Origin: Lachnospiraceae bacterium
GTDB lineage: Bacteria; Bacillota; Clostridia; Lachnospirales; Lachnospiraceae
Direction: 5' to 3'
DNA: 64,000 nucleotides
Assembly (NCBI GenBank): GCA_022796795.1
Contig: JAAWJI010000006.1
Location: 51,186-115,185, forward strand
Notes under the pieces: model-generated
What the model saw: the letters and a program-made list of their open reading frames with translations, nothing else
The model's database searches: none
Told to the model about the DNA's origin: nothing
Shown here: positions 1 through 64,000 of the stretch, piece by piece
Numbering within the stretch: position 1 is the first letter of the stretch
Layout of the letters: each line of letters begins with the position of its first letter
Program-made: the position numbers and the translations under genes

Positions 1-1565
1 CAGCTCACATCCGTCACCGTTACGCCCACGCCGAAATTTCGCAGGATCTGCTGCAGGTGAAGGGCCGTCTCCTGAAGCTCCTGTCTGGAGCTGCCGACCT
101 GAGGCTTCATCTGCTTCAAAAGCTGCAGGGAAGGGAACACATAGGGCTTAGGGGCAGGCATCACCGGCGCCACTGCCTTCATAGGCGGCAAATCCTCCTG
201 GTTTTCTCTCCTTACAGAGGACAGATGTTCCTGAAACTCTGCCCTGGAAGCGGACACCCCAGTCCCCGAGGCTTCTCCACGAACATGGGTAAATCCGGCT
301 TGTCCTCCTGTTCTTTGGCTTCCCGGTTCCGGAAGCTTTGGCTCTGTCATGTCCTCTGCTTCCTCCACCGTCCCAAAAGCGTCACAGGCTTCTTTGTCCG
401 GCTCTATTTCTTCTGCCCCCTGCCAGGACATGGCAAGGTCTGTTTCCCTACCAGCATAAAGCTGCCCGCTTTGTCCTGTCTCAAGAACTCCCTGAAGTTT
501 CTTTTCTTGTTCTGCTTCGCTGCTTCCCTCCTCTGCATACTCCCGGTCTCTTTGTCCCACAAAGGCAGACTTTGCACCGTCTTTTTGCTCCTCTTCCCGA
601 AGCTCCTCCGCAGTCCTTGCCCGGTGCAGGGGCACATCAAAAAGCTCCTCCAGATCCTGCAGGTTGGGCTCGTCCACGGTGATCTCCCGCACATTTCCCA
701 TATGTATCCGCGGCAGGGGCTTTGGCTCCTCCACCGGCTCTGGGACTGCTTCCTCTTCTTCCACCGGGTTTTCTTCCACTGCCTCCTGGGCCTGCTCTTG
801 TAACTCCTCTTCCTCCCATTCCTCCTGGAGATTTTGCTCCCCGATGGTGGTATCCAGAGCCACGCCGGTTACCTTTTTCTCCACACGGCTTACCTGTTTT
901 TCTTCCTCTTCCCGTCTTCGGGCCTCCCGCTCCTCTTGGCGCTTCTTCCGTCGGGCCGCATCCTCCCTGGCGGAATCGTAAACCTTGCGGCCTCCCCGCT
1001 TGACCCCGCTGATAAAGGATCTCTCCGTGATCACCACCAGGCATATAATCATGAGTACGGACAGCAAAATCCAGGTTCCCGGCACGCCAAAGGCTCCTGT
1101 AAGAAGTTTACAGATCTCTCCCCCCAGAAAGCCGCCTCCCCGCTTTTCCTGGGAGGAATAAAGATAAAAGGCCTTGGCTGTGGCCTCCCCCTCCTTGGCT
1201 CCTGTCAAAAGCTGCATAAAACAGCAGCATAAAACACCGGCAAAGCCCATGGCCGCCGCCTTGATAGCCGCAATGGTATTCTCCCGGTTGGAAATGGAAA
1301 ACGCCGTTACCAAAAACAGCACCACGGGTAATACATAGGCAAAAAGCCCGAATATTCCAAACATAACCCCGCTGACAAAGCCGCCCACAAAGCCGCCCAC
1401 TCCAAAATTACTGATCAATAAAAGAACAGACACGGCAAACAAGCCCAGAATCAGGATTTCCTTCCGGATCATGGTGTCCTGCTGATGCTTTTTTGCAGCA
1501 GTCTTTTTTCCTGTTGTATGTTTACGCGATGTTGTCTGACGCTTTTTGGTCGTCCCCGCTGCCAT
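1..1565 (-). CDS. ftsK: DNA translocase FtsK/SpoIIIE, N-terminal part (cut by window edge)
   Basis: This is the N-terminal half of an FtsK/SpoIIIE-type DNA pump, which moves chromosomal DNA through the division or sporulation septum. It begins with a Lys/Arg/Thr-rich cytoplasmic stretch of about 35 residues. Four hydrophobic segments follow between about residues 37 and 170. After them comes a long Glu/Pro/Arg-rich low-complexity linker, typical of the family. The C-terminal motor domain lies beyond the left edge, so no Walker motifs are visible and the family call rests on architecture and context. The ATG at 1565 follows a GGGAGGG ribosome-binding site. The tepA-ftsK neighbourhood matches the known Bacillus/Clostridia order. 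It could be a variant translocase, but FtsK is the best fit. Confidence 0.85.
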   Translation of the reverse strand, partial: MAAGTTKKRQTTSRKHTTGKKTAAKKHQQDTMIRKEILILGLFAVSVLLLISNFGVGGFVGGFVSGVMFGIFGLFAYVLPVVLFLVTAFSISNRENTIAAIKAAAMGFAGVLCCCFMQLLTGAKEGEATAKAFYLYSSQEKRGGGFLGGEICKLLTGAFGVPGTWILLSVLMIICLVVITERSFISGVKRGGRKVYDSAREDAARRKKRQEEREARRREEEEKQVSRVEKKVTGVALDTTIGEQNLQEEWEEEELQEQAQEAVEENPVEEEEAVPEPVEEPKPLPRIHMGNVREITVDEPNLQDLEELFDVPLHRARTAEELREEEQKDGAKSAFVGQRDREYAEEGSSEAEQEKKLQGVLETGQSGQLYAGRETDLAMSWQGAEEIEPDKEACDAFGTVEEAEDMTEPKLPEPGSQRTGGQAGFTHVRGEASGTGVSASRAEFQEHLSSVRRENQEDLPPMKAVAPVMPAPKPYVFPSLQLLKQMKPQVGSSRQELQETALHLQQILRNFGVGVTVTDVS

Positions 1566-1633
1566 GTATCTTCCCTCCCACGCTATACAGATCCCTCATA
1601 CCCTGCGTTTTAACGCAAACGAATCTATTGTCC

Positions 1634-1662
1634 AGTATACCACTTCTGACTGCGTCTGTAAA
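1634..1662 (-). promoter_or_regulatory. Probable sigma-A promoter of ftsK
   Basis: On the minus strand, TTTACA (1657-1662) and TATACT (1634-1639) are separated by 17 bases, about 70 bases upstream of the ftsK start. The match to the housekeeping consensus is good. It suggests that ftsK has its own promoter in addition to any read-through from tepA. Confidence 0.55.
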
Positions 1663-1757
1663 CCAATTCCTTTTTGTTCCCCGCTTCCTGCTTTCTCCCG
1701 GATTCCACCCCTCTCTTTTATTCTGATACAAGAGAAGCGCAAACAGGAGCAGAACGT

Positions 1758-2456
1758 CTACACATCCTGCTCCTGTCTCTCCTTCTGCTCCTGAATCATG
1801 GTTTTCAATTTCCGAAAGGCATCCCGGATTCCTCCTACCTCCTGGATAATCCCCTCTGCCACAGCCTGTTCGCCCACCAGCACAGAGCCTACATCCTTGG
1901 TCAGCTGCCCTGTTTCCAGCATCAGCTCTAAAAGGCGGCTTTCCGATATTTCACAGTGGCTGGTAATAAAGCCTGCAATACGATCCTGAATTTTCTGAAA
2001 ATAGTCAAAGGTCTGAGCCACACCGATAATAAGCCCTGTCATCCTCACAGGATGGATCATCATGGTTCCCGTGGGCACAATAAAGGAATAATCCGCCGAC
2101 ACAGCCAGAGGCACCCCAATGGAATGGCTGCCCCCCAATACCAGCGACACAGAGGGCTTGCTGAGAGAGGCGATCATTTCCGCAATAGCCAGCCCGGATT
2201 CCACATCTCCGCCCACAGTATTAATCAACACCAGAAGACCCTGGATCTCCCGGTTGTCCTCCACCTCCGCCAGCTGAGGAATCACATGCTCATATTTGGT
2301 GGTCTTGCTGTTGGAGGGAAGACATTCGTGCCCCTCAATCTCCCCGATCACATTCAGCAGATGTATTTTCGTCTCCTGCCCCAGAGTCAGCTGTCCGCTC
2401 TTTTCAATCTGCTCCTCCTTGCTCTCCTGGTTCTCCTGCTTCTGCTCTTCACTCAT
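1758..2456 (-). CDS. tepA: ClpP-like serine protease TepA (translocation-enhancing)
   Basis: This is a ClpP/crotonase-fold peptidase of the TepA (YmfB) family, about 232 residues and near the usual length. The nucleophile Ser lies in the motif GGSHSIGVPLA (about residue 115), and the catalytic His is in MMIHP about 25 residues later, as in ClpP. An acidic, Gln/Glu-rich N-terminal tail of about 25 residues precedes the domain. A GTG start at 2471 is possible but has almost no spacing to its ribosome-binding site. The ATG at 2456 has GTGAGG at a proper distance and is preferred. In Bacillus subtilis tepA lies just before spoIIIE, and the same order here supports both calls. Its natural substrates are not well defined. 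Confidence 0.85.
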   Translation of the reverse strand: MSEEQKQENQESKEEQIEKSGQLTLGQETKIHLLNVIGEIEGHECLPSNSKTTKYEHVIPQLAEVEDNREIQGLLVLINTVGGDVESGLAIAEMIASLSKPSVSLVLGGSHSIGVPLAVSADYSFIVPTGTMMIHPVRMTGLIIGVAQTFDYFQKIQDRIAGFITSHCEISESRLLELMLETGQLTKDVGSVLVGEQAVAEGIIQEVGGIRDAFRKLKTMIQEQKERQEQDV

Positions 2457-2584
2457 AAAATTCGGCCTCACTTCCCTACATACTCCGCCACGCAGCGGGA
2501 TAAAAGTAGTATGGAAAGTAAGGCCGATTTTTATACAAAACAGCTTCTATTTCCTTTTCACAATCCCTTTTCTATTCCCCGGAC

Positions 2585-2932
2585 TCATTCTCCCCAGAAG
2601 CGCTTGATCCCTCTGCGGTAATCCACAAAATACCAGATCAGCACCACCATCAGCACCACCACCAGGGCCGTATAGACAGAACCCAGCCTGACCACATAGA
2701 CATTTACCAGTCCTGCGGCCCCGAATACCACAGTCATGATTCCCATGACCAGGGAACGGGGAAACAAAAACCGCTTATATCCCTCCAGGTCCTTGCATTT
2801 CTTAATATCCATCTCCTTGCTGAGCAGCACAGAGTTAATCTCTCCGCTGGTCTTCATAGAGATCACAGAATATAGAATGTATAAACCGCTGAAAAAAATA
2901 ATCAGATCAATAACGGATGAAAAATCGCCCAT
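2585..2932 (-). CDS. Small membrane protein of unknown function
   Basis: This 115-residue protein has three hydrophobic segments (about residues 7-26, 60-80 and 85-103). The loop between the first two is Lys/Glu-rich and the C-terminus is basic (YRRGIKRFWGE). It is therefore likely an integral membrane protein. I do not recognise a family. It lies 10 bases after thrC on the same strand and is probably the last gene of a leuA-thrC transcript, although nothing in it suggests a role in amino-acid synthesis. Confidence 0.7.
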   Translation of the reverse strand: MGDFSSVIDLIIFFSGLYILYSVISMKTSGEINSVLLSKEMDIKKCKDLEGYKRFLFPRSLVMGIMTVVFGAAGLVNVYVVRLGSVYTALVVVLMVVLIWYFVDYRRGIKRFWGE

Positions 2933-2942
2933 AATTTCCTCC

Positions 2943-4427
2943 TTAGATTCCCAGGAACCGCTTTACAGCCGCCTTCATATCCGGCGCTTCCACCACGGTG
3001 TTGTGTAGCACTGGCGCACTGCGGATCTCCTCAATGGCCTGTGGAACCGGAACCTGAGAAAGCTGGCTTAAGGTATCCACCAGAGCAAAGTCTTCCGTCT
3101 CGTCGCAGGATCCCTGAATGGCCTCCATGACGCTGCGGGTAAACTTAAAGGGACTGGCCGTGGAGGCAATTATGGTCTTTGTCTCGTCTTTAGTTTCGCC
3201 CTGATATTTCTCATAAACCACTGCCGCCACCGCCGTGTGGGGATCAATCACATAACCCGTGGACTCATAGAGCCTGCGGATCATGGAAGCCGCCTCCTCC
3301 TGGGTTGCATAATTTCCATAGAAATCCTCCAGGCGCTCTCTCATAGCCAGGGTAATCTCATAAACGCCCTTTTCCGTCAGGTCCTGCATAAGCTTCCTGT
3401 TGGCCCCGTCATCCTCCCCGGCAATGCGGTAGATGAGGCGCTCCAGGTTGCTGGAGATCAAGATATCCATAGAGGGAGAACTGGTGAGGATAAACTCCCG
3501 GTTCCGGTCATAACGGCCGCTTTGGAAGAAATCATACAGCACCCTGTTGTCATTGGAGGCGCAGATCAGCTTCCCAATGGGCAGCCCCATCTGCTTGGCA
3601 TAATAGGCGGCCAGAATATTTCCGAAATTCCCTGTGGGAACCGTCACATTCACCGTCTCGCCCCTGGCCACCTCCTCATTGGCAAACAGTCGTGCATAGG
3701 CGTACACATAGTAGACAATCTGGGGAACCAGACGTCCAATATTAATGGAGTTGGCAGAGGAAAACTGGAACCCCCTGTCTGCCATTTTCCCCGCAAGCTC
3801 CTGATCTCCAAAAAGCTTCTTCACTCCGCTCTGGGCATCGTCAAAGTTTCCGTGAATGCCCACCACAAAGGTATTGTTACCCTTCTGAGTCACCATCTGC
3901 TTTTCCTGAATGGGGCTCACCCCATTCTTGGGATAAAACACAAGGATCCGGGTTCCCGGTACGTCCGCAAAGCCTGCCAGAGCCGCCTTGCCCGTATCCC
4001 CGGAGGTGGCTGTCAGAATCACAATCTCATTTTTTACCTGGTTTTTCCGCGCCGCTGTAGTCATGAGATGAGGCAGAATAGACAGGGCCATATCCTTAAA
4101 AGCAATGGTTGCCCCATGAAACAGCTCCAAGTAATACACGTCCTCCGCTTTTGCCAGAGGCGCAATCTCCTGGGTGTCAAATTTGCTGTCGTAGGCTTTG
4201 GCAATACAGTCCCGAAGCTCCTCCTCCGTGAAATCCGTCAGGAAACGGCTCATAACCGTATAGGCCAATTCCTGGTAGCTCATCTGGGCCAGCTCCTCCA
4301 CCGGAACCGATAGCCTTGGAATTTCCGTGGGGACAAACAGGCCCCCGTCATGGGAAAGCCCCTGCAAAATTGCCTGGGAGGCTGTGACGGTTTCCCCGCC
4401 TCTTGTACTCTTGTATAAGAGATTCAT
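2943..4427 (-). CDS. thrC: Threonine synthase
   Basis: ThrC converts O-phosphohomoserine to threonine with pyridoxal phosphate. At 494 residues it is of the long, fungal/E. coli-like class. The PLP lysine is in the motif ATIAFKDMAL (about residue 111). The phosphate-binding loop TSGDTGKAAL follows some 40 residues later, and the N-terminal signature STRGG is present. It lies 47 bases downstream of leuA, so the two are probably co-transcribed under the leucine T-box. That would couple threonine supply (the isoleucine precursor) to leucine tRNA charging. The coupling is an inference from position only. Confidence 0.95.
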   Translation of the reverse strand: MNLLYKSTRGGETVTASQAILQGLSHDGGLFVPTEIPRLSVPVEELAQMSYQELAYTVMSRFLTDFTEEELRDCIAKAYDSKFDTQEIAPLAKAEDVYYLELFHGATIAFKDMALSILPHLMTTAARKNQVKNEIVILTATSGDTGKAALAGFADVPGTRILVFYPKNGVSPIQEKQMVTQKGNNTFVVGIHGNFDDAQSGVKKLFGDQELAGKMADRGFQFSSANSINIGRLVPQIVYYVYAYARLFANEEVARGETVNVTVPTGNFGNILAAYYAKQMGLPIGKLICASNDNRVLYDFFQSGRYDRNREFILTSSPSMDILISSNLERLIYRIAGEDDGANRKLMQDLTEKGVYEITLAMRERLEDFYGNYATQEEAASMIRRLYESTGYVIDPHTAVAAVVYEKYQGETKDETKTIIASTASPFKFTRSVMEAIQGSCDETEDFALVDTLSQLSQVPVPQAIEEIRSAPVLHNTVVEAPDMKAAVKRFLGI

Positions 4428-4474
4428 GATTCTTCTTTCCTTTCCCCTTCGTCTTGCGAAGCGTCTTCTCTTTC

Positions 4475-6133
4475 TTATTTTACAGAATTGTTGATAGCCG
4501 TCAGGAGGGCGTCAATGGAGGCCCGGATAATGTCCGGATCCACGCCTGCTCCCCAGTGGAGCCGCCCGTCCGGAGTCTGGATCCCCACATAGGCAATCGC
4601 CCGGGAGCTGGAGCTCTGCTCCAAAGCATGCTCCTGGTAGGTCACCAGGTTGTAGGTCAGACCAAAGCATTTTTTCAGCGCATTGCTCACTGCGTTGAGA
4701 CGGCCGTTTCCGACAGCATAGGTTATCTCCGCCTTGTCCTGGAAGGTGGTATGTACCTCAGCGGTAATACCGTCCACCTGCTTGAAATGGACCTGGGTGA
4801 TATTATACGGCGTGATAATGCTTTCAAACCGCTCCTTGAAGAGGTCGAAAATCTCCTCGGGCAGAAGCTCCTTATTCTTGTGATCAGAAACCTCCTTGCA
4901 GGCATAGCCCATAGCTTCCCGCATCTTGGCCGGCAGGTTCAGGCCGAAGTTCTGCTCCAGAATATAGCCTACGCCGCCCTTGCCGGACTGGCTGTTGATC
5001 CGGATCACATCCGCATCATAGTTGCGTCCCACATCCTGGGGATCAATGGGCAGATAGGGAACCGTCCAGAACTCCCGTTCTTCCTCCTCCCGGTAATGCA
5101 TGCCCTTGGCAATAGCATCCTGATGGGAACCGGAAAAGGCCGCAAACACCAGGGCCCCGCTGTAGGGATTCCGCTCGTTCACCTTCATACCCGTATACTT
5201 CTCATAGCCCTCGCAGACCTCATTCATATTGGTAAAATCAAGCTGCGGATCCACGCCCTGAGAATAGAGGTTCATGGCCAGCGTCACAATGTCCACATTT
5301 CCCGTGCGCTCTCCGTTTCCGAACAGGGTTCCCTCCACCCGGTCCGCACCGGCCAGAAGGCCCATCTCCGTGTCTGCCACGCCGCAGCCCCGGTCATTGT
5401 GGGGATGAAGGGACAAAACGACGCTATCCCTGTATTTCAGGTTCTCAGACATGTATTCAATCTGCTGGGCATACACATGGGGCATGGAAAGCTGCACAGT
5501 CACCGGAAGATTGATAATCGCCTTTCTCTCCGGCGTAGGCTTCCACACATCCAGCACCGCATTGCAGACCTCCAGAGCATACGCAGGCTCTGTGCCCGTA
5601 AAACTTTCCGGGCTGTATTCAAAGAGGTAATCGCCGTTAGTCTCCTCTGTCAGCTGTTGTAAAAGGGCCGCCCCCTCCACGGCGATCTTCAGAATCTCCT
5701 CCTTGGATTTGCGGAACACCTGCTCCCTCTGGGCCTTTGAGGTGGAATTGTACACATGCACCACCGCTTTTTTCGCCCCCTTCAGAGCCTCAAAGGTCTT
5801 GCGGATAATGTGCTCCCGCGCCTGGGTCAGCACCTGGATGGTCACATCCTCCGGAATCAGATCCTTCTCAATAAGAGTGCGCAAAAAGGTATACTCTGTC
5901 TCAGAGGCTGCAGGGAATCCTACCTCAATCTCTTTAAATCCCACCTTGCAGAGAAGCTGGAAAAATTTTACCTTCTGATCTAAGGTCATAGGCACCACCA
6001 GGGCCTGGTTACCGTCCCTGAGATCCACGCTGCACCACACAGGCGCATGATCCACATAATCCTTTTGCGCCCATTTCATGCAGGGATAGGGGGGAAGAAA
6101 ATACTGCTGGGTATACTTCTGATAATTCTTCAT
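4475..6133 (-). CDS. leuA: 2-isopropylmalate synthase
   Basis: LeuA condenses acetyl-CoA with 2-oxoisovalerate in the first step of leucine synthesis. The 552-residue protein has the DRE-TIM catalytic signature as LRDGNQAL (about residue 39). The metal-binding HPHNDRG and the GNGERTGN motif complete the active site. The C-terminal third (from about residue 430) corresponds to the LeuA allosteric domain that binds leucine. The ATG is preceded by AAGGAGAG. A T-box leader lies directly upstream, so transcription should rise when tRNA-Leu is uncharged. Two leuCD pairs lie 30 kb away, and leuB is not in the window. Confidence 0.95.
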   Translation of the reverse strand: MKNYQKYTQQYFLPPYPCMKWAQKDYVDHAPVWCSVDLRDGNQALVVPMTLDQKVKFFQLLCKVGFKEIEVGFPAASETEYTFLRTLIEKDLIPEDVTIQVLTQAREHIIRKTFEALKGAKKAVVHVYNSTSKAQREQVFRKSKEEILKIAVEGAALLQQLTEETNGDYLFEYSPESFTGTEPAYALEVCNAVLDVWKPTPERKAIINLPVTVQLSMPHVYAQQIEYMSENLKYRDSVVLSLHPHNDRGCGVADTEMGLLAGADRVEGTLFGNGERTGNVDIVTLAMNLYSQGVDPQLDFTNMNEVCEGYEKYTGMKVNERNPYSGALVFAAFSGSHQDAIAKGMHYREEEEREFWTVPYLPIDPQDVGRNYDADVIRINSQSGKGGVGYILEQNFGLNLPAKMREAMGYACKEVSDHKNKELLPEEIFDLFKERFESIITPYNITQVHFKQVDGITAEVHTTFQDKAEITYAVGNGRLNAVSNALKKCFGLTYNLVTYQEHALEQSSSSRAIAYVGIQTPDGRLHWGAGVDPDIIRASIDALLTAINNSVK

Positions 6134-6199
6134 GTCTTGTTTCTCTCCTTTTCAAACCTCGATTTTCGACGATAACTGATAAATCGGGCATCCGGATCC

Positions 6200-6580
6200 T
6201 CCTTAGATCCTCTCACAGCAGACACCAAAACGCAATTTCCTGTAATGTAAAAAAGCCTTCCTCTCCACAGCACAGCAGTCTGCTGTCAGAGACGAAAGAC
6301 CAATCCAATGCCTTACGCGGTACCACTCTTCTTTCGCGGATTTCCTCTGGCCGCTCTCACAGTCCACGCCATGCAGCGCGATTCCTGCGTCCTGCCAAAA
6401 TCATCCACACACTCACCGGATACGGGTATATACCTTATATCCTCCCCTCTGTAACGGTAGGGCTCCGTCTGCGTCTACTCTCTCTAACTCTTCGGCCAGA
6501 AATTTGGGGCAGCCGCTCAAAGGTCAGTTCCATGGGTTTCCGCTGCCGCTTCACACCAGCCAACGGCTCTCTGAAATTGG
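6200..6580 (-). promoter_or_regulatory. T-box riboswitch leader (leucine)
   Basis: On the minus strand the conserved T-box AGAGTGGTACCGCG reads from 6329 down to 6316. A Stem I with the GGTGTGAAGC apical motif lies around 6550-6560, and a specifier-loop region GGAACTGACCTTTGAGC around 6500-6530. Downstream of the T-box is a terminator-like GC hairpin (about 6250-6295) ending in a TTTTTT run (6252-6257). T-boxes sense uncharged tRNA through codon-anticodon pairing. Two leucine codons, CTG or CTT, are possible specifiers here, depending on how the loop is drawn. The downstream leuA gene fits leucine either way. The exact ends of the element are approximate. Confidence 0.88.
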
Positions 6581-6836
6581 AAATTCCGTGTACTATTCCT
6601 CTTCCTAGCATTTATCATATTATCTGTTTAACAGGATAACAAAAAGGGGTGGACTTGTCAAGAAGATTTTCACGCCCGTCCTGTATAGCCCGCCGATTTC
6701 TGTATACACTATCTGGATAGAGCATACATTTGTGCCCTTCAAGGCACAGGAGTATTCCCGGAAAACCGGCCGAAAAAGATGGGTACAGGGAATTTTCCCC
6801 AAGTGCTCACATAGAAAAAAGGAGGCTTTCATTCTC

Positions 6837-7364
6837 ATGCGACATAAAGAATCCACCTATCTCCTGGCTGGTATCCTGTTTACCCTGTTCCTGGGCTCCC
6901 TCTCCCACTTCTTTTATGAGTGGTCCGGGGAGCATCCTCTGGTAGGACTTTTCTCCCCTGTGAATGAGTCCGTGTGGGAACACATGAAACTTGTCTTTTT
7001 TCCGGCTCTTCTCTACACTCTTTTTGAGATCATAGCCCGGCTCAGGCTGGACAGCCATTTTCTGACCGTGCGCTTTTTAAGTCTTCTGACAGGCACATTT
7101 CTCATACCCTGCCTGTTTTTTATCTATACCGGATTTCTGGGACGGCCTTTTCTGCCCCTGGACATCGGCATTTTCGTCCTCTGCACCCTGACAGTCTTTC
7201 TCCTGTCTCACTATCTGGATCTCAATGCCAAAGCTCTTTCCCTGCCCTTTTTTGTGCTGTTTACCGCCCTCTTGTTTTTTCTGATCCTGTTTTTTTCCTT
7301 TTCCTACAGGCCTCCAAATCTGCCCCTATTCTGGCCGCCAAAGAACTTTCTGTGGCTGCCTTAG
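6837..7364 (+). CDS. DUF6512-type multi-pass membrane protein
   Basis: This is a hydrophobic protein of about 175 residues with five or six membrane segments. The region after the second half-helix has [19 protein letters not shown], a conserved-looking stretch characteristic of the DUF6512 family, whose function is unknown. The longer reading frame opens at 6732, but the ATG at 6837 has GGAGG 12 bases upstream and begins just before the first membrane segment, so it is preferred. It is convergent with trpS and overlaps its end by 4 bases. Confidence 0.75.
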
Positions 7365-8446
7365 CCGCTGTATTTCTCCATCTGCTCCGCAATCAGACTC
7401 TGATCCTCGAAGTAGTTGATCCGCATGGCCCGGCGCACCTGAGCCAGCGTCTTGGCAGCAGTCTCCCGGGCCGTGTCGCTGCCCTTTTTCAACACCTCAT
7501 ACACATAGGGAATATCCCGCTCCAGCTCCTTGCGGCGGGCACGGATGGGAGAAAGCTCCTCCTGCAGTACCTTCATGAGGAATTTTTTCACCTTCACATC
7601 CCCCAGGCCTCCCCTGGTATAATGTGCTTTCAATTCCTCCAGATTCCCATAATCCGGCAGATACTCCGCAAAATGCTCCGGTTTGCTGAAGGCCTCCAGA
7701 TAGATAAACACAGGATTCCCCTCCACATTTCCCGGATCCTCCACCCGCAGATGATTGGGATCTGTAAACATGGACATAACCTTCTTGCGCACCTCTTCTT
7801 CTGAATCTGCCAGATAGATACAGTTGCCAAGAGACTTACTCATCTTTGCCTTTCCGTCAATACCAGGCAGGCGCAGGCAGGCCTTATTCTGAGGCAGCAA
7901 AATCTCCGGCTCTGTCAGGGTTTCCCCGTAAACCGTATTGAATTTGTGCACGATCTCCCGGGTCTGCTCCACCATGGGAGCCTGATCCTCTCCCACCGGC
8001 ACTGTGGTAGCCTGGAAGGCCGTAATATCCGCAGCCTGACTGATGGGATAGGTAAAGAATCCCACAGGAATACTGGTCTCAAAGTTCCGCATCTGAATCT
8101 CCGACTTCACCGTAGGATTCCGCTGCAGCCGGGACACGGTCACCAGATTCATATAGTAAAAGCTCAGCTCTGTGAGCTCCGGCAGCATGGACTGGATAAA
8201 GATGACGGATTTCTCCGGATCCAGCCCGCAGGACATATAATCCAGGGCCACCTCCACAATATTCTGCCGTACCTTCTCCGGATGCTCCGCATTATCCGTC
8301 AAAGCCTGGGCATCCGCAATCATAATAAATATTTTCTCAAATTCCCCGGAATTCTGCAGGCGCACCCGCTCTCTTAAGGAGCCCACATAATGTCCCACAT
8401 GAAGCCTTCCCGTAGGCCTGTCGCCTGTCAAAATAACCTTTCCCAT
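7361..8446 (-). CDS. trpS: Tryptophanyl-tRNA synthetase
   Basis: A class I aminoacyl-tRNA synthetase that charges tRNA-Trp. The N-terminus carries the phosphate-binding motif [16 protein letters not shown], a HIGH-type signature. The KMSKS loop appears as KAMSKSLGN (about residue 203). Its length of 361 residues is slightly above the usual 330. No T-box or trp leader is seen in the 130 bases upstream, so it may be read from the LUD-protein transcript or from a weak promoter. Confidence 0.95.
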
Positions 8447-8576
8447 AACACCTAATCCTCACTATTTCTCTCATTCTTAAGATAGCCCAGAAATCCGGAT
8501 TTTCCATCCCTTCTTTTCCGCTGCTATTTACTCACCATCATAAAGCATCTTACCGGAAAACACAAGCGGCTTTTCC

Positions 8577-9173
8577 TCAATACCCCAGCTCTTCATCAAT
8601 AAAGACAACCTCTGCCTCAATCATAGAGCATGCCCGCTCCAGAATTACCGTAACCCGGCACATCCGCTCCGGACTGCTGCAGTCAAAGCACTTCTCTCCT
8701 CCGGAAGCCCGACAGGGAATCCTGGAATCAAAACGCAGGGAATTTTTCGGCGCAGCCACCTGCTTCGCCCGCTCCATGGCTGACGCAAGATCCGGGCAGA
8801 TTTTATTCCTTCCCACCACAAAGTAAACCTTTCTGGGCCCGAACAGCGTCATGGCCACCCGATTTCCATTCCCGTCAATATTCACCAGCTCGCCGGTTTC
8901 CGCTACCCCATTGGCGCTGCACAGGTACACCGTTGCCTGAGCCGCCTTATCAAGCGTCTCCCGGCCCGGCTCTATCCAGTGCCAGTGCACCTGATTTTTC
9001 CCTGCCAAAAGCTCATAAAGCCCCATCTCCTTCACAGTCATGGAGCCTCCGATTCCCACTGTCTCATTTTGGATCTGTCCCTCCAGATAAGCTGCCGCCT
9101 CCTCCTTGGAGTCAAAAAAGCTGGTGAGAAATCCATGATTTTCAAAATTTTTCTTCAGCATCTCTCGGTTCAT
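8577..9173 (-). CDS. LUD-domain protein (lactate utilisation LutC/DUF162-like)
   Basis: A stand-alone LUD domain of about 198 residues. Visible features are IGGSMTVKEMGL near residue 40, a GNGNRVAMTLFGPRKVYFVVGRNK core, and a Cys-rich tail (PCRASGGEKCFDCSSPERMC) that could hold a metal or Fe-S centre. LUD proteins occur in lactate oxidation complexes (LutABC), but single-domain Clostridia members have no proven role, so the function is open. The ATG at 9173 has GGGAGGAAA upstream and was chosen over the longer frame starting at 9215. Confidence 0.8.
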   Translation of the reverse strand: MNREMLKKNFENHGFLTSFFDSKEEAAAYLEGQIQNETVGIGGSMTVKEMGLYELLAGKNQVHWHWIEPGRETLDKAAQATVYLCSANGVAETGELVNIDGNGNRVAMTLFGPRKVYFVVGRNKICPDLASAMERAKQVAAPKNSLRFDSRIPCRASGGEKCFDCSSPERMCRVTVILERACSMIEAEVVFIDEELGY

Positions 9174-9246
9174 AGCGCGTTTCCTCCCGGTTTTCTCTGT
9201 ATCTGCATGTTCCAAAGCTCTTTCGCCGCCTCACTTCCCACAGGAA

Positions 9247-10071
9247 TCAATCGGCAGAAGAAGATTTTCTATTCTTACTGTTCCCCTCGCTTTTCAGCTT
9301 AAAATACACCAGCTGCACATGGCGAATACCTGAATGAGTCCGCTTCACCTCAAAAATGTCCAGCGATTCAATGAATGGGGTAAATTTCGTATATCCAAAA
9401 TTCCGCACATCAAAGTCCGGGAACCGCTTATCCAGCTGATTGCGAAGCTCCGAGGAAAAAATCCAGCCCTCGTCATCGGAGCATTCCATGGCAATGGAAC
9501 GGATGGCCTTTTTCAGCATTTTCAGGCTGGTTCTTGGCTCCATTTCCCGGGTCTGTGCCTTTTTCACACTCTTATTCTTCTCCTTTTCCTCCCGTACATC
9601 TTTGCTCTCTTCTTTATTCTCCTCCTTCTGCTGACTGGAAAACAGGATATCCAAATACCGGAAACGATTGCAGGCCGCAATAAAGGGCTTAGGCGTTTTG
9701 CTTTCTCCCATACCAGTCACATCCATTCCAGACTCCCGGAGCCGGGCCGCCAGCCGGGTAAAATCGCTGTCCGAAGATACCAGGCAGAAGCCATCCACAG
9801 CCCCGGAATACAAAATATCCATAGCGTCTATAATCATGGCTGAATCCGTAGAGCTCTTTCCCGTGGTGTATCCGTATTGCTGCATGGGAATGATGGAGTT
9901 GTCCAGGAGCACATTCTTCCAGGAATTCAGCTGGGGATTTGTCCAGTCCCCATAAATCCGCTTGTAGGTAGCCACTCCTGTTTTCGCCGCCTCATCCAAA
10001 ATCACCTTAATGTATTTTTCTGAAATGTTATCTGCATCAATCAGTATGGCAAGTCTTAATTCTCGTTCCAT
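9247..10071 (-). CDS. NYN-domain nuclease-like protein with C-terminal OST-HTH/LOTUS domain
   Basis: The first 140 residues form a NYN (LabA/PIN-like) domain. Its acidic residues sit in the motifs LAILIDADN, STDSAMIIDAMD and LVSSDSDFTRLA, the expected metal-binding set of a putative RNase. A Lys/Glu-rich linker (about 150-185) follows. The C-terminal 80 residues resemble an OST-HTH/LOTUS domain, thought to bind RNA. The combination is widespread in bacteria, but its substrates are unknown. It is the last intact gene before the degraded region that borders the polysaccharide locus. Confidence 0.85.
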   Translation of the reverse strand: MERELRLAILIDADNISEKYIKVILDEAAKTGVATYKRIYGDWTNPQLNSWKNVLLDNSIIPMQQYGYTTGKSSTDSAMIIDAMDILYSGAVDGFCLVSSDSDFTRLAARLRESGMDVTGMGESKTPKPFIAACNRFRYLDILFSSQQKEENKEESKDVREEKEKNKSVKKAQTREMEPRTSLKMLKKAIRSIAMECSDDEGWIFSSELRNQLDKRFPDFDVRNFGYTKFTPFIESLDIFEVKRTHSGIRHVQLVYFKLKSEGNSKNRKSSSAD

Positions 10072-10086
10072 TTATTCACCACTTTC

Positions 10087-10500
10087 CTAAGATTTCCTTT
10101 TTATTGTAAGGGTTATGGGCTGGAAATTCAAGACTAAAAGTAAGGGATTGAAGAATATCCCCGCAAAAATGACAGTTCCACAATACACCACCTGCTGTTT
10201 TCCCTGCTCTTCCTCCCGCTCAAAGAAAAACCGCATAATCCTGGTCCAGATATCCAGAAAGAAAAAGAGTAGAACAAAGTGGCGTAGGTGATATTCACAT
10301 CATACAAGCCATAGGCCTTCAGCGGCAGATATTTCGTGTGAAACCAGCTTGGAGCCAATGGTTCCAAAAAGATAGACAAGGATTCCATGAACCTATAGAA
10401 GGCTCAGCAGGATATTGTGTGTCTCCAGCCCGGACCAGTTGGGAATGGCATGCATAAAATCAGAACCGATCCCCGTCAAAGGCTTTTCAAGCCAGGTATT
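10087..10500 (-). pseudogene. Remnant of an O-antigen polymerase/ligase-like (Wzy) membrane protein
   Basis: The minus strand around 10400-10500 encodes, in one frame, TWLEKPLTGIGSDFMHAIPN followed shortly by HNILLSLL. This is the GIG...HN pattern of the Wzy_C/O-antigen ligase domain. The frame then meets a TAG, and after further damage a hydrophobic C-terminus continues in the same or a shifted frame to a stop at 10087 (segments RIMRFFFEREEEQGKQQV and FFNPLLLVLNF). No single frame spans the region, so it is a dead gene. It probably belonged to an earlier version of the neighbouring polysaccharide locus. Confidence 0.55.
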
Positions 10501-10504
10501 CTAG

Positions 10505-11400
10505 AATTCAATCCATCAAATGTGTGCGCAATGGCTCAGAAAGCACTGCGACAAAAAAATTTCACAAAAAAGGATATCATGTAACGGAAGCGACTGTGAT
10601 TACAGATAGCAGCCATCCCATCAGTATCTTTTTAGAGATTCATTCTTCAAAAGAGAAAGGCTTTACTTCTATCAACGATATCACTTTTTCTGCCATGGAA
10701 CGTGCAGCCGCTTTATTCAAAAAAGCCACGTTTGTCATGGATCGTGGTTATGATGATAACAAGATGTTTCTGAAGCTGGATTCTATGGGGCAGGATTATG
10801 TGATACGTATGACTGCAAGGCGTAAGCTGCTGTACCACAATAAGTGAATATTTGCTGCTGAACTGCGTAACCTCTGGAAAGGCAAGGTAAAACTGCCTCT
10901 GTTTTATTATGAAAAATGCATGATACCTAACTTTCTCATATAAAAGTACAGATAACTGCTTCCGGGAAAGATGTTTATCCCGTCCTCGTATAGCATTACG
11001 GAACACCCCCATGATGCTTGTGACAAACGGGGAAATCAAAAGATGATGTGATAAAGACTGCTAAACTTTACTTTTTAAAGAGAAAATCGAAGAATACTTC
11101 CGCTGTAAAAGGCAAATGTTCCAGTTTGAAAACTTTCGGGTGCGGAAACTGAAAGCAATCAATGCATTAAATTTTTATATCGCCCTGTATGGCATTTCTA
11201 GGTCATATTCCTATGAAATCGGAAACGAATGCACTGAAAGCAGCAATCATACAGACCGCAGATCCGGTCAAAGAAAAAAATAGCATTCTGCTATTACCGA
11301 CTAGCAAAAGGTATCTCTGGCATATTTTCGTATGCAAAAGAAGGCATCAGGCTCTGGTTCTGGGCAAAGCGCCCTGCATACCGTCAACTTTGCCTTAAGC
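10505..11400 (+). pseudogene. Degraded IS4-like DDE transposase
   Basis: A 107-codon open piece (10524-10847) contains FVMDRGYDDNKMF, the second catalytic Asp region of DDE transposases. Further pieces follow in other frames: ITASGKDVYPVLV near 10950, DDVIKTAKLYFLKRK near 11050, and EEYFRCKRQMFQFENFRVRK near 11090-11150 with the catalytic Glu. The end, YRLAKGISGIFSYAKEGI, lies near 11290-11350. At least four frameshifts or stops separate the pieces. I saw no clear terminal inverted repeats, and the family assignment is approximate. Confidence 0.7.
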
Positions 11401-11661
11401 TGGCTGTTTGAATAGATAAATGAACATGTCTCCCGAAGTCCGGTTCCGGCGCGGCTTATGAAAGTGCCTCTATTCATAAAGCTGCCACTCAATAACTTTT
11501 CAAAGATTTGGCAGATTGGGACTTTGGGAGATTATATTCATTTTGAGATTACAGTTTGCGGAAACTCAAGAAACATAAACGAATTAAAAAGCTTATCTTT
11601 CCCTCTGTTTCAATTTATTCATCTTTGGTATTTTTTGTTATTCTACTGCTCTTTATGCTTT

Positions 11662-12729
11662 TTAATAAAACGATTTATACCAAACCGCAAATTTTTCTAA
11701 TCCCTCGCGCAAGCCTATTTCGGGTCTAAAACCAAAATCTCTTTCTAACTCCAGTATATCTGCATACGTAACTTCCACATCTCCAGGCTGCATCTCTACC
11801 AGTTTTTTATGTTTTTCGAAATCATAATCTTCCGGCAACACACCAGCTCTTTTTAGTTCCTCTTGTAGAATTTCTACAAAATCCAATAAATTCTCTGGTC
11901 TGCTGTTCCCTATATTATAAACCTTATATTTTACACCATTTTCATCTGGATTCGGACTTCTCTGCATTACCTTTATTATGCCTGTTATAATATCATCAAT
12001 ATAAGTAAAATCTCTCTTACAATTTCCATAATTAAATATCTGTATTTCTTTTCCCTCCCGCAGGCGGTTTGTAAAACTAAAATAAGCCATGTCAGGTCTT
12101 CCTGCAGGGCCATACACGGTAAAAAAACGTAAGCCGGTAGAAGGTATTCCATACAATTTTGTATACGCATAGGCCATTAATTCGTTAGACTTCTTTGTAG
12201 CCGCATACAAAGATACCGGATTATCTACCCGATCCTCTACAGAATAGGGCACTTTTTGATTGTTGCCATAAACAGAAGAGGAACTTGCATAAATCAAATG
12301 TTCTACTCCTCTTTTTCCCCTTGTATAACTTTGCCTACAGGCTTCCAATATATTATAAAACCCAATCATATTTGATTCTATATATGCATCTGGATTGATA
12401 ATACTATACCTTACCCCTGCCTGGGCTGCTAGATTTACCACAACATCAGGCTCATGCTTATCAAAAATATCATTAATCAATAACTTATCCGCAATATTTC
12501 CCCGAATCAAAAAAAATGTCCCCGAAACCCTTCGGGCAACATCTTCGATCTGTTGTAATCTGTATTCTTTTAAAGTTACATCATAATAATCACTCAGATT
12601 ATCCAAGCCTATAATCCGAATATTCTTCTCCTTACTTAATAATCGCATGACTAGATTGGCTCCTATAAAGCCAGCTGCTCCTGTTACAAAAACTGTCTTC
12701 TCGGATAAGGATACATTTTTTTCTAACAT
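11662..12729 (-). CDS. UDP-glucuronate 4-epimerase-like NAD-dependent epimerase
   Basis: An extended short-chain dehydrogenase of 355 residues. It has the NAD-binding motif VFVTGAAGFIGANL, the catalytic YAATKK (YxxxK), and the family features RFFTVYGPAGRPDMAYF and MQPGDVEVTYAD that characterise UDP-glucuronate 4-epimerases (GAE/LpsL type). It would convert UDP-GlcA to UDP-GalA for the capsule. The gene sits 30 bases after the UDP-glucose dehydrogenase that supplies its substrate. The ATG at 12729 follows AGGTGG. It is the last intact gene of the polysaccharide operon. Confidence 0.85.
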   Translation of the reverse strand: MLEKNVSLSEKTVFVTGAAGFIGANLVMRLLSKEKNIRIIGLDNLSDYYDVTLKEYRLQQIEDVARRVSGTFFLIRGNIADKLLINDIFDKHEPDVVVNLAAQAGVRYSIINPDAYIESNMIGFYNILEACRQSYTRGKRGVEHLIYASSSSVYGNNQKVPYSVEDRVDNPVSLYAATKKSNELMAYAYTKLYGIPSTGLRFFTVYGPAGRPDMAYFSFTNRLREGKEIQIFNYGNCKRDFTYIDDIITGIIKVMQRSPNPDENGVKYKVYNIGNSRPENLLDFVEILQEELKRAGVLPEDYDFEKHKKLVEMQPGDVEVTYADILELERDFGFRPEIGLREGLEKFAVWYKSFY

Positions 12730-12758
12730 ACTCAATCCACCTTTTTCCTAAATGCTAT

Positions 12759-14072
12759 CTATTTTCTTCCAATACTATAGTACTCTACTTTTGCCTTCTT
12801 CATCTCTAGTGGATTATAAAGGTTCCTTCCATCATAGACCAATGGAGTATGCATAAGTTGTTTAAAAATATCCGGTTTTAACTCCTTAATCTCTTTCCAC
12901 TCTGTAAATATGAAACAAAGATGGGATCCTTGCAGCGCCTCTTTTGGTCCAGAAGCATATGTGATTCTTCCATTTCTACTTTTACCCTCTGGATAATACC
13001 TTTGGAAATTTTTCATACCTACTGGATCAAAGGCCACAATTTCTGCTCCTGCGTCCAGTAAAAGAGGAACATTGTCTAAAGATGGAGCCTCTCTCAAATC
13101 GTCCGTTCCAGCTTTAAAAGTTAATCCCAACACCGCAATCCGTAAATTATGGAAGGTTATCATACGCTCAGACGCCTTTTGAAATAGCCTGGTCTTTTGT
13201 CCTTTATTTACCTCCACCGCTGCTTCTACAGTTTTTAAATGATATCCATGCTGTTCTGCCAAATATTTCAATGCTTTTGTGTCTTTTGGAAAGCAAGATC
13301 CACCATAACCAATTCCGGCATTTAAGAATTGGTCGCCGATACGCCGATCATAAGACATCCCTCTTGCTACATCCTCAATGTCAGCTCCTACCAATTCACA
13401 AAGATTTGCAATGTCATTCATGTAAGAAATCTTCAACGCCAGGAAATCATTGGACGCGTACTTAATCATTTCTGCAGAGCGGCGACTTACAGAAACAATA
13501 GGAAGTTGGAAATTCTGATAGACCTCCTGCAATCGTTCTTCTGCCCACCTGGATTCGGTACCAATAATGATTCTGGACGCATGCAAGGTATCATGAACTG
13601 CAGTTCCCTGAGCCAAAAATTCCGGGTTAGATGCAACCTCTACCCTTATATCGTGAATCAAAAAGTCCTTAATAAATTGTTCTACTTTATCATTGGTTCC
13701 TACCGGAACTGTAGATTTTACCACCACTAAACAATCTTTTTCTATTGTTTCTGCAATCTGTCGGGAAACTGCCGCTATATATGAAAGATTTGCCGAACCA
13801 TCTGATTGCTCTGGAGTTCCTACTCCTATAAAAATAATATCTGCATCTTTGTATGCAGATTTGTAATCTGTTGTATAGTGTAAATTACCTGTAGCATAAT
13901 TTTTCTGCATCAGTTTCTCCAAATCCTGTTCGTAAATAGGAGAAACACCTGATTTCATTAAATTTATTTTATTTTCATCTACATCTACACATGTAACATC
14001 ATGCCCTTTTTCCGCAAAACAAACGCCGGCTACCAAGCCGACGTAACCAGTTCCTGCTACTGAAATTTTCAA
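12759..14072 (-). CDS. ugd: UDP-glucose 6-dehydrogenase
   Basis: This enzyme oxidises UDP-glucose to UDP-glucuronate with two NAD. It begins KISVAGTGYVGLVAGVCFA (Rossmann fold). The catalytic Cys lies in GIGYGGSCFPKDTKAL (about residue 260), and GLTFKAGTDDLREAPS marks the C-terminal domain. About 437 residues is normal. A GTG at 14087 has no ribosome-binding site. The TTG at 14072 has GTGAGG at a proper distance and gives the canonical N-terminus, so it is preferred. Together with the next gene it provides UDP-GlcA and UDP-GalA. Confidence 0.92.
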   Translation of the reverse strand: MKISVAGTGYVGLVAGVCFAEKGHDVTCVDVDENKINLMKSGVSPIYEQDLEKLMQKNYATGNLHYTTDYKSAYKDADIIFIGVGTPEQSDGSANLSYIAAVSRQIAETIEKDCLVVVKSTVPVGTNDKVEQFIKDFLIHDIRVEVASNPEFLAQGTAVHDTLHASRIIIGTESRWAEERLQEVYQNFQLPIVSVSRRSAEMIKYASNDFLALKISYMNDIANLCELVGADIEDVARGMSYDRRIGDQFLNAGIGYGGSCFPKDTKALKYLAEQHGYHLKTVEAAVEVNKGQKTRLFQKASERMITFHNLRIAVLGLTFKAGTDDLREAPSLDNVPLLLDAGAEIVAFDPVGMKNFQRYYPEGKSRNGRITYASGPKEALQGSHLCFIFTEWKEIKELKPDIFKQLMHTPLVYDGRNLYNPLEMKKAKVEYYSIGRK

Positions 14073-14249
14073 TTTTTTATCCCTCACTTATATAACTATT
14101 GTATCTCTAGTAATAGCGTACTCTCTGCTCCACTTCGTATATCTGCATGAATACAGATTGAAGTACGAAGTTCTCTTTTTTTGTTTTGTCTCTCACAAAC
14201 GCAGCCATTTTAAGAACTACCTTGTTGGTTACCTGTTGAATACTTGCCG

Positions 14250-14846
14250 TTATATCCATTTCATGCTGTGTAATAGGGCTTTCTGGCTTCCTAGATTTTT
14301 TCTAAATAAATTCTCAAACTCTTTATTAATTGTTTCCAAAGAATGTGTGTACTGAAAATACTTTTGCTTTAACACTACTGTACCGTCTTCATGGACATAA
14401 ATCAACTTTCCTTTTATCAAGCCCGAAAATATAGGACTCCCATAAGGGGCCAGCCCCACTAATTTGTACTCCCTACTATTTATTTTTGAAGTCTGTGTAG
14501 AATGTAAATGCAGAATACAACAATCCCAAAGAGTTTGGATATATTTTGGCATAGACTTTAGAAAACTCATAAATCCTTTGGGACTCATTAAGTGAGCCAT
14601 TCCCAGAATTCTTTCACACTTGATAATGGAATCCTCATAAAAAATAATGGAATCTGCCTGATCTAATATAATATTCACTTCATATAGACAATATTCGATA
14701 GCATGATGTGGAAAAGAATGATCCCCTTTAATTCTTGTGAATCGCTCCTCCTGAGCCTCTGCTACAATCTATCCACCCACCATAATTGCCGATGCAGAAT
14801 CATGATAATAAGCTGAGATTCCAAGAATTACTATTTGCTTCTTCAT
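14250..14846 (-). pseudogene. Carbamoyltransferase (NodU/CmcH family) fragment with internal stop
   Basis: From an ATG at 14846 the frame encodes KKQIVILGISAYYHDSASAI, the typical start of NodU-type carbamoyltransferases. It is broken by an in-frame TAG at 14769-14771 (codon 26). The same frame continues with IVAEAQEERFTRIKGDHSFP and reaches KLVGLAPYGSP, another family hallmark. It ends at 14250 after about 198 codons, whereas family members have about 550-600. Both the stop and the missing C-terminal two thirds argue for a dead gene. When intact it would have carbamoylated a capsule sugar. Confidence 0.85.
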
Positions 14847-14865
14847 CTTTTTCCTCCATACATAA

Positions 14866-16305
14866 TCATCTTTTTATTTTGTATACTACTTTTGCAAATA
14901 TTTCTCGCCACTCTCTAAATAGCAATAGGGATGCAAAATATATGAGAACGCAGCCTAGAATACTAAAACATGTCCATATGGTTCCCTGATCAATCTTTTT
15001 CATAAAAATAGAGAATATTCCCATTACGCCAGAACAAATGAAAGGTTTTGCAATATTTTTATACATTTTCCCCACACAAAATCCAAGTCTCTTTTTCATA
15101 AAAAAGGAGTGTTCTATTGCCATAAAAATAACTGCAGATAAAGTTGTTATGGATAAGAGTTGGAACGACTGTCTTGCAGCAAATGTATACATCGGTATCA
15201 TATATATCAGATACAGAATTTGTAAAATAGCCGACAGTTTCACTACCCCTTTTGCACGATAAACTTCACTGCATATATAGGAAAAAGAAATATTGATTAC
15301 CATCGCCAGCGTCCATATACCAAAAAAAACACTCCCATCAAGCCATTGATCACCTAATAAAATTCTAATAGCAAAATCTTTGTATAACATTGCGCCAATT
15401 CCCAGAGGCACTGCAAAAACAGCTATATACTTCTGAAAATTACAGACCAATCCCTCAAATTTTTCAGAATTATTTTGTTCTATGGAAATAGCGCTAAACA
15501 TTACTGGATATATTGTTAATTGTACAACTATAAATAGGGATGTCACGGTATTTTGAATGTTCCTATAAAGTCCTAAGTAATAAGCTGCCAAAATATTTCC
15601 TATGATGAAAACATCTGCCTGGGATGAAAACCATATCACAACTTTTTCAAATAATGTCCAAATAGTATAGTGAAACATCTTTTTTAAAATAGAAAAAGAA
15701 AAAAACACATGCGGTTTCCATTTTGATTTAGCCGTCAAAAAAACTGCCTGAAGGAAATACTTTGACAAGTTTCCACAAACTAACGCCCAATAAGAATATC
15801 CCATATAGGCCATGGGAATCGTTATAAAAAATGGAATAAATGCTCCCATTATATTCAAGTAAAAAAGCTGTTTAAACTCAAAATTTTTCTTGTAATATCC
15901 CTCCTGGATAGCTGAAAAGGATGTTAAAGGAAGGGATAATGCTGAGATTACTAAAACATTTTCATATCCAGTGCATCCAACAAATGCGGCAAGCTTTTCA
16001 CTACCTAATGCAATAGAAATAAATAAAAATATTGCAAGCAACAAATTTGTCCAAAATGCGACATTTAAATACTCCTCTATTTTTTCATTTATATCAAATT
16101 GATGCTGTATTAAATATTTCTGAAACCCTGCCTCTGTAAACATATCAGCAAATGAAACTACCATATTAACCGTGGCTATGATACCAAAAACTTCTGGCGA
16201 TAATAGCCTTGCTAATACCATATTACTAATAGGTACAAATGACTTTGTGAGAATTGTTGTTAATGTTGTCCATTTAACAGAGTCAAGGATCTGATTTGAA
16301 GCCAT
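14866..16305 (-). CDS. wzx: Polysaccharide flippase (Wzx/MATE-like)
   Basis: A multi-pass membrane protein of about 479 residues with 12-14 hydrophobic segments. The N-terminal pattern SVKWTTLTTILTKSFVPI and VLARLLSPEVFGIIATVNM is typical of WzxC-like lipid-linked oligosaccharide flippases. It should turn undecaprenyl-linked repeat units to the outside. The ATG at 16305 has GGAGAG upstream. A start at 16332 would overlap the preceding asnB stop and lacks a ribosome-binding site. The base composition is clearly AT-richer than the flanking chromosome. Confidence 0.85.
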   Translation of the reverse strand: MASNQILDSVKWTTLTTILTKSFVPISNMVLARLLSPEVFGIIATVNMVVSFADMFTEAGFQKYLIQHQFDINEKIEEYLNVAFWTNLLLAIFLFISIALGSEKLAAFVGCTGYENVLVISALSLPLTSFSAIQEGYYKKNFEFKQLFYLNIMGAFIPFFITIPMAYMGYSYWALVCGNLSKYFLQAVFLTAKSKWKPHVFFSFSILKKMFHYTIWTLFEKVVIWFSSQADVFIIGNILAAYYLGLYRNIQNTVTSLFIVVQLTIYPVMFSAISIEQNNSEKFEGLVCNFQKYIAVFAVPLGIGAMLYKDFAIRILLGDQWLDGSVFFGIWTLAMVINISFSYICSEVYRAKGVVKLSAILQILYLIYMIPMYTFAARQSFQLLSITTLSAVIFMAIEHSFFMKKRLGFCVGKMYKNIAKPFICSGVMGIFSIFMKKIDQGTIWTCFSILGCVLIYFASLLLFREWREIFAKVVYKIKR

Positions 16306-16324
16306 AGTAAACTCTCCATCGAAA

Positions 16325-18199
16325 CTAATCATTCATATACATCTCATACCAATTTTGAAACACCAACAAAGTCCATAATTCTCTGGAATTGGCAATACTA
16401 TTTCGATTCTTAAAATCATATATCATGCTTTTAATCACTTTATCGTTAAATATTCCTTGTTTTCTGATATACGCTTCATCAAAAAGTCCTTTCGTAAAGT
16501 TATCAAAATCGTCATACATCCATTCTCTGGTTGGAACTGAAAATCCTTGTTTAGGTCTGTCTAACAGTTTTTTGTCCACAAAGCTGTATGACAAATCTTT
16601 TAATATTCTTTTACTAATGTTATTGCGATACTTATATTCCAACGGAAGCGACAATGCAAATTCAACAACACGATAATCCAAAAAAGGAGATCTTGTCTCC
16701 AATGATACTGACATAGACGCTCGATCCACTTTCGTTAATATATCATCTGGAAGATAAGTCACCATATCCTTAAGCATATACTTCATTTGCGGCTCATTGG
16801 CAAAGGTCGTGGCCTCATAATACTTATCATAGCTAATACTTGGATCTGAAATTAGAATATTTTTATGCATATCCTGATAAGTATAGAAATTGGCATGTAT
16901 AATATCTTCCACACCCGTTAAATGGAACAATTTAACAAATTTTCTTTTTCCCATTCTGACAAATAGATTTTTAATTGGAAATACATGGTTCATTGTACAC
17001 AGTGTTTTGCTGATTATCTTAAATCTTTCCAATTTATGATACTCATTATAACTGCTATAGCCGCAAAACAATTCATCACCAGCATCTCCAGACAATGCTA
17101 CTGTAACATATTCTTTTGCTATTTTGCTCAATAGCATGGTGGCTATTTGCGAATGATCTGCCATAGGCTCATCAAAATATAAAGAAATTTCATTTATATA
17201 TCTCTTTGCCTCATGAATGGATAAGTATTTACAATAATGCTCTGTTCCCAGATATTTTGCCACTTCTGCAGCATATTCAGCCTCATCGTATTGGCTTTCC
17301 TGAAAGCCAATGGTAAAAGTTTTAATTTTTTTATCGGAAAGTTCTTTCATCAAGGATACAATCAGAGAAGAATCATAGCCCCCACTCAGGAAGCCACCCA
17401 ACGGAACATCGCTAATCATGCGAAGTTTTGTTGCATCCAACAAAAGCTCTTTCAATTCAGAGATTGCCTGCTGATAATCTCCCTCAAAAAAAGAAACTCT
17501 ATGTGTCAGAGTTTCTTTGATGCTCCAATATTCTTTAACCTCTATCAAACCGTTGGACATTCTTAAATAGTGCCCTGGTTCAAGTTTAAACACCTTTTCA
17601 AATATGCTATATGGACCTGTAATATATTGATGATATAAAAATAGCCCTAATGCTTCCATATTTATATTTTTCGAAAAATATGGATACTTCATAATAGGCT
17701 TTAGCTCAGAAGAAAATACTATATTATTTTTCTCATCCAAATAATAGTATAAGGGTTTAACACCCATTCTGTCCCGAACTAAATAAAACTCATCCGTTCT
17801 CTTATCATACAGCGCAAAAGCAAACATGCCGTTCATTTTTTCCACACAGTGTATTCCCCATTCCTGGTAAGCATATATGATAACCTCTGTGTCGCAATTA
17901 GAACAAAATACATATCCTACTTTAATAAGTTCTGAACGTATCTCCTGAAAATTGTATATCTCTCCGTTGTATGAAAGTACTATATTACCATCTGAACTTA
18001 ACATAGGTTGGTGACCTAATGCTGATAAGTCAATAATAGATAACCTTTTATGAGAAAATCCCAGCTGCCTCCCATATGGAAGATTACACATATAATACCC
18101 TTCATCATTGGGCCCTCTATAATGAATTGTTTGATTCATATCTCTCAAACTATTTTCCCCCACAATTCTGTTGTGGATAAATCCGCAAATGCCGCACAT
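16325..18199 (-). CDS. asnB: Asparagine synthase-like glutamine amidotransferase (first copy)
   Basis: A 624-residue two-domain enzyme. The N-terminal class II glutaminase has Cys2 (MCGICGF) and the motifs RGPNDEGYY and LSYNGEIYN. The synthetase domain has the ATP pyrophosphatase loop GGFLSGGYDSSLI and the later SGDAGDELFCGY. AsnB-like enzymes inside polysaccharide loci such as wbpS are known to amidate uronic acid carboxylates. With UDP-GlcA, UDP-GalA and HexNAcA genes nearby, that role is more likely than asparagine supply, but it is inferred. A second copy lies 6 kb away, with similar length and motifs. Confidence 0.85.
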   Translation of the reverse strand: MCGICGFIHNRIVGENSLRDMNQTIHYRGPNDEGYYMCNLPYGRQLGFSHKRLSIIDLSALGHQPMLSSDGNIVLSYNGEIYNFQEIRSELIKVGYVFCSNCDTEVIIYAYQEWGIHCVEKMNGMFAFALYDKRTDEFYLVRDRMGVKPLYYYLDEKNNIVFSSELKPIMKYPYFSKNINMEALGLFLYHQYITGPYSIFEKVFKLEPGHYLRMSNGLIEVKEYWSIKETLTHRVSFFEGDYQQAISELKELLLDATKLRMISDVPLGGFLSGGYDSSLIVSLMKELSDKKIKTFTIGFQESQYDEAEYAAEVAKYLGTEHYCKYLSIHEAKRYINEISLYFDEPMADHSQIATMLLSKIAKEYVTVALSGDAGDELFCGYSSYNEYHKLERFKIISKTLCTMNHVFPIKNLFVRMGKRKFVKLFHLTGVEDIIHANFYTYQDMHKNILISDPSISYDKYYEATTFANEPQMKYMLKDMVTYLPDDILTKVDRASMSVSLETRSPFLDYRVVEFALSLPLEYKYRNNISKRILKDLSYSFVDKKLLDRPKQGFSVPTREWMYDDFDNFTKGLFDEAYIRKQGIFNDKVIKSMIYDFKNRNSIANSRELWTLLVFQNWYEMYMND

Positions 18200-18219
18200 T
18201 TAATTTTCCTCACTACATA

Positions 18220-19347
18220 TCAAAAATTTATAACACTTATATATGGAAACATAATCTCTCCATTAATATACATATAATTTACTATGTAGTAACCGCAGCA
18301 TACTATCATAATAAATGTTGAAAAAACAAATTTTATCTTTCCTTTTGTTTCATTTCTGATAATAGAAAAGATCACACAAATTAAAACAATCGGATAATAC
18401 ATTAATCTCATTAAAAAATAAGAGTAATATCCTGCGATTCTGCAAGGTATCGCTAAACATAAACAAACGATTAAAGCTCTTATTCTTTTATCTTTTATAT
18501 ATTGATGAAAAAAAATGAGAGGAATTATTACTGGCAAAACCTGTACTAGAAAACCTAATCCGCTTCCCGAAAAAGAACTGTTTGCTGTTTTTAAATATAC
18601 ATCATACTTTGAAGGTAAAAAGCTGCTTGCTATCTTCATCATTAGCGAAATAAAAAAAGGCGAAACTAAAATAAGTGTAAGTAAAAATTTTTCTTTTATC
18701 CCTTTAAAGTGTTCTTTTTTATCCATGATATCTATGATAAAAATAAAAGAAAAACTAACCAGTGCTGTAAAATGGTATAAGCTTGCTATTATAATCCAAA
18801 ATACAGCCATACCTCTTCGTCTTTCTAACAAATATGTTACTGCGTATAGTACTATAGTTACCGCTACTAATTGTCTCATTTGGTTCAACATTTGCATACC
18901 CAAAAAACTATAATATATAAAAAAGGAAAATGGCATTGAAGCCCTATCTTTCAATTTATCTAATGACAAAAATAAAAAGAGTAGTGTAATAAATGAATTT
19001 ATCGTTAGAAAAGGAGTCGGGTTATCAATCCATATCAGATGACATAAAAACTTAATTATAAAAAAGAGTATTTCTGTTTTTGCAGCATTAAAAAACCCTT
19101 GAGACTCTATAACATTATCTATGTCTAAATATCCTCTCCAATAATTTATGGTGTCAACTCCCACAATACTTTGCCTGCTACCAATAAAAACAGCCGGAAG
19201 TATAATTATGAAAAAACCAAAAATATTTTTTTTAATATATCCTTTTCTATTGGAACAGTTTTGATACACATATGCAACAAATATAGATATTGAGGCGACA
19301 CACCAATAGAAAAATGCAGTTGGAATATTTTCAATTATTCTGGTCAT
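18220..19347 (-). CDS. EpsG/Wzy-like polysaccharide polymerase, membrane
   Basis: A polytopic protein of about 375 residues with ten or more hydrophobic segments. The stretches VGSRQSIVGVDTINYWRGY near residue 55 and MLNQMRQLVAVTIVLYAVTY near residue 155 are typical of the EpsG family. These proteins fill the Wzy repeat-unit polymerase slot in Gram-positive capsule loci. The ATG at 19347 follows GAGG and overlaps the upstream glycosyltransferase by 17 bases. The G+C content is very low. Confidence 0.8.
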   Translation of the reverse strand: MTRIIENIPTAFFYWCVASISIFVAYVYQNCSNRKGYIKKNIFGFFIIILPAVFIGSRQSIVGVDTINYWRGYLDIDNVIESQGFFNAAKTEILFFIIKFLCHLIWIDNPTPFLTINSFITLLFLFLSLDKLKDRASMPFSFFIYYSFLGMQMLNQMRQLVAVTIVLYAVTYLLERRRGMAVFWIIIASLYHFTALVSFSFIFIIDIMDKKEHFKGIKEKFLLTLILVSPFFISLMMKIASSFLPSKYDVYLKTANSSFSGSGLGFLVQVLPVIIPLIFFHQYIKDKRIRALIVCLCLAIPCRIAGYYSYFLMRLMYYPIVLICVIFSIIRNETKGKIKFVFSTFIMIVCCGYYIVNYMYINGEIMFPYISVINF

Positions 19348-20413
19348 CACGTTCCTCATTAACAGCTTTAAAGTACTTTACCCATTTTTCACAAATTGTT
19401 TTTTCATCATAATTATCACGAATTTTCAAAGCATTTTTTCCCAATGCGAAAGCTATACTAGGATTCTCAATCAAATATATCATAGCGTTCTTTAATTTTT
19501 CTCTGTCGCCAACGGGAACCAAAATTCCATTATCATAATTCTCAATTAGCTCTCTCGGCCCTCCACATGAACAATCTGTTGATATACATGGTAATCCGAT
19601 TGCCATTGCCTCCATCAAAGTATTTGGCATGCCTTCGAAATCTGAAGTTAACACGAACGCTGTACTATCTTTTATTACGTCTAAAACATCATCTCTTGTT
19701 CCTTTAAATTGTACTACATCTTGAATATTCAATTTTTGACTATAATGTATTAGATTTTCTTTTTCCTTTCCTTCTCCCCAAAAATGTAATTCATATTCTG
19801 GATACTTTTCATGAACATCATGAAACGCTTCCAATAATAATTTTTGATTTTTCTGTTTTATCAGTCTACCAATTGTTACAAAATACTTTTTACGAATTCC
19901 TCTATATGGATTTGGATATTCCGATAAATTAGCTAAAGGATTCCCTATTACTACTCCTCTGTTCTTTGTCCTTGAAGCATAATAATTTTTAGCATCCTGT
20001 GTCTGGAAAACAAATCCATCTGCAAATTTCATTAACCATCTTGAAACAGCCTTCGTTATACACTTTCCATGAAAATGAAATGGATCATTTCTCTCAGAAA
20101 CAATTACTTTCGTTTTTATTTTCATCGCAGCTGGTATAACATAGACATCTAAGGGTAGTCCCATTACCAGAACTATATCAGGACAATTCATTAAAATCTC
20201 TTTCCTTAACAAATAAATTTTTTTAGCAAAATTAGAATTTTGTGATAAACATTTCAAATTCTTAGAATCTAGTCCGTTTATTTCTTCCTCAATATTATTC
20301 AATGATAACATAATACTATGATAATTATTTAAATTTAGCCATTTAACTAATATACGGGCCACTTGTTGGCTTCCCCCATATCCCCACCCACTAATTACAA
20401 CCATAACCTTCAT
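19331..20413 (-). CDS. Glycosyltransferase, GT4 family
   Basis: A 360-residue GT-B enzyme. The N-terminus VMVVISGWGYGGSQQVARIL carries the Gly-rich acceptor-domain loop. The C-terminal domain has TIGRLIKQKNQKLLLEAF and the nucleotide-sugar motif TSDFEGMPNTLMEAMAIGLP, with the EX7E glutamates, as in GT4. It would add one sugar to the lipid-linked repeat unit. Donor and acceptor cannot be told from sequence. It overlaps the EpsG-like gene, indicating one operon. Confidence 0.85.
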   Translation of the reverse strand: MKVMVVISGWGYGGSQQVARILVKWLNLNNYHSIMLSLNNIEEEINGLDSKNLKCLSQNSNFAKKIYLLRKEILMNCPDIVLVMGLPLDVYVIPAAMKIKTKVIVSERNDPFHFHGKCITKAVSRWLMKFADGFVFQTQDAKNYYASRTKNRGVVIGNPLANLSEYPNPYRGIRKKYFVTIGRLIKQKNQKLLLEAFHDVHEKYPEYELHFWGEGKEKENLIHYSQKLNIQDVVQFKGTRDDVLDVIKDSTAFVLTSDFEGMPNTLMEAMAIGLPCISTDCSCGGPRELIENYDNGILVPVGDREKLKNAMIYLIENPSIAFALGKNALKIRDNYDEKTICEKWVKYFKAVNEERDDQNN

Positions 20414-20476
20414 ACTAATTTAGCACTTCTCCATTTCTTCTATATTTAAGTTATATTCAAATTCAACTTTCTATTA

Positions 20477-21058
20477 TTAGTTTACATTTATTTTAATTAT
20501 TTCTTTGATATTTGATTCCCTCTTTTGTATGAGTATAGAATTATCCGGAATCTTACCATTAACTATGCTTCCAGCCGCAATTACACAGTCCTTTCCGATT
20601 TCTGCACCTTTTAAAATTACTACATTAGCACCAATCCATGTTCTATTCCCAATTTTCACTGGCTTGCAATAATACTTCCGTGCTACAATTCCCTCTGGTT
20701 CCCTAAAGTCATGATCATGATCATAAATACAAACATTTGGACCAATCATCACATCATCGCCTATCTCAATCCTCTGATGACATGCAATAATACAATTTGT
20801 ATTTAGCCCAACATTATCTCCAATACAAAGTTCACCTTCGTCTCTAACAAGAAATCTACAATTTTTCAATGCTGAAAAATGAAAACCAATTTTTAATACT
20901 CCCTTTGGAGAAATTTCAACTTTATTTCCTATTCGCGAAGTACATTTTTTCCCCACATGTATCCTTTTCCCACTTAATTTTAATCCTCCAAACATGATAC
21001 CATTATATATAATATACATAACACTCGTTACTCTACTCACCAAAATCCCCCCTATCAT
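20477..21058 (-). CDS. Left-handed beta-helix acyltransferase (WcaF/maltose acetyltransferase-like)
   Basis: This 193-residue protein has hexapeptide repeats from about residue 45 to 180 (for example LCIGDNVGLNTNCIIACHQR, VMIGPNVCIYDHDHDF, IGNRTWIGANVVILKGAEIG). DHDHDF places the catalytic-type histidine as in sugar O-acetyltransferases. It probably acetylates a capsule sugar using acetyl-CoA. Its stop abuts no gene downstream for 60 bases, while its start immediately follows the preceding glycosyltransferase stop, consistent with one transcript. Confidence 0.85.
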   Translation of the reverse strand: MIGGILVSRVTSVMYIIYNGIMFGGLKLSGKRIHVGKKCTSRIGNKVEISPKGVLKIGFHFSALKNCRFLVRDEGELCIGDNVGLNTNCIIACHQRIEIGDDVMIGPNVCIYDHDHDFREPEGIVARKYYCKPVKIGNRTWIGANVVILKGAEIGKDCVIAAGSIVNGKIPDNSILIQKRESNIKEIIKINVN

Positions 21059-22234
21059 TTATTGTAACATATAGTTTTTAAAGAAATCTCTGAAAAAATC
21101 TTCCCTTCTTTTACTTAATATACCCAACTCATATTCTTTCGCTGCTTCAAAATTTCTTTTAGCCTGCTGTTCCAATACTTTGGATGTCAATCCTTTTAAT
21201 ATATTGCATATCTCAAATACAGTATTTTTACTATTAGAAAAAATAAACTGGTTATCCAACAACTCAGGAATTCCACCCGTGGCAGCTCCTGCAGCTGGTA
21301 TTCCTCTGCTCATAGCTTCTATTAAAGCTCTTGGAAGCCCTTCCTGTCTGCTAGGTTGAATGTAAAAGTCTAATTGATCCATCCATGAAAAAACCTTTTC
21401 ATGTTTTAATGCTCCCAAAATCTTTACATTTTCTAATACATGATACTTTTTTGCTATTGCAATTAAATGTTCTCCATCACCATCTCCAACCAATTGATAC
21501 TCAAAATTATGAATTCCTTGCTTTTTTAATTCTCCTAAAGCCTGAATAACATACTGCTGGCCTTTGTACCATACATCTAATCTTGCCGCTGTACCAATTA
21601 TTATTTTTTCGTTAGCATAGCCTATCTTTCTAATCCTACTTTCTATTACTTTTTTTTCTAATGATCCTAACGTTACGTTTGAACAGTTAATACTTTTTCC
21701 GTAGGTTGGGTAACGCTTTTGCAAAAAATATTTTGTCACATATATCACATAGGGCGCACGCCTAATTCTATTCTTTGTTGTTATCATAGAAAATGGTGCT
21801 GCTATTTTCCCAGTCAAATTCCCATAATTCCACAGTGAATCCCACGGACATCCTACCATCTCTGTTATATATGGTTTCCTCTCCATTTTGCATATTTTAA
21901 TACCAATGGCAGAATACAAATCAGGTTGCCTTGCTATAACACAATCGCTTTCCTTGATTAAAGAAAATAATTCTTTTCTTACTGTCCCCCAATTTTTAAT
22001 GAATAATAATGATGAATTCATATATGGAAGCTCAATTACCTCTATTCGGTCTCCAAATAATTCATTATATCCACTTGCTATTTCCTTTTTAGTTTCTTTT
22101 ACTCTTCCTGTTATATATATTTTGTCGAAATAGCGACTATAACGTTCCCAATATTCTTGCGTATATCCCCTGGTATAATATTTTCCATCTGCAGTTTTCA
22201 ATATATTAAAACCATATACAAACACACCTACCAT
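21059..22234 (-). CDS. Glycosyltransferase, GT4 family
   Basis: A 391-residue GT-B protein. The C-terminal domain includes IGTAARLDVWYKGQQYVIQA, ALKHEKVFSWMDQLDFYIQP and the donor motif SRQEGLPRALIEAMSRGIP with the EX7E pair. The N-terminal half is less conserved, as expected for the acceptor domain. It likely adds another residue of the repeat unit; its specificity is unknown. It sits directly before the acyltransferase gene. Confidence 0.85.
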   Translation of the reverse strand: MVGVFVYGFNILKTADGKYYTRGYTQEYWERYSRYFDKIYITGRVKETKKEIASGYNELFGDRIEVIELPYMNSSLLFIKNWGTVRKELFSLIKESDCVIARQPDLYSAIGIKICKMERKPYITEMVGCPWDSLWNYGNLTGKIAAPFSMITTKNRIRRAPYVIYVTKYFLQKRYPTYGKSINCSNVTLGSLEKKVIESRIRKIGYANEKIIIGTAARLDVWYKGQQYVIQALGELKKQGIHNFEYQLVGDGDGEHLIAIAKKYHVLENVKILGALKHEKVFSWMDQLDFYIQPSRQEGLPRALIEAMSRGIPAAGAATGGIPELLDNQFIFSNSKNTVFEICNILKGLTSKVLEQQAKRNFEAAKEYELGILSKRREDFFRDFFKNYMLQ

Positions 22235-22278
22235 TTTGGTTTACTCCTATGATCTATGTTTCTATTCCGATTTTATAT

Positions 22279-24159
22279 TCAATCCATTATATTTTTCTTG
22301 TACCACCACTGAAAAACAAACAATGTCCACAGTTCACTACAACGATTTTCCTTGTGGTTCATATGCTTATCTACCAGTTGTCTCATATACTCCCCTGAAA
22401 ATAATCTTTGTTCATTAATAAAATCAAGATTTATATACTTATATAACTGCTCTTTTAAAGAAGTTTCCAACCATTTTCCTATAGGCACACGAAACCCATG
22501 CTTTGGAGCATGGAATAGCTCTTCTGGAAGCAGATCCTTGAATGTATCTTTCCATATAATTTTTCTGTCCTTCTTATTGATCTTAAATTCTGTGGGCATC
22601 TTAAAAGCCAACTCTATTACTCTGCTGTCAAGCAACGGCACACGCGTCTCCAGTGAAGCCAGCATACTTGCCCGGTCTACCTTTGCAAGCATATCTCCTT
22701 CCAATACAATATTTAAATCCACATATTGCGTCCTCAGTTGTTCATCTCTATGCTTCAAATACTTATATTCATCCTCTATAAAACTCATGGGATCAACGAT
22801 ACCTTTTTTCATTAATTGTTTTAACTCTGTATCTTTGAATCCTAAACACATCAACTGTTTTCTCTGTTGATAAATATCTAAATTTGCAGCATTCATTACC
22901 TTATATGTTTTTCTGGACAAATTGCTATCAACTGGCAGGACCTTTATTCCAGGTTCTATAAACATTTTTCTAATTATTTTTGGTACTCTTTTATATAGTT
23001 CTCCATAATAGGAGATTAAATATTTATCATAGCCAGCAAAAAGTTCATCCCCCGCATCGCCTGTCAAAGCAACCGTAACATACTTTCTCGTCATTTTAGA
23101 AACCGCATAAGTTGCTATCAATGATGAATCTGCAAATGGTTCATCCATATTATCCAATATCTTTTCCAGATCTTCATAAACCATATCCCAATCTAACATT
23201 AAAACATGATGGTTTGTCTTATGTTTTTCAGCTACCAGCTTTGCCAGTGGACTTTCATCATATTTCTTTTCTTTAAATCCTATGGTAAAAGTATCAACTG
23301 GATCTTTTGAAATCTGAGCCATGATCCCGACTATAATAGAAGAATCAAATCCACCGCTCAAAAACGCCCCCAAAGGTACATCACTGATCATTCTCTGCTC
23401 TACAGATGTAAATAGAACTTCTCTTAACTTTTTTTTACATATATTATAGTCCTGGTATTCGGTATCTTCGTAATCTATGTCTAATTCCCAATACTTTTCT
23501 TCATAAATGTTTCCATTGCTATCAATAATGATTGCTGTAGCAGGCGGCAATTTAAATACATCTTTTATAATTGTTTTGGGCGCTGGAATATAAGTCAACT
23601 GAAAATAAATAGACATTGCCTCCATATCAATTTCTCTTTTTACTATTTCAGTTGATAAAATACTTTTTAATTCCGATGCAAATATAAAAAGCTCTTTAGA
23701 CTTAAAATAGTATAAAGGCTTTTCTCCAACACGATCCCTAGCAATCGTCCATTTTTTCAATAAAGTATCATATATTGCAAACGCAAACATTCCCTCCATC
23801 TGTTTTAAGAAAGCAATTCCACAGTCTTCAAATCCATGTAATACAATCTCTGTATCAGAATCTGTGGAAAATATATGTCCCTTATCCTCTAACTGTTTTC
23901 TTAATATTTTATAATTATAGATTTCTCCATTAAAAACAATTAATTTATCATGGGATTCATTCCAGATCGGTTGAATTCCCCCCTGAATATCAATAATAGA
24001 TAGTCTACGCATACCAAGCGCACAGTTCTCATCCGCAAAGATTCCATTGGCATCTGGTCCTCTATGAATAATTTTTTCATTCATATCATGAACTAAATAT
24101 GTCATTTTTTCTTTACTAAACTTCTGTCTAAATTGAATAACCCCATTAATGCCACACAT
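22279..24159 (-). CDS. asnB: Asparagine synthase-like glutamine amidotransferase (second copy)
   Basis: A 626-residue class II amidotransferase with Cys2 (MCGINGV), HRGPDANGIF, VFNGEIYNYK, the PPi loop GAFLSGGFDSSII and TGDAGDELFAGY, so the catalytic residues are intact. It shares architecture with the copy at 16.3-18.2 kb but clearly differs in sequence. It may serve another uronic acid. The preceding epimerase stop overlaps its start by one base at 24159, so they are translationally coupled. That supports a link between hexosaminuronate synthesis and amidation. Confidence 0.85.
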   Translation of the reverse strand: MCGINGVIQFRQKFSKEKMTYLVHDMNEKIIHRGPDANGIFADENCALGMRRLSIIDIQGGIQPIWNESHDKLIVFNGEIYNYKILRKQLEDKGHIFSTDSDTEIVLHGFEDCGIAFLKQMEGMFAFAIYDTLLKKWTIARDRVGEKPLYYFKSKELFIFASELKSILSTEIVKREIDMEAMSIYFQLTYIPAPKTIIKDVFKLPPATAIIIDSNGNIYEEKYWELDIDYEDTEYQDYNICKKKLREVLFTSVEQRMISDVPLGAFLSGGFDSSIIVGIMAQISKDPVDTFTIGFKEKKYDESPLAKLVAEKHKTNHHVLMLDWDMVYEDLEKILDNMDEPFADSSLIATYAVSKMTRKYVTVALTGDAGDELFAGYDKYLISYYGELYKRVPKIIRKMFIEPGIKVLPVDSNLSRKTYKVMNAANLDIYQQRKQLMCLGFKDTELKQLMKKGIVDPMSFIEDEYKYLKHRDEQLRTQYVDLNIVLEGDMLAKVDRASMLASLETRVPLLDSRVIELAFKMPTEFKINKKDRKIIWKDTFKDLLPEELFHAPKHGFRVPIGKWLETSLKEQLYKYINLDFINEQRLFSGEYMRQLVDKHMNHKENRCSELWTLFVFQWWYKKNIMD

Positions 24160-25133
24160 TACAAATTCTCCCTATACCACTCAATCGCCTCTTCAATCCC
24201 TCTCTCAAAACTCCACTCCGGATGATACCCAAGCAACTCCCTGGCTTTGGAAATATCCGCATTGCTATGCTTAATATCCCCAGCCCGATCCGGACCAAAA
24301 TTCGGCTCTTCTTCTTTCCCGAGAGCATGAGCCAACTGATCATAAATATCGATCAGATACTCCCTGCCTCCATAGGCAATATTAAAAGCCTGTCCAGCTG
24401 CATCGCTAGATGCCTGACAAGCCTTCAAATTTGCTTCAATTACATTTTCAATATAGGTAAAATCCCTGCTCTGTTTCCCATCCCCATGAATTGTTGGGAT
24501 TTCTCCGTGTAGTAACTGCTTAATGAATTTAGGAATCACCGCCGCATAAGCACCATTGGGATCCTGCCTTCTGCCAAACACATTAAAATACCGCAGACCA
24601 TAGGTATCCAGACCATACAGCTTCTTGTACAGCTTTCCGTATTCCTCATCCACCCGCTTCGTCAGCGCATAAGGTGAGAGGAGATTTCCCTCCTGTCCCT
24701 CCCTCTTAGGCAGAACAGGATGATCCCCATAAACAGAGGAACTGGAGGCATAAACAAATTTTTTCACGCCTTTCTGTCTTGCCGCCTCCATCATATTCAG
24801 AGCGCCCCGAATATTCACTTCCTCATAATAGAGCGGCATCTCAATACTGCGTGGCACACTTCCCCAAGCTGCCTGATGCAACACATAATCTACACCCTCG
24901 CATGCCTGCAGACAAGTGTCCAGATCTGTAATATCTCCCCGTATAAAGGCATATCTCTCATTTTCCAGAAACAGATCTACATTCTCCTGTTTCCCTGTAG
25001 ACAGGTTATCTAAGCAGCGAACCCTATATCCCATATTTAAGATCGCTTCACACAGATTGGATCCAATAAATCCCGCTCCGCCTGTCACAAGAAACAGGCT
25101 ATTCTCTGGAAATTTCAATTCCTGATAACTCAT
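24159..25133 (-). CDS. UDP-N-acetylglucosamine 4-epimerase-like (WbpP/TviC type)
   Basis: An extended SDR of about 324 residues with FLVTGGAGFIGSNL (NAD site), LHQAAWGSVPRSIEMP, the catalytic YALTKR and GLRYFNVFGRRQDPNGAYA. The last stretch and the SVPRSIE segment are typical of WbpP/TviC 4-epimerases acting on UDP-GlcNAc or UDP-GlcNAcA. The ATG at 25133 follows GAGGTGA and is preferred over 25166. Paired with the dehydrogenase upstream it should give UDP-GalNAc or UDP-GalNAcA. Confidence 0.85.
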   Translation of the reverse strand: MSYQELKFPENSLFLVTGGAGFIGSNLCEAILNMGYRVRCLDNLSTGKQENVDLFLENERYAFIRGDITDLDTCLQACEGVDYVLHQAAWGSVPRSIEMPLYYEEVNIRGALNMMEAARQKGVKKFVYASSSSVYGDHPVLPKREGQEGNLLSPYALTKRVDEEYGKLYKKLYGLDTYGLRYFNVFGRRQDPNGAYAAVIPKFIKQLLHGEIPTIHGDGKQSRDFTYIENVIEANLKACQASSDAAGQAFNIAYGGREYLIDIYDQLAHALGKEEEPNFGPDRAGDIKHSNADISKARELLGYHPEWSFERGIEEAIEWYRENL

Positions 25134-25223
25134 TTTAGCAGTCACCTCTTCTTTATATGATTCCATTGTCTGACAGGGACATATTCCCTTTTGCAGATCA
25201 CAACACCCTATTTCTCCCTCTAT

Positions 25224-26543
25224 CTACAATCTCCAATAACGATATCCTTCCGCGACAAAAGCCCGTCTGTCTAAAATACCTTTGACTTCCACTAATACCT
25301 TCTTTTCATTTTCTGTCTCTTTAAACATGGCATTAATCTGCTCCATGGTAAGCTCTGTAAACCCCTGATGGGCAACTGCCAGGATTACCGCATCCATTTC
25401 CTGCACAGTGTCCAAAGGTACAAAGTCCACATCATACAGCCGCTTTGCCTCTTTTGCATCTGCCACCGGATCTGTAATTACAGGTTCTATACCATATTCC
25501 CGTAGTTCCTTTACAATATCAATAATCTTGCTATTTCGGGTATCCGGGCAATTTTCCTTAAATGTAAAGCCCAGGATTGCAACCCGGGCCTGTCTTACTG
25601 GAATACTGGATTTGATTAGATTTTTCACTACATTTTCCGCCACATATTTTCCCATATCGTCATTGATTCTTCTGCCCGACAAAATAATCTGGCTGTGATA
25701 TCCCAGCTGCTCTGCCTTGTAGGTAAGATAATAGGGATCCACGCCAATACAGTGGCCGCCCACCAAACCTGGTGTAAAGTTGAGAAAATTCCACTTGGTT
25801 CCGGCTGCCTGCAGCACGGCCTTTGTGTCAATTCCCATTTTGTTGAAAATAATGGACAGTTCATTCATAAAGGCAATATTAATATCCCGCTGGCTGTTTT
25901 CGATTACCTTGGCTGCCTCCGCTACTTTGATACTCTCTGCCCGGTAAACTCCCGTCTCCACCACCAGCTCATAGACCTTTGCCACCTCTTCCAACGTCTC
26001 CTCATCCATTCCTGATACAATTTTGGTGATGGTTTCCAGCCTATGTACCTTGTCCCCTGGATTGATGCGCTCCGGGGAATATCCCACTTTGAAATCCTCA
26101 CCGCATCTCAATCCGCTCTCTCTTTCCAAAATAGGCACACAGATCTCTTCTGTCACTCCCGGATAGACCGTGGATTCATAGACAACGATGGAACCCTTTG
26201 TCAGATTCCTCCCCAGGATCCGGCTGGCTCCCTCCACCGGAGTCAAATCCGGCGTATGATCGTCATGGACCGGAGTAGGAACTGCCACAATATGAAATCT
26301 GGCCTCCCGGAGCAATGTCTCGTCACTGGTAAAGGTAACTGCCGTATGTTGAATCACTTCATTGCCAACTTCATTTGTTGGATCTATTCCTGACTGATAG
26401 AGTTTGATTTTTTCCTCATTTAAATCAAAACCAATTACCTGCACCTTTTTAGCAAAGGCCACGGCAATGGGCATGCCCACATACCCCAATCCTACCAGGC
26501 TAATCTTCTCTCTCTTCGTCAGAATCTCCTCATATAAACTCAT
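25224..26543 (-). CDS. UDP-N-acetyl-hexosamine 6-dehydrogenase (WbpA/TviB/WbpO type)
   Basis: A 439-residue nucleotide-sugar dehydrogenase. It has ISLVGLGYVGMPIAVAFA at the N-terminus and YESTVYPGVTEEICVP, and the catalytic Cys lies in PGLVGGHCIGVDPYYLT. ILGFTFKENCPDTRNSK follows. The GGHCIGVDPYYL form distinguishes the HexNAc dehydrogenases from UDP-glucose dehydrogenase (GGSCFPKD), which also occurs in this locus. It should supply UDP-GlcNAcA or UDP-GalNAcA. Its start overlaps the previous glycosyltransferase by 4 bases. Confidence 0.88.
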   Translation of the reverse strand: MSLYEEILTKREKISLVGLGYVGMPIAVAFAKKVQVIGFDLNEEKIKLYQSGIDPTNEVGNEVIQHTAVTFTSDETLLREARFHIVAVPTPVHDDHTPDLTPVEGASRILGRNLTKGSIVVYESTVYPGVTEEICVPILERESGLRCGEDFKVGYSPERINPGDKVHRLETITKIVSGMDEETLEEVAKVYELVVETGVYRAESIKVAEAAKVIENSQRDINIAFMNELSIIFNKMGIDTKAVLQAAGTKWNFLNFTPGLVGGHCIGVDPYYLTYKAEQLGYHSQIILSGRRINDDMGKYVAENVVKNLIKSSIPVRQARVAILGFTFKENCPDTRNSKIIDIVKELREYGIEPVITDPVADAKEAKRLYDVDFVPLDTVQEMDAVILAVAHQGFTELTMEQINAMFKETENEKKVLVEVKGILDRRAFVAEGYRYWRL

Positions 26544-27628
26544 TTTTCCAGCTCCTTTATCACATCCATATATTTGTTTACAATGATCTTGCGGTCAAAA
26601 TCTTTTTCCATTTTCCTGCGCGCTGCAAGTCCCATATTGGCTCTTTCTTCATAAGATAAGCACAGAAATTTTTCAATCGTCTCACAAAGCTGTTCTCTGC
26701 TTTTTCTTTCAAAGAGATAACCTGTTTTTCCATGCTCAATGATTTCCTCACATCCTGGTATCCTAGATGCAATCCCCGGCCTTCCCGTAGCTGCAGCTTC
26801 CAACAGCACATTGGACATTCCCTCATGATAGCTGGGCAGAACAATGCAGCTCATCTCCCGGTAAATGTCCCTCATATCCTGTACCATTCCATGATATGTC
26901 ACAATTTTTTTCTCCTGAAGCTCTTTCACTTTCTGTAAATAAGCTTCTTCACAGAAACCGCAGATATGAAACTCTGTATCCGGGTAATTCTGTTTCATAA
27001 CCCTGGCTGCATACAGATACTCCTCAATTCCTTTCTCTCTCATAAGTCTGCCGACAAAAACAAATTTCGTCTTTCCCTCTGGATATTTCTGGAGGGATTG
27101 ACGCTTGACGTTCACACCAGATCCTGGCAATAGGTCATGCTTGCCAACGCATATATGTCTCTTTATAAAAAGATTTCTATTGGATTGATTTTGAAAAAAC
27201 ACATAATTTACGTTCCTTAGCGCCAATTTGTATAAAGACAAAGAAATTTTCTTCATAATCCCTTCGTTTTCTACGGCGCTGCCCAACCCAGTAATATTTA
27301 CAATACATGGAATTTTTTGAATTCCAGCCGCTAAGCTTCCATATATATTTGGCTTAATCGTATAAGTAAGAATGATATCCGGCTTTTCCTGTCTTAAAAG
27401 TTTATAGTATGTGAAGAAAAGCTTTGCATCTTTCCAAATACTTGTCCCCCGTCTGTCTACTTTTGTTTCAAAAAAGAAACAGCCCTCCTTCTTTAACAGT
27501 TCTACCTTCTCTCCATAGGGCAGAACCACTCCCACCTTATACCCATCTTGTAATAATCGTTCTATGATTTCATGACGAAAGTTATAAATTACCACATCAT
27601 GATTGCCAATCAAAAATACCTGCTTCAC
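26540..27628 (-). CDS. Glycosyltransferase, GT4 family (PglA/WbpJ-like)
   Basis: A 362-residue GT-B enzyme. The N-terminal domain has KPDIILTYTIKPNIYGSLAA and NITGLGSAVENEG, features of the GT4 group that follows PglC-type initiating transferases. The donor domain carries VGRLMREKGIEEYLYAARV and PSYHEGMSNVLLEAAATGRP with EX7E. It probably adds the second sugar of the repeat unit. The start codon is GTG at 27628, four bases after the preceding stop, with GAGG upstream. Confidence 0.87.
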   Translation of the reverse strand: MKQVFLIGNHDVVIYNFRHEIIERLLQDGYKVGVVLPYGEKVELLKKEGCFFFETKVDRRGTSIWKDAKLFFTYYKLLRQEKPDIILTYTIKPNIYGSLAAGIQKIPCIVNITGLGSAVENEGIMKKISLSLYKLALRNVNYVFFQNQSNRNLFIKRHICVGKHDLLPGSGVNVKRQSLQKYPEGKTKFVFVGRLMREKGIEEYLYAARVMKQNYPDTEFHICGFCEEAYLQKVKELQEKKIVTYHGMVQDMRDIYREMSCIVLPSYHEGMSNVLLEAAATGRPGIASRIPGCEEIIEHGKTGYLFERKSREQLCETIEKFLCLSYEERANMGLAARRKMEKDFDRKIIVNKYMDVIKELEK

Positions 27629-27631
27629 ATC

Positions 27632-28522
27632 TTAGTCCTCTGTCTTACGAATACTTTCTGAAAAATCGCATACCTGATAGGCCCATCCATAGCTGTCACT
27701 CAAACTCTTATCATAAATCAAACTGCCAAACGCCTTATTTATCAAACCAGAGATCTTCCCTGGTATCTTTTCCGCCACCCATACTACCGGATTTAAAATC
27801 TTTGTTACCCAAATCCTATGACCATGTATCCTTGCAATTTTACGCACAATATCGCTGGTCCGCACATATTCTTTGTTTTGCGGAAAATAAATTCCTCCCC
27901 TGCCATCCTGTATAAGCATGCATAAAAATTCACATAGATTGTCAATATGCAGCATACTTCTCTCATTCTTTATATCTGGAAATACTGGAAGTTTCCTGGC
28001 AAGCTTAGCAAGAAGAGGATAATTTCCTTTACTCCCCTTACCATAAATCATAGGCGGGCGCAACACAGCCACCTGAAATTCTTCTTCCTCAAGTCCCCTT
28101 AGTCTCTGGTCTGCCTGCCATTTGCTGTCCCCGTAAAAATTTTCCGGATTAGGCCTTGTCTCTCCGGTTATTACTCTCTGCCTTCCAAGCCTGGCGCTTC
28201 CTCCATAAATAATCATGCTGCTCATAAATACAAACTGTCTAACATTATCTTCTTTTGCCTTTTGTGCTGTTTCTACAGCCAGATCCCGGTTAATCTTATA
28301 GTAAAAAGCTTTTTGTTCCTCTGAAACCTTTCCCACATCCGCATGGGCAATCCCAGCTACATGAAATACTGCATCATAGCCGGAAAAGCTGATATCTCTC
28401 CAACTCCCATCTATCATATCCAGCGTATCAATTTGAAACTGATCCGGATAATTCGACTTTGCCCATTTCTCAAAAGATTCTCCTATGTAGCTGTTTGCCC
28501 CTGTTATCAAAACACGTTTCAT
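27632..28522 (-). CDS. NAD-dependent epimerase/dehydratase (WbpV-like)
   Basis: A 296-residue extended SDR. RVLITGANSYIGESFEKWA is the dinucleotide site, VFHVAGIAHAD the active-site strand, and YGDSKWQADQRL contains the YxxxK. Proteins of this size next to a PglC-like initiating transferase are usually UDP-sugar 4-epimerases or 4-reductases that prepare the first sugar. The exact substrate is unknown. Confidence 0.75.
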   Translation of the reverse strand: MKRVLITGANSYIGESFEKWAKSNYPDQFQIDTLDMIDGSWRDISFSGYDAVFHVAGIAHADVGKVSEEQKAFYYKINRDLAVETAQKAKEDNVRQFVFMSSMIIYGGSARLGRQRVITGETRPNPENFYGDSKWQADQRLRGLEEEEFQVAVLRPPMIYGKGSKGNYPLLAKLARKLPVFPDIKNERSMLHIDNLCEFLCMLIQDGRGGIYFPQNKEYVRTSDIVRKIARIHGHRIWVTKILNPVVWVAEKIPGKISGLINKAFGSLIYDKSLSDSYGWAYQVCDFSESIRKTED

Positions 28523-28528
28523 CCTGCT

Positions 28529-29158
28529 TCAACCCTTTTCTTGTTTTCCTTCTCTCATTGCCCCAGTTCCGCCTTCCACTACACCTTCTGAACGCAGTAC
28601 GGATAAAATCGTTCCCCAAAAGCAACGTATATCAAATCCAAGGCTCATCCGCCTCACATATTCTCCATCCAAACGAGCTTTCACTGCTATCTCCAGTTCA
28701 TCCCGTCCATTGATCTGAGCCCATCCAGTCAATCCTGGCACGATATCATTTGCCCCATATTTATCCCGCTCTGCAATCAGGTCATATTGATTCCATAGCG
28801 CTGGTCTGGGGCCGATAATGCTCATCTCTCCCTTAACAATATTTATAATCTGCGGCAATTCATCCAGAGAGGTTTTCCGCAGAAATTTTCCTACCATTGT
28901 AATATACTGAGCCGGGTTTTCCAGCATATGGGTTGGCTTATCCTTAGGGGTGTCAATCCGCATAGTGCGGAATTTTAAAATATAAAAATGGCTTTTATGA
29001 ATTCCTATCCGTTTCTGCCGAAAAAAAACTGGCCCCCGGGAGTCCAGTTTTATTGCTATTATAATCACTAAAAATAATGGGGACAGGAAAATCAATCCCA
29101 GCACAGATAACGCCACATCCATTCCCCTTTTTATTCTCAAATATCCCTTTTGTTTCAT
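28529..29158 (-). CDS. Initiating sugar-phosphate transferase (PglC/EpsL/WcaJ-like)
   Basis: A bacterial sugar transferase of about 209 residues that transfers a sugar phosphate to undecaprenyl phosphate, the first committed step of polymer assembly. A single N-terminal hydrophobic re-entrant segment (about residues 12-35, LGLIFLSPLFLVII) is followed by family motifs FRTMR, KTSLDELPQIINIVKGEMS, GPRPAL and PGLTGWAQINGRDE. The Asp-Glu pair in LDELPQ is catalytic. The ATG at 29158 overlaps the loaP stop by 4 bases and follows GGGGAGG. Confidence 0.93.
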   Translation of the reverse strand: MKQKGYLRIKRGMDVALSVLGLIFLSPLFLVIIIAIKLDSRGPVFFRQKRIGIHKSHFYILKFRTMRIDTPKDKPTHMLENPAQYITMVGKFLRKTSLDELPQIINIVKGEMSIIGPRPALWNQYDLIAERDKYGANDIVPGLTGWAQINGRDELEIAVKARLDGEYVRRMSLGFDIRCFWGTILSVLRSEGVVEGGTGAMREGKQEKG

Positions 29159-29721
29159 TTCTCCTCCCCATAATAGCTTCCGCATGAAGCCGACGAGTAT
29201 TCCATAGAATCCCCATCCACCCGAATCCCCAACAAAATCTCCCTCTCTCTTCCAAACAGCTGTACCCGGATTACCACATACCGAAGCCGGATCCGCTTCT
29301 TCACCACACGATCCAGATACCCCCGCAGCGGCTCCCCGCAGGATATAATATTCCCCTGCTCGTCCACCTCCACGGTTGACAGCCGCACGGTATAATCCGG
29401 ATCTCCATGTAACAGACGCTTCAAAAACGCCTCTTCCTCCTGGGACACTGACTGGAATTCCTGCCCGTCCTTTCCCAGGATCCTGGTAAACTGAGGAACC
29501 TTTTTAAGCTGCATATAAAAGGCCTCCGGATCGCTGACACATACAAACACATAGCCTGGAAACAGGCGTTCCGTGTGGATGCGGCAGCCTCCTCGAATCC
29601 GCCAGACAGCCTCCCTTTTTAATAGGAAGCAATCCTCACAGATCTCTGGTTCTATTACCTTGCGGATGGTCTCTATGGTCTCCTCTTCCTTCCCTGTAAT
29701 GGTCTGTATGGCATACCACAT
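29155..29721 (-). CDS. loaP: LoaP-type NusG paralogue, transcription antiterminator (distal copy)
   Basis: A 188-residue NusG-family protein. The N-terminal NGN domain starts WYAIQTITGKEEETIETI and includes ERLFPGYVFV. A KOW-like segment lies near residues 140-170 (EPLRGYLDRVVKKRIRLRY). LoaP proteins load on RNA polymerase at an RNA hairpin and stop premature termination of long polysaccharide or antibiotic operons. This fits a 19-kb operon that starts with the gene. It overlaps the initiating transferase by 4 bases. A second related gene lies just upstream. Confidence 0.88.
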   Translation of the reverse strand: MWYAIQTITGKEEETIETIRKVIEPEICEDCFLLKREAVWRIRGGCRIHTERLFPGYVFVCVSDPEAFYMQLKKVPQFTRILGKDGQEFQSVSQEEEAFLKRLLHGDPDYTVRLSTVEVDEQGNIISCGEPLRGYLDRVVKKRIRLRYVVIRVQLFGREREILLGIRVDGDSMEYSSASCGSYYGEEK

Positions 29722-29761
29722 GGCTCTCTTCCTCTCTCTAAAAATGGGTATGCTCCGCCAC

Positions 29762-29840
29762 TTTGCAGCCTGTACTGCAAATCAGATCCACCCGCTATGC
29801 TGTATTTCCACATGCTTCGCAGTCTCACACTGTAAAGCAT
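29762..29840 (-). promoter_or_regulatory. Two hairpins in the loaP leader
   Basis: Between the two LoaP-like genes are two inverted repeats. The first is TTTGCAG...CTGCAAA (29762-29768 and 29775-29781). The second has ATGCTT/AAGCAT plus inner CAGT/ACTG (29812-29840) with a small internal loop. LoaP proteins are known to bind a stem-loop in the RNA leader of their targets, so these are candidate recognition hairpins. No long T run follows either one, so they are not standard terminators. Confidence 0.4.
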
Positions 29841-29865
29841 ATCTGATACTTTTTCCGTCAGCCTC

Positions 29866-30429
29866 TCAGCTTTTTGTTACAATTTCCAGCCCTACCTGCA
29901 GCTCCCTTTCCGAAATCATGGTTTCCCTGGCAGGTTCGCTTTCCGGAGATCGTTTACCTCTGGCAGATTTCCTTTCCGGAGCCATGCCAATTCGTGCAAC
30001 CCGTTTATGCCGGTCGATCTTCCGAATCAGGCTCTCCTTCCCGCACAGGGGGCCCTCTGTCACAAAGGTCTGTCCGTCCCGGATATATCCCCGGGACATT
30101 CCTGAGTGATGGGAAGCCCCGCATAAGCCTCGCAGAAACCCTTCCACTTCCGGATCTATTGCCTGTATACCAATCCTGTTTCCCAGCAGCTGCCGGATTT
30201 CAGGATCCCGATCCAGCTCCTGGCACAGCCGGTCTTTATCCTGGCTTTCCAAAAACAGCAGTCCGGGAAACAGCAGACGCTGCTCCAGATGCCAGTCTCC
30301 CTCATAGCGCCGCATACGGTCACAGGTAAATACAAAGGCATCCTGAAGCGCCTTACCATCCATCTGTGCTTTACAGATTCGGAGCAGCTCATGCTCCTTT
30401 TGATTTGGACAAGATATGATATACCAGAT
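29866..30429 (-). CDS. Second LoaP/NusG-like antiterminator with apparent non-canonical ATC start
   Basis: The frame encodes WYIISCPNQKEHELLRICKA, then LEQRLLFPGLLFLESQ and a KOW-like FVTEGPLCGKESLIRKIDRH. This is collinear with the LoaP protein downstream. Counting from an ATC at 30427-30429 gives 187 residues, against 188 for LoaP. GGGAGGG sits 7 bases before that ATC. No ATG, GTG or TTG occurs in frame between it and an upstream TAG inside the palindrome. The first ATG (30363) lies inside the NGN domain and has no ribosome-binding site. Either an ATC start or a start-codon loss is possible. A basic, Ser/Arg-rich tail follows the KOW. Confidence 0.7.
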   Translation of the reverse strand: MWYIISCPNQKEHELLRICKAQMDGKALQDAFVFTCDRMRRYEGDWHLEQRLLFPGLLFLESQDKDRLCQELDRDPEIRQLLGNRIGIQAIDPEVEGFLRGLCGASHHSGMSRGYIRDGQTFVTEGPLCGKESLIRKIDRHKRVARIGMAPERKSARGKRSPESEPARETMISERELQVGLEIVTKS

Positions 30430-30498
30430 GATCTGTCCCTCCCTTTTGCTTCCGAAATCACTGTTAAAGGTTCTTTTTGCAGGGTTTTGAGTGGGATA

Positions 30499-30527
30499 TT
30501 TTCGTAGAGTACACTACTCTACGAAAA
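30499..30527. repeat. Left 29-bp inverted site (recombination-site-like)
   Basis: The site has 13-base arms, TTTTCGTAGAGTA and its reverse complement, around a CAC centre. The same sequence occurs once more at 30741-30769 in the opposite orientation. Read as 11-bp arms around a 7-bp asymmetric centre (TACACTA), it has the layout of a tyrosine-recombinase core site. It lies 70 bases upstream of the presumed start of the first LoaP-like gene. Confidence 0.85.
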
Positions 30528-30689
30528 AGATGTTTTTAAATTCAAGACAATTAGAATAATTTGATTAGATATTTGTTTGTTGGCACACAATTTCACTGTT
30601 TAAAATTTCCATATTTCTACATATTCTGGGCTTTCCAATGGAAAAATGCACAGAGAACGTTAAAAAACGGGAAAAAATTACGATTCGTA

Positions 30690-30718
30690 TTGAAAATCTC
30701 CAGGAATCTGGTTATAAT
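30690..30718 (+). promoter_or_regulatory. Sigma-A promoter inside the inverted repeats
   Basis: TTGAAA (30690-30695), a 17-base spacer and TATAAT (30713-30718) form a near-perfect housekeeping promoter. Expected transcription would start near 30725 and run right into the second palindrome. Beyond it, no plus-strand gene exists before the terminator near 30946. I found no comparable promoter on the minus strand of the segment. Confidence 0.8.
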
Positions 30719-30740
30719 AGTACCTGTTGAGTTAAAAGGA

Positions 30741-30769
30741 TTTTCGTAGAGTAGTGTACTCTACGAAAA
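30741..30769. repeat. Right 29-bp inverted site (recombination-site-like)
   Basis: This is the exact reverse complement of the site at 30499-30527, with arms TTTTCGTAGAGTA and a GTG centre. Identity stops precisely at the 29-bp boundary on both sides, as expected for a recombinase target rather than a larger duplication. Confidence 0.85.
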
Positions 30770-30945
30770 TTGTGTTAAAATTTCATCTGCTGCAATCCTA
30801 CGAAAAATCAGCAGTTTAGCTTTCTATTTCTTATTATAATGCTCCTATTGCCACAAATATATGAATTTTAAACAGAAATGTACGATACCGGCCTCCGCCC
30901 CTTTCAATTTAAAGGAATGAAGGCGTTTTTTATTTGTAATGTAAA

Positions 30946-30989
30946 AACCTGGCACAGAGGTGATTATTATCTCACACCTGCACCAGGTT
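30946..30989 (-). terminator. Terminator after the lipoprotein gene
   Basis: AACCTGG (30946-30952) pairs with CCAGGTT (30983-30989), with an inner AGGTG/CACCT pairing. On the minus strand the stem is followed by TTTTT. It would end the XRE-lipoprotein transcript before the invertible segment. Confidence 0.6.
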
Positions 30990-31081
30990 CTAAAATAGTT
31001 CTATATGATAAACTTTATGCTGATCCGGCTATTGTCTGCCACTGTAATAATCTATTCTATCCAAATAGCAGTTATCGCCCC

Positions 31082-32149
31082 TCACTTTTCAAATCCCACC
31101 ACCTCCGCCTCCAGCAACCCATCTTCATTCTGATAGCAAAAGGTATGCGCCATCCCCCCATTTTCCGCCTTCTCCGAATCCCAGGTATAAATGCTCCTCT
31201 TTACCATTCCATCCTGTCGCTCTTCTTCCACCACCACATAGGCCGTATCCTCCTTGAGACTTATTTTTTCCACTCCTCGGGAAACCGTCGTTTCTCCAAG
31301 CAGCACATCCTCCTCACTCCACTCCTTGATCCGGGCCGCCCGAACTTCCTGGCCCACGGCAAAATGCACGGTAAACTCCCGGGCCTCTGTCTGGGTGTTC
31401 CCGACAACAGTCTGGGTGTTTTCCTCCTTTATGCTCTTGCTGTATACGACTCCCGGACTGGTCTGTCCGCTGTTCCAGTAGCCTGCCGTGCTGTCCAGCA
31501 GGACGTAGATGCTGCCGTCCTGCCGCTGGTACACAGGGTTCATGTAGAGAGTCACATCCGCCTTCTCCCCCATGTAAATGGTTCCCTCAGAGCTGCTGGT
31601 TTCTCCCTGGTCAGAGGTATGGGAGTTATAGTGAAGATCCTGGAACACGCCGTTTGCCGTGTAATAGGTATAACCGCCGTTTTCATCCTCCTGGTACAGG
31701 CCGGCCATCAAGGAGGCGCCCTCCAGCCCCTGGAAAACATATTCCCCGTCCTCTCCTGGAATCCCCTCCACCTGCCAGCCGCCGGATATCTCCCGGGAAT
31801 CCAGAAAGATCTCGGTCTCTCCGTTAAGCAGCTGTTTCATCTGTCCCTGGGTCAGCTCCACAGATTCCGCACTGTCCTCTGGACCAGCTTTCTGGGAAGC
31901 CCTCCAGGCATCCACCTGATTCTGAGTGGTTATCAGAACCCCGCAGAGTTTATCTGCTCCCCGGCTGCCCGTCTCTTCCCTGGCCAGCTGACAGCCTGAC
32001 AGCAGCAGGACTGCCCACAGGATACATGCTGCCTCACAGATTTTGCCCTTCTTCCATCCGGCTGTCTTCTTCGCTCTGCATTCCCTGCTTCCTCCACAGA
32101 GCTTTTTCTCTTTGTCTGCTCCTCTTGTTTCTGTTCTCCTAATATTCAT
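31082..32149 (-). CDS. Secreted lipoprotein of unknown function
   Basis: A protein of about 355 residues with a basic N-terminus, a hydrophobic stretch and the lipobox LLLSGC near residue 55, so it should be lipid-anchored outside the membrane. The rest is acidic and Gly/Tyr-rich (for example MAGLYQEDENGGYTYYTANG), and I recognise no domain. The open frame extends back to 32329, but that extension consists of a 52-bp direct repeat. The ATG at 32149 has AGAGGAAG upstream. It follows an XRE regulator and a DUF2975 protein and may be co-regulated with them. Confidence 0.7.
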   Translation of the reverse strand: MNIRRTETRGADKEKKLCGGSRECRAKKTAGWKKGKICEAACILWAVLLLSGCQLAREETGSRGADKLCGVLITTQNQVDAWRASQKAGPEDSAESVELTQGQMKQLLNGETEIFLDSREISGGWQVEGIPGEDGEYVFQGLEGASLMAGLYQEDENGGYTYYTANGVFQDLHYNSHTSDQGETSSSEGTIYMGEKADVTLYMNPVYQRQDGSIYVLLDSTAGYWNSGQTSPGVVYSKSIKEENTQTVVGNTQTEAREFTVHFAVGQEVRAARIKEWSEEDVLLGETTVSRGVEKISLKEDTAYVVVEEERQDGMVKRSIYTWDSEKAENGGMAHTFCYQNEDGLLEAEVVGFEK

Positions 32150-32160
32150 CCAAGCTTCCT

Positions 32161-32290
32161 CTCTGCCATCTCTGCTCTTTCCCAAATATCGTTTCGCTGA
32201 TCTTTTCCTTCCCTCTACTATCTTTGCACTTCTTCCAAAGATCGTTTCCCTGATCTTCTCCTTCCCTCTGCCATCCTTGCCCTTTTCCTG
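32161..32290. repeat. 52-53-bp imperfect direct repeats, about 2.5 copies
   Basis: Units start at 32161 (CTCTGCCATCTCTGC...), 32213 (CTCTACTATCTTTGC...) and 32266 (CTCTGCCATCCTTGC..., partial). They share a core GATCGTTTC.CTGATCTT about two thirds of the way through the unit. They lie between the XRE gene and the lipoprotein start and inflate the apparent lipoprotein frame. Confidence 0.75.
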
Positions 32291-32325
32291 CAGGGCCGGG
32301 ACCCTGCTTCCACCTTTCCACTCTG

Positions 32326-32577
32326 TCATGGATCGGGCAAAAGACTTTCCTCCCCGGTTCCTTCCTCCTCCAGCTTCCCGTCAAAGCGCAGAATATCTCC
32401 CACCTCGCACTGCAGATAGTAGCAGATTTTATTCAGGGTGCCGAAGCGCACGCCCTTTGCCTTTCCGGAGCGCAGCACGGAAAGATTAGCCTCCGTGATG
32501 CCCACCCATTTGCACAGTTCCTTGGAGGTCATATGGCGCTCCCGCAATACCTCATCTAAACAAATCCGTATGGCCAT
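32326..32577 (-). CDS. XRE/Cro-type transcriptional regulator
   Basis: An 83-residue helix-turn-helix protein. RICLDEVLRERHMTSKELCK and WVGITEANLSVLRSGKAKGVRF form the HTH, and LNKICYYLQCEVGDILRF is the usual last helix of this small class (YozG-like). The ATG at 32577 lies 5 bases after AGGAGGAAATG. Such regulators almost always follow a DUF2975 membrane protein, as here, and are thought to repress their own operon, probably through the large inverted repeat at 33525-33577. Confidence 0.9.
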   Translation of the reverse strand: MAIRICLDEVLRERHMTSKELCKWVGITEANLSVLRSGKAKGVRFGTLNKICYYLQCEVGDILRFDGKLEEEGTGEESLLPDP

Positions 32578-32586
32578 CATTTCCTC

Positions 32587-33504
32587 CTAGATAAACAGCT
32601 CATTTTCCTGCCTGAGCTCCCCGGCCCGTTCCGCGTACCGGGCCAGTATCAGGGCCCCAAAGGCAAGCAGCAGAGGAAACAGGGAAAGCTGTACCCCGTA
32701 GTTGACCTGCGCCAGTCTGGTCCGAAACAAAAACAGGCTTCCGTTCCAGGCAAGGGCACAGTACACGGACACCTGCACCAGCCGCACGGCCCTGCGGGAT
32801 AATCTGCGGGCAGCCTCTATGGTTCCTGCCCCAAAGGGATCTCCCTTTAATTCTCCCAGCAGAACACGACCCTGCCACAGGATACCCAGGAAACAGATCC
32901 GTGGCAGCAAAGACAGCAGGAACTTAAGTCCCACAAATAGCGTATCCAGCGCTCCCGCCGCCTCATTTCCCTCGAGTCCCCGGATTCCCTGGATCAGGCT
33001 CCAGACTCCCCCGCTCACAGCCGTCAGACCGTAAAACGCCAGGGAGCAGAGAAGGAGGCAGGATAATCCCCGGTACAGATCCACCCGTTTCTCCAGGGCT
33101 TCTTCCTGTCTAAGCATCAGGAGCAGGCGAAGGAGCACATAACCTGCCAGCAGAAGGTACCAAAGGCCGGAGGCCAGGCTTTTCAGCACCGGTAACAGCC
33201 CCTCCTCCTGGCCCAGGATTCTCATTCCCGTCTCTGCCGTCTCCCCGTAAAATAAGTGGGGGTTGATAAACAGGTACAAGAGATAAAAGCTGTAGGCGCT
33301 CAAAAGCAGCAAAAACAGCTCCGGATACGTCCAGCTCTCCCGTTTCTTTTTAATCCAGAAAATCCCTCCCCAAATCGGCAGCAGTCCCAAAAACACATAC
33401 AGCCCCCAGGCCGTCGCATTTCCCATTCCGCCCCTGAGAGACAGCAGGCGCAGGAAACGGCCCAGTGCCTCAAAGGGAATATACAGCAAGCTCCATCCCT
33501 CCAT
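32587..33504 (-). CDS. DUF2975-type membrane protein
   Basis: A hydrophobic protein of about 305 residues with seven or eight membrane segments. ELKGDPFGAGTIEAARRLSR in the second half is the typical DUF2975 loop. Its function is unknown; it is paired with a small XRE regulator in many Firmicutes. The frame opens at 33522, inside the palindromic operator, but the ATG at 33504 has AGGGAGAG upstream and is preferred. Confidence 0.8.
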   Translation of the reverse strand: MEGWSLLYIPFEALGRFLRLLSLRGGMGNATAWGLYVFLGLLPIWGGIFWIKKKRESWTYPELFLLLLSAYSFYLLYLFINPHLFYGETAETGMRILGQEEGLLPVLKSLASGLWYLLLAGYVLLRLLLMLRQEEALEKRVDLYRGLSCLLLCSLAFYGLTAVSGGVWSLIQGIRGLEGNEAAGALDTLFVGLKFLLSLLPRICFLGILWQGRVLLGELKGDPFGAGTIEAARRLSRRAVRLVQVSVYCALAWNGSLFLFRTRLAQVNYGVQLSLFPLLLAFGALILARYAERAGELRQENELFI

Positions 33505-33524
33505 GGTTTCTCTCCCTATCATTA

Positions 33525-33577
33525 TTGTTTTACGATAATTTTATCTATACTATAACACAAAAATTATCGTAAAACAA
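33525..33577 (-). promoter_or_regulatory. Promoter overlapped by an 18-bp-arm inverted repeat (operator of the XRE operon)
   Basis: The left arm TTGTTTTACGATAATTTT (33525-33542) and its exact complement (33560-33577) flank a 17-base centre. On the minus strand TTGTTT (33572-33577) and TATAGT (33549-33554), 17 bases apart, form the promoter, so the arms cover -35 and the start region. This suggests autorepression by the XRE protein. Confidence 0.7.
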
Positions 33578-33614
33578 CAATTTTTTATTCAGAACTATGC
33601 ACAGTGCCGTTACC

Positions 33615-33747
33615 GTTACTGTTCACACAGGGCTTTGCACTCGCTGCAAAGTCCGTAAGAAAATGATTCAGGAGTGAGCAAATCCCATTCGCGCAGCGAA
33701 TTTTAAATAGATTTGCGAATGTTACTGAGAACGGAGTGAACAGTAAC
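33615..33747. repeat. MITE-like intergenic element with 12-bp terminal inverted repeats
   Basis: GTTACTGTTCAC (33615-33626) and GTGAACAGTAAC (33736-33747) bound about 130 bases that contain further short palindromes (for example ATTCGCGCAGCGAAT near 33690-33705). No coding capacity is seen. It fills most of the gap between the DUF2975 and LytTR operons. Whether it is mobile cannot be judged from one copy. Confidence 0.45.
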
Positions 33748-33894
33748 ACGTTACCACCTCCAGGATCAATATTTCGCTTTCGTGAAGCCAGGCTGTCCCC
33801 GGTAAGGAATCCATGGTTTTGACACAGATGCCCTCTCCTCTGAGCAAGAGGCCTGATTTCGTGTCTGAGATGCTCTTCATCGTCCTGCCGGGTA

Positions 33895-33903
33895 TGCTAT
33901 AAT
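33895..33903 (+). promoter_or_regulatory. Extended -10 promoter of the LytTR operon
   Basis: TATAAT at 33898-33903 is preceded by TG at 33895-33896, an extended -10 element. The -35 region is poor. It lies 26 bases before the LytTR start codon, excluding the earlier ATG at 33902 as a start. Confidence 0.6.
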
Positions 33904-33928
33904 GACAGGGAAAGGAGGAAACAAAGCC

Positions 33929-34378
33929 ATGAGAGTGGAATATCAAATCAGCGCTGATTACAAAGAGTCCTATGCGGTTCTTCATATTACCCAGATGACT
34001 CAAACCATGGCAGAACTTATTTCTATGCTGGAAAATGAAGAGACAGATTCTCTCACGTTGATTGCCGCGAGAGACAAAAAGTCCTATTTTATTAAGCCAG
34101 AGGAGATCTCCCTGGTGCGGACCGAAGGCCGGGAAATTGTCTGCTACGATAAGCTTAAAAACAGATTTGTACTGGATAAGCCTTTGTATGAATGGGAACA
34201 GATTCTGGATGCCCGATTTGTACGCATTTCGAAATCCGCCCTGGTCAATATCCGGCAGATTCATCATGTGGAGGCAAGCTTTAACGGAACCATGGAGATT
34301 GTCATGAAAAATGAAATTAAGGATTATATTTCCAGAAACTATCGGAAAAGATTTAAAGAAAGGTTGGGATTAAGATGA
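33929..34378 (+). CDS. LytTR-domain transcriptional regulator
   Basis: A 149-residue protein whose C-terminal 100 residues form a LytTR DNA-binding domain (YFIKPEEISLVRTEGREIVC, RFVRISKSALVNIRQIHHVE). There is no receiver domain. LytTR-only proteins of this type are typically encoded with a DUF3021 membrane protein, as here, where the genes overlap by 4 bases. The ATG at 33929 has AAAGGAGG upstream. It probably regulates its own operon and a membrane-related function. Confidence 0.9.
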   Translation: MRVEYQISADYKESYAVLHITQMTQTMAELISMLENEETDSLTLIAARDKKSYFIKPEEISLVRTEGREIVCYDKLKNRFVLDKPLYEWEQILDARFVRISKSALVNIRQIHHVEASFNGTMEIVMKNEIKDYISRNYRKRFKERLGLR

Positions 34379-34836
34379 AACGAGTTGTTAAAACTGTCAT
34401 AAAGTATCTGCTTCTTGGTATTTCTTTGGGGTGTACCTCCTTTGTAATCATGTGCCTGTCCTTCTATCTGGGAGGCGCGGACGCCTTTTTGGAGCCTATT
34501 TTTCGGGATTTCGCCAGGCACTCCCTGGGCGCTATGCTCGTAGGCATTGCCAGCGGCGGCACTGCGGTCATCTATCAGTTTCCCAGGCCCTCCGGATTTG
34601 CCAAAATCCTCATTCATCTCTGTGTGGGAATGGGTGTTTTCTATCCCACCGCCCTGTATTTGGGCTGGTTTCCCTTCTATCCGGACAGGATTCTCTTTAC
34701 TGTGGCGCAATTTTTATGTTTCTGCGGCATTTTTATAGGAATCTGGTTCTGCTTCTTTATGTTTAACCGGAGGGATGCCCGGAGAATCAATGAGCGGCTC
34801 AAGGAGCTGGAAACAGAATATCTTCGGGAGACTTAA
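34375..34836 (+). CDS. DUF3021 membrane protein
   Basis: A 153-residue protein with four membrane segments (about 10-32, 48-65, 78-98, 105-125). The tail RRDARRINERLKELETEY is the typical cytoplasmic end of the family. It is the usual partner of LytTR-only regulators and its function is unknown. Its 3' end overlaps the convergent hypothetical gene by 38 bases. Confidence 0.85.
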   Translation: MKRVVKTVIKYLLLGISLGCTSFVIMCLSFYLGGADAFLEPIFRDFARHSLGAMLVGIASGGTAVIYQFPRPSGFAKILIHLCVGMGVFYPTALYLGWFPFYPDRILFTVAQFLCFCGIFIGIWFCFFMFNRRDARRINERLKELETEYLRET

Positions 34837-35056
34837 GGAACCGGAATTGGGCGTCCGTCTCCAGATCCACCATACCTGGGCCGTAGACCCAGGAGGTACC
34901 CGCTGTCTGCTCTATCGCCTCCTGAGTCTCTACCTTCTGAAAGGTAAAATTCCGTCCCTGCTGCCTGGGCTTCCAGTTATAGCAGATGCAGACAGCCAGA
35001 CAAATCCCAACCGCGAGGATCAGAAAGATTCTCTGCCCAGTTCTCTGCCTTTCCAT
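34799..35056 (-). CDS. Hypothetical small membrane-anchored protein
   Basis: An 85-residue protein with one hydrophobic segment (IFLILAVGICLAVCICY, about residues 10-26) followed by an extracellular-looking tail. The ATG at 35056 has AAAGGAGG upstream, which favours a real gene despite the short length and the overlap with the convergent DUF3021 gene. It lies downstream of leuC in the same direction. I recognise no family. Confidence 0.5.
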   Translation of the reverse strand: MERQRTGQRIFLILAVGICLAVCICYNWKPRQQGRNFTFQKVETQEAIEQTAGTSWVYGPGMVDLETDAQFRFLKSPEDILFPAP

Positions 35057-35194
35057 TTCTGCACCTGCCTCCTTTTCTCTGAATTCCCACTTCCCCTTTT
35101 GAGATCCGCGCCCTTTTTGTCCGCTGCCCTTTGTTCTGCTCTGTCCCAGTTCTGCCCGGACTAGGGCTTTCCCCATCCAAACACCTTTCCCCTC

Positions 35195-36436
35195 TTAGGC
35201 CTGGGCAATCCTTCCCGCAACTGCGCTGGCCGCCGCCGTCTTGGGGGAAGCCAGGAAAATTTCCACCTTGGAGGTTCCCATTCTCCCCAGGAAGTTCCGG
35301 TTGTTGGTGGCCACCACCCGCTCGCCATCGGTAAGGATGCCACCGGTACGGCCACAGCACAGCCCGCAGCCCGGATGGGTGATAATTGCCCCGGCCTCTG
35401 CCAGAACAGACAGAGTTCCGTTTGCAGCCGCCTCCTGGTAAACCTTCCGGCTGGCTGGAGTCACGATAAGCTTCACAAAGGGCGCCACCTTTTTCCCCTT
35501 CAGGATCTGGGCTGCGGCCATGAGATCTTCCAGACGCCCGTTGGTGCAGGAACCGATAAACACCTGATCAATGGCCGTGCCAGCCAGCTCCTTTACCGGC
35601 TTAATGTTGTCCACCTGGGAAGGACAAGCCAGCACGGGCAAAAGCTCTTCTGCCTTGTAAACCACTTGACGGATATAAGAAGCATCCTCGTCCGCCGCCA
35701 GACTGGTCTCCTTTTCTGTCAGCTCTATTTTGCAATACTCTGCCGTCTTCTCGTCTGGCACAAAGAGGGCGCACTTGGCTCCGGCCTCAATAGCCATATT
35801 GGCCATGGTCATACGGCTGGCTATGGTCATGCGCTCCACCGTATCCCCGGCAAACTCTAAGGCCTGGTAGGTGGCCCCGTCCGCTCCCAGATCCCCGATA
35901 AGCCGCAAAATAATATCCTTGGAGGTCACATTGGCGGGAAGCTCTCCCTCAATGGTAACCCGGATGGTCTCCGGCACCTTGATCCACATGGTTCCGGTTC
36001 CCAGGATACTTGCCATCTCTGTATAGCCGATTCCCGAGGAAAAGGCTCCCACACATCCATAGGTGGTGGTGTGGCTGTCTGTTCCGAACACCACATTCCC
36101 GGGCTTAACATAGCCTGCCTCAGGCATAAGCTGATGGCAGATTCCGTCGGAGCGGTGCACGTGAGTCAGGCCGTATTTCTCCACAAAGGCGTTTCCCTCC
36201 CGGAAATGCCGGGTATCGTCCACCTGGCTGGCCGGAACCAGATGATCGTAGATGAGCACCACCTTCTCCGGGTCCCAGAGCCTGGTAAATCCCATCTCCT
36301 CAAATTTCTCCGCCACAAAGGGGATGAAAATATCGTGGATCATGACCCGGTCCACAGACACGTCCACAATATCCCCGGGCTTCACCGCCTGTTTCGTGTT
36401 TCTCTCGATGATCTTCTCAATCATTGTCCTGCCCAT
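35195..36436 (-). CDS. leuC: 3-isopropylmalate dehydratase large subunit (first LeuC-type copy)
   Basis: An aconitase-superfamily Fe-S hydro-lyase of 413 residues. Fe-S ligands are in FIGSCTNGR and HPGCGLCCG, and substrate residues are in FGTDSHTTTYGCVGAF. With the small subunit next to it, it would isomerise 2- to 3-isopropylmalate. The short archaeal/Clostridial form can also act on homologous substrates (citrate, citramalate, homocitrate), so specificity is not certain. It is preceded by leuD, overlapping almost directly (3-base gap). Confidence 0.88.
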   Translation of the reverse strand: MGRTMIEKIIERNTKQAVKPGDIVDVSVDRVMIHDIFIPFVAEKFEEMGFTRLWDPEKVVLIYDHLVPASQVDDTRHFREGNAFVEKYGLTHVHRSDGICHQLMPEAGYVKPGNVVFGTDSHTTTYGCVGAFSSGIGYTEMASILGTGTMWIKVPETIRVTIEGELPANVTSKDIILRLIGDLGADGATYQALEFAGDTVERMTIASRMTMANMAIEAGAKCALFVPDEKTAEYCKIELTEKETSLAADEDASYIRQVVYKAEELLPVLACPSQVDNIKPVKELAGTAIDQVFIGSCTNGRLEDLMAAAQILKGKKVAPFVKLIVTPASRKVYQEAAANGTLSVLAEAGAIITHPGCGLCCGRTGGILTDGERVVATNNRNFLGRMGTSKVEIFLASPKTAAASAVAGRIAQA

Positions 36437-36439
36437 ACT

Positions 36440-36940
36440 CTAGTCCTCCTTATCCAGACCGTTCCGCCTGCGCATGGCCTTTACCAGACCGCCTGCGGCA
36501 ATAATATCAACCAGGTTTTTCGGCAGAGACACAATGGGGTAATCCTTCCCCTTATGGGAAATGGCCTCATTGACAGTCACTGTCACCGTATCCCCCTCGG
36601 ACACTGCCTTCTGAAGCTGATCCTGCTCGATCAGCAGAAGTCCGTTGTTAATGGCGTTGCGGAAGAAAATCCGGGCAAAGGATTTGGCGACCACAGCCCG
36701 GATTCCCAGGGCCTTGATCACCTCCGGCGCCTGCTCCCGGGAGGAGCCGCAGCCGAAATTCTTTCCCGCCACCAGAATATCTCCCACCTGGATCTTCCCC
36801 GCCAGCTCCGGCCGCAGAGGGGAAAAAGCGTAGGGCTTCATATCCTCCACGGTTTTCAGCGCCAAATACTCGGTAGGTATGATAATATCCGTGTCGATGT
36901 CGTCTCCCAGCACCCACACGGTCCCTGTAAATTTTTCCAT
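36440..36940 (-). CDS. leuD: 3-isopropylmalate dehydratase small subunit (first LeuD-type copy)
   Basis: A swivel domain of about 166 residues. VLGDDIDTDIIIPTEYLALK holds the substrate-loop YLAL, and [20 protein letters not shown] is the family signature. The loop differs from the YLLF of the second copy, a region known to influence substrate choice in this family. The ATG at 36940 has GAGAGGA upstream. Confidence 0.88.
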   Translation of the reverse strand: MEKFTGTVWVLGDDIDTDIIIPTEYLALKTVEDMKPYAFSPLRPELAGKIQVGDILVAGKNFGCGSSREQAPEVIKALGIRAVVAKSFARIFFRNAINNGLLLIEQDQLQKAVSEGDTVTVTVNEAISHKGKDYPIVSLPKNLVDIIAAGGLVKAMRRRNGLDKED

Positions 36941-37084
36941 AGAAATCCAATCCTCTCTCATTCATTCTTCCTGTGTATCCCTCTCCTGCAGACTGTTGGC
37001 TTTCGTTTTTCCATACACAGGATTCCAACCACTAAGCGCCCTCTCCTGCAGACCGTTGGCGTCCACAGCAGAGTTTCTTTCTCT

Positions 37085-38335
37085 CTACAGCATATCCGCC
37101 GTGGCGATCTCCCCCTTGATGGCAGAGGCTGTGACCGTAGCCGCAGAGGCCAGATACACAAAAGAATCCGCGTGTCCGGCCCGTCCCTTGAAGTTCCGGG
37201 TACCAGTGCTGATTAGCACCTCTCCCTCTCCGATGACGCCCTGACAGCTGCCCCAGCACACGCTGCAGTTGGCGTTCATGACTATAGCTCCCGCCTCCAT
37301 AAAGGTCTGCAAAAGCCCCTCCTCCAGAGCCTGCCGGTAAACCTCTTTGCTGGCAGGCACCACCAGAAACCGGACCAGGGGATGTACCTTCCGGCCTTTG
37401 ATAAGGGCCGCGCCCACCCGCAGGTCCTCCAGACGCCCGTTGTTGCAGGAGCCCAGAAACGCCTCATCAATCTTCACGCCGGCGCACTCCTTTGCCTCCA
37501 CCACATTGTCCACAAAATGAGGCTTAGCCACTATGGGACGAATGCTTCCCAAATCAATGGTATACTCCTTCTCATAGACAGCGTCCCCATCGCTGGCAAA
37601 TACATGCTTGGGACTTCGGCCCCGTTCCTCCAAATACCGGAGCGCCGTGTCGTCCACCTCCATAAGGGCTGTCTTGGCTCCCGCCTCCACGCACAGGTTA
37701 CAGATGGAGATCCTGTCGCTCATGGTCAGGGTTTTCAGTCCCTCTCCCCCAAACTCCATGGCCTTATAGTTGGCTCCGTTGGCCCCGATCTGGCCGATAA
37801 TCGTCAAAATCAGATCTCGGGCATAGACTCCCGGCTGCAATTTCCCTGTCAGATTGAATTTCAGGGTCTCCGGCACCAGAACCCAAGATTTTCCTGTCAC
37901 CATGGCATAGAGATAGTCCGTGCAGCCCACGCCGGTGCCAAAGGCTCCCAGAGCTCCGTAGGCGCAGGTATGGCTGTCCGCCCCGAAGATCAGCTCGCCG
38001 GGACGCACATGATTCTCCATCATGATCTGATGGCACACACCTTGGCCCTCATAGAAGGTAATCCCATGCTCCTTGGCAAAATCCCGCATTTTCTTGTGGG
38101 TGGCCGCTGTCTTGGGACTGTCCGCCGGCACATTGTGGTCCACGATCCACACCAGCTTCTTTACATCCGCAATCTGTGGATTCTTAAGCTTCTGATGAAA
38201 CATGTCAATGGTCAGATGGGTGGTGCCGTCGTTGCTCATGAGCTGGTCTACCTCCACCGTATAGATATCTCCCGGCCGCACACGCTCTACGCCGGCTGCC
38301 GCCGCTATGATTTTCTCCGCAATAGTCATTCCCAT
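37085..38335 (-). CDS. LeuC-type hydro-lyase large subunit (second copy)
   Basis: A 416-residue paralogue of the leuC product. Fe-S ligands are in FLGSCNNGR and NANCSVCWGSCQG, and the substrate region is FGADSHTCAYGALGAFGTG. The second cluster motif departs from the usual PGC form. It sits with its own small subunit and diverges from a citrate synthase gene. Thus citrate/isocitrate isomerisation (an aconitase role) or dimethylmalate- or citramalate-type substrates are alternatives to leucine synthesis. Sequence alone does not decide. Confidence 0.82.
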   Translation of the reverse strand: MGMTIAEKIIAAAAGVERVRPGDIYTVEVDQLMSNDGTTHLTIDMFHQKLKNPQIADVKKLVWIVDHNVPADSPKTAATHKKMRDFAKEHGITFYEGQGVCHQIMMENHVRPGELIFGADSHTCAYGALGAFGTGVGCTDYLYAMVTGKSWVLVPETLKFNLTGKLQPGVYARDLILTIIGQIGANGANYKAMEFGGEGLKTLTMSDRISICNLCVEAGAKTALMEVDDTALRYLEERGRSPKHVFASDGDAVYEKEYTIDLGSIRPIVAKPHFVDNVVEAKECAGVKIDEAFLGSCNNGRLEDLRVGAALIKGRKVHPLVRFLVVPASKEVYRQALEEGLLQTFMEAGAIVMNANCSVCWGSCQGVIGEGEVLISTGTRNFKGRAGHADSFVYLASAATVTASAIKGEIATADML

Positions 38336-38338
38336 GGT

Positions 38339-38815
38339 CTATTCCCCCTCTCTGTTCAGCGATGCGATCAGGCCGCCCTGATCCAAAATCCCCTGCATAT
38401 AGGCCGGAAGCTTGGTGCATACAAACTCCTGCCCCTTGGTGCGCACAATGCCCTCTGTCAGAGACAGCTCCATCTCATCCCCATCCTTAACCTGCTCATA
38501 CAAATCCCTGCACACAATAACCGGCAGACCGATATTAATGGCATTGCGGTAAAAAATGCGGGCAAAGGATTTGGCGATCACCGCCTTCACACCCAGAGCC
38601 TTCAGCACCGCCGGCGCTTGCTCCCGGGAGGAGCCGCAGCCGAAATTCTCCGCAGCCACCACAAAATCCCCTGGTTTCACCTTTGAGGCAAACTCCCGGT
38701 CCAGAGACTCAAAGGCGTGCGCCTTCATCTCATCTATAGTCGCAAACAGCAGATACTGGGATGCAATAATCTGATCTGTATCCACATCCGTATGAAACCG
38801 AAACACATTTCCCAT
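38339..38815 (-). CDS. LeuD-type hydro-lyase small subunit (second copy)
   Basis: A small subunit of 158 residues with [20 protein letters not shown] and [20 protein letters not shown]. The ATG at 38815 follows AGAGGAGGAG, and the longer frame to 38932 has no ribosome-binding site. It is the first gene of a four-gene minus-strand set leuD2-leuC2-leuD1-leuC1, spaced by 3, about 144 and 3 bases, so it is probably one transcript. Confidence 0.85.
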
Positions 38816-39182
38816 CTTGTCTCCTCCTCTTTCTCTTCCAGCCTCACTTCCCATGCCGGCTTTTATCACTCCAGATGATTTTATCATATTTACCCTCCGC
38901 GGACAAGAGGATACGCGGAGGGGATTCATCAAAAAACATGGAATAAACAGTAACCACGAAATTTCCTTCTACAGACAGACTGCTAAGGGACTGGCAAAAA
39001 TCTGCCTCATACCAATGGCTCGTACTCACCGGAAATTTTGAACAATCTATAAAATAAATATTAAATTTTTACATTTTTTCACATTTTACGGAAACTTTGT
39101 GATATGATAAAAAAATAGCAGAAAAAAACAATATGGTAAACCGCTCCAACGATTAGGAGCCACGGAAAGGAGAGGGCAACAG
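38816..39182. other. Divergent intergenic region between leuD2 and citrate synthase
   Basis: It holds a GC-rich hairpin CCCTCCGCG...CGCGGAGGG (about 38895-38920) near the leuD2 side. On the citrate synthase side are an AT-rich stretch with a -10-like TATGAT near 39104-39109 and a short GCTCC/GGAGC hairpin before GGAAAGGAG. No convincing -35 or regulator site was found, and no gene. Confidence 0.5.
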
Positions 39183-40547
39183 ATGCATGAATATGAATTT
39201 TCTGAATTGACACCTGAGATTTTGGACCTGTCCAAATTATGCATGAACACCAGTCAGATTGATCCGGATTTATACCAGAAATATGATGTCAAACGGGGAC
39301 TCCGGGATATCAGCGGCCAAGGGGTGCTGGCCGGCCTGACTGAAATCGGGGAAATTATGGCCTATGATATGGTAGACGGAAACATGGTTCCCTGCCAGGG
39401 AAAACTGTACTACCGGGGGTACGAAATCCGGGATCTGGTCAGCGGCTTTGTTTCGGAAAAACGTTTTGGTTTTGAGGAAATCACCTACCTGCTCCTTTTT
39501 GGCAGCCTTCCGGATCCCCAGGCTCTGTCCCGTTTTTCAGAGCTTCTCAGTTCCTACCGCTCTCTTCCCACCCACTTTGTGCGGGATATTATTATGAAGG
39601 CGCCCAGCAAGGATATGATGAATACCCTGGCCCGCAGTGTGCTGACCCTATATTCCTATGACGACCGGGCCGATGACATTTCCATCCCCAACGTGTTGCG
39701 GCAGTGCCTGCAGCTCATCGCTCTGTTTCCCCTGCTGGCCGTTTACGCCTACCAGGCTTACAGCCATTATCATGACGGCAAAAGCCTGTATATTCATACG
39801 CCGAAGCCTGAGCTGTCCACCGCAGAGCACATTCTCTATACTCTGCGCCCCAACAGCAGCTATACGGAACTGGAGGCTAAAATCCTGGATCTGGCCCTGG
39901 TTCTTCACATGGAGCACGGCGGCGGTAACAATTCCACCTTTACCACCCACGTGGTGTCCTCCTCCGGCACGGATACCTACTCTGCCGTGGCCTCCTCCCT
40001 GGGCTCTCTCAAAGGCCCCCGCCATGGCGGCGCAAACATTAAGGTGGTAAAAATGTTTGAGGATATGAAACAAAAGCTTACCCGTTGGGATGATGAGGAC
40101 GAAGTAGCCGCTTATCTCACCGGCCTGCTTCACAAGGACGGCTTTGATCATTCCGGTCTCATCTACGGCATGGGACACGCGGTTTATTCTCTTTCTGACC
40201 CCAGAGCTGATATTTTCAAAAGCTTTGTGCAAAACCTGGCCCAGGCCAAGGACCGTATGGAAGAATTCGAGCTGTACTCCCTGGTGGAGCGTCTGGCTCC
40301 CCAGGTCATTGCCAAGGATCGCAAGATTTACAAGGGCGTCAGCGCCAATGTGGACTTTTACAGCGGCTTTGTGTACAGCATGCTGGACCTTCCCCTGGAG
40401 CTGTACACTCCCATCTTTGCCATGGCGCGTATTGTGGGCTGGAGCGCCCACCGCATCGAAGAGCTGGCCAACAACGGCAAAATTATCCGTCCTGCCTATA
40501 AGAGCGTGGCAGAAAAACAAGATTATGTAAAACTGACCAATCGTTGA
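39183..40547 (+). CDS. Citrate synthase (Clostridia type)
   Basis: A 454-residue citrate/2-methylcitrate synthase. Active-site motifs are LHMEHGGGNNSTFTTHVV (His and substrate region), GSLKGPRHGGAN and GMGHAVYSLSDPRA (His, CoA loop). An N-terminal extension of about 60 residues precedes the core, as in Clostridial enzymes. It would condense oxaloacetate and acetyl-CoA, presumably for the 2-oxoglutarate/glutamate branch. The divergent LeuCD-type pair is a candidate for the following isomerisation. No isocitrate dehydrogenase is in the window. Confidence 0.92.
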   Translation: MHEYEFSELTPEILDLSKLCMNTSQIDPDLYQKYDVKRGLRDISGQGVLAGLTEIGEIMAYDMVDGNMVPCQGKLYYRGYEIRDLVSGFVSEKRFGFEEITYLLLFGSLPDPQALSRFSELLSSYRSLPTHFVRDIIMKAPSKDMMNTLARSVLTLYSYDDRADDISIPNVLRQCLQLIALFPLLAVYAYQAYSHYHDGKSLYIHTPKPELSTAEHILYTLRPNSSYTELEAKILDLALVLHMEHGGGNNSTFTTHVVSSSGTDTYSAVASSLGSLKGPRHGGANIKVVKMFEDMKQKLTRWDDEDEVAAYLTGLLHKDGFDHSGLIYGMGHAVYSLSDPRADIFKSFVQNLAQAKDRMEEFELYSLVERLAPQVIAKDRKIYKGVSANVDFYSGFVYSMLDLPLELYTPIFAMARIVGWSAHRIEELANNGKIIRPAYKSVAEKQDYVKLTNR

Positions 40548-40568
40548 CTGATCTCTATTTTTAAAAAA

Positions 40569-40619
40569 ACTGCCGCCTTCCCGACATCCGTTTTCTGTAT
40601 GCGGATAGAAGGCGGCAGT
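40569..40619 (+). terminator. Terminator after citrate synthase
   Basis: ACTGCCGCCTTC (40569-40580) pairs with GAAGGCGGCAGT (40608-40619), with an inner ATCCG/CGGAT pairing. T-rich sequence follows on the plus strand and AAAAAAA precedes, so it can act in both directions. Confidence 0.8.
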
Positions 40620-40625
40620 CTTCTT

Positions 40626-40735
40626 CCTTTATGGGAATTTGTGGCCCATAAATGCTCTCCCTTTATGGAAACTTTGGGCCTGTCAACCTGTAAAGTCCCT
40701 CCCTTTATGAAAACTTCGGGCCTGTAAAAACTCTC
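40626..40735. repeat. Three imperfect copies of a CCTTTATGRRAA...GGGCC unit
   Basis: Copies begin near 40626, 40660 and 40702 with CCTTTATGGGAATTTGTGGCC, CCTTTATGGAAACTTTGGGCC and CCTTTATGAAAACTTCGGGCC type sequences (34- and 42-base spacing). The last copy contains the 3' end of the unknown gene that follows, as if its end had been duplicated outward. Confidence 0.65.
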
Positions 40736-42315
40736 CCCTGGGGAGATGCTTCCAGACAAAGACTCTTAAGCTTGTCTCGTACAAATCCTTCCACTTCCTG
40801 AATCTCCAGAGCTTCAGCCTCCTCCTCTTCTTCTGCTGAAAGAATCAGCTCTCTCCATCCCCAGGGAGTGTGGGAGAAGAACCGCAGATCTTCAGCAGAC
40901 GCGGCGGCCAGAAAACTCTGTTGGTCATTCTCCGCATAGTACAGACTGCTATTCCTGAGCAGCTCCATATTTGTCACACAAATCCGGTCCTCCACCATGG
41001 CGCTGGCCAGCACTGGCAGGGATACATTCTCCAGGGCCAGTTTCTGAAGGTAATTCAGTACCAGATCCACAGCATTTTTCCGTTCTTCCTCACAAATTCC
41101 GGAAACAGCCAGAAGGAAAAAGAAATCCTGCGGCCCAGATAGCTGGCTGCAAAAGCCCTGTAGCTCTGAAAAGGAGATAACCGGCTCCTTCACAAGGCAA
41201 TCATTCAGAAACCACCGCACAACATGCAAATGAAATTCTGCCTGCAGAATTCTTCCATCAGGCAGCAGACAGATCTGTCTTTCCTGATTTCCGGCTTCCC
41301 CCTTCTCCTGATCCCATCCCGAAAACAGCCTGTTTTGACTGGAAGGTCTCTGGATATCTTCCAAATAGGCGGCCACGGAATCCCGCACGTTCGGAAGCTC
41401 TTCCCAGTATTCTCTCAGATCTCTAAAAAGTCCTTCCGGCTCAGGAGCCAGGCGTCCGCAAAAAGCTGTGGACAGAAAATATTCCCAGAATCCTTTCTTC
41501 TTTGTATCTGATTCTGCTGTTTCCAAGAGCTGGCTGTCCTGCTGCCATTTTGTTTTCTCCTGTCCCAGCTCCTTTTCTATAAGCGGATATCGGGCCAAAA
41601 CCCCATCTCGAAGACCCTGGTAAAGGGCAATATTCTCATCTGTTTTCAGACTTCCCAGGCCATACTTTTGATACATATACTGGCAGACACATCCAGGAAC
41701 TGGTTCTGTTTCCACCCAGAATGTCAGAAGCTTCACCAAGCAAACGCTTCTATTTGTTGCTTTTTGTATAAAATCGTTGCTAATTTCATATAAAAAAGTA
41801 CTGGCCGCTCCCTCTAAAAGACTCTCCCAAATCTCCCGCTCCTTCCCTGTCAGCCTCCCCTGGCTTTGCAATTCCCGCAGCGCCAGATAATCTGAAAAGG
41901 AACGCAGGCGTACCCGGTTTTCAGGCCGCAAAAGAGTCCGCATATGATCTAGACGCATATGATACTGCCAGGATGCAAACCGGGCATTCCAGATCATACC
42001 AGCCGCACGCCTGGCCGGAAAGCTTCCGCTCACATCCGCCCATCCATTTCCGTCTGGCATAATCCCATAAGCAATCATAAGCTCTGTCACAAACGTCTGG
42101 GGCAAGTCTTGTCTCTCTCTCCCCTCCTGTACACCCAGATACCTCTGTAGATTTTTCCCAAATGCATCCGTCCACTGATCCCGCAAAAATCGTTCCGAAA
42201 GAAAATAATTCCTCCAAACCTGCGGCTTATTTCGTGTCTTTGCGTCCTCCAGGATCTCCATCAGATCCCCAAATGCTCCAGGATGTCTCTGCTTTGCACT
42301 TTGCTCTTGCCTCAT
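40705..42315 (-). CDS. Large hypothetical protein, family not recognised
   Basis: A 536-residue soluble protein rich in Leu, Glu, Arg and aromatic residues (many Trp and Tyr), with no signal peptide or membrane segment. The N-terminal 120 residues include WRNYFLSERFLRDQWTDAFG. An acidic stretch SAEEEEEAEALEIQEVE lies near the C-terminus. I recognise no catalytic motif. Its length and sustained coding bias support a real gene. It is divergent from the alaX promoter, and its end lies in a local repeat. Confidence 0.7.
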   Translation of the reverse strand: MRQEQSAKQRHPGAFGDLMEILEDAKTRNKPQVWRNYFLSERFLRDQWTDAFGKNLQRYLGVQEGRERQDLPQTFVTELMIAYGIMPDGNGWADVSGSFPARRAAGMIWNARFASWQYHMRLDHMRTLLRPENRVRLRSFSDYLALRELQSQGRLTGKEREIWESLLEGAASTFLYEISNDFIQKATNRSVCLVKLLTFWVETEPVPGCVCQYMYQKYGLGSLKTDENIALYQGLRDGVLARYPLIEKELGQEKTKWQQDSQLLETAESDTKKKGFWEYFLSTAFCGRLAPEPEGLFRDLREYWEELPNVRDSVAAYLEDIQRPSSQNRLFSGWDQEKGEAGNQERQICLLPDGRILQAEFHLHVVRWFLNDCLVKEPVISFSELQGFCSQLSGPQDFFFLLAVSGICEEERKNAVDLVLNYLQKLALENVSLPVLASAMVEDRICVTNMELLRNSSLYYAENDQQSFLAAASAEDLRFFSHTPWGWRELILSAEEEEEAEALEIQEVEGFVRDKLKSLCLEASPQGRVFTGPKFS

Positions 42316-42532
42316 TCCTGTGTACCTCCTGATCCAAATCTTCCTTTTTTATCATACTACATTCATCTCCAAAGAACAACAAAAAAACTGACAGAAACTT
42401 CCATAATTCTACAAAATCACCGGACAGAAAAATTTTTCCGAAATTGTACGAGAAACAAATCCCTCTGCCAAAAGAATTTCCTGCATCCGCTAAGCAATAC
42501 TACCAGAGGAATACGCTGCCAAAGGAAAATAG

Positions 42533-42562
42533 TTGCAGGAGCAGAAGCAAAGATGTTAAAAT
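42533..42562 (+). promoter_or_regulatory. Probable promoter of the AlaX gene
   Basis: TTGCAG (42533-42538) and TAAAAT (42557-42562), 18 bases apart, lie about 38 bases before the alaX start codon. The match is moderate. Confidence 0.4.
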
Positions 42563-42600
42563 AGAGGAAACGAAAAACCACGAAAAGGAGCACGATTTCT

Positions 42601-43758
42601 ATGACCATAAAGCTTTATGATCAGGACAGCCATAAAAAAAGCTTCCAGGCCCAGGTTCTTTCCTGTGAGCCGGACAAGGATTGCTGGCAGGTAGTATTGG
42701 ACGCCACTGCCTTTTTTCCGGAGGGCGGCGGACAAGCGGCGGACACGGGAATGTTAGGTCCTGTCCACGTATTGGATGTCCACGAAAAGCAGGGAGTCAT
42801 CCGCCACAAAACCGACGGTCCCCTGACTCCGGGAGAAAGGGTTACCGGTACCCTAAACTGGGCCAAGCGCTTTGACCGCATGCAGCAGCACTCCGGGGAG
42901 CATCTGATTTCCGGCCTGGTGCACCAGCATTTCGGCTATGACAATGTGGGCTTTCACCTGGGAGACCAGGAGGTAACTCTGGACTTTAACGGCATTCTCT
43001 CCCCGGAGGACCTGCAGGAGGTGGAATGGGCCGCCAATCAGGCCGTGGCCGCCAACTTTCCCGTAGAAGTCTCCTATCCTTCCCGGGAAGAGTTGGCAGC
43101 CCTGGAATACCGGAGCAAAATTGAGATTGAAGGACAAGTGCGCATTGTAAGCTTTCCCGGCTACGACGTCTGCGCCTGCTGCGCCCCCCATGTAAACCAC
43201 ACAGGAGAAATTGGCCTCATTAAAATCACCCATGTCCAGAGCCACCGAGGCGGCGTGCGGGTTCATATTCTCTGCGGCATGAGAGCCCTGAAGGATTACC
43301 GGGAAAAGGAAGCAAGCGTAAGGCAGATTTCCGTTCTCCTCTCTGCAAAGGAGGCCCTTGTCTCCCAGGCTGTGACCCATCTCAAGGAGGAGCAATTCGC
43401 CACCCAGGGCCGTCTCCTGGCCCTGCAGAAACGTTTGCTCTCCCAGGAGCTTTCCCTGCTGCCGGAAAACAGCTGCAACGTCTCTTATTTCTTCCAGGAC
43501 CTGGACGCAAACGCTGTGCGTGATTTTGTCAATCAGCTCATGAACCGCTGCACTGGCTACTGCGCTGCCTTTCTGGGCTCTGATGAAGCCGGCTACCGCT
43601 ATATCATCGGCAGCCCCACAGAGGATGTGCGGCCCTTGGGCAAAGCCTTAAACCATGCCCTCCAGGGACAAGGAGGCGGAAAGCCTCAGATGATCCAGGG
43701 CTCCCTAAACGCGTCCCGGGACGCCATCGAAAAGATTCTCGCTCAGGAAGATTTCTGA
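42601..43758 (+). CDS. Alanyl-tRNA editing protein AlaX-L
   Basis: A 385-residue stand-alone editing domain that hydrolyses mischarged Ser- or Gly-tRNA-Ala. The metal-binding pairs are seen as MQQHSGEHL (HxxxH) and CACCAPHV (CxxxH). FPEGGGQAADTG is the N-terminal glycine-rich motif of the AlaX/AlaRS class. The C-terminal part (about 250-385) resembles the coiled linker and DHHA1 tail, ending GGGKPQMIQGSL. No partner gene is next to it. It is convergent with the ATL gene. Confidence 0.93.
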   Translation: MTIKLYDQDSHKKSFQAQVLSCEPDKDCWQVVLDATAFFPEGGGQAADTGMLGPVHVLDVHEKQGVIRHKTDGPLTPGERVTGTLNWAKRFDRMQQHSGEHLISGLVHQHFGYDNVGFHLGDQEVTLDFNGILSPEDLQEVEWAANQAVAANFPVEVSYPSREELAALEYRSKIEIEGQVRIVSFPGYDVCACCAPHVNHTGEIGLIKITHVQSHRGGVRVHILCGMRALKDYREKEASVRQISVLLSAKEALVSQAVTHLKEEQFATQGRLLALQKRLLSQELSLLPENSCNVSYFFQDLDANAVRDFVNQLMNRCTGYCAAFLGSDEAGYRYIIGSPTEDVRPLGKALNHALQGQGGGKPQMIQGSLNASRDAIEKILAQEDF

Positions 43759-43765
43759 AAAATAT

Positions 43766-43793
43766 GGGGGGCATGTCTTCACAGACTCCCCCC
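43766..43793. terminator. Hairpin between convergent alaX and ATL genes
   Basis: GGGGGG (43766-43771) pairs with CCCCCC (43788-43793), with GTCT/AGAC inside and a TCAC loop. T tracts are short, so it is a probable bidirectional terminator rather than a strong one. Confidence 0.5.
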
Positions 43794-43796
43794 GTT

Positions 43797-44159
43797 TCAC
43801 AAGCCCTGCTCCTGGAAGAGCTTCCTAAGCTCCAAGGCGTCCTCCAGGGTATGCTTCCACCCATATTTTTCCAAATCCACTCTCTGCTCCCGGCTCACCT
43901 GTACGCCCTCGGCCCGCAGACGCTTTCGCTGGGTATCCGCCTTTTCAAAGGCCTGGGCCCCGCTTAAAACTCCCTGGTGATTGACCACCCGGTGAGCCGG
44001 AAGTTTCGTTCCACCAAGCCCACGATTTAGCCCGTATCCCACCTGCCTTGCGTTTTTCGGCTTTCCGCAGAGGAGGGCGATCTGTCCATAGGTGGCCACC
44101 CGCCCCCGGGGGATCCTCTCACATACCAGGGCCATCCGTTGGTAAAAATTGGTATTCAT
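43797..44159 (-). CDS. Alkyltransferase-like protein (ATL, MGMT family lacking the catalytic Cys)
   Basis: A 120-residue Ada/MGMT C-terminal-like domain. IPRGRVATYGQIALLCGKPK and ARQVGYGLNRG are the conserved DNA-binding parts. The alkyl-acceptor motif PCHRV reads PAHRVVN, so the cysteine is replaced by alanine. Such ATL proteins bind O6-alkylguanine without repairing it and hand it to nucleotide excision repair. It overlaps the Nudix gene by 4 bases, making a small nucleotide-damage operon. Confidence 0.9.
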   Translation of the reverse strand: MNTNFYQRMALVCERIPRGRVATYGQIALLCGKPKNARQVGYGLNRGLGGTKLPAHRVVNHQGVLSGAQAFEKADTQRKRLRAEGVQVSREQRVDLEKYGWKHTLEDALELRKLFQEQGL

Positions 44160-44716
44160 GACAATGCCAGTCCTCCCCGGATCATTTTTTCATAGACCGG
44201 AAGCATATCCGGCTCTGTCACATAGTCTTTCAGATCCTCTATGGGAATCCAGGCCACACCGCTGTTCTCGTCCTCCTTGATCCGTAAGCTTTCCTTTTCG
44301 CTGGCCTCCAGGAGATAAGTCAAATTCAGATGCATGTGGGCGCTCACATAGCTTCCCCGTTTCCAGTGTCCCCAGACTGGCAATACATCCAGAGCAAATA
44401 GCCCTGTCAAAGGCCGCAGGTATTCCACCCCGGTCTCCTCCCGGGCCTCCCGCATGGCAACCTGAAGCAGATCCTCCTCACCGTCCGCATGCCCTCCTGT
44501 CCAGGACCAGGAACGGTATATTTTGTGGTATATCATTAGCACCTTGTCCCGCTTTGGATTGAAAATCATGGAGGAACCGGTCAGATGTCCCAGAGTACAG
44601 GTTCTGGTCAAAATGGTATCCGGATACTGGGAAATATATTCCATCATGATCCTCTTATCCCCTTCCTCCTGGGGGCAGGTTGGCTGAAACCCTTTGATCT
44701 CATCGAAATAGTACAT
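44156..44716 (-). CDS. NUDIX hydrolase
   Basis: A protein of about 186 residues with a complete Nudix box, GHADGEEDLLQVAMREAREE followed by TGV. It hydrolyses a nucleoside diphosphate linked to another moiety; the substrate is unknown. The ATG at 44716 has GGAGG 10 bases upstream, while the frame opens at 44782 with a weaker site, so 22 additional residues are possible. It is translationally coupled to the ATL gene. Confidence 0.88.
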   Translation of the reverse strand: MYYFDEIKGFQPTCPQEEGDKRIMMEYISQYPDTILTRTCTLGHLTGSSMIFNPKRDKVLMIYHKIYRSWSWTGGHADGEEDLLQVAMREAREETGVEYLRPLTGLFALDVLPVWGHWKRGSYVSAHMHLNLTYLLEASEKESLRIKEDENSGVAWIPIEDLKDYVTEPDMLPVYEKMIRGGLALS

Positions 44717-44993
44717 TGCTCTTATACCTCCAAAAGCTTTTGACTCTCTTTCTATTTCCTTAATTCTCTTCTCCATTATCATAACATAGTCTTCCTAAAG
44801 ATTCCATTTGAAAATATTTATCATCAGTACAAGTTCCAAAAATATAAGCTTCCTTTTCGTAACATTTTACTATAAATAGCCGCTGCTTTTCCCACGCTGT
44901 CAGAACCAGCGCAATACAAAAGCGTAAAAAATCAATAAACATTTTTCTTCCTTCACATAAAATATATAAATATATGAAAGGAATTTTCTGCTT

Positions 44994-45908
44994 ATGTACT
45001 ATTTTCCCATCATTTTTTTAGTATTTGCATGTATCTTTGTCCTGGTGAACCACTGCCGGGCAAATGCTATAAGGAAAAAAATATGCTCCCTCTGCTGCCA
45101 CGAAAAGGAAGCATTAATCAATGAATTCATTGAGCCCTTTGGCTTCTGCTATTCCTGCCAGCAGGATTTATTCTACTCCAGAAGGGACGCCTGGCAGCGT
45201 GACTTTGGCTACTGCACCCTCTACGACCAGCTTGCACCCCATTTACAGCTGGTATTTAACTGTGAACCCGTCTATTTTGACTATGAGGGGCGTACCTGGC
45301 TCATTGAATTATGGAAGGGCCAGTACGGCATTAACACCGGAGCCGAAATCGGCGTCTACCATGCAGACGGTCTCCTTGCCCCGGAAGAATATTCCTCGGC
45401 CCTCTTTCAGGCAGCTGAAGATTCGGAGCTTCTGGGGCTTTCCATGGAGCTGCAAAAAGGAGACCAGTCTCTGTTTCAGCGAAGTCAGCGGCACTGGTGG
45501 CTCACCGGATTCCTTATGGGCTGCTTTTCCCGTCCGGAGGATCTTACCCTGAATGTATCCATCACCTTCCCGGACTGCGAGATGATGGACGCATTTCTCC
45601 AGGCCCTCATAGATCTGGGACATTCTTATTGTTCCTACTCGATCCGGTGCACCACAGTTATCTTCTCCTTCTGCAGGCCAAAGTCTCCTCAACCTTGCAG
45701 GCGGACTCCTCTCTGCTGCCGGTTTTCCCAATGGAAAAACCGCTGGCTATGCCGACTGTTCCAATGGATCACCCGGCCCTTCTGTAATTCCGGAGACCAG
45801 CTGCTTTATCTGTACTATTTCTTGCCCTTTGCTTTTCGCAGGACCATATGGATCTGCAATCCCAAACGCTACGGCAAAAAAGGAAAGCATAGGAGAAAAT
45901 CGCGATAA
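44994..45908 (+). CDS. DUF4474-domain protein
   Basis: A 304-residue protein with an N-terminal membrane segment (residues 3-18) and a domain at about 45-215 that contains FGYCTLYDQLAPHL, CEPVYFDYEGRTWLIELWKG and YGINTGAEIGVYHAD, the DUF4474 pattern. The tail is Cys/Arg/Trp-rich and may be membrane-associated. Its function is unknown. It is followed after 35 bases by a metallophosphoesterase on the same strand. Confidence 0.85.
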   Translation: MYYFPIIFLVFACIFVLVNHCRANAIRKKICSLCCHEKEALINEFIEPFGFCYSCQQDLFYSRRDAWQRDFGYCTLYDQLAPHLQLVFNCEPVYFDYEGRTWLIELWKGQYGINTGAEIGVYHADGLLAPEEYSSALFQAAEDSELLGLSMELQKGDQSLFQRSQRHWWLTGFLMGCFSRPEDLTLNVSITFPDCEMMDAFLQALIDLGHSYCSYSIRCTTVIFSFCRPKSPQPCRRTPLCCRFSQWKNRWLCRLFQWITRPFCNSGDQLLYLYYFLPFAFRRTIWICNPKRYGKKGKHRRKSR

Positions 45909-45943
45909 CAGGAATAAGGAAAGCTACGGGAAGGGGATTTGCT

Positions 45944-46831
45944 ATGAGTTATAGACGGAGGCTTGCAAAAGCGTTTACGGGGGCAGAGGTCCTGCCCCTG
46001 TACCCGGACTCCCGCTATGTATTGTTTAGCGACTGCCACCGGGGTCAAGGAAATTCCAATGATAATTTTCTCAAAAATCAGCATTTATATTTTGCCGCCC
46101 TACAGTATTATTACCGCCAGGGCTTTACCTATGTGGAGCTGGGAGATGGAGATGAGCTGTGGGAAAACCGTTCCATGGAGCAGATTGTGGATGTTCACAG
46201 CAATGTGTTCTGGATGCTCTCCCAATTTTACCAGGAAAATCGGCTTTGCCTCCTGTTTGGAAATCATGATATGGTGAAAAAATACGCCAAGTTTACAGCC
46301 CGAACCTGCTCCTCCTACTTTTGTACCCAGCATCAGGAGCAGGTTCCCCTGTTTCCAGACCTGGAGGTTCAGGAGGGATATATTCTGAAGGACTGCCTTA
46401 AGGGCTTCCCCATCTATCTGACTCACGGCCACCAGGCAGATCTCTGGAACAGCGTTTTCTGGCGTCTCACCCGCACTCTGGTCCGCTATCTCTGGGGACC
46501 TCTGGAGAGGCTGGGCTTCCTGGATCCCACAAGCGCCGCCAAAAATTACAAGGTCAAGGAAAAAACAGAGAAGCGACTGGTTTCCTGGGCCCGGGAAGAG
46601 AAGTGTCTTCTCATTTGCGGTCACACCCACCGTCCCACTGTAGGCTCCGCCCAATCTCCCTACTGCAACACGGGAAGCTGCGTCCATCCCCGCTGTATTA
46701 CCTGTCTGGAAATAAAATGCAGGTCCATCACCCTGGTAAAATGGAGCATGCTGACACGGCCGGACGGCAGCTTGTATGTGGGCCGGGAGGTTTTGACGGA
46801 TCCAGTGTGCCTGAGTGAGTTCTTTGAATAG
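45944..46831 (+). CDS. Calcineurin-like metallophosphoesterase
   Basis: A 295-residue protein with the metal-binding motifs in order: FSDCHRG (DxH), VELGDGDELW (GDxxD variant), LLFGNHDM (GNHD), LTHGHQAD (H) and ICGHTHRP (GHxH). This set indicates a two-metal phosphoesterase. The substrate is unknown. It probably shares a transcript with the DUF4474 gene. Confidence 0.9.
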   Translation: MSYRRRLAKAFTGAEVLPLYPDSRYVLFSDCHRGQGNSNDNFLKNQHLYFAALQYYYRQGFTYVELGDGDELWENRSMEQIVDVHSNVFWMLSQFYQENRLCLLFGNHDMVKKYAKFTARTCSSYFCTQHQEQVPLFPDLEVQEGYILKDCLKGFPIYLTHGHQADLWNSVFWRLTRTLVRYLWGPLERLGFLDPTSAAKNYKVKEKTEKRLVSWAREEKCLLICGHTHRPTVGSAQSPYCNTGSCVHPRCITCLEIKCRSITLVKWSMLTRPDGSLYVGREVLTDPVCLSEFFE

Positions 46832-46837
46832 CCTTCT

Positions 46838-47008
46838 CTACCCAATCAAAACGCTTCTTCCCTCAAAGGCAAAGCCATACCGGCGAATCCGATCTGGCCA
46901 GATGCCCTTTGCCTCCAGGGCAGATGCATACTTCTTTTCCTCAATCTGATTCAAGGCAGTCTGGACCGTATCCTCCAGAGTTTCCTCCCGCTTCTGGTTT
47001 CGCACCTA
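46838..47008 (-). pseudogene. C-terminal remnant of a PD-(D/E)XK nuclease/AAA-ATPase-like protein
   Basis: The minus strand encodes [20 protein letters not shown], then [16 protein letters not shown] and a stop at 46838. This is the conserved C-terminus of the DUF1703/PD-(D/E)XK proteins that also carry an AAA-ATPase-like domain. Upstream of about 47008 the similarity stops at the acsE terminator, so only some 55 codons remain. It is a deletion scar. Confidence 0.7.
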
Positions 47009-47019
47009 TTTTCAGCAAA

Positions 47020-47060
47020 AACACCCCGGCTCTCCCAAAAACCGGGATTGCCGGGGTGTT
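47020..47060 (-). terminator. Terminator of the Wood-Ljungdahl operon
   Basis: AACACCCCGGC (47020-47030) pairs perfectly with GCCGGGGTGTT (47050-47060). On the minus strand it is followed by TTTTT and lies 31 bases after the acsE stop. Confidence 0.85.
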
Positions 47061-47090
47061 CTCTATTCTCTCGCAAGAATATTCTGTACC

Positions 47091-47876
47091 TTACAGCTCC
47101 AGATAAGAATCTGCGTACAGGGTATTGTTCTTAATGATATCACAAGATTTAATGGTCTCCATCAGACGCAAGTCATTCGGATTCACAATGGCGGAAGTCA
47201 GACCGCACTGCATAGCCATGGCTACCATAGCAGCGTCCATAATGGGGCGGATGTGCTTGGGCATACCGTTGGAGTTGTTGGACAGACCGCCGGTGGAGTT
47301 CAGCTCCATGTCAGAGATCATCTTAATACACTCCAGGATCTGCTCCTGCTTATCCTGCATGCCCTTGATTACCAGGAACAGAGGATCAAACCACAGATCA
47401 GAGGGATCCATGCCATGCTCCATACCTCTCTCCAGCATAGTCTGGCAGTACATCATACGCTCATCATTATCCTTTGCAATTCCCTCGCCATTGCACAGAG
47501 CAATTACAATGGCATCATTGGCTGCTGCCAGATCAATATACTCAATTCTGCCAGCTGCATCAGCGGAGTTTACAATGGGTTTACCCTTGGAACGGTTGTA
47601 TACGGAAATACCAGCCTCGATGGCCGCTTTGTTTGCGGTATCCAGCGCCAGAGGTACGTTGTCAAAATGGCTCTGCAGCAGCTCTACAGCCCATTTCATC
47701 AGCTCCGGTCCATCGTTCTCTGCAGGTCCGATATTTACATCCAGATATGTAGCGCCTGCATCCAGCTGCTGCTTTGCGCGCTGAAGGATCGGCTCCGGAT
47801 CTCTGCTTGTAAACGCCCGGTTCACTGCCGGTGCGGTTGTGGAAAGTCTCTCCCCAATAACTACGAATTTTGCCAT
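47091..47876 (-). CDS. acsE: Methyl-THF:corrinoid/iron-sulfur protein methyltransferase
   Basis: AcsE moves the methyl group from methyl-tetrahydrofolate to the corrinoid protein AcsCD. The 261-residue protein is a pterin-binding TIM barrel: VIGERLSTTAPAVNRAF at the N-terminus, GATYLDVNIGPAENDGP, PIVNSADAAGR and TGGLSNNSNGMP, where Asn residues contact the substrate. This is the normal length. It is the last gene of the operon. Confidence 0.97.
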   Translation of the reverse strand: MAKFVVIGERLSTTAPAVNRAFTSRDPEPILQRAKQQLDAGATYLDVNIGPAENDGPELMKWAVELLQSHFDNVPLALDTANKAAIEAGISVYNRSKGKPIVNSADAAGRIEYIDLAAANDAIVIALCNGEGIAKDNDERMMYCQTMLERGMEHGMDPSDLWFDPLFLVIKGMQDKQEQILECIKMISDMELNSTGGLSNNSNGMPKHIRPIMDAAMVAMAMQCGLTSAIVNPNDLRLMETIKSCDIIKNNTLYADSYLEL

Positions 47877-47894
47877 TTTTCTTCTCCTTTATAA

Positions 47895-49247
47895 TTAGAT
47901 TTCACCGTTTGCCTGCATATCCTTCAGGAATTTCACCAGCTGTACTGCCTCGTTGGGAGCAACGATAACCTGCCATCCCGGAAGCTTGGCCTCGATATCG
48001 CCCTTCAGCACAGCAACCTTGCCGGGGATGATAAGCTTTCTGCTCTTAACTTTGGGCTCCACGTTCTCGATGATATATTTGGAAACAGAAGTGGAGGACA
48101 GCTTTCCTGCGGCCCATGCAGTCAGAACGGAAAGTCCGCCTGCATCGCTGATTACCAGGTTACAGGGAACACCGGAACGCTCCAGCTCGCCGGAAACCAC
48201 AAAGTAGGTCAGGGCAAAGTCTACGGTGGTCAGACATACGGAATTCTCATCTGCACCGTTCAGAGCATAGATGCCCGGCTCCACCTTCATGGGCTTCTGG
48301 GGATCAGTAAACACATTCTGACGCAGACCATACAGAGGCAGCGCCTGTGCATAGTTCATGCTCTCCATCACGATAATGGAACCATATTTCACGGTGAACA
48401 GGGAGGCGAGAGCCGCCTGCATAGCCGGATCGTTGGCTGCCAGTGCGCCTACGTTTACAATGGTGGGATATCCAAAGGTACGGTTGGTATCCTTCAGTGC
48501 AGCCCGGCGGATCTGTACTGTATTTGCAAATGCCTCTTTCACAGAAGCGGTGCCCACATTCAGTACCAGATTCTTGTTTCCAAGCTTCTCAATAGCGGCA
48601 ACCGTGTCATACAGCTCGTTGATATCCGCTCCGCGAACGCCCAGAACCACGCCTGCCTCCGTAGCCAGTGCGCTCATGGCCTCATAGTTGGAGGCATCTG
48701 CGCCGTCCAGAATGGGCTTTGCGTCTTTGCATACGTCCAGAGCAGCCTTTGCCGCATCCACATTGGTGCATCCCAAAACCAGAACCTTTCCGGACTCTGC
48801 AGCCTTCTTTACAAATGCTGCATATCCAGCCGCGTCACATTCTCCGCAGTAATCCAGATACAGCATCTCTACGTGCATCTGCTCACCGATACGGTCATAG
48901 TCTACAGCCTTTGCAGCCTCAAGCTTGGCATCCATCTCTTCCTCACAACAGGAAACGGAAACCGCATAGCGGGGCTTGCTCACAAAGGTTTTCTCATGAC
49001 GGAACAGAACGGTCTCGCCGCCCAGCGTATACTCAGCATCGCCAGTGCCAACCTTGATGGTCTTCATGGGCGGTGCGGTTGCCTCAGACAGAGCTGCCAG
49101 AGCATCCTCGGACATATGGGGGCATTTGCTGATATCCACAGCGCCCTGGGCCACCTTCATGGAGAATGCCATACAGGTGGGGCTGCCACATTCCTTACAG
49201 TTTGTTTTCGGTGTTAATTTAAAAATATCTAAGCCTTTTAATGCCAT
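47895..49247 (-). CDS. acsC: Corrinoid/iron-sulfur protein large subunit (CODH/ACS gamma)
   Basis: A 450-residue protein whose N-terminal four-cysteine motif (CKECGSPTC with Cys42 in SKCPHM) binds a [4Fe-4S] cluster that reactivates the cobalamin. The TIM barrel follows, and the C-terminal cobalamin-binding domain begins around residue 330. It accepts the methyl group from AcsE and delivers it to AcsB. It lies between acsD and acsE with 25- and 18-base gaps. Confidence 0.97.
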   Translation of the reverse strand: MALKGLDIFKLTPKTNCKECGSPTCMAFSMKVAQGAVDISKCPHMSEDALAALSEATAPPMKTIKVGTGDAEYTLGGETVLFRHEKTFVSKPRYAVSVSCCEEEMDAKLEAAKAVDYDRIGEQMHVEMLYLDYCGECDAAGYAAFVKKAAESGKVLVLGCTNVDAAKAALDVCKDAKPILDGADASNYEAMSALATEAGVVLGVRGADINELYDTVAAIEKLGNKNLVLNVGTASVKEAFANTVQIRRAALKDTNRTFGYPTIVNVGALAANDPAMQAALASLFTVKYGSIIVMESMNYAQALPLYGLRQNVFTDPQKPMKVEPGIYALNGADENSVCLTTVDFALTYFVVSGELERSGVPCNLVISDAGGLSVLTAWAAGKLSSTSVSKYIIENVEPKVKSRKLIIPGKVAVLKGDIEAKLPGWQVIVAPNEAVQLVKFLKDMQANGEI

Positions 49248-49272
49248 GGTAAATTGATCCTCCTTCCCTCGA

Positions 49273-50214
49273 TTAAACCAGTTCTTTGATTAATTTTGAA
49301 ATCGTTGCAACCGATGTCGGGTGTTTCAAAATTACCGCATTGGAGCCAGACGCCAATACTGCTGCAGCGGTTTCCACTTCCATATCGATGCCGCGCTCTT
49401 CCTGAGAACCCCATTCCGGCATGTCCGCCTCAGAAGCCATAGCCTCTTTTACGCTCCACGCCTCATCAGCTACCGGGGTGATAATGGGCATCTGCAGCTG
49501 GGCATCATTTTGGGAAAGAGCTGCTGCTTTAATACGGTCCATGGTGGACACCACATACTCAAAACCATAGCCGGCTGCTGCGGAACCTACGTTCATCACA
49601 ACATTTGCCTGGTCTACGCCCAGCTGTCCAATCAGCACGTTCAGCTGCTTTGCAAGGTTGATATCTACAGCAGACTCTGCGCCTACCTTCTGGCCATAAG
49701 CCAGTCCGGCTGCAGCAGCCACGCCCTTGTAGTTCTCTTCTCTTGCAGACATGATCAGTACGTTCTTTCCCTGCAGCGCCTCGGATACCTTTGCAAACAG
49801 CTCTGCATCCTTCTCCACATGCTTGCAGCCCTCGATTACAAGGGGAACGGTGATGGCATCAGCCACTTCCTTTGCAATGGCAACGCAGTCTTCCACAGGC
49901 TTATTCTCGCCATTGGGATCTGCGCCTTCGAAGCGAAGCACTACGAAGTCTGCTCCTGGCATTTCTTCGGCCTTCTTTGCAATCTCTGCGAAGCTTGTAG
50001 CGCCTGCGTAGTATTCCTTGATCCCTGCAACCTCGTTCTCCAGGCCCATGTCTGTGATCATAACTCCTACCTTCGGCGCGTTCTCGATGGGAGCATCAAA
50101 TGTATAGAAGGGCAATACATTTTCTCCACCGAGCTTTACTGCCTTGTCGCCGGTACCGATTTCTACAGTACGGATGGCAGCGTTAAACTTTCCTGATTTT
50201 CCACTAAACGGCAT
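49273..50214 (-). CDS. acsD: Corrinoid/iron-sulfur protein small subunit (CODH/ACS delta)
   Basis: A 313-residue partner of AcsC and a TIM barrel near the usual length. MPFSGKSGKFNAAIRTVEIG starts the protein, VMITDMGLENEVAGIKEYYA follows, and ILKHPTSVATISKLIKEL ends it. AAGGAGGT is 10 bases before the ATG. It is separated from acsB by an 875-base repeat-rich gap and may be served by a second promoter. Confidence 0.96.
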   Translation of the reverse strand: MPFSGKSGKFNAAIRTVEIGTGDKAVKLGGENVLPFYTFDAPIENAPKVGVMITDMGLENEVAGIKEYYAGATSFAEIAKKAEEMPGADFVVLRFEGADPNGENKPVEDCVAIAKEVADAITVPLVIEGCKHVEKDAELFAKVSEALQGKNVLIMSAREENYKGVAAAAGLAYGQKVGAESAVDINLAKQLNVLIGQLGVDQANVVMNVGSAAAGYGFEYVVSTMDRIKAAALSQNDAQLQMPIITPVADEAWSVKEAMASEADMPEWGSQEERGIDMEVETAAAVLASGSNAVILKHPTSVATISKLIKELV

Positions 50215-50249
50215 TTCTTAGTTACCTCCTTGTCATATTACATGCATCA

Positions 50250-50279
50250 ACGCATATGCAGCGTCTGCCACATATGCGT
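50250..50279 (-). promoter_or_regulatory. Leader hairpin upstream of acsD
   Basis: ACGCATATG (50250-50258) and CATATGCGT (50271-50279) form a perfect 9-bp stem in the presumed acsD leader, between the putative promoter and the ribosome-binding site. No T tract follows, so it is not a classical terminator. It could stabilise the 5' end of the acsDCE message. Confidence 0.5.
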
Positions 50280-50295
50280 GATATCATTTGTAATT

Positions 50296-50325
50296 ATTAT
50301 ACTTCATTTCCCATATGAGCGCAAA
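50296..50325 (-). promoter_or_regulatory. Possible internal promoter for acsDCE
   Basis: On the minus strand TTTGCG (50320-50325) and TATAAT (50296-50301), 18 bases apart, lie about 80 bases before acsD. The -10 is perfect and the -35 weak. It would allow expression of the corrinoid-protein genes independent of the upstream repeats. Confidence 0.45.
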
Positions 50326-50365
50326 TATTTTATGGGGGAAATTCCAGGTTTTTTCCCGTGGGAAG

Positions 50366-50842
50366 GGATGCTTGGCCGGCATGCGGCGCATGTGGACGGC
50401 GTTTGCTTTCTACCTGGGGTATGCTGGATCGGCATGCGCAGCATGCGATCGACGCTTGCTTCCTGCTTGGGGTATGCTGGATCGGCATGCGCAGCATGCG
50501 ATCGGCGCTTGCTTCCTGCTTGGGGGATGCTGGATCGGCATGCGCAGCATGCGATCGGCGCTTGCTTCCTCCTGAGGGGATGCTGGATCGACATGCTTCG
50601 CATGCGATCGGCGCTTGCTTCCTCCTGAGGGGATGCTGGATCGACATGCTTCGCATGCGATCGGCGCTTGCTTCCTGCTTGGGGTATACTGGATCGGCAT
50701 GCTTCGCATGCGATCGACGCTTGCTTCCTCCTGAGGGGATGCTGGATCGGCATGCTTCGCATGCGATCGACGCTTGCTTTCTACCTGGAGTATGCTGGAT
50801 GGACATGCTTCGCATGTCCATCTGCGCTGACGCTCTGCTTGG
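50366..50842. repeat. Tandem array of nine 53-bp repeats, each with a palindrome
   Basis: Units start at about 50366, 50419, 50472, 50525, 50578, 50631, 50684, 50737 and 50790. A typical unit begins GTATGCTGGATCGGCATGCG and ends GCTTGCTTCCTGCTTGGG. Each has a GCATGCGCAGCATGC- or CATGCTTCGCATG-type palindrome; the first and last units are diverged. Unit length is not a multiple of three, and all frames stay open only because units lack stops, so I regard the array as non-coding. There are no spacers, so it is not CRISPR. Confidence 0.9.
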
Positions 50843-51089
50843 GGGCTTCCGCCATGCTTGCCAGGTTCCGCTTTGCGGAGCCTGGCCGGTGCGCTTTGCG
50901 CACCTCACCGTGAGGGCCCTGCCCTCACGGCCGCCTGGCTGTTGTATAGGCTCGAAAGCATCCCTGGGCCTGCCAGGCAGGCCCGCCCTGCGGGCTTTGC
51001 ATGCTGCGCATGCGGGATGCTTTCGAGCTAACACGCCAGGTGAAACCAAATGCCGCCTGGAGGGCGGCGCTTGGTTTCCTGCTGGCGTG
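50843..51089. repeat. Cluster of nested inverted repeats after acsB
   Basis: Several long stems follow one another: GCTCGAAAGCATCCC pairs with GGGATGCTTTCGAGC (about 50949-51028), enclosing CTGCCAGGCAG-, GCCCGC/GCGGGC- and GCATGC-type palindromes. AACACGCCAG pairs with CTGGCGTGTT (about 51030-51091), enclosing GAAACCAA/TTGGTTTC. The last stem touches the acsB stop codon. They may terminate or slow transcription between acsB and acsD, or protect the acsB mRNA end. Confidence 0.8.
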
Positions 51090-53228
51090 TTACATCATTG
51101 GCTCTAATCCAAGTGCCGGGTGGCCTTTTTCGGTCAGGAAGGCCAGTAAGGTCTCGGGATCTTCTGCGATGGTCTCGTCTCCGATCATATCGGTAAAGTT
51201 TTCAATGCCGTACAGCTCTTTTGCGGATTCGTTCAGACGCTCTGCTACAGTCTCTTTCAGCTCTTTGGGCATCCATACGATACGCTCGATTCCGCCCTCG
51301 GCTTTCATGAATTTCTTGGAAGCGATGAAGTGTTTTCCGTGTCCCATGAAGCCCGGTGTCTGCACGCCGCCGCCTGTCATGGATGCCAGCTCGGGGAAGG
51401 TCATTCCCAGAGGCGTCATGCCTGCGTACTCGCGGTTGGCAATAATTACACCGTTGGAGAAGGGCTCTATTCCGCATATACACTCAAAGCATCCGCAGGA
51501 GGTCATGGGATTCTCCATGATGGAGTACAGGGATACCTGCTCCAATGCTCCCTGAGAGTACAGCTTCACTGCCTCGTTTACATCTTCGTACTCACCGGTG
51601 CGCTCGTCGATGATGCGCTCCTTAGTGATTACCTGGCAGGGACCCTGGGGATCCAGCTCGTTGGTTGCCTTGGCATCCAGCCATGACACTGCTCCGCACA
51701 GTCCCAGACGCTCCGGAGTTACCACGCATACGTGGGACGGGGAGAATGCCTGGCAGAGGATGCAGCTGTAGTATACCTCTACAGACTCGTCTGTCAGGGT
51801 GCGCAGACGGTCGTCACGCTTGTCAAAGGAGGGGATGGCCACATTGTGACGCAGGTCAGTACACATAGCGGGATCGGTGATTACCTTCACCTGGCACTTG
51901 TCTACCACGGCGTCAAACTCATTCTTAATCTTTGCGTAGAGAACCTCGCCGATGTGCTTTGCACGGAATCCGGCCTCGTAAGCGCCCTTGCTCACACGCA
52001 CGCGGATCATGTCGCGCTGTCCGGTATGCATTACGCCCTCGATGCAGTTCAGATAGCTGTGGAACTTACGCTCAAATACCGGCTCAAAGTCTGACTGCAT
52101 ATTCTTGCCGGCCACCTCTACAATATAGCCGATGCTGTGCTTGGTTCCAACCTCGAACTCGTCAAGCTCCGGTCCAATGACCTCAATCTTATGGTCTTCC
52201 ACCTCGGCTGCCTCTTTGGTCTGTACCAGCTCGAAGCAATCCACACGGGAGCCGTCGAACTCGACCTGCATATCGCCGCGGCGGATAATCTCGCCCTCAA
52301 ACGCGGAGGCAAACGCCACCGGAATGTCAATGTTGGTAACCTTAATCTTAATATCCCGCGCCTCAATAGAGGTGGGATTGAATTTCTCCGTGTCTCCCTG
52401 AAGAATCAGACTCTTGGGCACATTCATACCCTTCAGGCTCTCCAGATCGTTGGTGATAACCGGGAAGCCAAAGGCGATAGCGCCGCCGCCGCAGGCCACA
52501 GTCAGATCATCCACAGGTGCAAACGCGTTTACAAATGCAAACACACGCTCCATGGTGTACTTCATCAGGTTGGGCAGATCTCCTGGCGTTATGTTTCCGA
52601 AGATCAGAGCCGCGCGCAGAGCCACGGATACGATATGTACCACAGAGGTGATCTCATCGCCCAGCAGGGTAACGCGAACGTTGAAACCGGTATTGTAGCC
52701 AGCCTCAATCAGCTGCTTGCAGATGCCGCCGGTACAGGATACGAAGTTACCCTGAGCCTGATAGCTCTTTACCAGAGCCACTGCTTCCTCAACAGAGGGA
52801 GCCTCATTGATCAGAACGGCAACGCCTGGGATATCTCCCGTTACCAGGGGAACGCCCAGCTCACGGATCCATGCGTCGGAGAAATGACCTACATAGGGCT
52901 CCTCATAGGGCTGCTCGCCGCCCATGTATTTCATGGTCTCGATAATCTCAGCTGCCAGCGCTGTGGCAATACCGGACTGGAACACATTGTGCAGACGGTT
53001 TTTCCGGGTCATCATCTCCTTGATGGTACCCTCCAGAGCTTCCTTCACCTCGCCCATGGTTGTTAATTTCACACCTGTCACTGCATAGTAGCAGGGCAGG
53101 CAGTATGCGGTGTTGGGCAGGGTTACTGCCGCATCCGCACCGAATTTTTCCATTGCATCGGCCACGGATCTCTCGGCCCACGCATACATTTCACTTGATC
53201 CACCAAATACTCTATCAAATAATGTCAC
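51090..53228 (-). CDS. acsB: Acetyl-CoA synthase catalytic subunit (CO-methylating)
   Basis: A 712-residue AcsB that joins methyl, CO and CoA at the A-cluster. The cluster ligands are visible as YYSCILCQAFSPSHVC...LGLCG (four Cys for the [4Fe-4S] cubane and bridge) and SCGCFECI (Cys-Gly-Cys for the distal Ni). The N-terminal CODH-contact domain includes LPNTAYCLPCYYAVTG. The length is close to the usual 730. The start codon is GTG, 8 bases after GGAGG. It lies downstream of cooS and two cooC genes in one operon. Confidence 0.97.
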   Translation of the reverse strand: MTLFDRVFGGSSEMYAWAERSVADAMEKFGADAAVTLPNTAYCLPCYYAVTGVKLTTMGEVKEALEGTIKEMMTRKNRLHNVFQSGIATALAAEIIETMKYMGGEQPYEEPYVGHFSDAWIRELGVPLVTGDIPGVAVLINEAPSVEEAVALVKSYQAQGNFVSCTGGICKQLIEAGYNTGFNVRVTLLGDEITSVVHIVSVALRAALIFGNITPGDLPNLMKYTMERVFAFVNAFAPVDDLTVACGGGAIAFGFPVITNDLESLKGMNVPKSLILQGDTEKFNPTSIEARDIKIKVTNIDIPVAFASAFEGEIIRRGDMQVEFDGSRVDCFELVQTKEAAEVEDHKIEVIGPELDEFEVGTKHSIGYIVEVAGKNMQSDFEPVFERKFHSYLNCIEGVMHTGQRDMIRVRVSKGAYEAGFRAKHIGEVLYAKIKNEFDAVVDKCQVKVITDPAMCTDLRHNVAIPSFDKRDDRLRTLTDESVEVYYSCILCQAFSPSHVCVVTPERLGLCGAVSWLDAKATNELDPQGPCQVITKERIIDERTGEYEDVNEAVKLYSQGALEQVSLYSIMENPMTSCGCFECICGIEPFSNGVIIANREYAGMTPLGMTFPELASMTGGGVQTPGFMGHGKHFIASKKFMKAEGGIERIVWMPKELKETVAERLNESAKELYGIENFTDMIGDETIAEDPETLLAFLTEKGHPALGLEPMM

Positions 53229-53257
53229 GGTGTTTAACCTCCAAATTTTTGAACTTT

Positions 53258-54019
53258 CTATTGCTCTAATATCTCTTTAATTTTGCGGATTTCCTCTGTA
53301 GCCTTCGGGCTTACGTCATAGGGCGCCTTGCCCTGCCGGTCCGCGTCGATGACCTCCGCATTATAATGGATAAAGCCCAGCAGGTCTGCTTCCGGAATCC
53401 TGGAGCGGATAAACGCTTCATCCTCAGATCCGCGGACCTTGTTCGCCACCACGCGCACCCGCTTGACGCCCAGGTCCAAAGCCAGACGCTTTACATTTTT
53501 ATAGGTCTGTACGCTTCTTGCCCCCGGCTCGATCACCACCACGAACTGCTCCATGCCCTCGCAGGTTCCCCTGCCCAGATGTTCCAGACCGGCCTCCATA
53601 TCCATGATAACCACGTCCTGGCTTCTAAGGCTTAGATAATTCAAAATTCGCTTCAGCATCACATGCTCCGGACATACGCATCCGCCCCCTCCGGTTTCTA
53701 CCGTACCCAAGGTCAGAAGCTTTACGCCGTTGTATGTTTTGCTGTAGGTGTCCGGAATATCATCCACTTTTGGATTCAGCTTATAAAACTGATTGTCAGC
53801 CGTGGCTCCGGTCCGCTCCTCGATAAGCTTGCGCATCCTGGAGATGGGGATAATAGAATCCAGCACCTCCTCCGGAAATCCCAGGGCCAGCCCCAGGTTT
53901 GCATCCGGATCCACATCCGCCGCCAGCACGGTTCTGCCCTCCTGGGCATAAAGTCTCGCAAGAGTGGCTGCAAATGTAGTCTTTCCCACGCCGCCTTTCC
54001 CGGTGATTGCAATTTTCAT
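53258..54019 (-). CDS. Nickel-insertion ATPase, CooC/AcsF family (copy next to acsB)
   Basis: A MinD-like P-loop ATPase of 253 residues beginning KIAITGKGGVGKTTFAATLA (deviant Walker A). ADVDPDANLGLALG is the switch I region, and the CxC motif GGCVCPEH binds Ni/Zn between monomers. Its place beside acsB suggests activation of the A-cluster (AcsF-like). The ATG at 54019 has AGGAG upstream; a GTG at 54028 overlaps that site and is not favoured. Confidence 0.92.
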   Translation of the reverse strand: MKIAITGKGGVGKTTFAATLARLYAQEGRTVLAADVDPDANLGLALGFPEEVLDSIIPISRMRKLIEERTGATADNQFYKLNPKVDDIPDTYSKTYNGVKLLTLGTVETGGGGCVCPEHVMLKRILNYLSLRSQDVVIMDMEAGLEHLGRGTCEGMEQFVVVIEPGARSVQTYKNVKRLALDLGVKRVRVVANKVRGSEDEAFIRSRIPEADLLGFIHYNAEVIDADRQGKAPYDVSPKATEEIRKIKEILEQ

Positions 54020-54188
54020 ACTTTTCACTCCTAGCTGTTATCCATGTTTGCTTCATAGAGACGTTCAGCACACGCCTATTGGCAGCTCCTTTTGCTCATA
54101 TGCAGGCGTTCCCTCAGACCGTCAGTTAACCGTCAATTTCATGCAGGCATGATTTTCCGTTCACCTGGCGTCTGGCTGAACCGGCTCC

Positions 54189-56081
54189 TTAGATACCTAA
54201 GGCCTCTCTCTTTTCCTCAATGCGGTCGATCATCTTGTCTACCAGCTTGTCGATATCCTTCTCTACAGTGTAGGATGCCTCTACCCAATCCTTAATACCG
54301 TGTTTCAAAAGACCGTCAACCTCAGTGGAACCGCATACATAGGGATCCACGCCCAGGAAGGTATCAATACCGGTAGCCACTACGTAGTTTCCGATGGAAA
54401 CAGCCTTCTCGGACATCCACTCAGGAGCACAGCCCACTACGGGAACCTGAGAAATGTTCCAGCCGGAATCCTTGGCGATATCGGCTGCCAGAATCATCAT
54501 ACGGCTGATATCCACGCAGGAACCCATATGTAATACAGGCGGAATATTTGCCAGTTCGCACACACGCTTCAGTCCTGCACCGCAGAGATCCTTTGCTCTC
54601 TTATCCATAAGGCCTGCCTTTGCAGCTGCCTGTGCGGAACATCCGGAAGCAATGATAATGATATCGTTTGCGATCAGTTTTTTCATCAGTTCAATATGAG
54701 CCACGTCGGGACGAATCTTGGGATTGTTGCAGCCTACCATTGCCACGGCGCCGCGAAGCACGCCGGACTTCACGCACTCTACCAAAGGCTTGGTAGTTCC
54801 TGTCTCGTCCACGTAGGAGTTGGTAACCGTATCCAGAGTCTTCTTAATAGCCTCTACAGAATATCCAACGGTTGCTTTCTGCTTCATATCCGGAATATAA
54901 ACCAGCTCCGGTTTCCGGTTCTTAAAGTTGTCAATGGCCATCTTCACGATCGCCTTGGCATTTTCTCCTGCAGTCTCTGCAGTGAAATGCATAAACTCAG
55001 AGTCCGGCATCTGTGCAATCTTGGAGGTAGTCACAAATTTCGTGTGGAAGCATTTGCTCAGGGGCCCTAAAGCCGGGAAGATACACTGCACGTCTACCAC
55101 AATGGCCTCGCAGGCGCCGGTCAGCACCACATTCTCCTGCTGCAGGAAGTTTCCTGCCATGGGAATTCCCCGGCGCATAGCAACCTCATTGGAGGTACAG
55201 CATACACCGGAAATGGTAATGCCCTTGGCTCCCACGCTCTTGGCATAGGCGATCATCTCCGGATCATCTGCGTACTCACAGATCATTTCAGACAGAGACG
55301 GATCATGTCCGTGTACCACAATATTTACATTCTCAGCCACCATAACACCCAGGTTTGCCTCGGTATCAATGGGCTTGGGTGTACCAAACAATACGTCGGA
55401 AAATTCTGTTCCCATCATGGAACCGCCCCATCCATCGCAAAGACCAGTACGTAAGGACTGACGAATCAGCGCCTCCGGCTTGGAGGAACATCCCATATGT
55501 GTCATATGTAAGGAGCTTGCCACCTCACGGTCAATAGCCCGGGGTGCAATTTCCTCTCTGGCCCAGATTTCCTGGGTATGCTCAGGAGCTCTCTTCAGGA
55601 AACGCTGTGTTCCGAAGGGTTTTCCGTATTCCATCAGTCCCTCTACAGCTACCTCATGAGCCAGATCATAGATATCCTTACCCTCTGTCTCAATGCCCCA
55701 CTCCTTGGCAATGCGGATCAGCTTCTCCGGATCCTTTACCTTGTAGTTTCCATCCGGAGCTGTGCAGTGCAGGGTGTGGCAGATCTCACGACCATGATCA
55801 GAGTGAGTCGCAGCTCCGCCCGCCGTGAATTTCAGGTAATTCCGTCCTACGATACCGTGTACATCACAGCCGCAGATTCCTCTGGGCGCCTTGGGGGTGA
55901 TGCGGCAGGGTCCCATAGAGCAGATCCGGCAGCAGACACCCTGCTCACCAAATTTACAGTGAGGCGTCTGATTCTTTACACGGTACTGCCATCCGTCCGC
56001 GCCTACTTTGGCTCCCGTCTCCAACAGTCTCGCTGTTGCGGCTTCAAATTCTTCCACCGTCGTTAACTTAAAGTCTCCCAT
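54189..56081 (-). CDS. cooS: Anaerobic carbon monoxide dehydrogenase catalytic subunit
   Basis: A 630-residue Ni-Fe CODH (CooS/AcsA) that interconverts CO2 and CO. N-terminal cysteines CRICSMGPCRITPKAPRGIC supply the B and D clusters. NIVVHGHDPSLSE holds the C-cluster His, and GVCCTSNE, VVDVQCIFPAL, VGCNNPK, SGCSAQAA and HMGSCVD supply further C-cluster cysteines. It gives CO to AcsB through the protein tunnel. A 170-base non-coding gap separates it from the cooC/acsF copy downstream; no gene or clear site was found there. Confidence 0.97.
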   Translation of the reverse strand: MGDFKLTTVEEFEAATARLLETGAKVGADGWQYRVKNQTPHCKFGEQGVCCRICSMGPCRITPKAPRGICGCDVHGIVGRNYLKFTAGGAATHSDHGREICHTLHCTAPDGNYKVKDPEKLIRIAKEWGIETEGKDIYDLAHEVAVEGLMEYGKPFGTQRFLKRAPEHTQEIWAREEIAPRAIDREVASSLHMTHMGCSSKPEALIRQSLRTGLCDGWGGSMMGTEFSDVLFGTPKPIDTEANLGVMVAENVNIVVHGHDPSLSEMICEYADDPEMIAYAKSVGAKGITISGVCCTSNEVAMRRGIPMAGNFLQQENVVLTGACEAIVVDVQCIFPALGPLSKCFHTKFVTTSKIAQMPDSEFMHFTAETAGENAKAIVKMAIDNFKNRKPELVYIPDMKQKATVGYSVEAIKKTLDTVTNSYVDETGTTKPLVECVKSGVLRGAVAMVGCNNPKIRPDVAHIELMKKLIANDIIIIASGCSAQAAAKAGLMDKRAKDLCGAGLKRVCELANIPPVLHMGSCVDISRMMILAADIAKDSGWNISQVPVVGCAPEWMSEKAVSIGNYVVATGIDTFLGVDPYVCGSTEVDGLLKHGIKDWVEASYTVEKDIDKLVDKMIDRIEEKREALGI

Positions 56082-56098
56082 TACTAACCTCCTAAAAA

Positions 56099-56869
56099 TT
56101 ATAGTTCTATGTGATTTATAATCTCATACATGGCCTTGCGCACCGGAGAATCCTCCGGCAGCTTTACTGTGGGGATGCCGTCGCAGTCGTAGCTGAACAC
56201 TTCCTCATCCTGGGGCACCACGCCCACCAGGTTGAGCCCCTGTTTTTCAATTTCTTCCCTGGTTCCTTCATTCAGCACGCCGCCTGGCGCCCGGTTGATG
56301 ATCAGATTTACAGACTTTGGCTTAAGGCCGCACTCCGGAATCAGCTTTGCGATCCTTCCCACTGCCTGCACCCCTCTGCGGGAACAGTCGCTGACCAGGA
56401 TCACCGTGTCAATCTTGGGAAGGATTCCCCTGCTAATATGCTCCATTCCCGCCTCATTGTCCACTACAATGTATTGGTAATTCTGCGCATATTTGGCAAT
56501 CTGGGCGGTGAGAAGTCCATTGACAAAGCAATAGCAGCCCTTGCCCTGGGTATGCCCCATGACCAGCAAATCAAAATCCTTCTCCTCTGCCAGAGCATCG
56601 CTGAATTTCATCTCCGTATAGTCCTGCTTGGACATGCCCAGAGGAATCGGATTCTTGCCGGAAATCTCCGCCTGGGCGATCTCCTCCCGGATATCCCCCA
56701 GAGTGGTTTCCACCTCCACTCCCAGAACCTCATTCAGATTGGAATTCGCATCCGCATCCACGGCCAGAACCGGCCCCTTTTTCTGTTGGCATAAATAATC
56801 GATCAAAAGACCGGTCAGCGTGGTCTTACCCACACCGCCTTTTCCGGCCACTGCAATGGTATGTGTCAT
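56099..56869 (-). CDS. cooC: Nickel-insertion ATPase CooC (copy next to cooS)
   Basis: A 256-residue MinD-like ATPase with HTIAVAGKGGVGKTTLTGLL (deviant Walker A), AVDADANSNLNEVLGVE and the metal-binding CxC region in GKGCYCFVNGLLTAQ. Seventeen bases separate it from cooS, indicating maturation of the CODH C-cluster. It is clearly distinct from the copy beside acsB. The ATG at 56869 lies 8 bases after AGGAG. Confidence 0.93.
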   Translation of the reverse strand: MTHTIAVAGKGGVGKTTLTGLLIDYLCQQKKGPVLAVDADANSNLNEVLGVEVETTLGDIREEIAQAEISGKNPIPLGMSKQDYTEMKFSDALAEEKDFDLLVMGHTQGKGCYCFVNGLLTAQIAKYAQNYQYIVVDNEAGMEHISRGILPKIDTVILVSDCSRRGVQAVGRIAKLIPECGLKPKSVNLIINRAPGGVLNEGTREEIEKQGLNLVGVVPQDEEVFSYDCDGIPTVKLPEDSPVRKAMYEIINHIEL

Positions 56870-56897
56870 ATGCTTCACTCCTACATGATTCTATCTT

Positions 56898-57821
56898 TTA
56901 AACAAGCGTCTTAATTCCGGACTGATTCAGAATCTCCGAAACATCCTTCCATTTGTTCAATGCATACAGATGGATTCCGTCTACGCCCAGAGCGCGGTAT
57001 TTGTCAATCTGCCGAATAGTATAGGCAATGCCCTCTTTCTTAAAGTCCTCTTTTTTCTGGTCCACCGCCGCGTCAAAGGGATCCTTCACAAAGGGATTGG
57101 GGAAGATCCAGTGTCTGGAAATAATCTCGCACAGCTCCCGGTCCATGACGCAGGCATTCCGGGAAAGAGCCATGTTGATGGTAGCTGCCATATCCAGAAT
57201 GGGCATAATGCCCACATCCACCGGCATGGTTACCCCGGCCTTACGAATTCCGTCCAGCCAGCGCTTAAACTGTTCCATATCCCAACAGAGCTGGGTCATA
57301 ATATAGTCTGCTCCGTTATCCTGCTTCTGCTTCAGGAAAGAAATATCTGCCTCCAGGCTTCTGCAGGCAATGTGTCCTTCCGGAGATCCGGCCACCGCGA
57401 TCTCAATCTTATCGCCGTAGTTGTCCTTTACGAATTTCACCAGATCCGTAGCGTAGGCAAAGTCTCCGTTTGTCCCTGTCCAGCCAAAGGGAAGATCTCC
57501 TCGCAGCGCCAGCATATGATCCACGCCGGCTTCCAGGTAAGCGTCCAGCTGTTTCTTGATCTCCTCCCGGGTATTTCCGATACAGGTAAAATGCGTCACC
57601 GGAACGGTCCGGTTGTCTGCGGAAAGAATCAGCTTGCACACATCCATATTCCTGCCCACATTGGTGCCGCCTGCACCGTAGGTACAAGAAATGTAATCCG
57701 GATCAAACTCATACAGATGGTTCAGGGTATCCGGAAGCTTCTCCATACCCGCATCTGTCTTTGGGGGAAACACCTCAAAAGAAAGTGCCATGCGCTGCTT
57801 CATAATCTCTGTCAATTTCAT
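56898..57821 (-). CDS. metF: Methylenetetrahydrofolate reductase
   Basis: A 307-residue flavoprotein that reduces methylene- to methyl-THF, the last step of the methyl branch. It has SFEVFPPKTDAGMEKL with the active-site Glu, YGAGGTNVGRNMD, ALRGDLPF and FNxPQ-like DYIMTQLCWDMEQF. In many acetogens metF is accompanied by metV and/or rnfC2. Neither is seen here, so the electron partner is unknown. Confidence 0.95.
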   Translation of the reverse strand: MKLTEIMKQRMALSFEVFPPKTDAGMEKLPDTLNHLYEFDPDYISCTYGAGGTNVGRNMDVCKLILSADNRTVPVTHFTCIGNTREEIKKQLDAYLEAGVDHMLALRGDLPFGWTGTNGDFAYATDLVKFVKDNYGDKIEIAVAGSPEGHIACRSLEADISFLKQKQDNGADYIMTQLCWDMEQFKRWLDGIRKAGVTMPVDVGIMPILDMAATINMALSRNACVMDRELCEIISRHWIFPNPFVKDPFDAAVDQKKEDFKKEGIAYTIRQIDKYRALGVDGIHLYALNKWKDVSEILNQSGIKTLV

Positions 57822-57913
57822 TTTCTATTCCTCCGTTCTATACTCCTAAAACCAGCCTTTATACTACTGGCTTCAAGTTCCTCTTCATGCAAAGCGCCCG
57901 GATCTGTCTGTTC

Positions 57914-58105
57914 CTAGGCAGGACATTCGATCTTCACCACTCCGCCGGTCAGGTCCGCCATGGAGATAACGCCCTCCACGATTTCTTCCATCCCCATAAT
58001 GTCAAAGAGATGCACCTGGTTTCCGTCCACGCGGATTTTACTTACATTTTTCAAAACCACACTCTCGGTCTCTTTTTCCGTCTTATAAACTGTTGCTAAA
58101 CACAT
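57914..58105 (-). CDS. cooT: CooT-type nickel-binding protein
   Basis: A 63-residue protein that starts MCLATVY, where Cys2 is the nickel ligand known for Rhodospirillum CooT dimers. A small beta-fold (VLKNVSKIRVDGNQVHLFD) follows. It is likely a nickel chaperone or store for CODH maturation, in keeping with its place between metF and the His-rich protein. Confidence 0.92.
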   Translation of the reverse strand: MCLATVYKTEKETESVVLKNVSKIRVDGNQVHLFDIMGMEEIVEGVISMADLTGGVVKIECPA

Positions 58106-58174
58106 ATCTTCCTCTTTTCTGGCGCGTTCCCCCCGCCTTTCAGATCGGCAAAAAACGCTCCTTTGGCTCTTTCT

Positions 58175-58645
58175 CTACTGATTCTCAGACCTGATGAGGG
58201 AGAGGGCGATGCTCAGCCTCATGTTTCCTTTCTCAAACTCCTCCACTGCCTTCTCAATCTGAACGGCAGCCTCATCCTTTCCGGCAGCCTTAAACTGTTT
58301 TGCAATCTCCAGAAGCTCCGCCGCATGATGCTTGTTATGATCCAGCATATAGGCCAGAATCGCTTCCTGCTCGTTGGCCGGCTTCTGGCATCCGCCTCCG
58401 CAGCCGCTGCAGCCCTGTCCCTCCTGAGAATGTCCGCAGTCATGGGTGTGCTCATGGCCGTGAGAATGTCCGCAGCCATGGGTGTGTCCGTGATCGTGCT
58501 CATGGCCGTGCTGATGAGCATGTTCATGCTCATGGGTATGCTCCTGATCGTGGGTGTGGGAATGGGTGTGAGTATGGGTATGCTCGTGAGTGTGCTCCAT
58601 GGAAGCACCATGAGAATGTCCCGGTTCACCATCAATCATATGCAT
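58175..58645 (-). CDS. His-rich metal-binding protein (CooJ-like role proposed)
   Basis: A protein of about 156 residues. From residues 10 to 75 it is mostly His with Glu, Thr, Asp and Gly in HxH repeats (for example EHTHEHTHTHTHSHTHDQEH), followed by a Cys patch CSGCGGGC. The C-terminal 70 residues form a helical domain (AYMLDHNKHHAAELLEIAKQ) found in small anaerobic proteins. It should bind many Ni (or Zn/Co) ions. It is the first gene of the operon; the ATG at 58645 follows AAAGGAGAG. It is not a homologue of CooJ by length alone, so the role is inferred. Confidence 0.85.
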   Translation of the reverse strand: MHMIDGEPGHSHGASMEHTHEHTHTHTHSHTHDQEHTHEHEHAHQHGHEHDHGHTHGCGHSHGHEHTHDCGHSQEGQGCSGCGGGCQKPANEQEAILAYMLDHNKHHAAELLEIAKQFKAAGKDEAAVQIEKAVEEFEKGNMRLSIALSLIRSENQ

Positions 58646-58788
58646 GGGAATCTCTCCTTTCTTTAATGATAAAAATGTTCGTGTTTCATCCCTGATATGC
58701 ACAGATTACTCCGCGCTTCGGGACGCTGGTATCCTGCAAATTCATAATGACAAATAAGTTTTGTTAATTTTCTGACAAACTTGCTTAT

Positions 58789-58817
58789 ATTATACCCCAT
58801 AGGGGGGATTTTATCAA
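58789..58817 (-). promoter_or_regulatory. Promoter of the Wood-Ljungdahl operon with a C/G-tract operator-like spacer
   Basis: TTGATA (58812-58817) and TATAAT (58789-58794) are exactly 17 bases apart on the minus strand, about 140 bases before the first gene. The spacer is CCCCCCTATGGGG-like, a short palindrome of C and G tracts flanked by AT. This resembles operators of CsoR/RcnR-type metal sensors. The promoter is seen directly; the regulator is an inference. Confidence 0.82.
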
Positions 58818-58914
58818 GGTATTTTTCGTGATTTCCGACAGAATTTTTGCTTTTTTTCTTGTACAATATGTAGGAATTTTTTCACTGTTTTCCACATCTC
58901 CCGTGGGATTTTCC

Positions 58915-58943
58915 TTGACTTTCCAGGGAGAATCCAGTACCAT
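58915..58943 (+). promoter_or_regulatory. Promoter of aroE
   Basis: TTGACT (58915-58920) and TACCAT (58938-58943) are 17 bases apart, about 55 bases before aroE. It is divergent from the Wood-Ljungdahl promoter. Confidence 0.5.
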
Positions 58944-58951
58944 AAAAGCAA

Positions 58952-58981
58952 AAAAGCAGCCTCGATTGAGAAGCTGCTTTT
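58952..58981. terminator. Hairpin in the aroE leader
   Basis: AAAAGCAGC (58952-58960) and GCTGCTTTT (58973-58981) form a 9-bp stem with a CTC/GAG extension. It ends 5 bases before the aroE ribosome-binding site. It has T runs in both directions and could attenuate aroE or insulate the two divergent units. Confidence 0.45.
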
Positions 58982-58997
58982 CCATAAGGAGGCTCTT

Positions 58998-59864
58998 ATG
59001 ATTCAACCCATTACCGGACACACCAGACTTACTGCCTTGCTGGGAAGCCCTGTGTCCCACAGTATTTCTCCCGCTATGCACAATGAATCCTTCCGCTGTC
59101 TGGGACTCGATTATGTATATCTGGCTTTCCAGGTCACAGAGCACAGCTTTGATACAGCTCTGGAAGGCCTGAAGGCCGTTAATATCAGGGGATTTAACTG
59201 CACTATGCCCCTGAAGCGCCTCATGTGTGAACGGGCGGACAGGCTCTCGGACAGCGCCCGTATCATCGGAGCCGTGAACACTGTCCTCTATGAGGATGGA
59301 CTGCTCACAGGCTTCAATACAGACGGCTATGGATTCATGCAGTCCGTCCGGGAAACCGGCACAGATCTCTCAGGAAAGGATATGACCCTCCTGGGTTCCG
59401 GAGGAGCGGCCTCCGCCATCATCGCCCAGGCCGCCCTGGACAACGTTCAGCGAATCCATATTTTCTCCCGTCCCCACAGCGCTTCCACACATTGTCTGAA
59501 AAAAGAGGCAGACCGAATAAGGGATCACTCGGATTGCCAGGTCTGCTTCTATGACCTGCAGGATCTGTCCCAACTGAAGGCCTGCCTGCTCACCAGCGCG
59601 GCGTTAGTCAACGCCTCCTCTGTGGGCATGGCGCCCGATACCGGTAAATGCCTGATCCCGGACGCCTCCTTTTTTCACCCGGATCTTCTGGTGGCGGACG
59701 TGATCTACAATCCCAGGGAAACCAGACTTTTGGCTATGGCAAAGGAGGCTGGATGCCCTGTTATGAACGGCCTCTCCATGCTGCTTCACCAGGGCGCACA
59801 GGCCTTTCAAATCTGGACGGGACAAACCATGCCGGTGGATCATATCCGGGAACTGTATTTTTAA
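58998..59864 (+). CDS. aroE: Shikimate dehydrogenase (AroE family)
   Basis: A 288-residue NADP-dependent oxidoreductase reducing 3-dehydroshikimate. LGSPVSHSISPAMHN binds the substrate carboxylate, and the catalytic Lys lies in FNCTMPLKRLM. NTDGYGF, GSGGAASAIIA (cofactor loop) and FSRPHS follow. The catalytic motif reads NCTMPLK rather than NVTIPHK, as in some AroE/YdiB paralogues, so quinate or another related compound is possible. It has its own promoter and terminator and no aromatic-pathway neighbours. Confidence 0.88.
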   Translation: MIQPITGHTRLTALLGSPVSHSISPAMHNESFRCLGLDYVYLAFQVTEHSFDTALEGLKAVNIRGFNCTMPLKRLMCERADRLSDSARIIGAVNTVLYEDGLLTGFNTDGYGFMQSVRETGTDLSGKDMTLLGSGGAASAIIAQAALDNVQRIHIFSRPHSASTHCLKKEADRIRDHSDCQVCFYDLQDLSQLKACLLTSAALVNASSVGMAPDTGKCLIPDASFFHPDLLVADVIYNPRETRLLAMAKEAGCPVMNGLSMLLHQGAQAFQIWTGQTMPVDHIRELYF

Positions 59865-59866
59865 CG

Positions 59867-59912
59867 AAAAATCTTCCGCAAAAGACGGACGCCTTTCGCG
59901 GGAGATTTTTTT
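59867..59912. terminator. Bidirectional terminator between aroE and the anti-sigma gene
   Basis: AAAAATCTTCCGC (59867-59879) pairs with GCGGGAGATTTTTTT (59898-59912), a stem with a T run on the plus side and AAAAA (T run for minus) on the other. It serves two convergent units. Confidence 0.8.
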
Positions 59913-59947
59913 CTACAAAGTTTCTGGTGCTCCATCCTGTTCCCGGA

Positions 59948-61279
59948 TCAGTAATTCATTCCGCTGATTGCCAGTCTGCCGTCACGCACTCCAAAAGTAA
60001 TGCTTGGCGCTCCCTGCGTAGCGTACATAGTAAAGCCTGCCATGCTGGGATTCAGGCTGGTCAGATCGGTGTTCTCTATGGAGTCCGCCATTTCATCCGT
60101 CAATAGCTTCTCTGCTCCCAGAGCCACAAAGTCCTCTCTGTTTTCCACCACAAGACCTTCCTCTGAAATCCCTACGTAAACCGGAAAATCCGTCAAATCC
60201 GCCAGGCCTTCCACATCTCTTTTGGCAACAGCCTCCTGGATCAGTCCCGCAAACCTTACAACCGCCTCCTCATCCACGGCAAAATTATCTTCATAGAAAA
60301 TCTCCGCCTCAGAGGCACTCTCCTGTCCGCTTCTGGCTTCCTGTCCGTCCCCATCCTCCTGATTTTCAGCTGCGTCCTGTTCATCCCTGGGTTTCTGCTC
60401 TTTAAAATCTCCAGGCACAATCTCAAATTCCTGCTCTCCGGCTGCTCCCGGGGCAATCTCATATTTTTCCAGAACCACTACCGGATTTCCTGTCTGATTT
60501 ACATAAAATCCCGTATCAGAGGTAACGCCTTCCCAGTCCTCTGTCCAGAACTTCATGCCGCTTTCTTTCTCTCTCAATTGAATCTGTCCAAGGATGCTCT
60601 CTCTGGCAATCTGCGCATAATCCTCCCCCAGAAGGTCCGCAAGGGTAATCCATGTTCCCTGCTGCAAATCCAGAGTAATATATCTGGTCTCACTGTACGC
60701 GCTTGTCCAGCTCTCTGTTCCCATAATCATCAGAGAGAGATATTGATCTGTATGAGATTTCACCTCATACCAGACCTTAATGGCAATGTTATGCTCCTCC
60801 CATTCCTCCTGGGTTCCTCCCGTATCCAGAAAAGCCTGCTTGTACTCCTCCGCCCTCTGGACCGCCTGGTCTGCATACTCCTTACAGAAGTCATGGATCT
60901 CCTCGTTTATTTCCGCCTCCAGTCCCTTCAGATCCTCTGCAATCATTTCCACACTGGGGATCTCCACAGAGATTTCCATTTCCTCTGTCTTTGTCTCATA
61001 GGAACGGAAGGTAACAATCCTGGCCAGGGAGCCGATTACCGGAATCTTGCCCACTTCCTTTGCAAATACCTGGCTGGTATTCACGCCTGCCGTAAACAAC
61101 ACTGCTGCCGCCGCCACTGCCGCCCCCATACCGGCAAAGGACCTGCGCCTTCTGATCTTCGCCATGTTACTCCTGCGTTTCCGATCCGCCTTATCCACCT
61201 CCAACATCACCCGCTTTGACAATTCCTCCGGAATGGGAATCTTATCATATCTCTCTTTCGCCTCTGCCATACGTTTCAT
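59948..61279 (-). CDS. RsiV-like anti-sigma factor (DUF4163/DUF3298)
   Basis: A 443-residue protein. The basic cytoplasmic N-terminus is followed by one membrane segment (about 48-66, GMGAAVAAAAVLFTAGV). Outside, a DUF4163/RsiV-like domain includes RYITLDLQQGTWITLADLLG. An acidic Gln/Glu linker (about 300-345) and a C-terminal extra domain follow. It should hold the sigma factor encoded directly upstream (4-base overlap) and release it on an outside signal, as RsiV does with lysozyme. The extended C-terminus is longer than in RsiV. Confidence 0.8.
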   Translation of the reverse strand: MKRMAEAKERYDKIPIPEELSKRVMLEVDKADRKRRSNMAKIRRRRSFAGMGAAVAAAAVLFTAGVNTSQVFAKEVGKIPVIGSLARIVTFRSYETKTEEMEISVEIPSVEMIAEDLKGLEAEINEEIHDFCKEYADQAVQRAEEYKQAFLDTGGTQEEWEEHNIAIKVWYEVKSHTDQYLSLMIMGTESWTSAYSETRYITLDLQQGTWITLADLLGEDYAQIARESILGQIQLREKESGMKFWTEDWEGVTSDTGFYVNQTGNPVVVLEKYEIAPGAAGEQEFEIVPGDFKEQKPRDEQDAAENQEDGDGQEARSGQESASEAEIFYEDNFAVDEEAVVRFAGLIQEAVAKRDVEGLADLTDFPVYVGISEEGLVVENREDFVALGAEKLLTDEMADSIENTDLTSLNPSMAGFTMYATQGAPSITFGVRDGRLAISGMNY

Positions 61280-61782
61280 GCTCCTGCCTCCTCTTCCACC
61301 ACAACTCTCAGTGCCTTTAACCCGCGGTACAGCTTTGCCTTTACGGTACTCAAATTCATTTTCAGAACCTGCGCAATCTCTTTTAAGGCCAATTCCTCAA
61401 AGAACCGCAGTTTTATAATATTTTGCACATCCTTGTCCATCTGGTTCAGCTGCTCATACAGATCCTCATAGGGCTCTCCATAAGGCTCAAAGCCTTCCTC
61501 CTCATAGGTGCTCTCCCAATAGCTGCTGTCCTCTGTGAGAACCGTCCGCTTCCTTGCATTTAAAATGGCGTAGCTCTCATTCAGCACAATCCGGTAAAAC
61601 CAGGTTTTCATGGCCTCCGCATTTCTCAGGTCCTCATAATGCTCCAGAGCTTTGCAGACTGCATTCTGTACGGCGTCAAGGGCGTCCTCCTGATTCTTTA
61701 AATAGCTGAATGACAGGCGGTAAAATTTATTCTGGTTTTCTATCAGATAGGCTACCAGATTGTCATAGAGATCCTGCTTCAA
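61276..61782 (-). CDS. ECF sigma factor (SigV-like)
   Basis: A 168-residue sigma-70 family protein with region 2 (SFSYLKNQEDALDAVQNAVC, MKTWFYRIVLNESY) and region 4 (IIKLRFFEELALKEIAQVLK, STVKAKLYRGLKALR). The start is TTG at 61782, after AGGAGG. It is co-translated with the RsiV-like anti-sigma factor; the pair probably answers cell-wall stress. The class D beta-lactamase-like gene just upstream may belong to its regulon; I could not identify a clear cognate promoter. Confidence 0.92.
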   Translation of the reverse strand: MKQDLYDNLVAYLIENQNKFYRLSFSYLKNQEDALDAVQNAVCKALEHYEDLRNAEAMKTWFYRIVLNESYAILNARKRTVLTEDSSYWESTYEEEGFEPYGEPYEDLYEQLNQMDKDVQNIIKLRFFEELALKEIAQVLKMNLSTVKAKLYRGLKALRVVVEEEAGA

Positions 61783-61874
61783 AAACTTCTCCTCCTATCC
61801 TGTTCTTTATCTTATAGATCATGAAGAGACGCAAAAAGTTGCAAAACGGATCACGATTTTTTCTTTTAAAATTT

Positions 61875-62873
61875 CTAATCTCCCCAGGCAGAATCATACT
61901 CCTCAACGATGCGGATTGCTATTTCCTTTGCTATAGTGCTGGTCACATCCCGTCCCTCGCTCCTGCCAAGATAAATACAAAAGAAGACGCTCTCCTGTTC
62001 CTTTTGGGCAAATCCGGTAAACCAGGCGTCCACAGTCTCCCCATAGGCTTTTCCCATTCCCGTCTTTCCGTAAACGGAAATCCCCGTCTCCTTTTCCGTC
62101 TCCACTTGCATAACCTTCTTTAACTCTTTTTGAGTCTTCTCTGAATACACAGTGTTTTTTCCAAAAATGCGCTCCATAACCTCCGCTTGCTCCTTGGGAG
62201 AAATCATCAGAGAGGCTTCAATCCAAAATCCTGTTAAAGCCCGGTTGTTATTGTTGGTATTTCCTCTCCCTTCCCAGTCGGAAATGTCGCAATTTCCATA
62301 GGAAAGCCGATCCACCTCTCTTTGCATCCTCTCCTGCCCAAGTTCATCAATAAGTTCCCGGAAATACCAGACGCAGGAGGCCTGGAAAGCCTGCCCGAAA
62401 TCAAGATCCTGATTCCAGTTCTCGTTCCAGAAGAATTCCCCGTTCCATTTGCGGGTAGAATGTTCCGGCTCCAGAATTCCGTTTTCCAGAGCAGCCAGAG
62501 AGGAAACAATTTTGAACGTAGAACAGGGAGATCTTCGGGTTTGGGCCAGCTCCTGATTATAGATAAAAAATTGATTCTTGTCAGGATTGTAAAGCACAGC
62601 AGCGCCAGAAAGACCTTCAAAAAATTCTTCTCCCTCCAAATCAATGATCTCTGGTTCTTTAGGCTCTTTTTCCATTTCCAGGCTTTCCATCCCCTCCTTT
62701 TCTCCTGCTGTTTCCCCTTCCTCCTTCTCTGTGGTTTCTATCTTTTCCTCTGCTTCTTCAACCTGATTGTCTGTTTCCTGCGAAAGGATTTCCTTTTCCG
62801 CAAGGTCAGTACTTTCAGAACAGCCTGCTAAAAGAAATACGCACACAGCGAAACAACACATCCATTTTTTCAT
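61875..62873 (-). CDS. Class D (OXA-type) beta-lactamase-like lipoprotein
   Basis: A 332-residue protein with lipobox FLLAGC at residue 18 and a Glu/Lys-rich linker (about 30-75). The transpeptidase-fold domain has all class D motifs in order: STFK (about residue 118), SCV (SxV, about 165), YGN (about 192) and KTG (about 269). It may be an active lipoprotein beta-lactamase or a penicillin sensor without the BlaR transmembrane part. The TRRSPCSTFK form resembles OXA enzymes. Its place beside an ECF sigma pair suggests cell-wall stress control. Confidence 0.85.
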   Translation of the reverse strand: MKKWMCCFAVCVFLLAGCSESTDLAEKEILSQETDNQVEEAEEKIETTEKEEGETAGEKEGMESLEMEKEPKEPEIIDLEGEEFFEGLSGAAVLYNPDKNQFFIYNQELAQTRRSPCSTFKIVSSLAALENGILEPEHSTRKWNGEFFWNENWNQDLDFGQAFQASCVWYFRELIDELGQERMQREVDRLSYGNCDISDWEGRGNTNNNNRALTGFWIEASLMISPKEQAEVMERIFGKNTVYSEKTQKELKKVMQVETEKETGISVYGKTGMGKAYGETVDAWFTGFAQKEQESVFFCIYLGRSEGRDVTSTIAKEIAIRIVEEYDSAWGD

Positions 62874-62995
62874 AAGAAAGTATCCCCTTTTCCATTCCCT
62901 TATTCCCTTTATTCACACGATTTTCCAGCCGTATTCCGGCTGTCCATTATGGCCTCCAAACTTGCTGATTTGGGGCCGCCAGTCCCATACAAAAA

Positions 62996-63025
62996 CGGAA
63001 TCCCCTCCTCACGAAAGGAATTCCG
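62996..63025 (-). terminator. Terminator after the bacteriohemerythrin gene
   Basis: CGGAATCCCC (62996-63005) and GGAATTCCG (63017-63025) form an imperfect stem; on the minus strand it ends in TTTTT. It lies about 30 bases after the hemerythrin stop. Confidence 0.6.
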
Positions 63026-63055
63026 CCCTTTTTTGTGTCTGATTTTATAATCTCC

Positions 63056-63484
63056 TTACATAAGCTCCGGATTGTTCTTCAGATTTTTATACTCTGCCAC
63101 CGAACGGTCAAAACCCTGAATATGATTGACAAACCAATCTACCACGTTTTTGTTCACCTGCTGTACAAAAGCATCTGTGGGTCCTTCCTGCTCCTCCAGC
63201 ATTTCATACAGCTCCTTCACGCTCTGTACAAATTCCTGATGCTTCACCTGATGCTCCTTAAGTCCCGGATATCCGATCTCCTCCTGCAGGGCTTCCTCCT
63301 GTCCAAAATGATAGTTGGTATATTCCTCCAGATAATCCAGGGTATTCAAAGCCTTTACTTTGCCGTCTCCTTCCTCACAGGTTCGCAGAAGGTCATTAAT
63401 CTTCCCGATCAGCTCCTTGTGCTGACCATCAATTAAATCATTTCCTGTCACCAGCTCGTCCGTAAACTCCATATACTGTACCAT
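63056..63484 (-). CDS. Bacteriohemerythrin
   Basis: A 142-residue four-helix di-iron protein. Ligand motifs are IDGQHKEL (His about 22), NYHFGQEE (His/Glu about 58-62), HQVKHQEF (about 77-81) and VNHIQGFD (about 119-124). It binds O2 reversibly and is common in anaerobes as an oxygen carrier or scavenger. No signal domain is fused. It has its own terminator. Confidence 0.93.
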   Translation of the reverse strand: MVQYMEFTDELVTGNDLIDGQHKELIGKINDLLRTCEEGDGKVKALNTLDYLEEYTNYHFGQEEALQEEIGYPGLKEHQVKHQEFVQSVKELYEMLEEQEGPTDAFVQQVNKNVVDWFVNHIQGFDRSVAEYKNLKNNPELM

Positions 63485-63692
63485 GTCTGCTCCTCCTTTA
63501 TGAAAGCTTTCGTATTTTCTCCTGACTACCGCCGCCAGCCGCCGGCCGCGCTAACATTTTTTTATTATAGCATGTCTTCACAAAAAATACCATCATTTTA
63601 CGCCGAATTTTTGCGTGTGATTTTCTTTAAATTTTGTGAGAGTTTCACATATGGGGGCTTAAAATATGGCCTAAATTATTTTAAAAATTCTC

Positions 63693-63720
63693 TTGATTTT
63701 TTTCATCAACATGTTACAAT
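63693..63720 (+). promoter_or_regulatory. Promoter of tRNA-Ala
   Basis: TTGATT (63693-63698) and TACAAT (63715-63720), 16 bases apart, lie 8 bases before the tRNA 5' end. Confidence 0.5.
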
Positions 63721-63728
63721 AATCCCAT

Positions 63729-63801
63729 GGGGCATTGGCGCAGTTGGGAGCGCGCAACATTCGCATTGTTGAGGCCGTGGGTTCGAATCCCATATGCTCC
63801 A
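63729..63801 (+). tRNA. tRNA-Ala (anticodon CGC)
   Basis: The acceptor stem GGGGCAT pairs with ATGCTCC and has the G3-U70 wobble that defines alanine tRNA. The anticodon stem CAACA/TGTTG has loop TTCGCAT, so the anticodon is CGC (codon GCG). The TPsiC arm has GGTTCGAATCC. The discriminator is A; CCA is not encoded. Length is 73 nt. Confidence 0.93.
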
Positions 63802-63806
63802 TCCTT

Positions 63807-63832
63807 AAAACCACTGTAAATACAGTGGTTTT
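63807..63832 (+). terminator. Terminator after tRNA-Ala
   Basis: AAAACCACTG (63807-63816) pairs with CAGTGGTTTT (63823-63832), a 10-bp stem with a 6-base loop, followed by further T-rich sequence. Confidence 0.85.
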
Positions 63833-63953
63833 ATGTTTTTGACTAACTCCATATATTCTTATACGGAATTAATATCTATCATAGTTAATGTTATTTCACA
63901 TTTTAGGTCAGTTTACAAGGAACTACACGCAGACCGTGAAACGGGCTGCTGAC

Positions 63954-64000
63954 AACAAACGGCGCTATGCTCCCGGCAAGGGGCATAGCGCCTGTTTGTT
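63954..64000. terminator. Large hairpin at the right window edge
   Basis: AACAAAC-GGCGCTATGC (63954-63970) pairs with GCATAGCGCC-TGTTTGTT (ending 64000), a long GC-rich stem with T/A-rich ends. It could terminate a transcript in either direction; the gene it serves lies outside the window. Confidence 0.55.

What the first reader, a model, noticed from the sequence alone, without database searches (positions are those of the whole stretch)
30499..30769. Invertible promoter (phase switch) upstream of the polysaccharide operon, now OFF
Two 29-bp sites that are exact reverse complements flank 213 bases with a consensus promoter (TTGAAA-17-TATAAT) pointing away from the operon. Each site has 11-13-bp arms around a small asymmetric centre, like tyrosine-recombinase cores. 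I found no comparable minus-strand promoter for the first genes of the operon. Inversion would turn on about 19 kb of capsule genes through LoaP antiterminators. The arrangement mirrors Bacteroides capsule switches with UpxY, but lies in a Firmicute locus with LoaP.
Basis: partly seen in the sequence, partly recalled or inferred. Interest (0 to 1): 0.95.

Follow-up and report, generated by a model that had tools for sequence, protein, structure and literature searches.

The report
Flip-switch promoter for bacterial capsule genes
Upstream of a polysaccharide gene cluster in what is probably a gut Lachnospiraceae bacterium, a promoter lies between two mirror-image DNA sites and points away from the cluster; it likely flips to turn capsule making on or off, and elements of the same build stand before three other polysaccharide clusters of this genome and in many relatives.

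Summary
Observation confirmed: perfect inverted 30-bp sites (30498-30527, 30741-30770) flank 213 bp with TTGAAA-17-TATAAT pointing away from a polysaccharide operon that opens with two LoaP-like genes. This genome has four complete switches and one contig-end half; a site scan of other genomes gave 99 stretches. In 67 of 70 distinct site pairs the 7-nt centre is identical within the pair in inverted orientation, although centres differ between loci (permuted partners: mean 2, maximum 8). That fits site-specific inversion with a homology-tested crossover. In two species of the genus one locus is present with its inner segment reversed. In 28 relatives a tyrosine recombinase lies inside such inverted sites, usually with an outward promoter (22 of 28): a Hin-like self-contained switch. 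The window's version is promoter-only; its recombinase probably acts from elsewhere. Best candidates: two solo tyrosine recombinases on contig C32, whose clade is in all four genus genomes searched and none of the other 94. Flipping in this strain, transcription and the recombinase's identity are not shown. A new variant of a known kind: a Clostridia counterpart, probably convergent, of the Bacteroides multi-capsule switch, with tyrosine recombinases and a locus-private crossover "barcode".

The parts
30498..30527 (.). left inverted recombination-like site (core CGTAGAGTA-CAC-TACTCTACG, 30503-30523)
   Evidence: centre shared with the right site and with no other site of this genome
30741..30770 (.). 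right inverted recombination-like site (core CGTAGAGTA-GTG-TACTCTACG, 30745-30765)
30528..30740 (.). predicted invertible segment, 213 bp, no ORF of 80 aa or more inside
   Evidence: homologous inner segments in G000:C66 (84% over 208 bp), and partial matches in C67, C73, G001 and G002
30690..30718 (+). outward promoter TTGAAA-17-TATAAT, at present pointing right, away from the operon (OFF)
29866..30432 (-). first LoaP/NusG-like gene (LoaP1); probable start is an ATC codon behind a ribosome-binding site (read by eye)
   Evidence: NF033641, 108 bits, cut-off 125
29155..29721 (-). second LoaP/NusG-like gene (LoaP2)
   Evidence: Pfam NusG 1.4e-11; NF033641 108.4 bits
11662..29185 (-). polysaccharide operon predicted to be switched: sugar transferase, epimerases, glycosyltransferases, UDP-sugar dehydrogenases, asparagine-synthase-like enzymes, EpsG, flippase
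   Evidence: Pfam; on the - strand
30946..30990 (.). hairpin right of the element that might end the OFF-orientation transcript
   Evidence: fold -21 kcal/mol for 30920-31010, z -2.0, 6 of 200 shuffles fold as well; role is inference

Best explanation
The 271-bp element at 30499-30769 is most likely a phase switch: a promoter between two inverted sites that a tyrosine recombinase is predicted to flip, so that the promoter would face the LoaP-like genes and the polysaccharide operon (ON) or, as in this assembly, points away from them (OFF). Shown by sequence: the paired sites, the single strong outward promoter, the operon opening with LoaP-like genes, and three more complete switches before such operons in the same genome. 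Inferred: the crossover takes place in the central 5-7 bp, whose identity within a pair and difference between loci would keep each switch from recombining with the others; the enzyme is one (or both) of the solo tyrosine recombinases on contig C32 acting in trans; in the ON orientation LoaP would be made first and would let RNA polymerase run through the long operon.
For: (1): perfect inverted sites; 9 sites in the genome, 0 for the reversed control. (2): 67 of 70 distinct pairs have the same 7-nt centre in inverted orientation (permutation mean 2.0, maximum 8; 50 different centres); the 3 misses are neighbouring sites that are not partners (L103, L133, L155). Between loci, positions -2 to +2 are 25-50% identical and positions 3 to 11 on either side 82-100%. 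One more locus, split between two contigs (G001:C52 end and C8 start) and not in the 70, obeys the rule. (3): G002:C100 and G001:C35 are the same locus (both flanks match) with the inner segment reversed: 156 of 212 columns match when inverted, against 121 of 233 as is and at most 122 in 200 shuffles. (4): 23 LoaP-linked promoter-only switches scored, 4 ON and 19 OFF, so both states occur. (5): 27 of 39 promoter-only elements hold a promoter of at least 11 of 12 matches with 17-nt spacing (shuffles mean 0.84, maximum 5); all 27 point out of the nearer end. (6): 28 relatives carry a tyrosine recombinase inside such sites, 22 of 28 with an outward promoter, 1 of 28 with an inward one. (7): the solo recombinase clade (E below 1e-130) is in the four genus members and in none of the other 94 of 98 genomes; its sister in the tree (89/90) is from G015, the only other of the 98 with two sites close together on one contig at up to 2 mismatches. 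In G003 that gene lies about 1.4 kb from the switch. (8): 23 of 99 stretches have a site within 150 bp of a contig end (expected 2.0), 6 within 10 bp (expected 0.14), as mixed orientations would cause.
Against: No reads and no second strain of this species were available. All four complete loci of this genome are OFF. Of the 5 locus pairs with both flanks matched and the inner segment comparable, only 1 is inverted and 4 agree; of 16 with one flank matched, 6 are inverted and 10 agree, and some of these are different loci. Contig breaks can also come from near-identical elements within a genome; G001:C52/C8 breaks inside the conserved promoter rather than at a site. Single site hits in other genomes are no more frequent than the control (17 of 299 genomes against 14 with the reversed pattern, by my count); only genomes with several hits stand out. 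Two other recombinases of the same family in this genome sit inside sites of slightly different arm sequence (C75, C42) and could act on these sites instead. Twelve of the 39 promoter-only elements lack the strong promoter.
Confidence: 0.88

Rival explanations
1. The element is a relic: sites and promoter descend from active switches but no longer flip in this genome, so the operon is locked OFF or driven by a weak promoter elsewhere.
For: All four complete loci are OFF in the assembly; a 9-of-12 minus-strand promoter-like site right of the element could read through it (30994-30966).
Against: The two sites match at 30 of 30 bp and the promoter at 11 of 12, while the inner segment has diverged from that of C66 (84%); recombinases of the family have open frames in the genome and, in the rows aligned, all six expected catalytic residues.
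Confidence: 0.06
2. The switch is real but is worked by the C75 or C42 recombinase, which sit in their own inverted cassettes, rather than by the solo C32 recombinases.
For: C75 (374 aa) lies inside inverted sites CGTAGAAT...ATTCTGCG, close to the window's arms, and is up to 48% identical to recombinases inside window-type sites; C32a and C32b reach the same 46-48%, so identity does not decide.
Against: C75 and C42 have their own arm variants. At E up to 1e-50 a close C75 relative was reported in G003 only and a close C42 relative in G001 only, whereas the solo clade is in all four genus members. None of the 5 solo genes is flanked by an inverted repeat by my criterion, as expected of an enzyme that works in trans.
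Confidence: 0.2
3. The inverted sites are RNA hairpins (terminators or LoaP targets) or ends of a small mobile element, not recombination sites.
For: The left site folds into a 13-bp hairpin (-15.5 kcal/mol, z -5.9) and both score as terminator-like; the family is scattered over many genomes.
Against: A hairpin or a transposon end does not require that the loop of one copy equals the reverse complement of the loop of its partner 0.2-2 kb away while differing between loci; the orientation reversal in a related species; recombinases inside such sites.
Confidence: 0.04

Closest known systems
Bacteroides fragilis capsule switches (invertible promoters, Mpi, UpxY antiterminators; largely recalled)
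   Same: Several polysaccharide operons per genome, each with a small invertible promoter and a NusG-paralogue antiterminator gene first.
   Different: Mpi is a serine recombinase (recalled); the recombinases found inside such sites here are tyrosine recombinases. The antiterminators match LoaP better than UpxY. The host is probably Lachnospiraceae. Crossover centres are mostly private to each locus.
Salmonella Hin segment (recalled)
   Same: The relatives' self-contained version has the recombinase gene inside the invertible segment with a promoter pointing outward from the same segment (22 of 28).
   Different: Hin is a serine recombinase (recalled); the window's own element contains no recombinase.
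Gut 'invertons' of a defined community (PMC11892184, passages read)
   Same: Invertible elements are reported in Firmicutes_A (Clostridia-like) genomes; previously unpublished repeat-motif groups (125, 139) mostly from that phylum are mentioned.
   Different: The passages I saw describe no LoaP link, no recombinase-in-cassette family and no matching-centre rule; the supplement with the motifs was not available, so the site motif itself may be listed there.
Int protein of PDB 6en0/6emy/6emz (recalled to be Tn1549 Int)
   Same: Closest solved chains by sequence to both the solo and the C75 recombinase (E 1e-12 to 1e-11).
   Different: Integration/excision of a conjugative transposon (recalled) against inversion of a promoter; only 48-51 bits.

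Membership tests
Invertible-promoter phase switch (inverton) | inverted repeats flanking a promoter next to a gene or operon | tested here: met
Invertible-promoter phase switch (inverton) | same locus found in both orientations | tested here: met
   met for a locus in two other species of the genus, G002:C100 against G001:C35; not testable for the window's own locus
Invertible-promoter phase switch (inverton) | flipping within one population | not testable with these tools
   no reads; contig ends at sites are suggestive only
Invertible-promoter phase switch (inverton) | expression depends on orientation | not testable with these tools
   no RNA data
Tyrosine recombinase (candidate enzymes) | Pfam PF00589 and catalytic R, K, H-x-x-R, H, Y | tested here: met
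   R183, K236, H299, R302, H325, Y335 (numbering of the C32b open frame) invariant in 44 of 44 rows; which residues are catalytic is recalled
Bacteroides Mpi/UpxY system | serine invertase acting on the sites | tested here: inconclusive
   the genome has 4 PF00239 matches, none on a contig with a site; recombinases found inside such sites are tyrosine type
Bacteroides Mpi/UpxY system | UpxY-family antiterminator first in the operon | tested here: not met
   LoaP model 108 bits for both; UpxY model 22.7 bits (cut-off 100) for LoaP2 and no UpxY hit for LoaP1
LoaP antiterminator | score over NCBI's NF033641 cut-off (125) | tested here: inconclusive
   window proteins 108 and 108.4; G001:C8 140.5 and [Ruminococcus] faecis L132 144.4 pass
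LoaP antiterminator | UNCG-type RNA hairpin in the leader | tested here: not met
   none in the window stretch scanned; unconserved hits in 3 of 9 loci
Hin-like self-contained switch | recombinase gene inside the inverted pair | tested here: not met
   213 bp without such a gene in the window; met in 28 relatives and in own C75 and C42

The most novel reading that the evidence does not exclude
Gut Clostridia carry a whole family of self-contained flip cassettes (tyrosine recombinase plus outward promoter inside its own inverted sites) that have repeatedly shed the recombinase and spread as promoter-only switches before capsule operons. One solo recombinase works all switches of a genome in trans, and each locus is kept from recombining with the others by a private 5-7-bp crossover "barcode" that both of its sites share: an independent invention of the Bacteroides multi-capsule switch, down to the NusG-type antiterminator that opens each operon.
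Probability: 0.6. Interest if true: 0.85.

Novelty: new variant of a known kind. Interest (0 to 1): 0.76.

Why it matters
It predicts that capsules of gut Lachnospiraceae vary by DNA flipping, as in Bacteroides, with a different enzyme class and antiterminator. It gives a searchable site (CGTAGAGT-5-ACTCTACG in inverted pairs) that would let ON/OFF state be read from assemblies and metagenomes, names candidate enzymes, and offers a natural set of inversion sites with different centres for one recombinase family. The private-centre rule, if general, would explain how one enzyme can serve many switches without scrambling the chromosome.

Tried and rejected
Serine recombinases were considered: 4 matches in the genome, none on a contig with a site; the 5-7-bp matching centre fits a tyrosine enzyme better. 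Rfam: no family in 10000-34000. A UNCG LoaP hairpin was sought and not found as a conserved feature. The IMG/VR hit L169 shares a centre with own locus C66, but carries a recombinase gene beside the site and has no match to own loci. Contig C67 was first hoped to show an ON copy; no LoaP-like gene was found on it and its other half is missing, so it is left out of the ON/OFF count. Rows dropped: 3 of 73 pairs as duplicates, and pairs too near a locus end for 14-nt flanks were skipped (not counted); L155's 101-bp pair from the promoter count; L085 and L132 from the tree and residue count, because their frames as read give only a partial protein; L103 and L133 from the cassette counts, because the ORF between those sites is not a recombinase; L095 (no promoter) from the ON/OFF count. 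Pfam found nothing for window 31082-32329 and 32587-33522, right of the element. Literature: searches gave no papers; some searches gave papers on Bacteroidales, NusG factors, or other matters. Only passages of PMC11892184 and PMC12691694 were read; the others were seen as listings. Novelty is claimed only against those searches; most subscription papers and all supplements were out of reach.

Full report
What is there. The window carries two perfectly inverted 30-bp sites at 30498-30527 and 30741-30770 with 213 bp between them. Each site is a 13-bp palindrome around a 3-nt centre, CAC on the left and GTG on the right. Between them is one near-consensus promoter, TTGAAA-17-TATAAT at 30690-30718 on the + strand. 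To the left, on the - strand, lie two LoaP/NusG-like genes (29866-30432 and 29155-29721) and then a run of polysaccharide genes down to 11662: sugar transferase, epimerases, glycosyltransferases, UDP-sugar dehydrogenases, EpsG and a flippase. In this assembly the promoter points away from them, i.e. OFF.

It is one of a set in this genome. The core pattern CGTAGAGTA-NNN-TACTCTACG, allowing 3 mismatches, occurs at 9 places in the 3.72-Mb genome and the reversed control at none. They form four complete inverted pairs (window, C66, C73, C61; spacing 241-251 bp) and a single site 84 bp from the start of contig C67. Each complete pair lies next to a LoaP-like gene. Of the genes tested behind the other three, C66 has glycosyltransferase, epimerase, formyltransferase and deacetylase matches and C73 sugar transferase, epimerases and a glycosyltransferase; C61 has a sugar-aminotransferase-type gene, two glycosyltransferases, a UDP-sugar dehydrogenase and a polysaccharide pyruvyl transferase. 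All four switches point OFF. The centres differ: CAC, AGC, CCC, and TTGCCTA (7 nt) for C61; the C67 half-site reads GCG.

The centre rule. An exact scan of one genome for each of 84,980 species for TCGTAGAGT-5-ACTCTACGA gave 99 stretches, where about 4 would be expected by chance (my estimate from 18 fixed bases in 257 Gb). Most are Lachnospiraceae or Clostridia by record title; a few bins carry other labels (Oscillibacter, Erysipelotrichaceae, Paludibacteraceae, Thermoflexaceae), which may be binning errors. Together with the genus loci this gave 73 pairs, 70 distinct. In 67 of 70 the 7-nt centre of one site equals the reverse complement of the other's. The three exceptions are neighbouring sites that are not partners. 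When partners are permuted, the mean is 2.0 and the maximum 8. There are 50 different centres. Positions 3 to 11 on either side are 82-100% identical between loci, positions -2 to +2 only 25-50%. This is what a recombinase that demands homology in its crossover region would leave. The width, 5-7 bp, fits a tyrosine recombinase rather than the 2-bp overlap of serine invertases (recalled). A further locus, split between the end of G001:C52 and the start of G001:C8, has matching centres too (TAAGTAA / TTACTTA).

Direct sign of inversion. Among locus pairs with both flanks matching and a comparable inner segment, 1 of 5 is inverted; with one flank matching, 6 of 16 are, but some of those are different loci. 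G002:C100 and G001:C35 share both flanks (80.6% over 1550 bp on the left, 77% over 159 bp on the right), and the inner segment matches at 156 of 212 columns when reversed, against 121 of 233 as is; 200 shuffles gave at most 122. The promoter faces LoaP in G001 (ON) and away in G002 (OFF). Over 23 LoaP-linked promoter-only switches I score 4 ON (G001:C35, G003:C2, L075, L128) and 19 OFF (21 rows plus L056 and L060). Three of these (L101, L139, L142) rest on a weaker promoter match; L095 had none and is not scored. Contig ends pile up at the sites: 23 of 99 stretches within 150 bp (expected 2.0) and 6 within 10 bp (expected 0.14). Mixed orientations in the sequenced population would do this, but so can repeats between loci; the C52/C8 break lies inside the conserved promoter.

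The promoter. Of 39 promoter-only elements, 27 hold a promoter with at least 11 of 12 matches and 17-nt spacing; 50 rounds of swap-shuffled controls gave a mean of 0.84 and a maximum of 5. All 27 point out of the nearer end, with the -10 box 6-39 bp from the site core.

The enzyme. In 28 loci with sites 1.2-2.1 kb apart a tyrosine recombinase gene lies inside the pair (all 28 match own recombinase C75; Pfam was run on three of them; two further wide pairs hold an unrelated protein). In 22 of 28 an outward promoter lies between the recombinase's 5' end and the site; an inward one was seen in 1 of 28. This is the layout of Salmonella Hin (recalled), with another enzyme class. The window's genome has four clear recombinases of this family. 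C75 and C42 lie inside their own inverted sites with altered arms. C32a and C32b do not. The C32 type is found at E below 1e-130 in all four genus members and in none of the other 94 of 98 genomes. Its sister in the tree (89/90) is from G015, the only other of the 98 genomes with two sites close together on one contig at up to 2 mismatches. None of the five genus copies is flanked by an exact inverted repeat by my criterion, while 10 of the other 13 family members examined are (16-33 bp). In G003 the gene lies about 1.4 kb from the switch. The six expected catalytic residues are invariant in 44 of 44 rows. I therefore infer that the C32 enzymes work the switches in trans, at about two-thirds confidence. 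The four same-genus genomes are not independent, so this co-occurrence counts as about two events. A protein search with C32b found 3,476 relatives at E up to 1e-60 among 7,999 scored candidates (a capped list); the few named ones shown are called site-specific integrase or tyrosine-type recombinase, several from Lachnospiraceae.

How it would work. Recombination at the two centres would reverse the 213-bp segment and start transcription about 110 nt upstream of the first LoaP gene (my estimate from the coordinates). LoaP would then be made first. In Bacillus velezensis LoaP binds an RNA hairpin and promotes read-through of a terminator region (PMC12691694, passages read). I found no such UNCG hairpin conserved in these leaders, so how LoaP would find this operon is open. 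In the OFF state the transcript would run right into a hairpin at 30946-30990.

What it is compared with known systems. It works like the Bacteroides fragilis capsule switches but should not be filed as one: the antiterminator matches LoaP, not UpxY, and the recombinases found inside such sites are tyrosine type, not Mpi-like serine type. A survey of gut invertons reports a median of 3 per genome in Firmicutes_A and two previously unpublished repeat groups mostly from that phylum (PMC11892184, passages read). Its supplement was not available, so the motif could be listed there. My ten paper searches showed, in titles, abstract starts and the passages read, no description of LoaP-linked invertible promoters or of this recombinase-in-cassette family; the library lacks most subscription papers.

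Weak points. No reads, no second strain of the species, no expression data. Single hits of the site pattern in other genomes are at background level (17 of 299 genomes against 14 for the control), so prevalence should be judged on pairs only. Twelve of 39 promoter-only elements lack a strong promoter. The private-centre rule has an exception: several switches of one genome (L071, L158, L164) share a centre. The recombinase assignment is by association.

Noticed in passing
window 30432 (-), first LoaP gene: The first LoaP gene has no ATG, GTG or TTG at the expected place; an ATC codon follows the ribosome-binding site. ATC is also seen at G000:C61 and G002:C100 and ATA at G001:C66, while G001:C32 and C8 have ATG and G001:C35 TTG; C66 and C73 of G000 and G003 are unclear. 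Possibly weak, regulated translation.
   Followed up: partly
L067 6094-7562 (G000:C75) and L011 603-2106 (G000:C42): Two self-contained flip cassettes, a tyrosine recombinase inside inverted sites of slightly different arms, elsewhere in the same genome; a protein that looks secreted by eye lies a few kb beyond C75.
   Followed up: partly
L071, L158, L164 (one genome, CANQOK): Three switches of the same length (423 bp) share the same centre, against the private-centre rule; perhaps recent duplicates that could recombine with each other.
   Followed up: no
L155 6185, 7658, 7759: A third site 101 bp beyond a recombinase cassette, in the same orientation as its neighbour, so deletion of the 101 bp as well as inversion might occur there.
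   Followed up: no
window 14250-14678 (-): Short ORF matching only part of a carbamoyltransferase domain (PF02543 positions 200-262), perhaps a remnant within the polysaccharide operon.
   Followed up: no
window 29155-30432 and other genus loci: Two LoaP-like genes in tandem in 8 of 10 genus loci (G000:C61 shows one, G002:C100 is cut by its contig end); the second might play a partner or inhibitory role, as UpxZ does beside UpxY (recalled).
   Followed up: no
G042:C10, G042:C39, G038, G031, G085, G003:C14, G003:C11, G001:C62: Further recombinases of the family lie between inverted repeats with other, in part quite different, arms, suggesting that arms and enzyme evolve together.
   Followed up: partly
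L060 1-207 (G001:C8) and L212 1379-1433 (G001:C52): One switch is split between two contigs whose ends share ATTATTATAACC, within the promoter conserved among the elements; the two sites have matching centres.
   Followed up: yes
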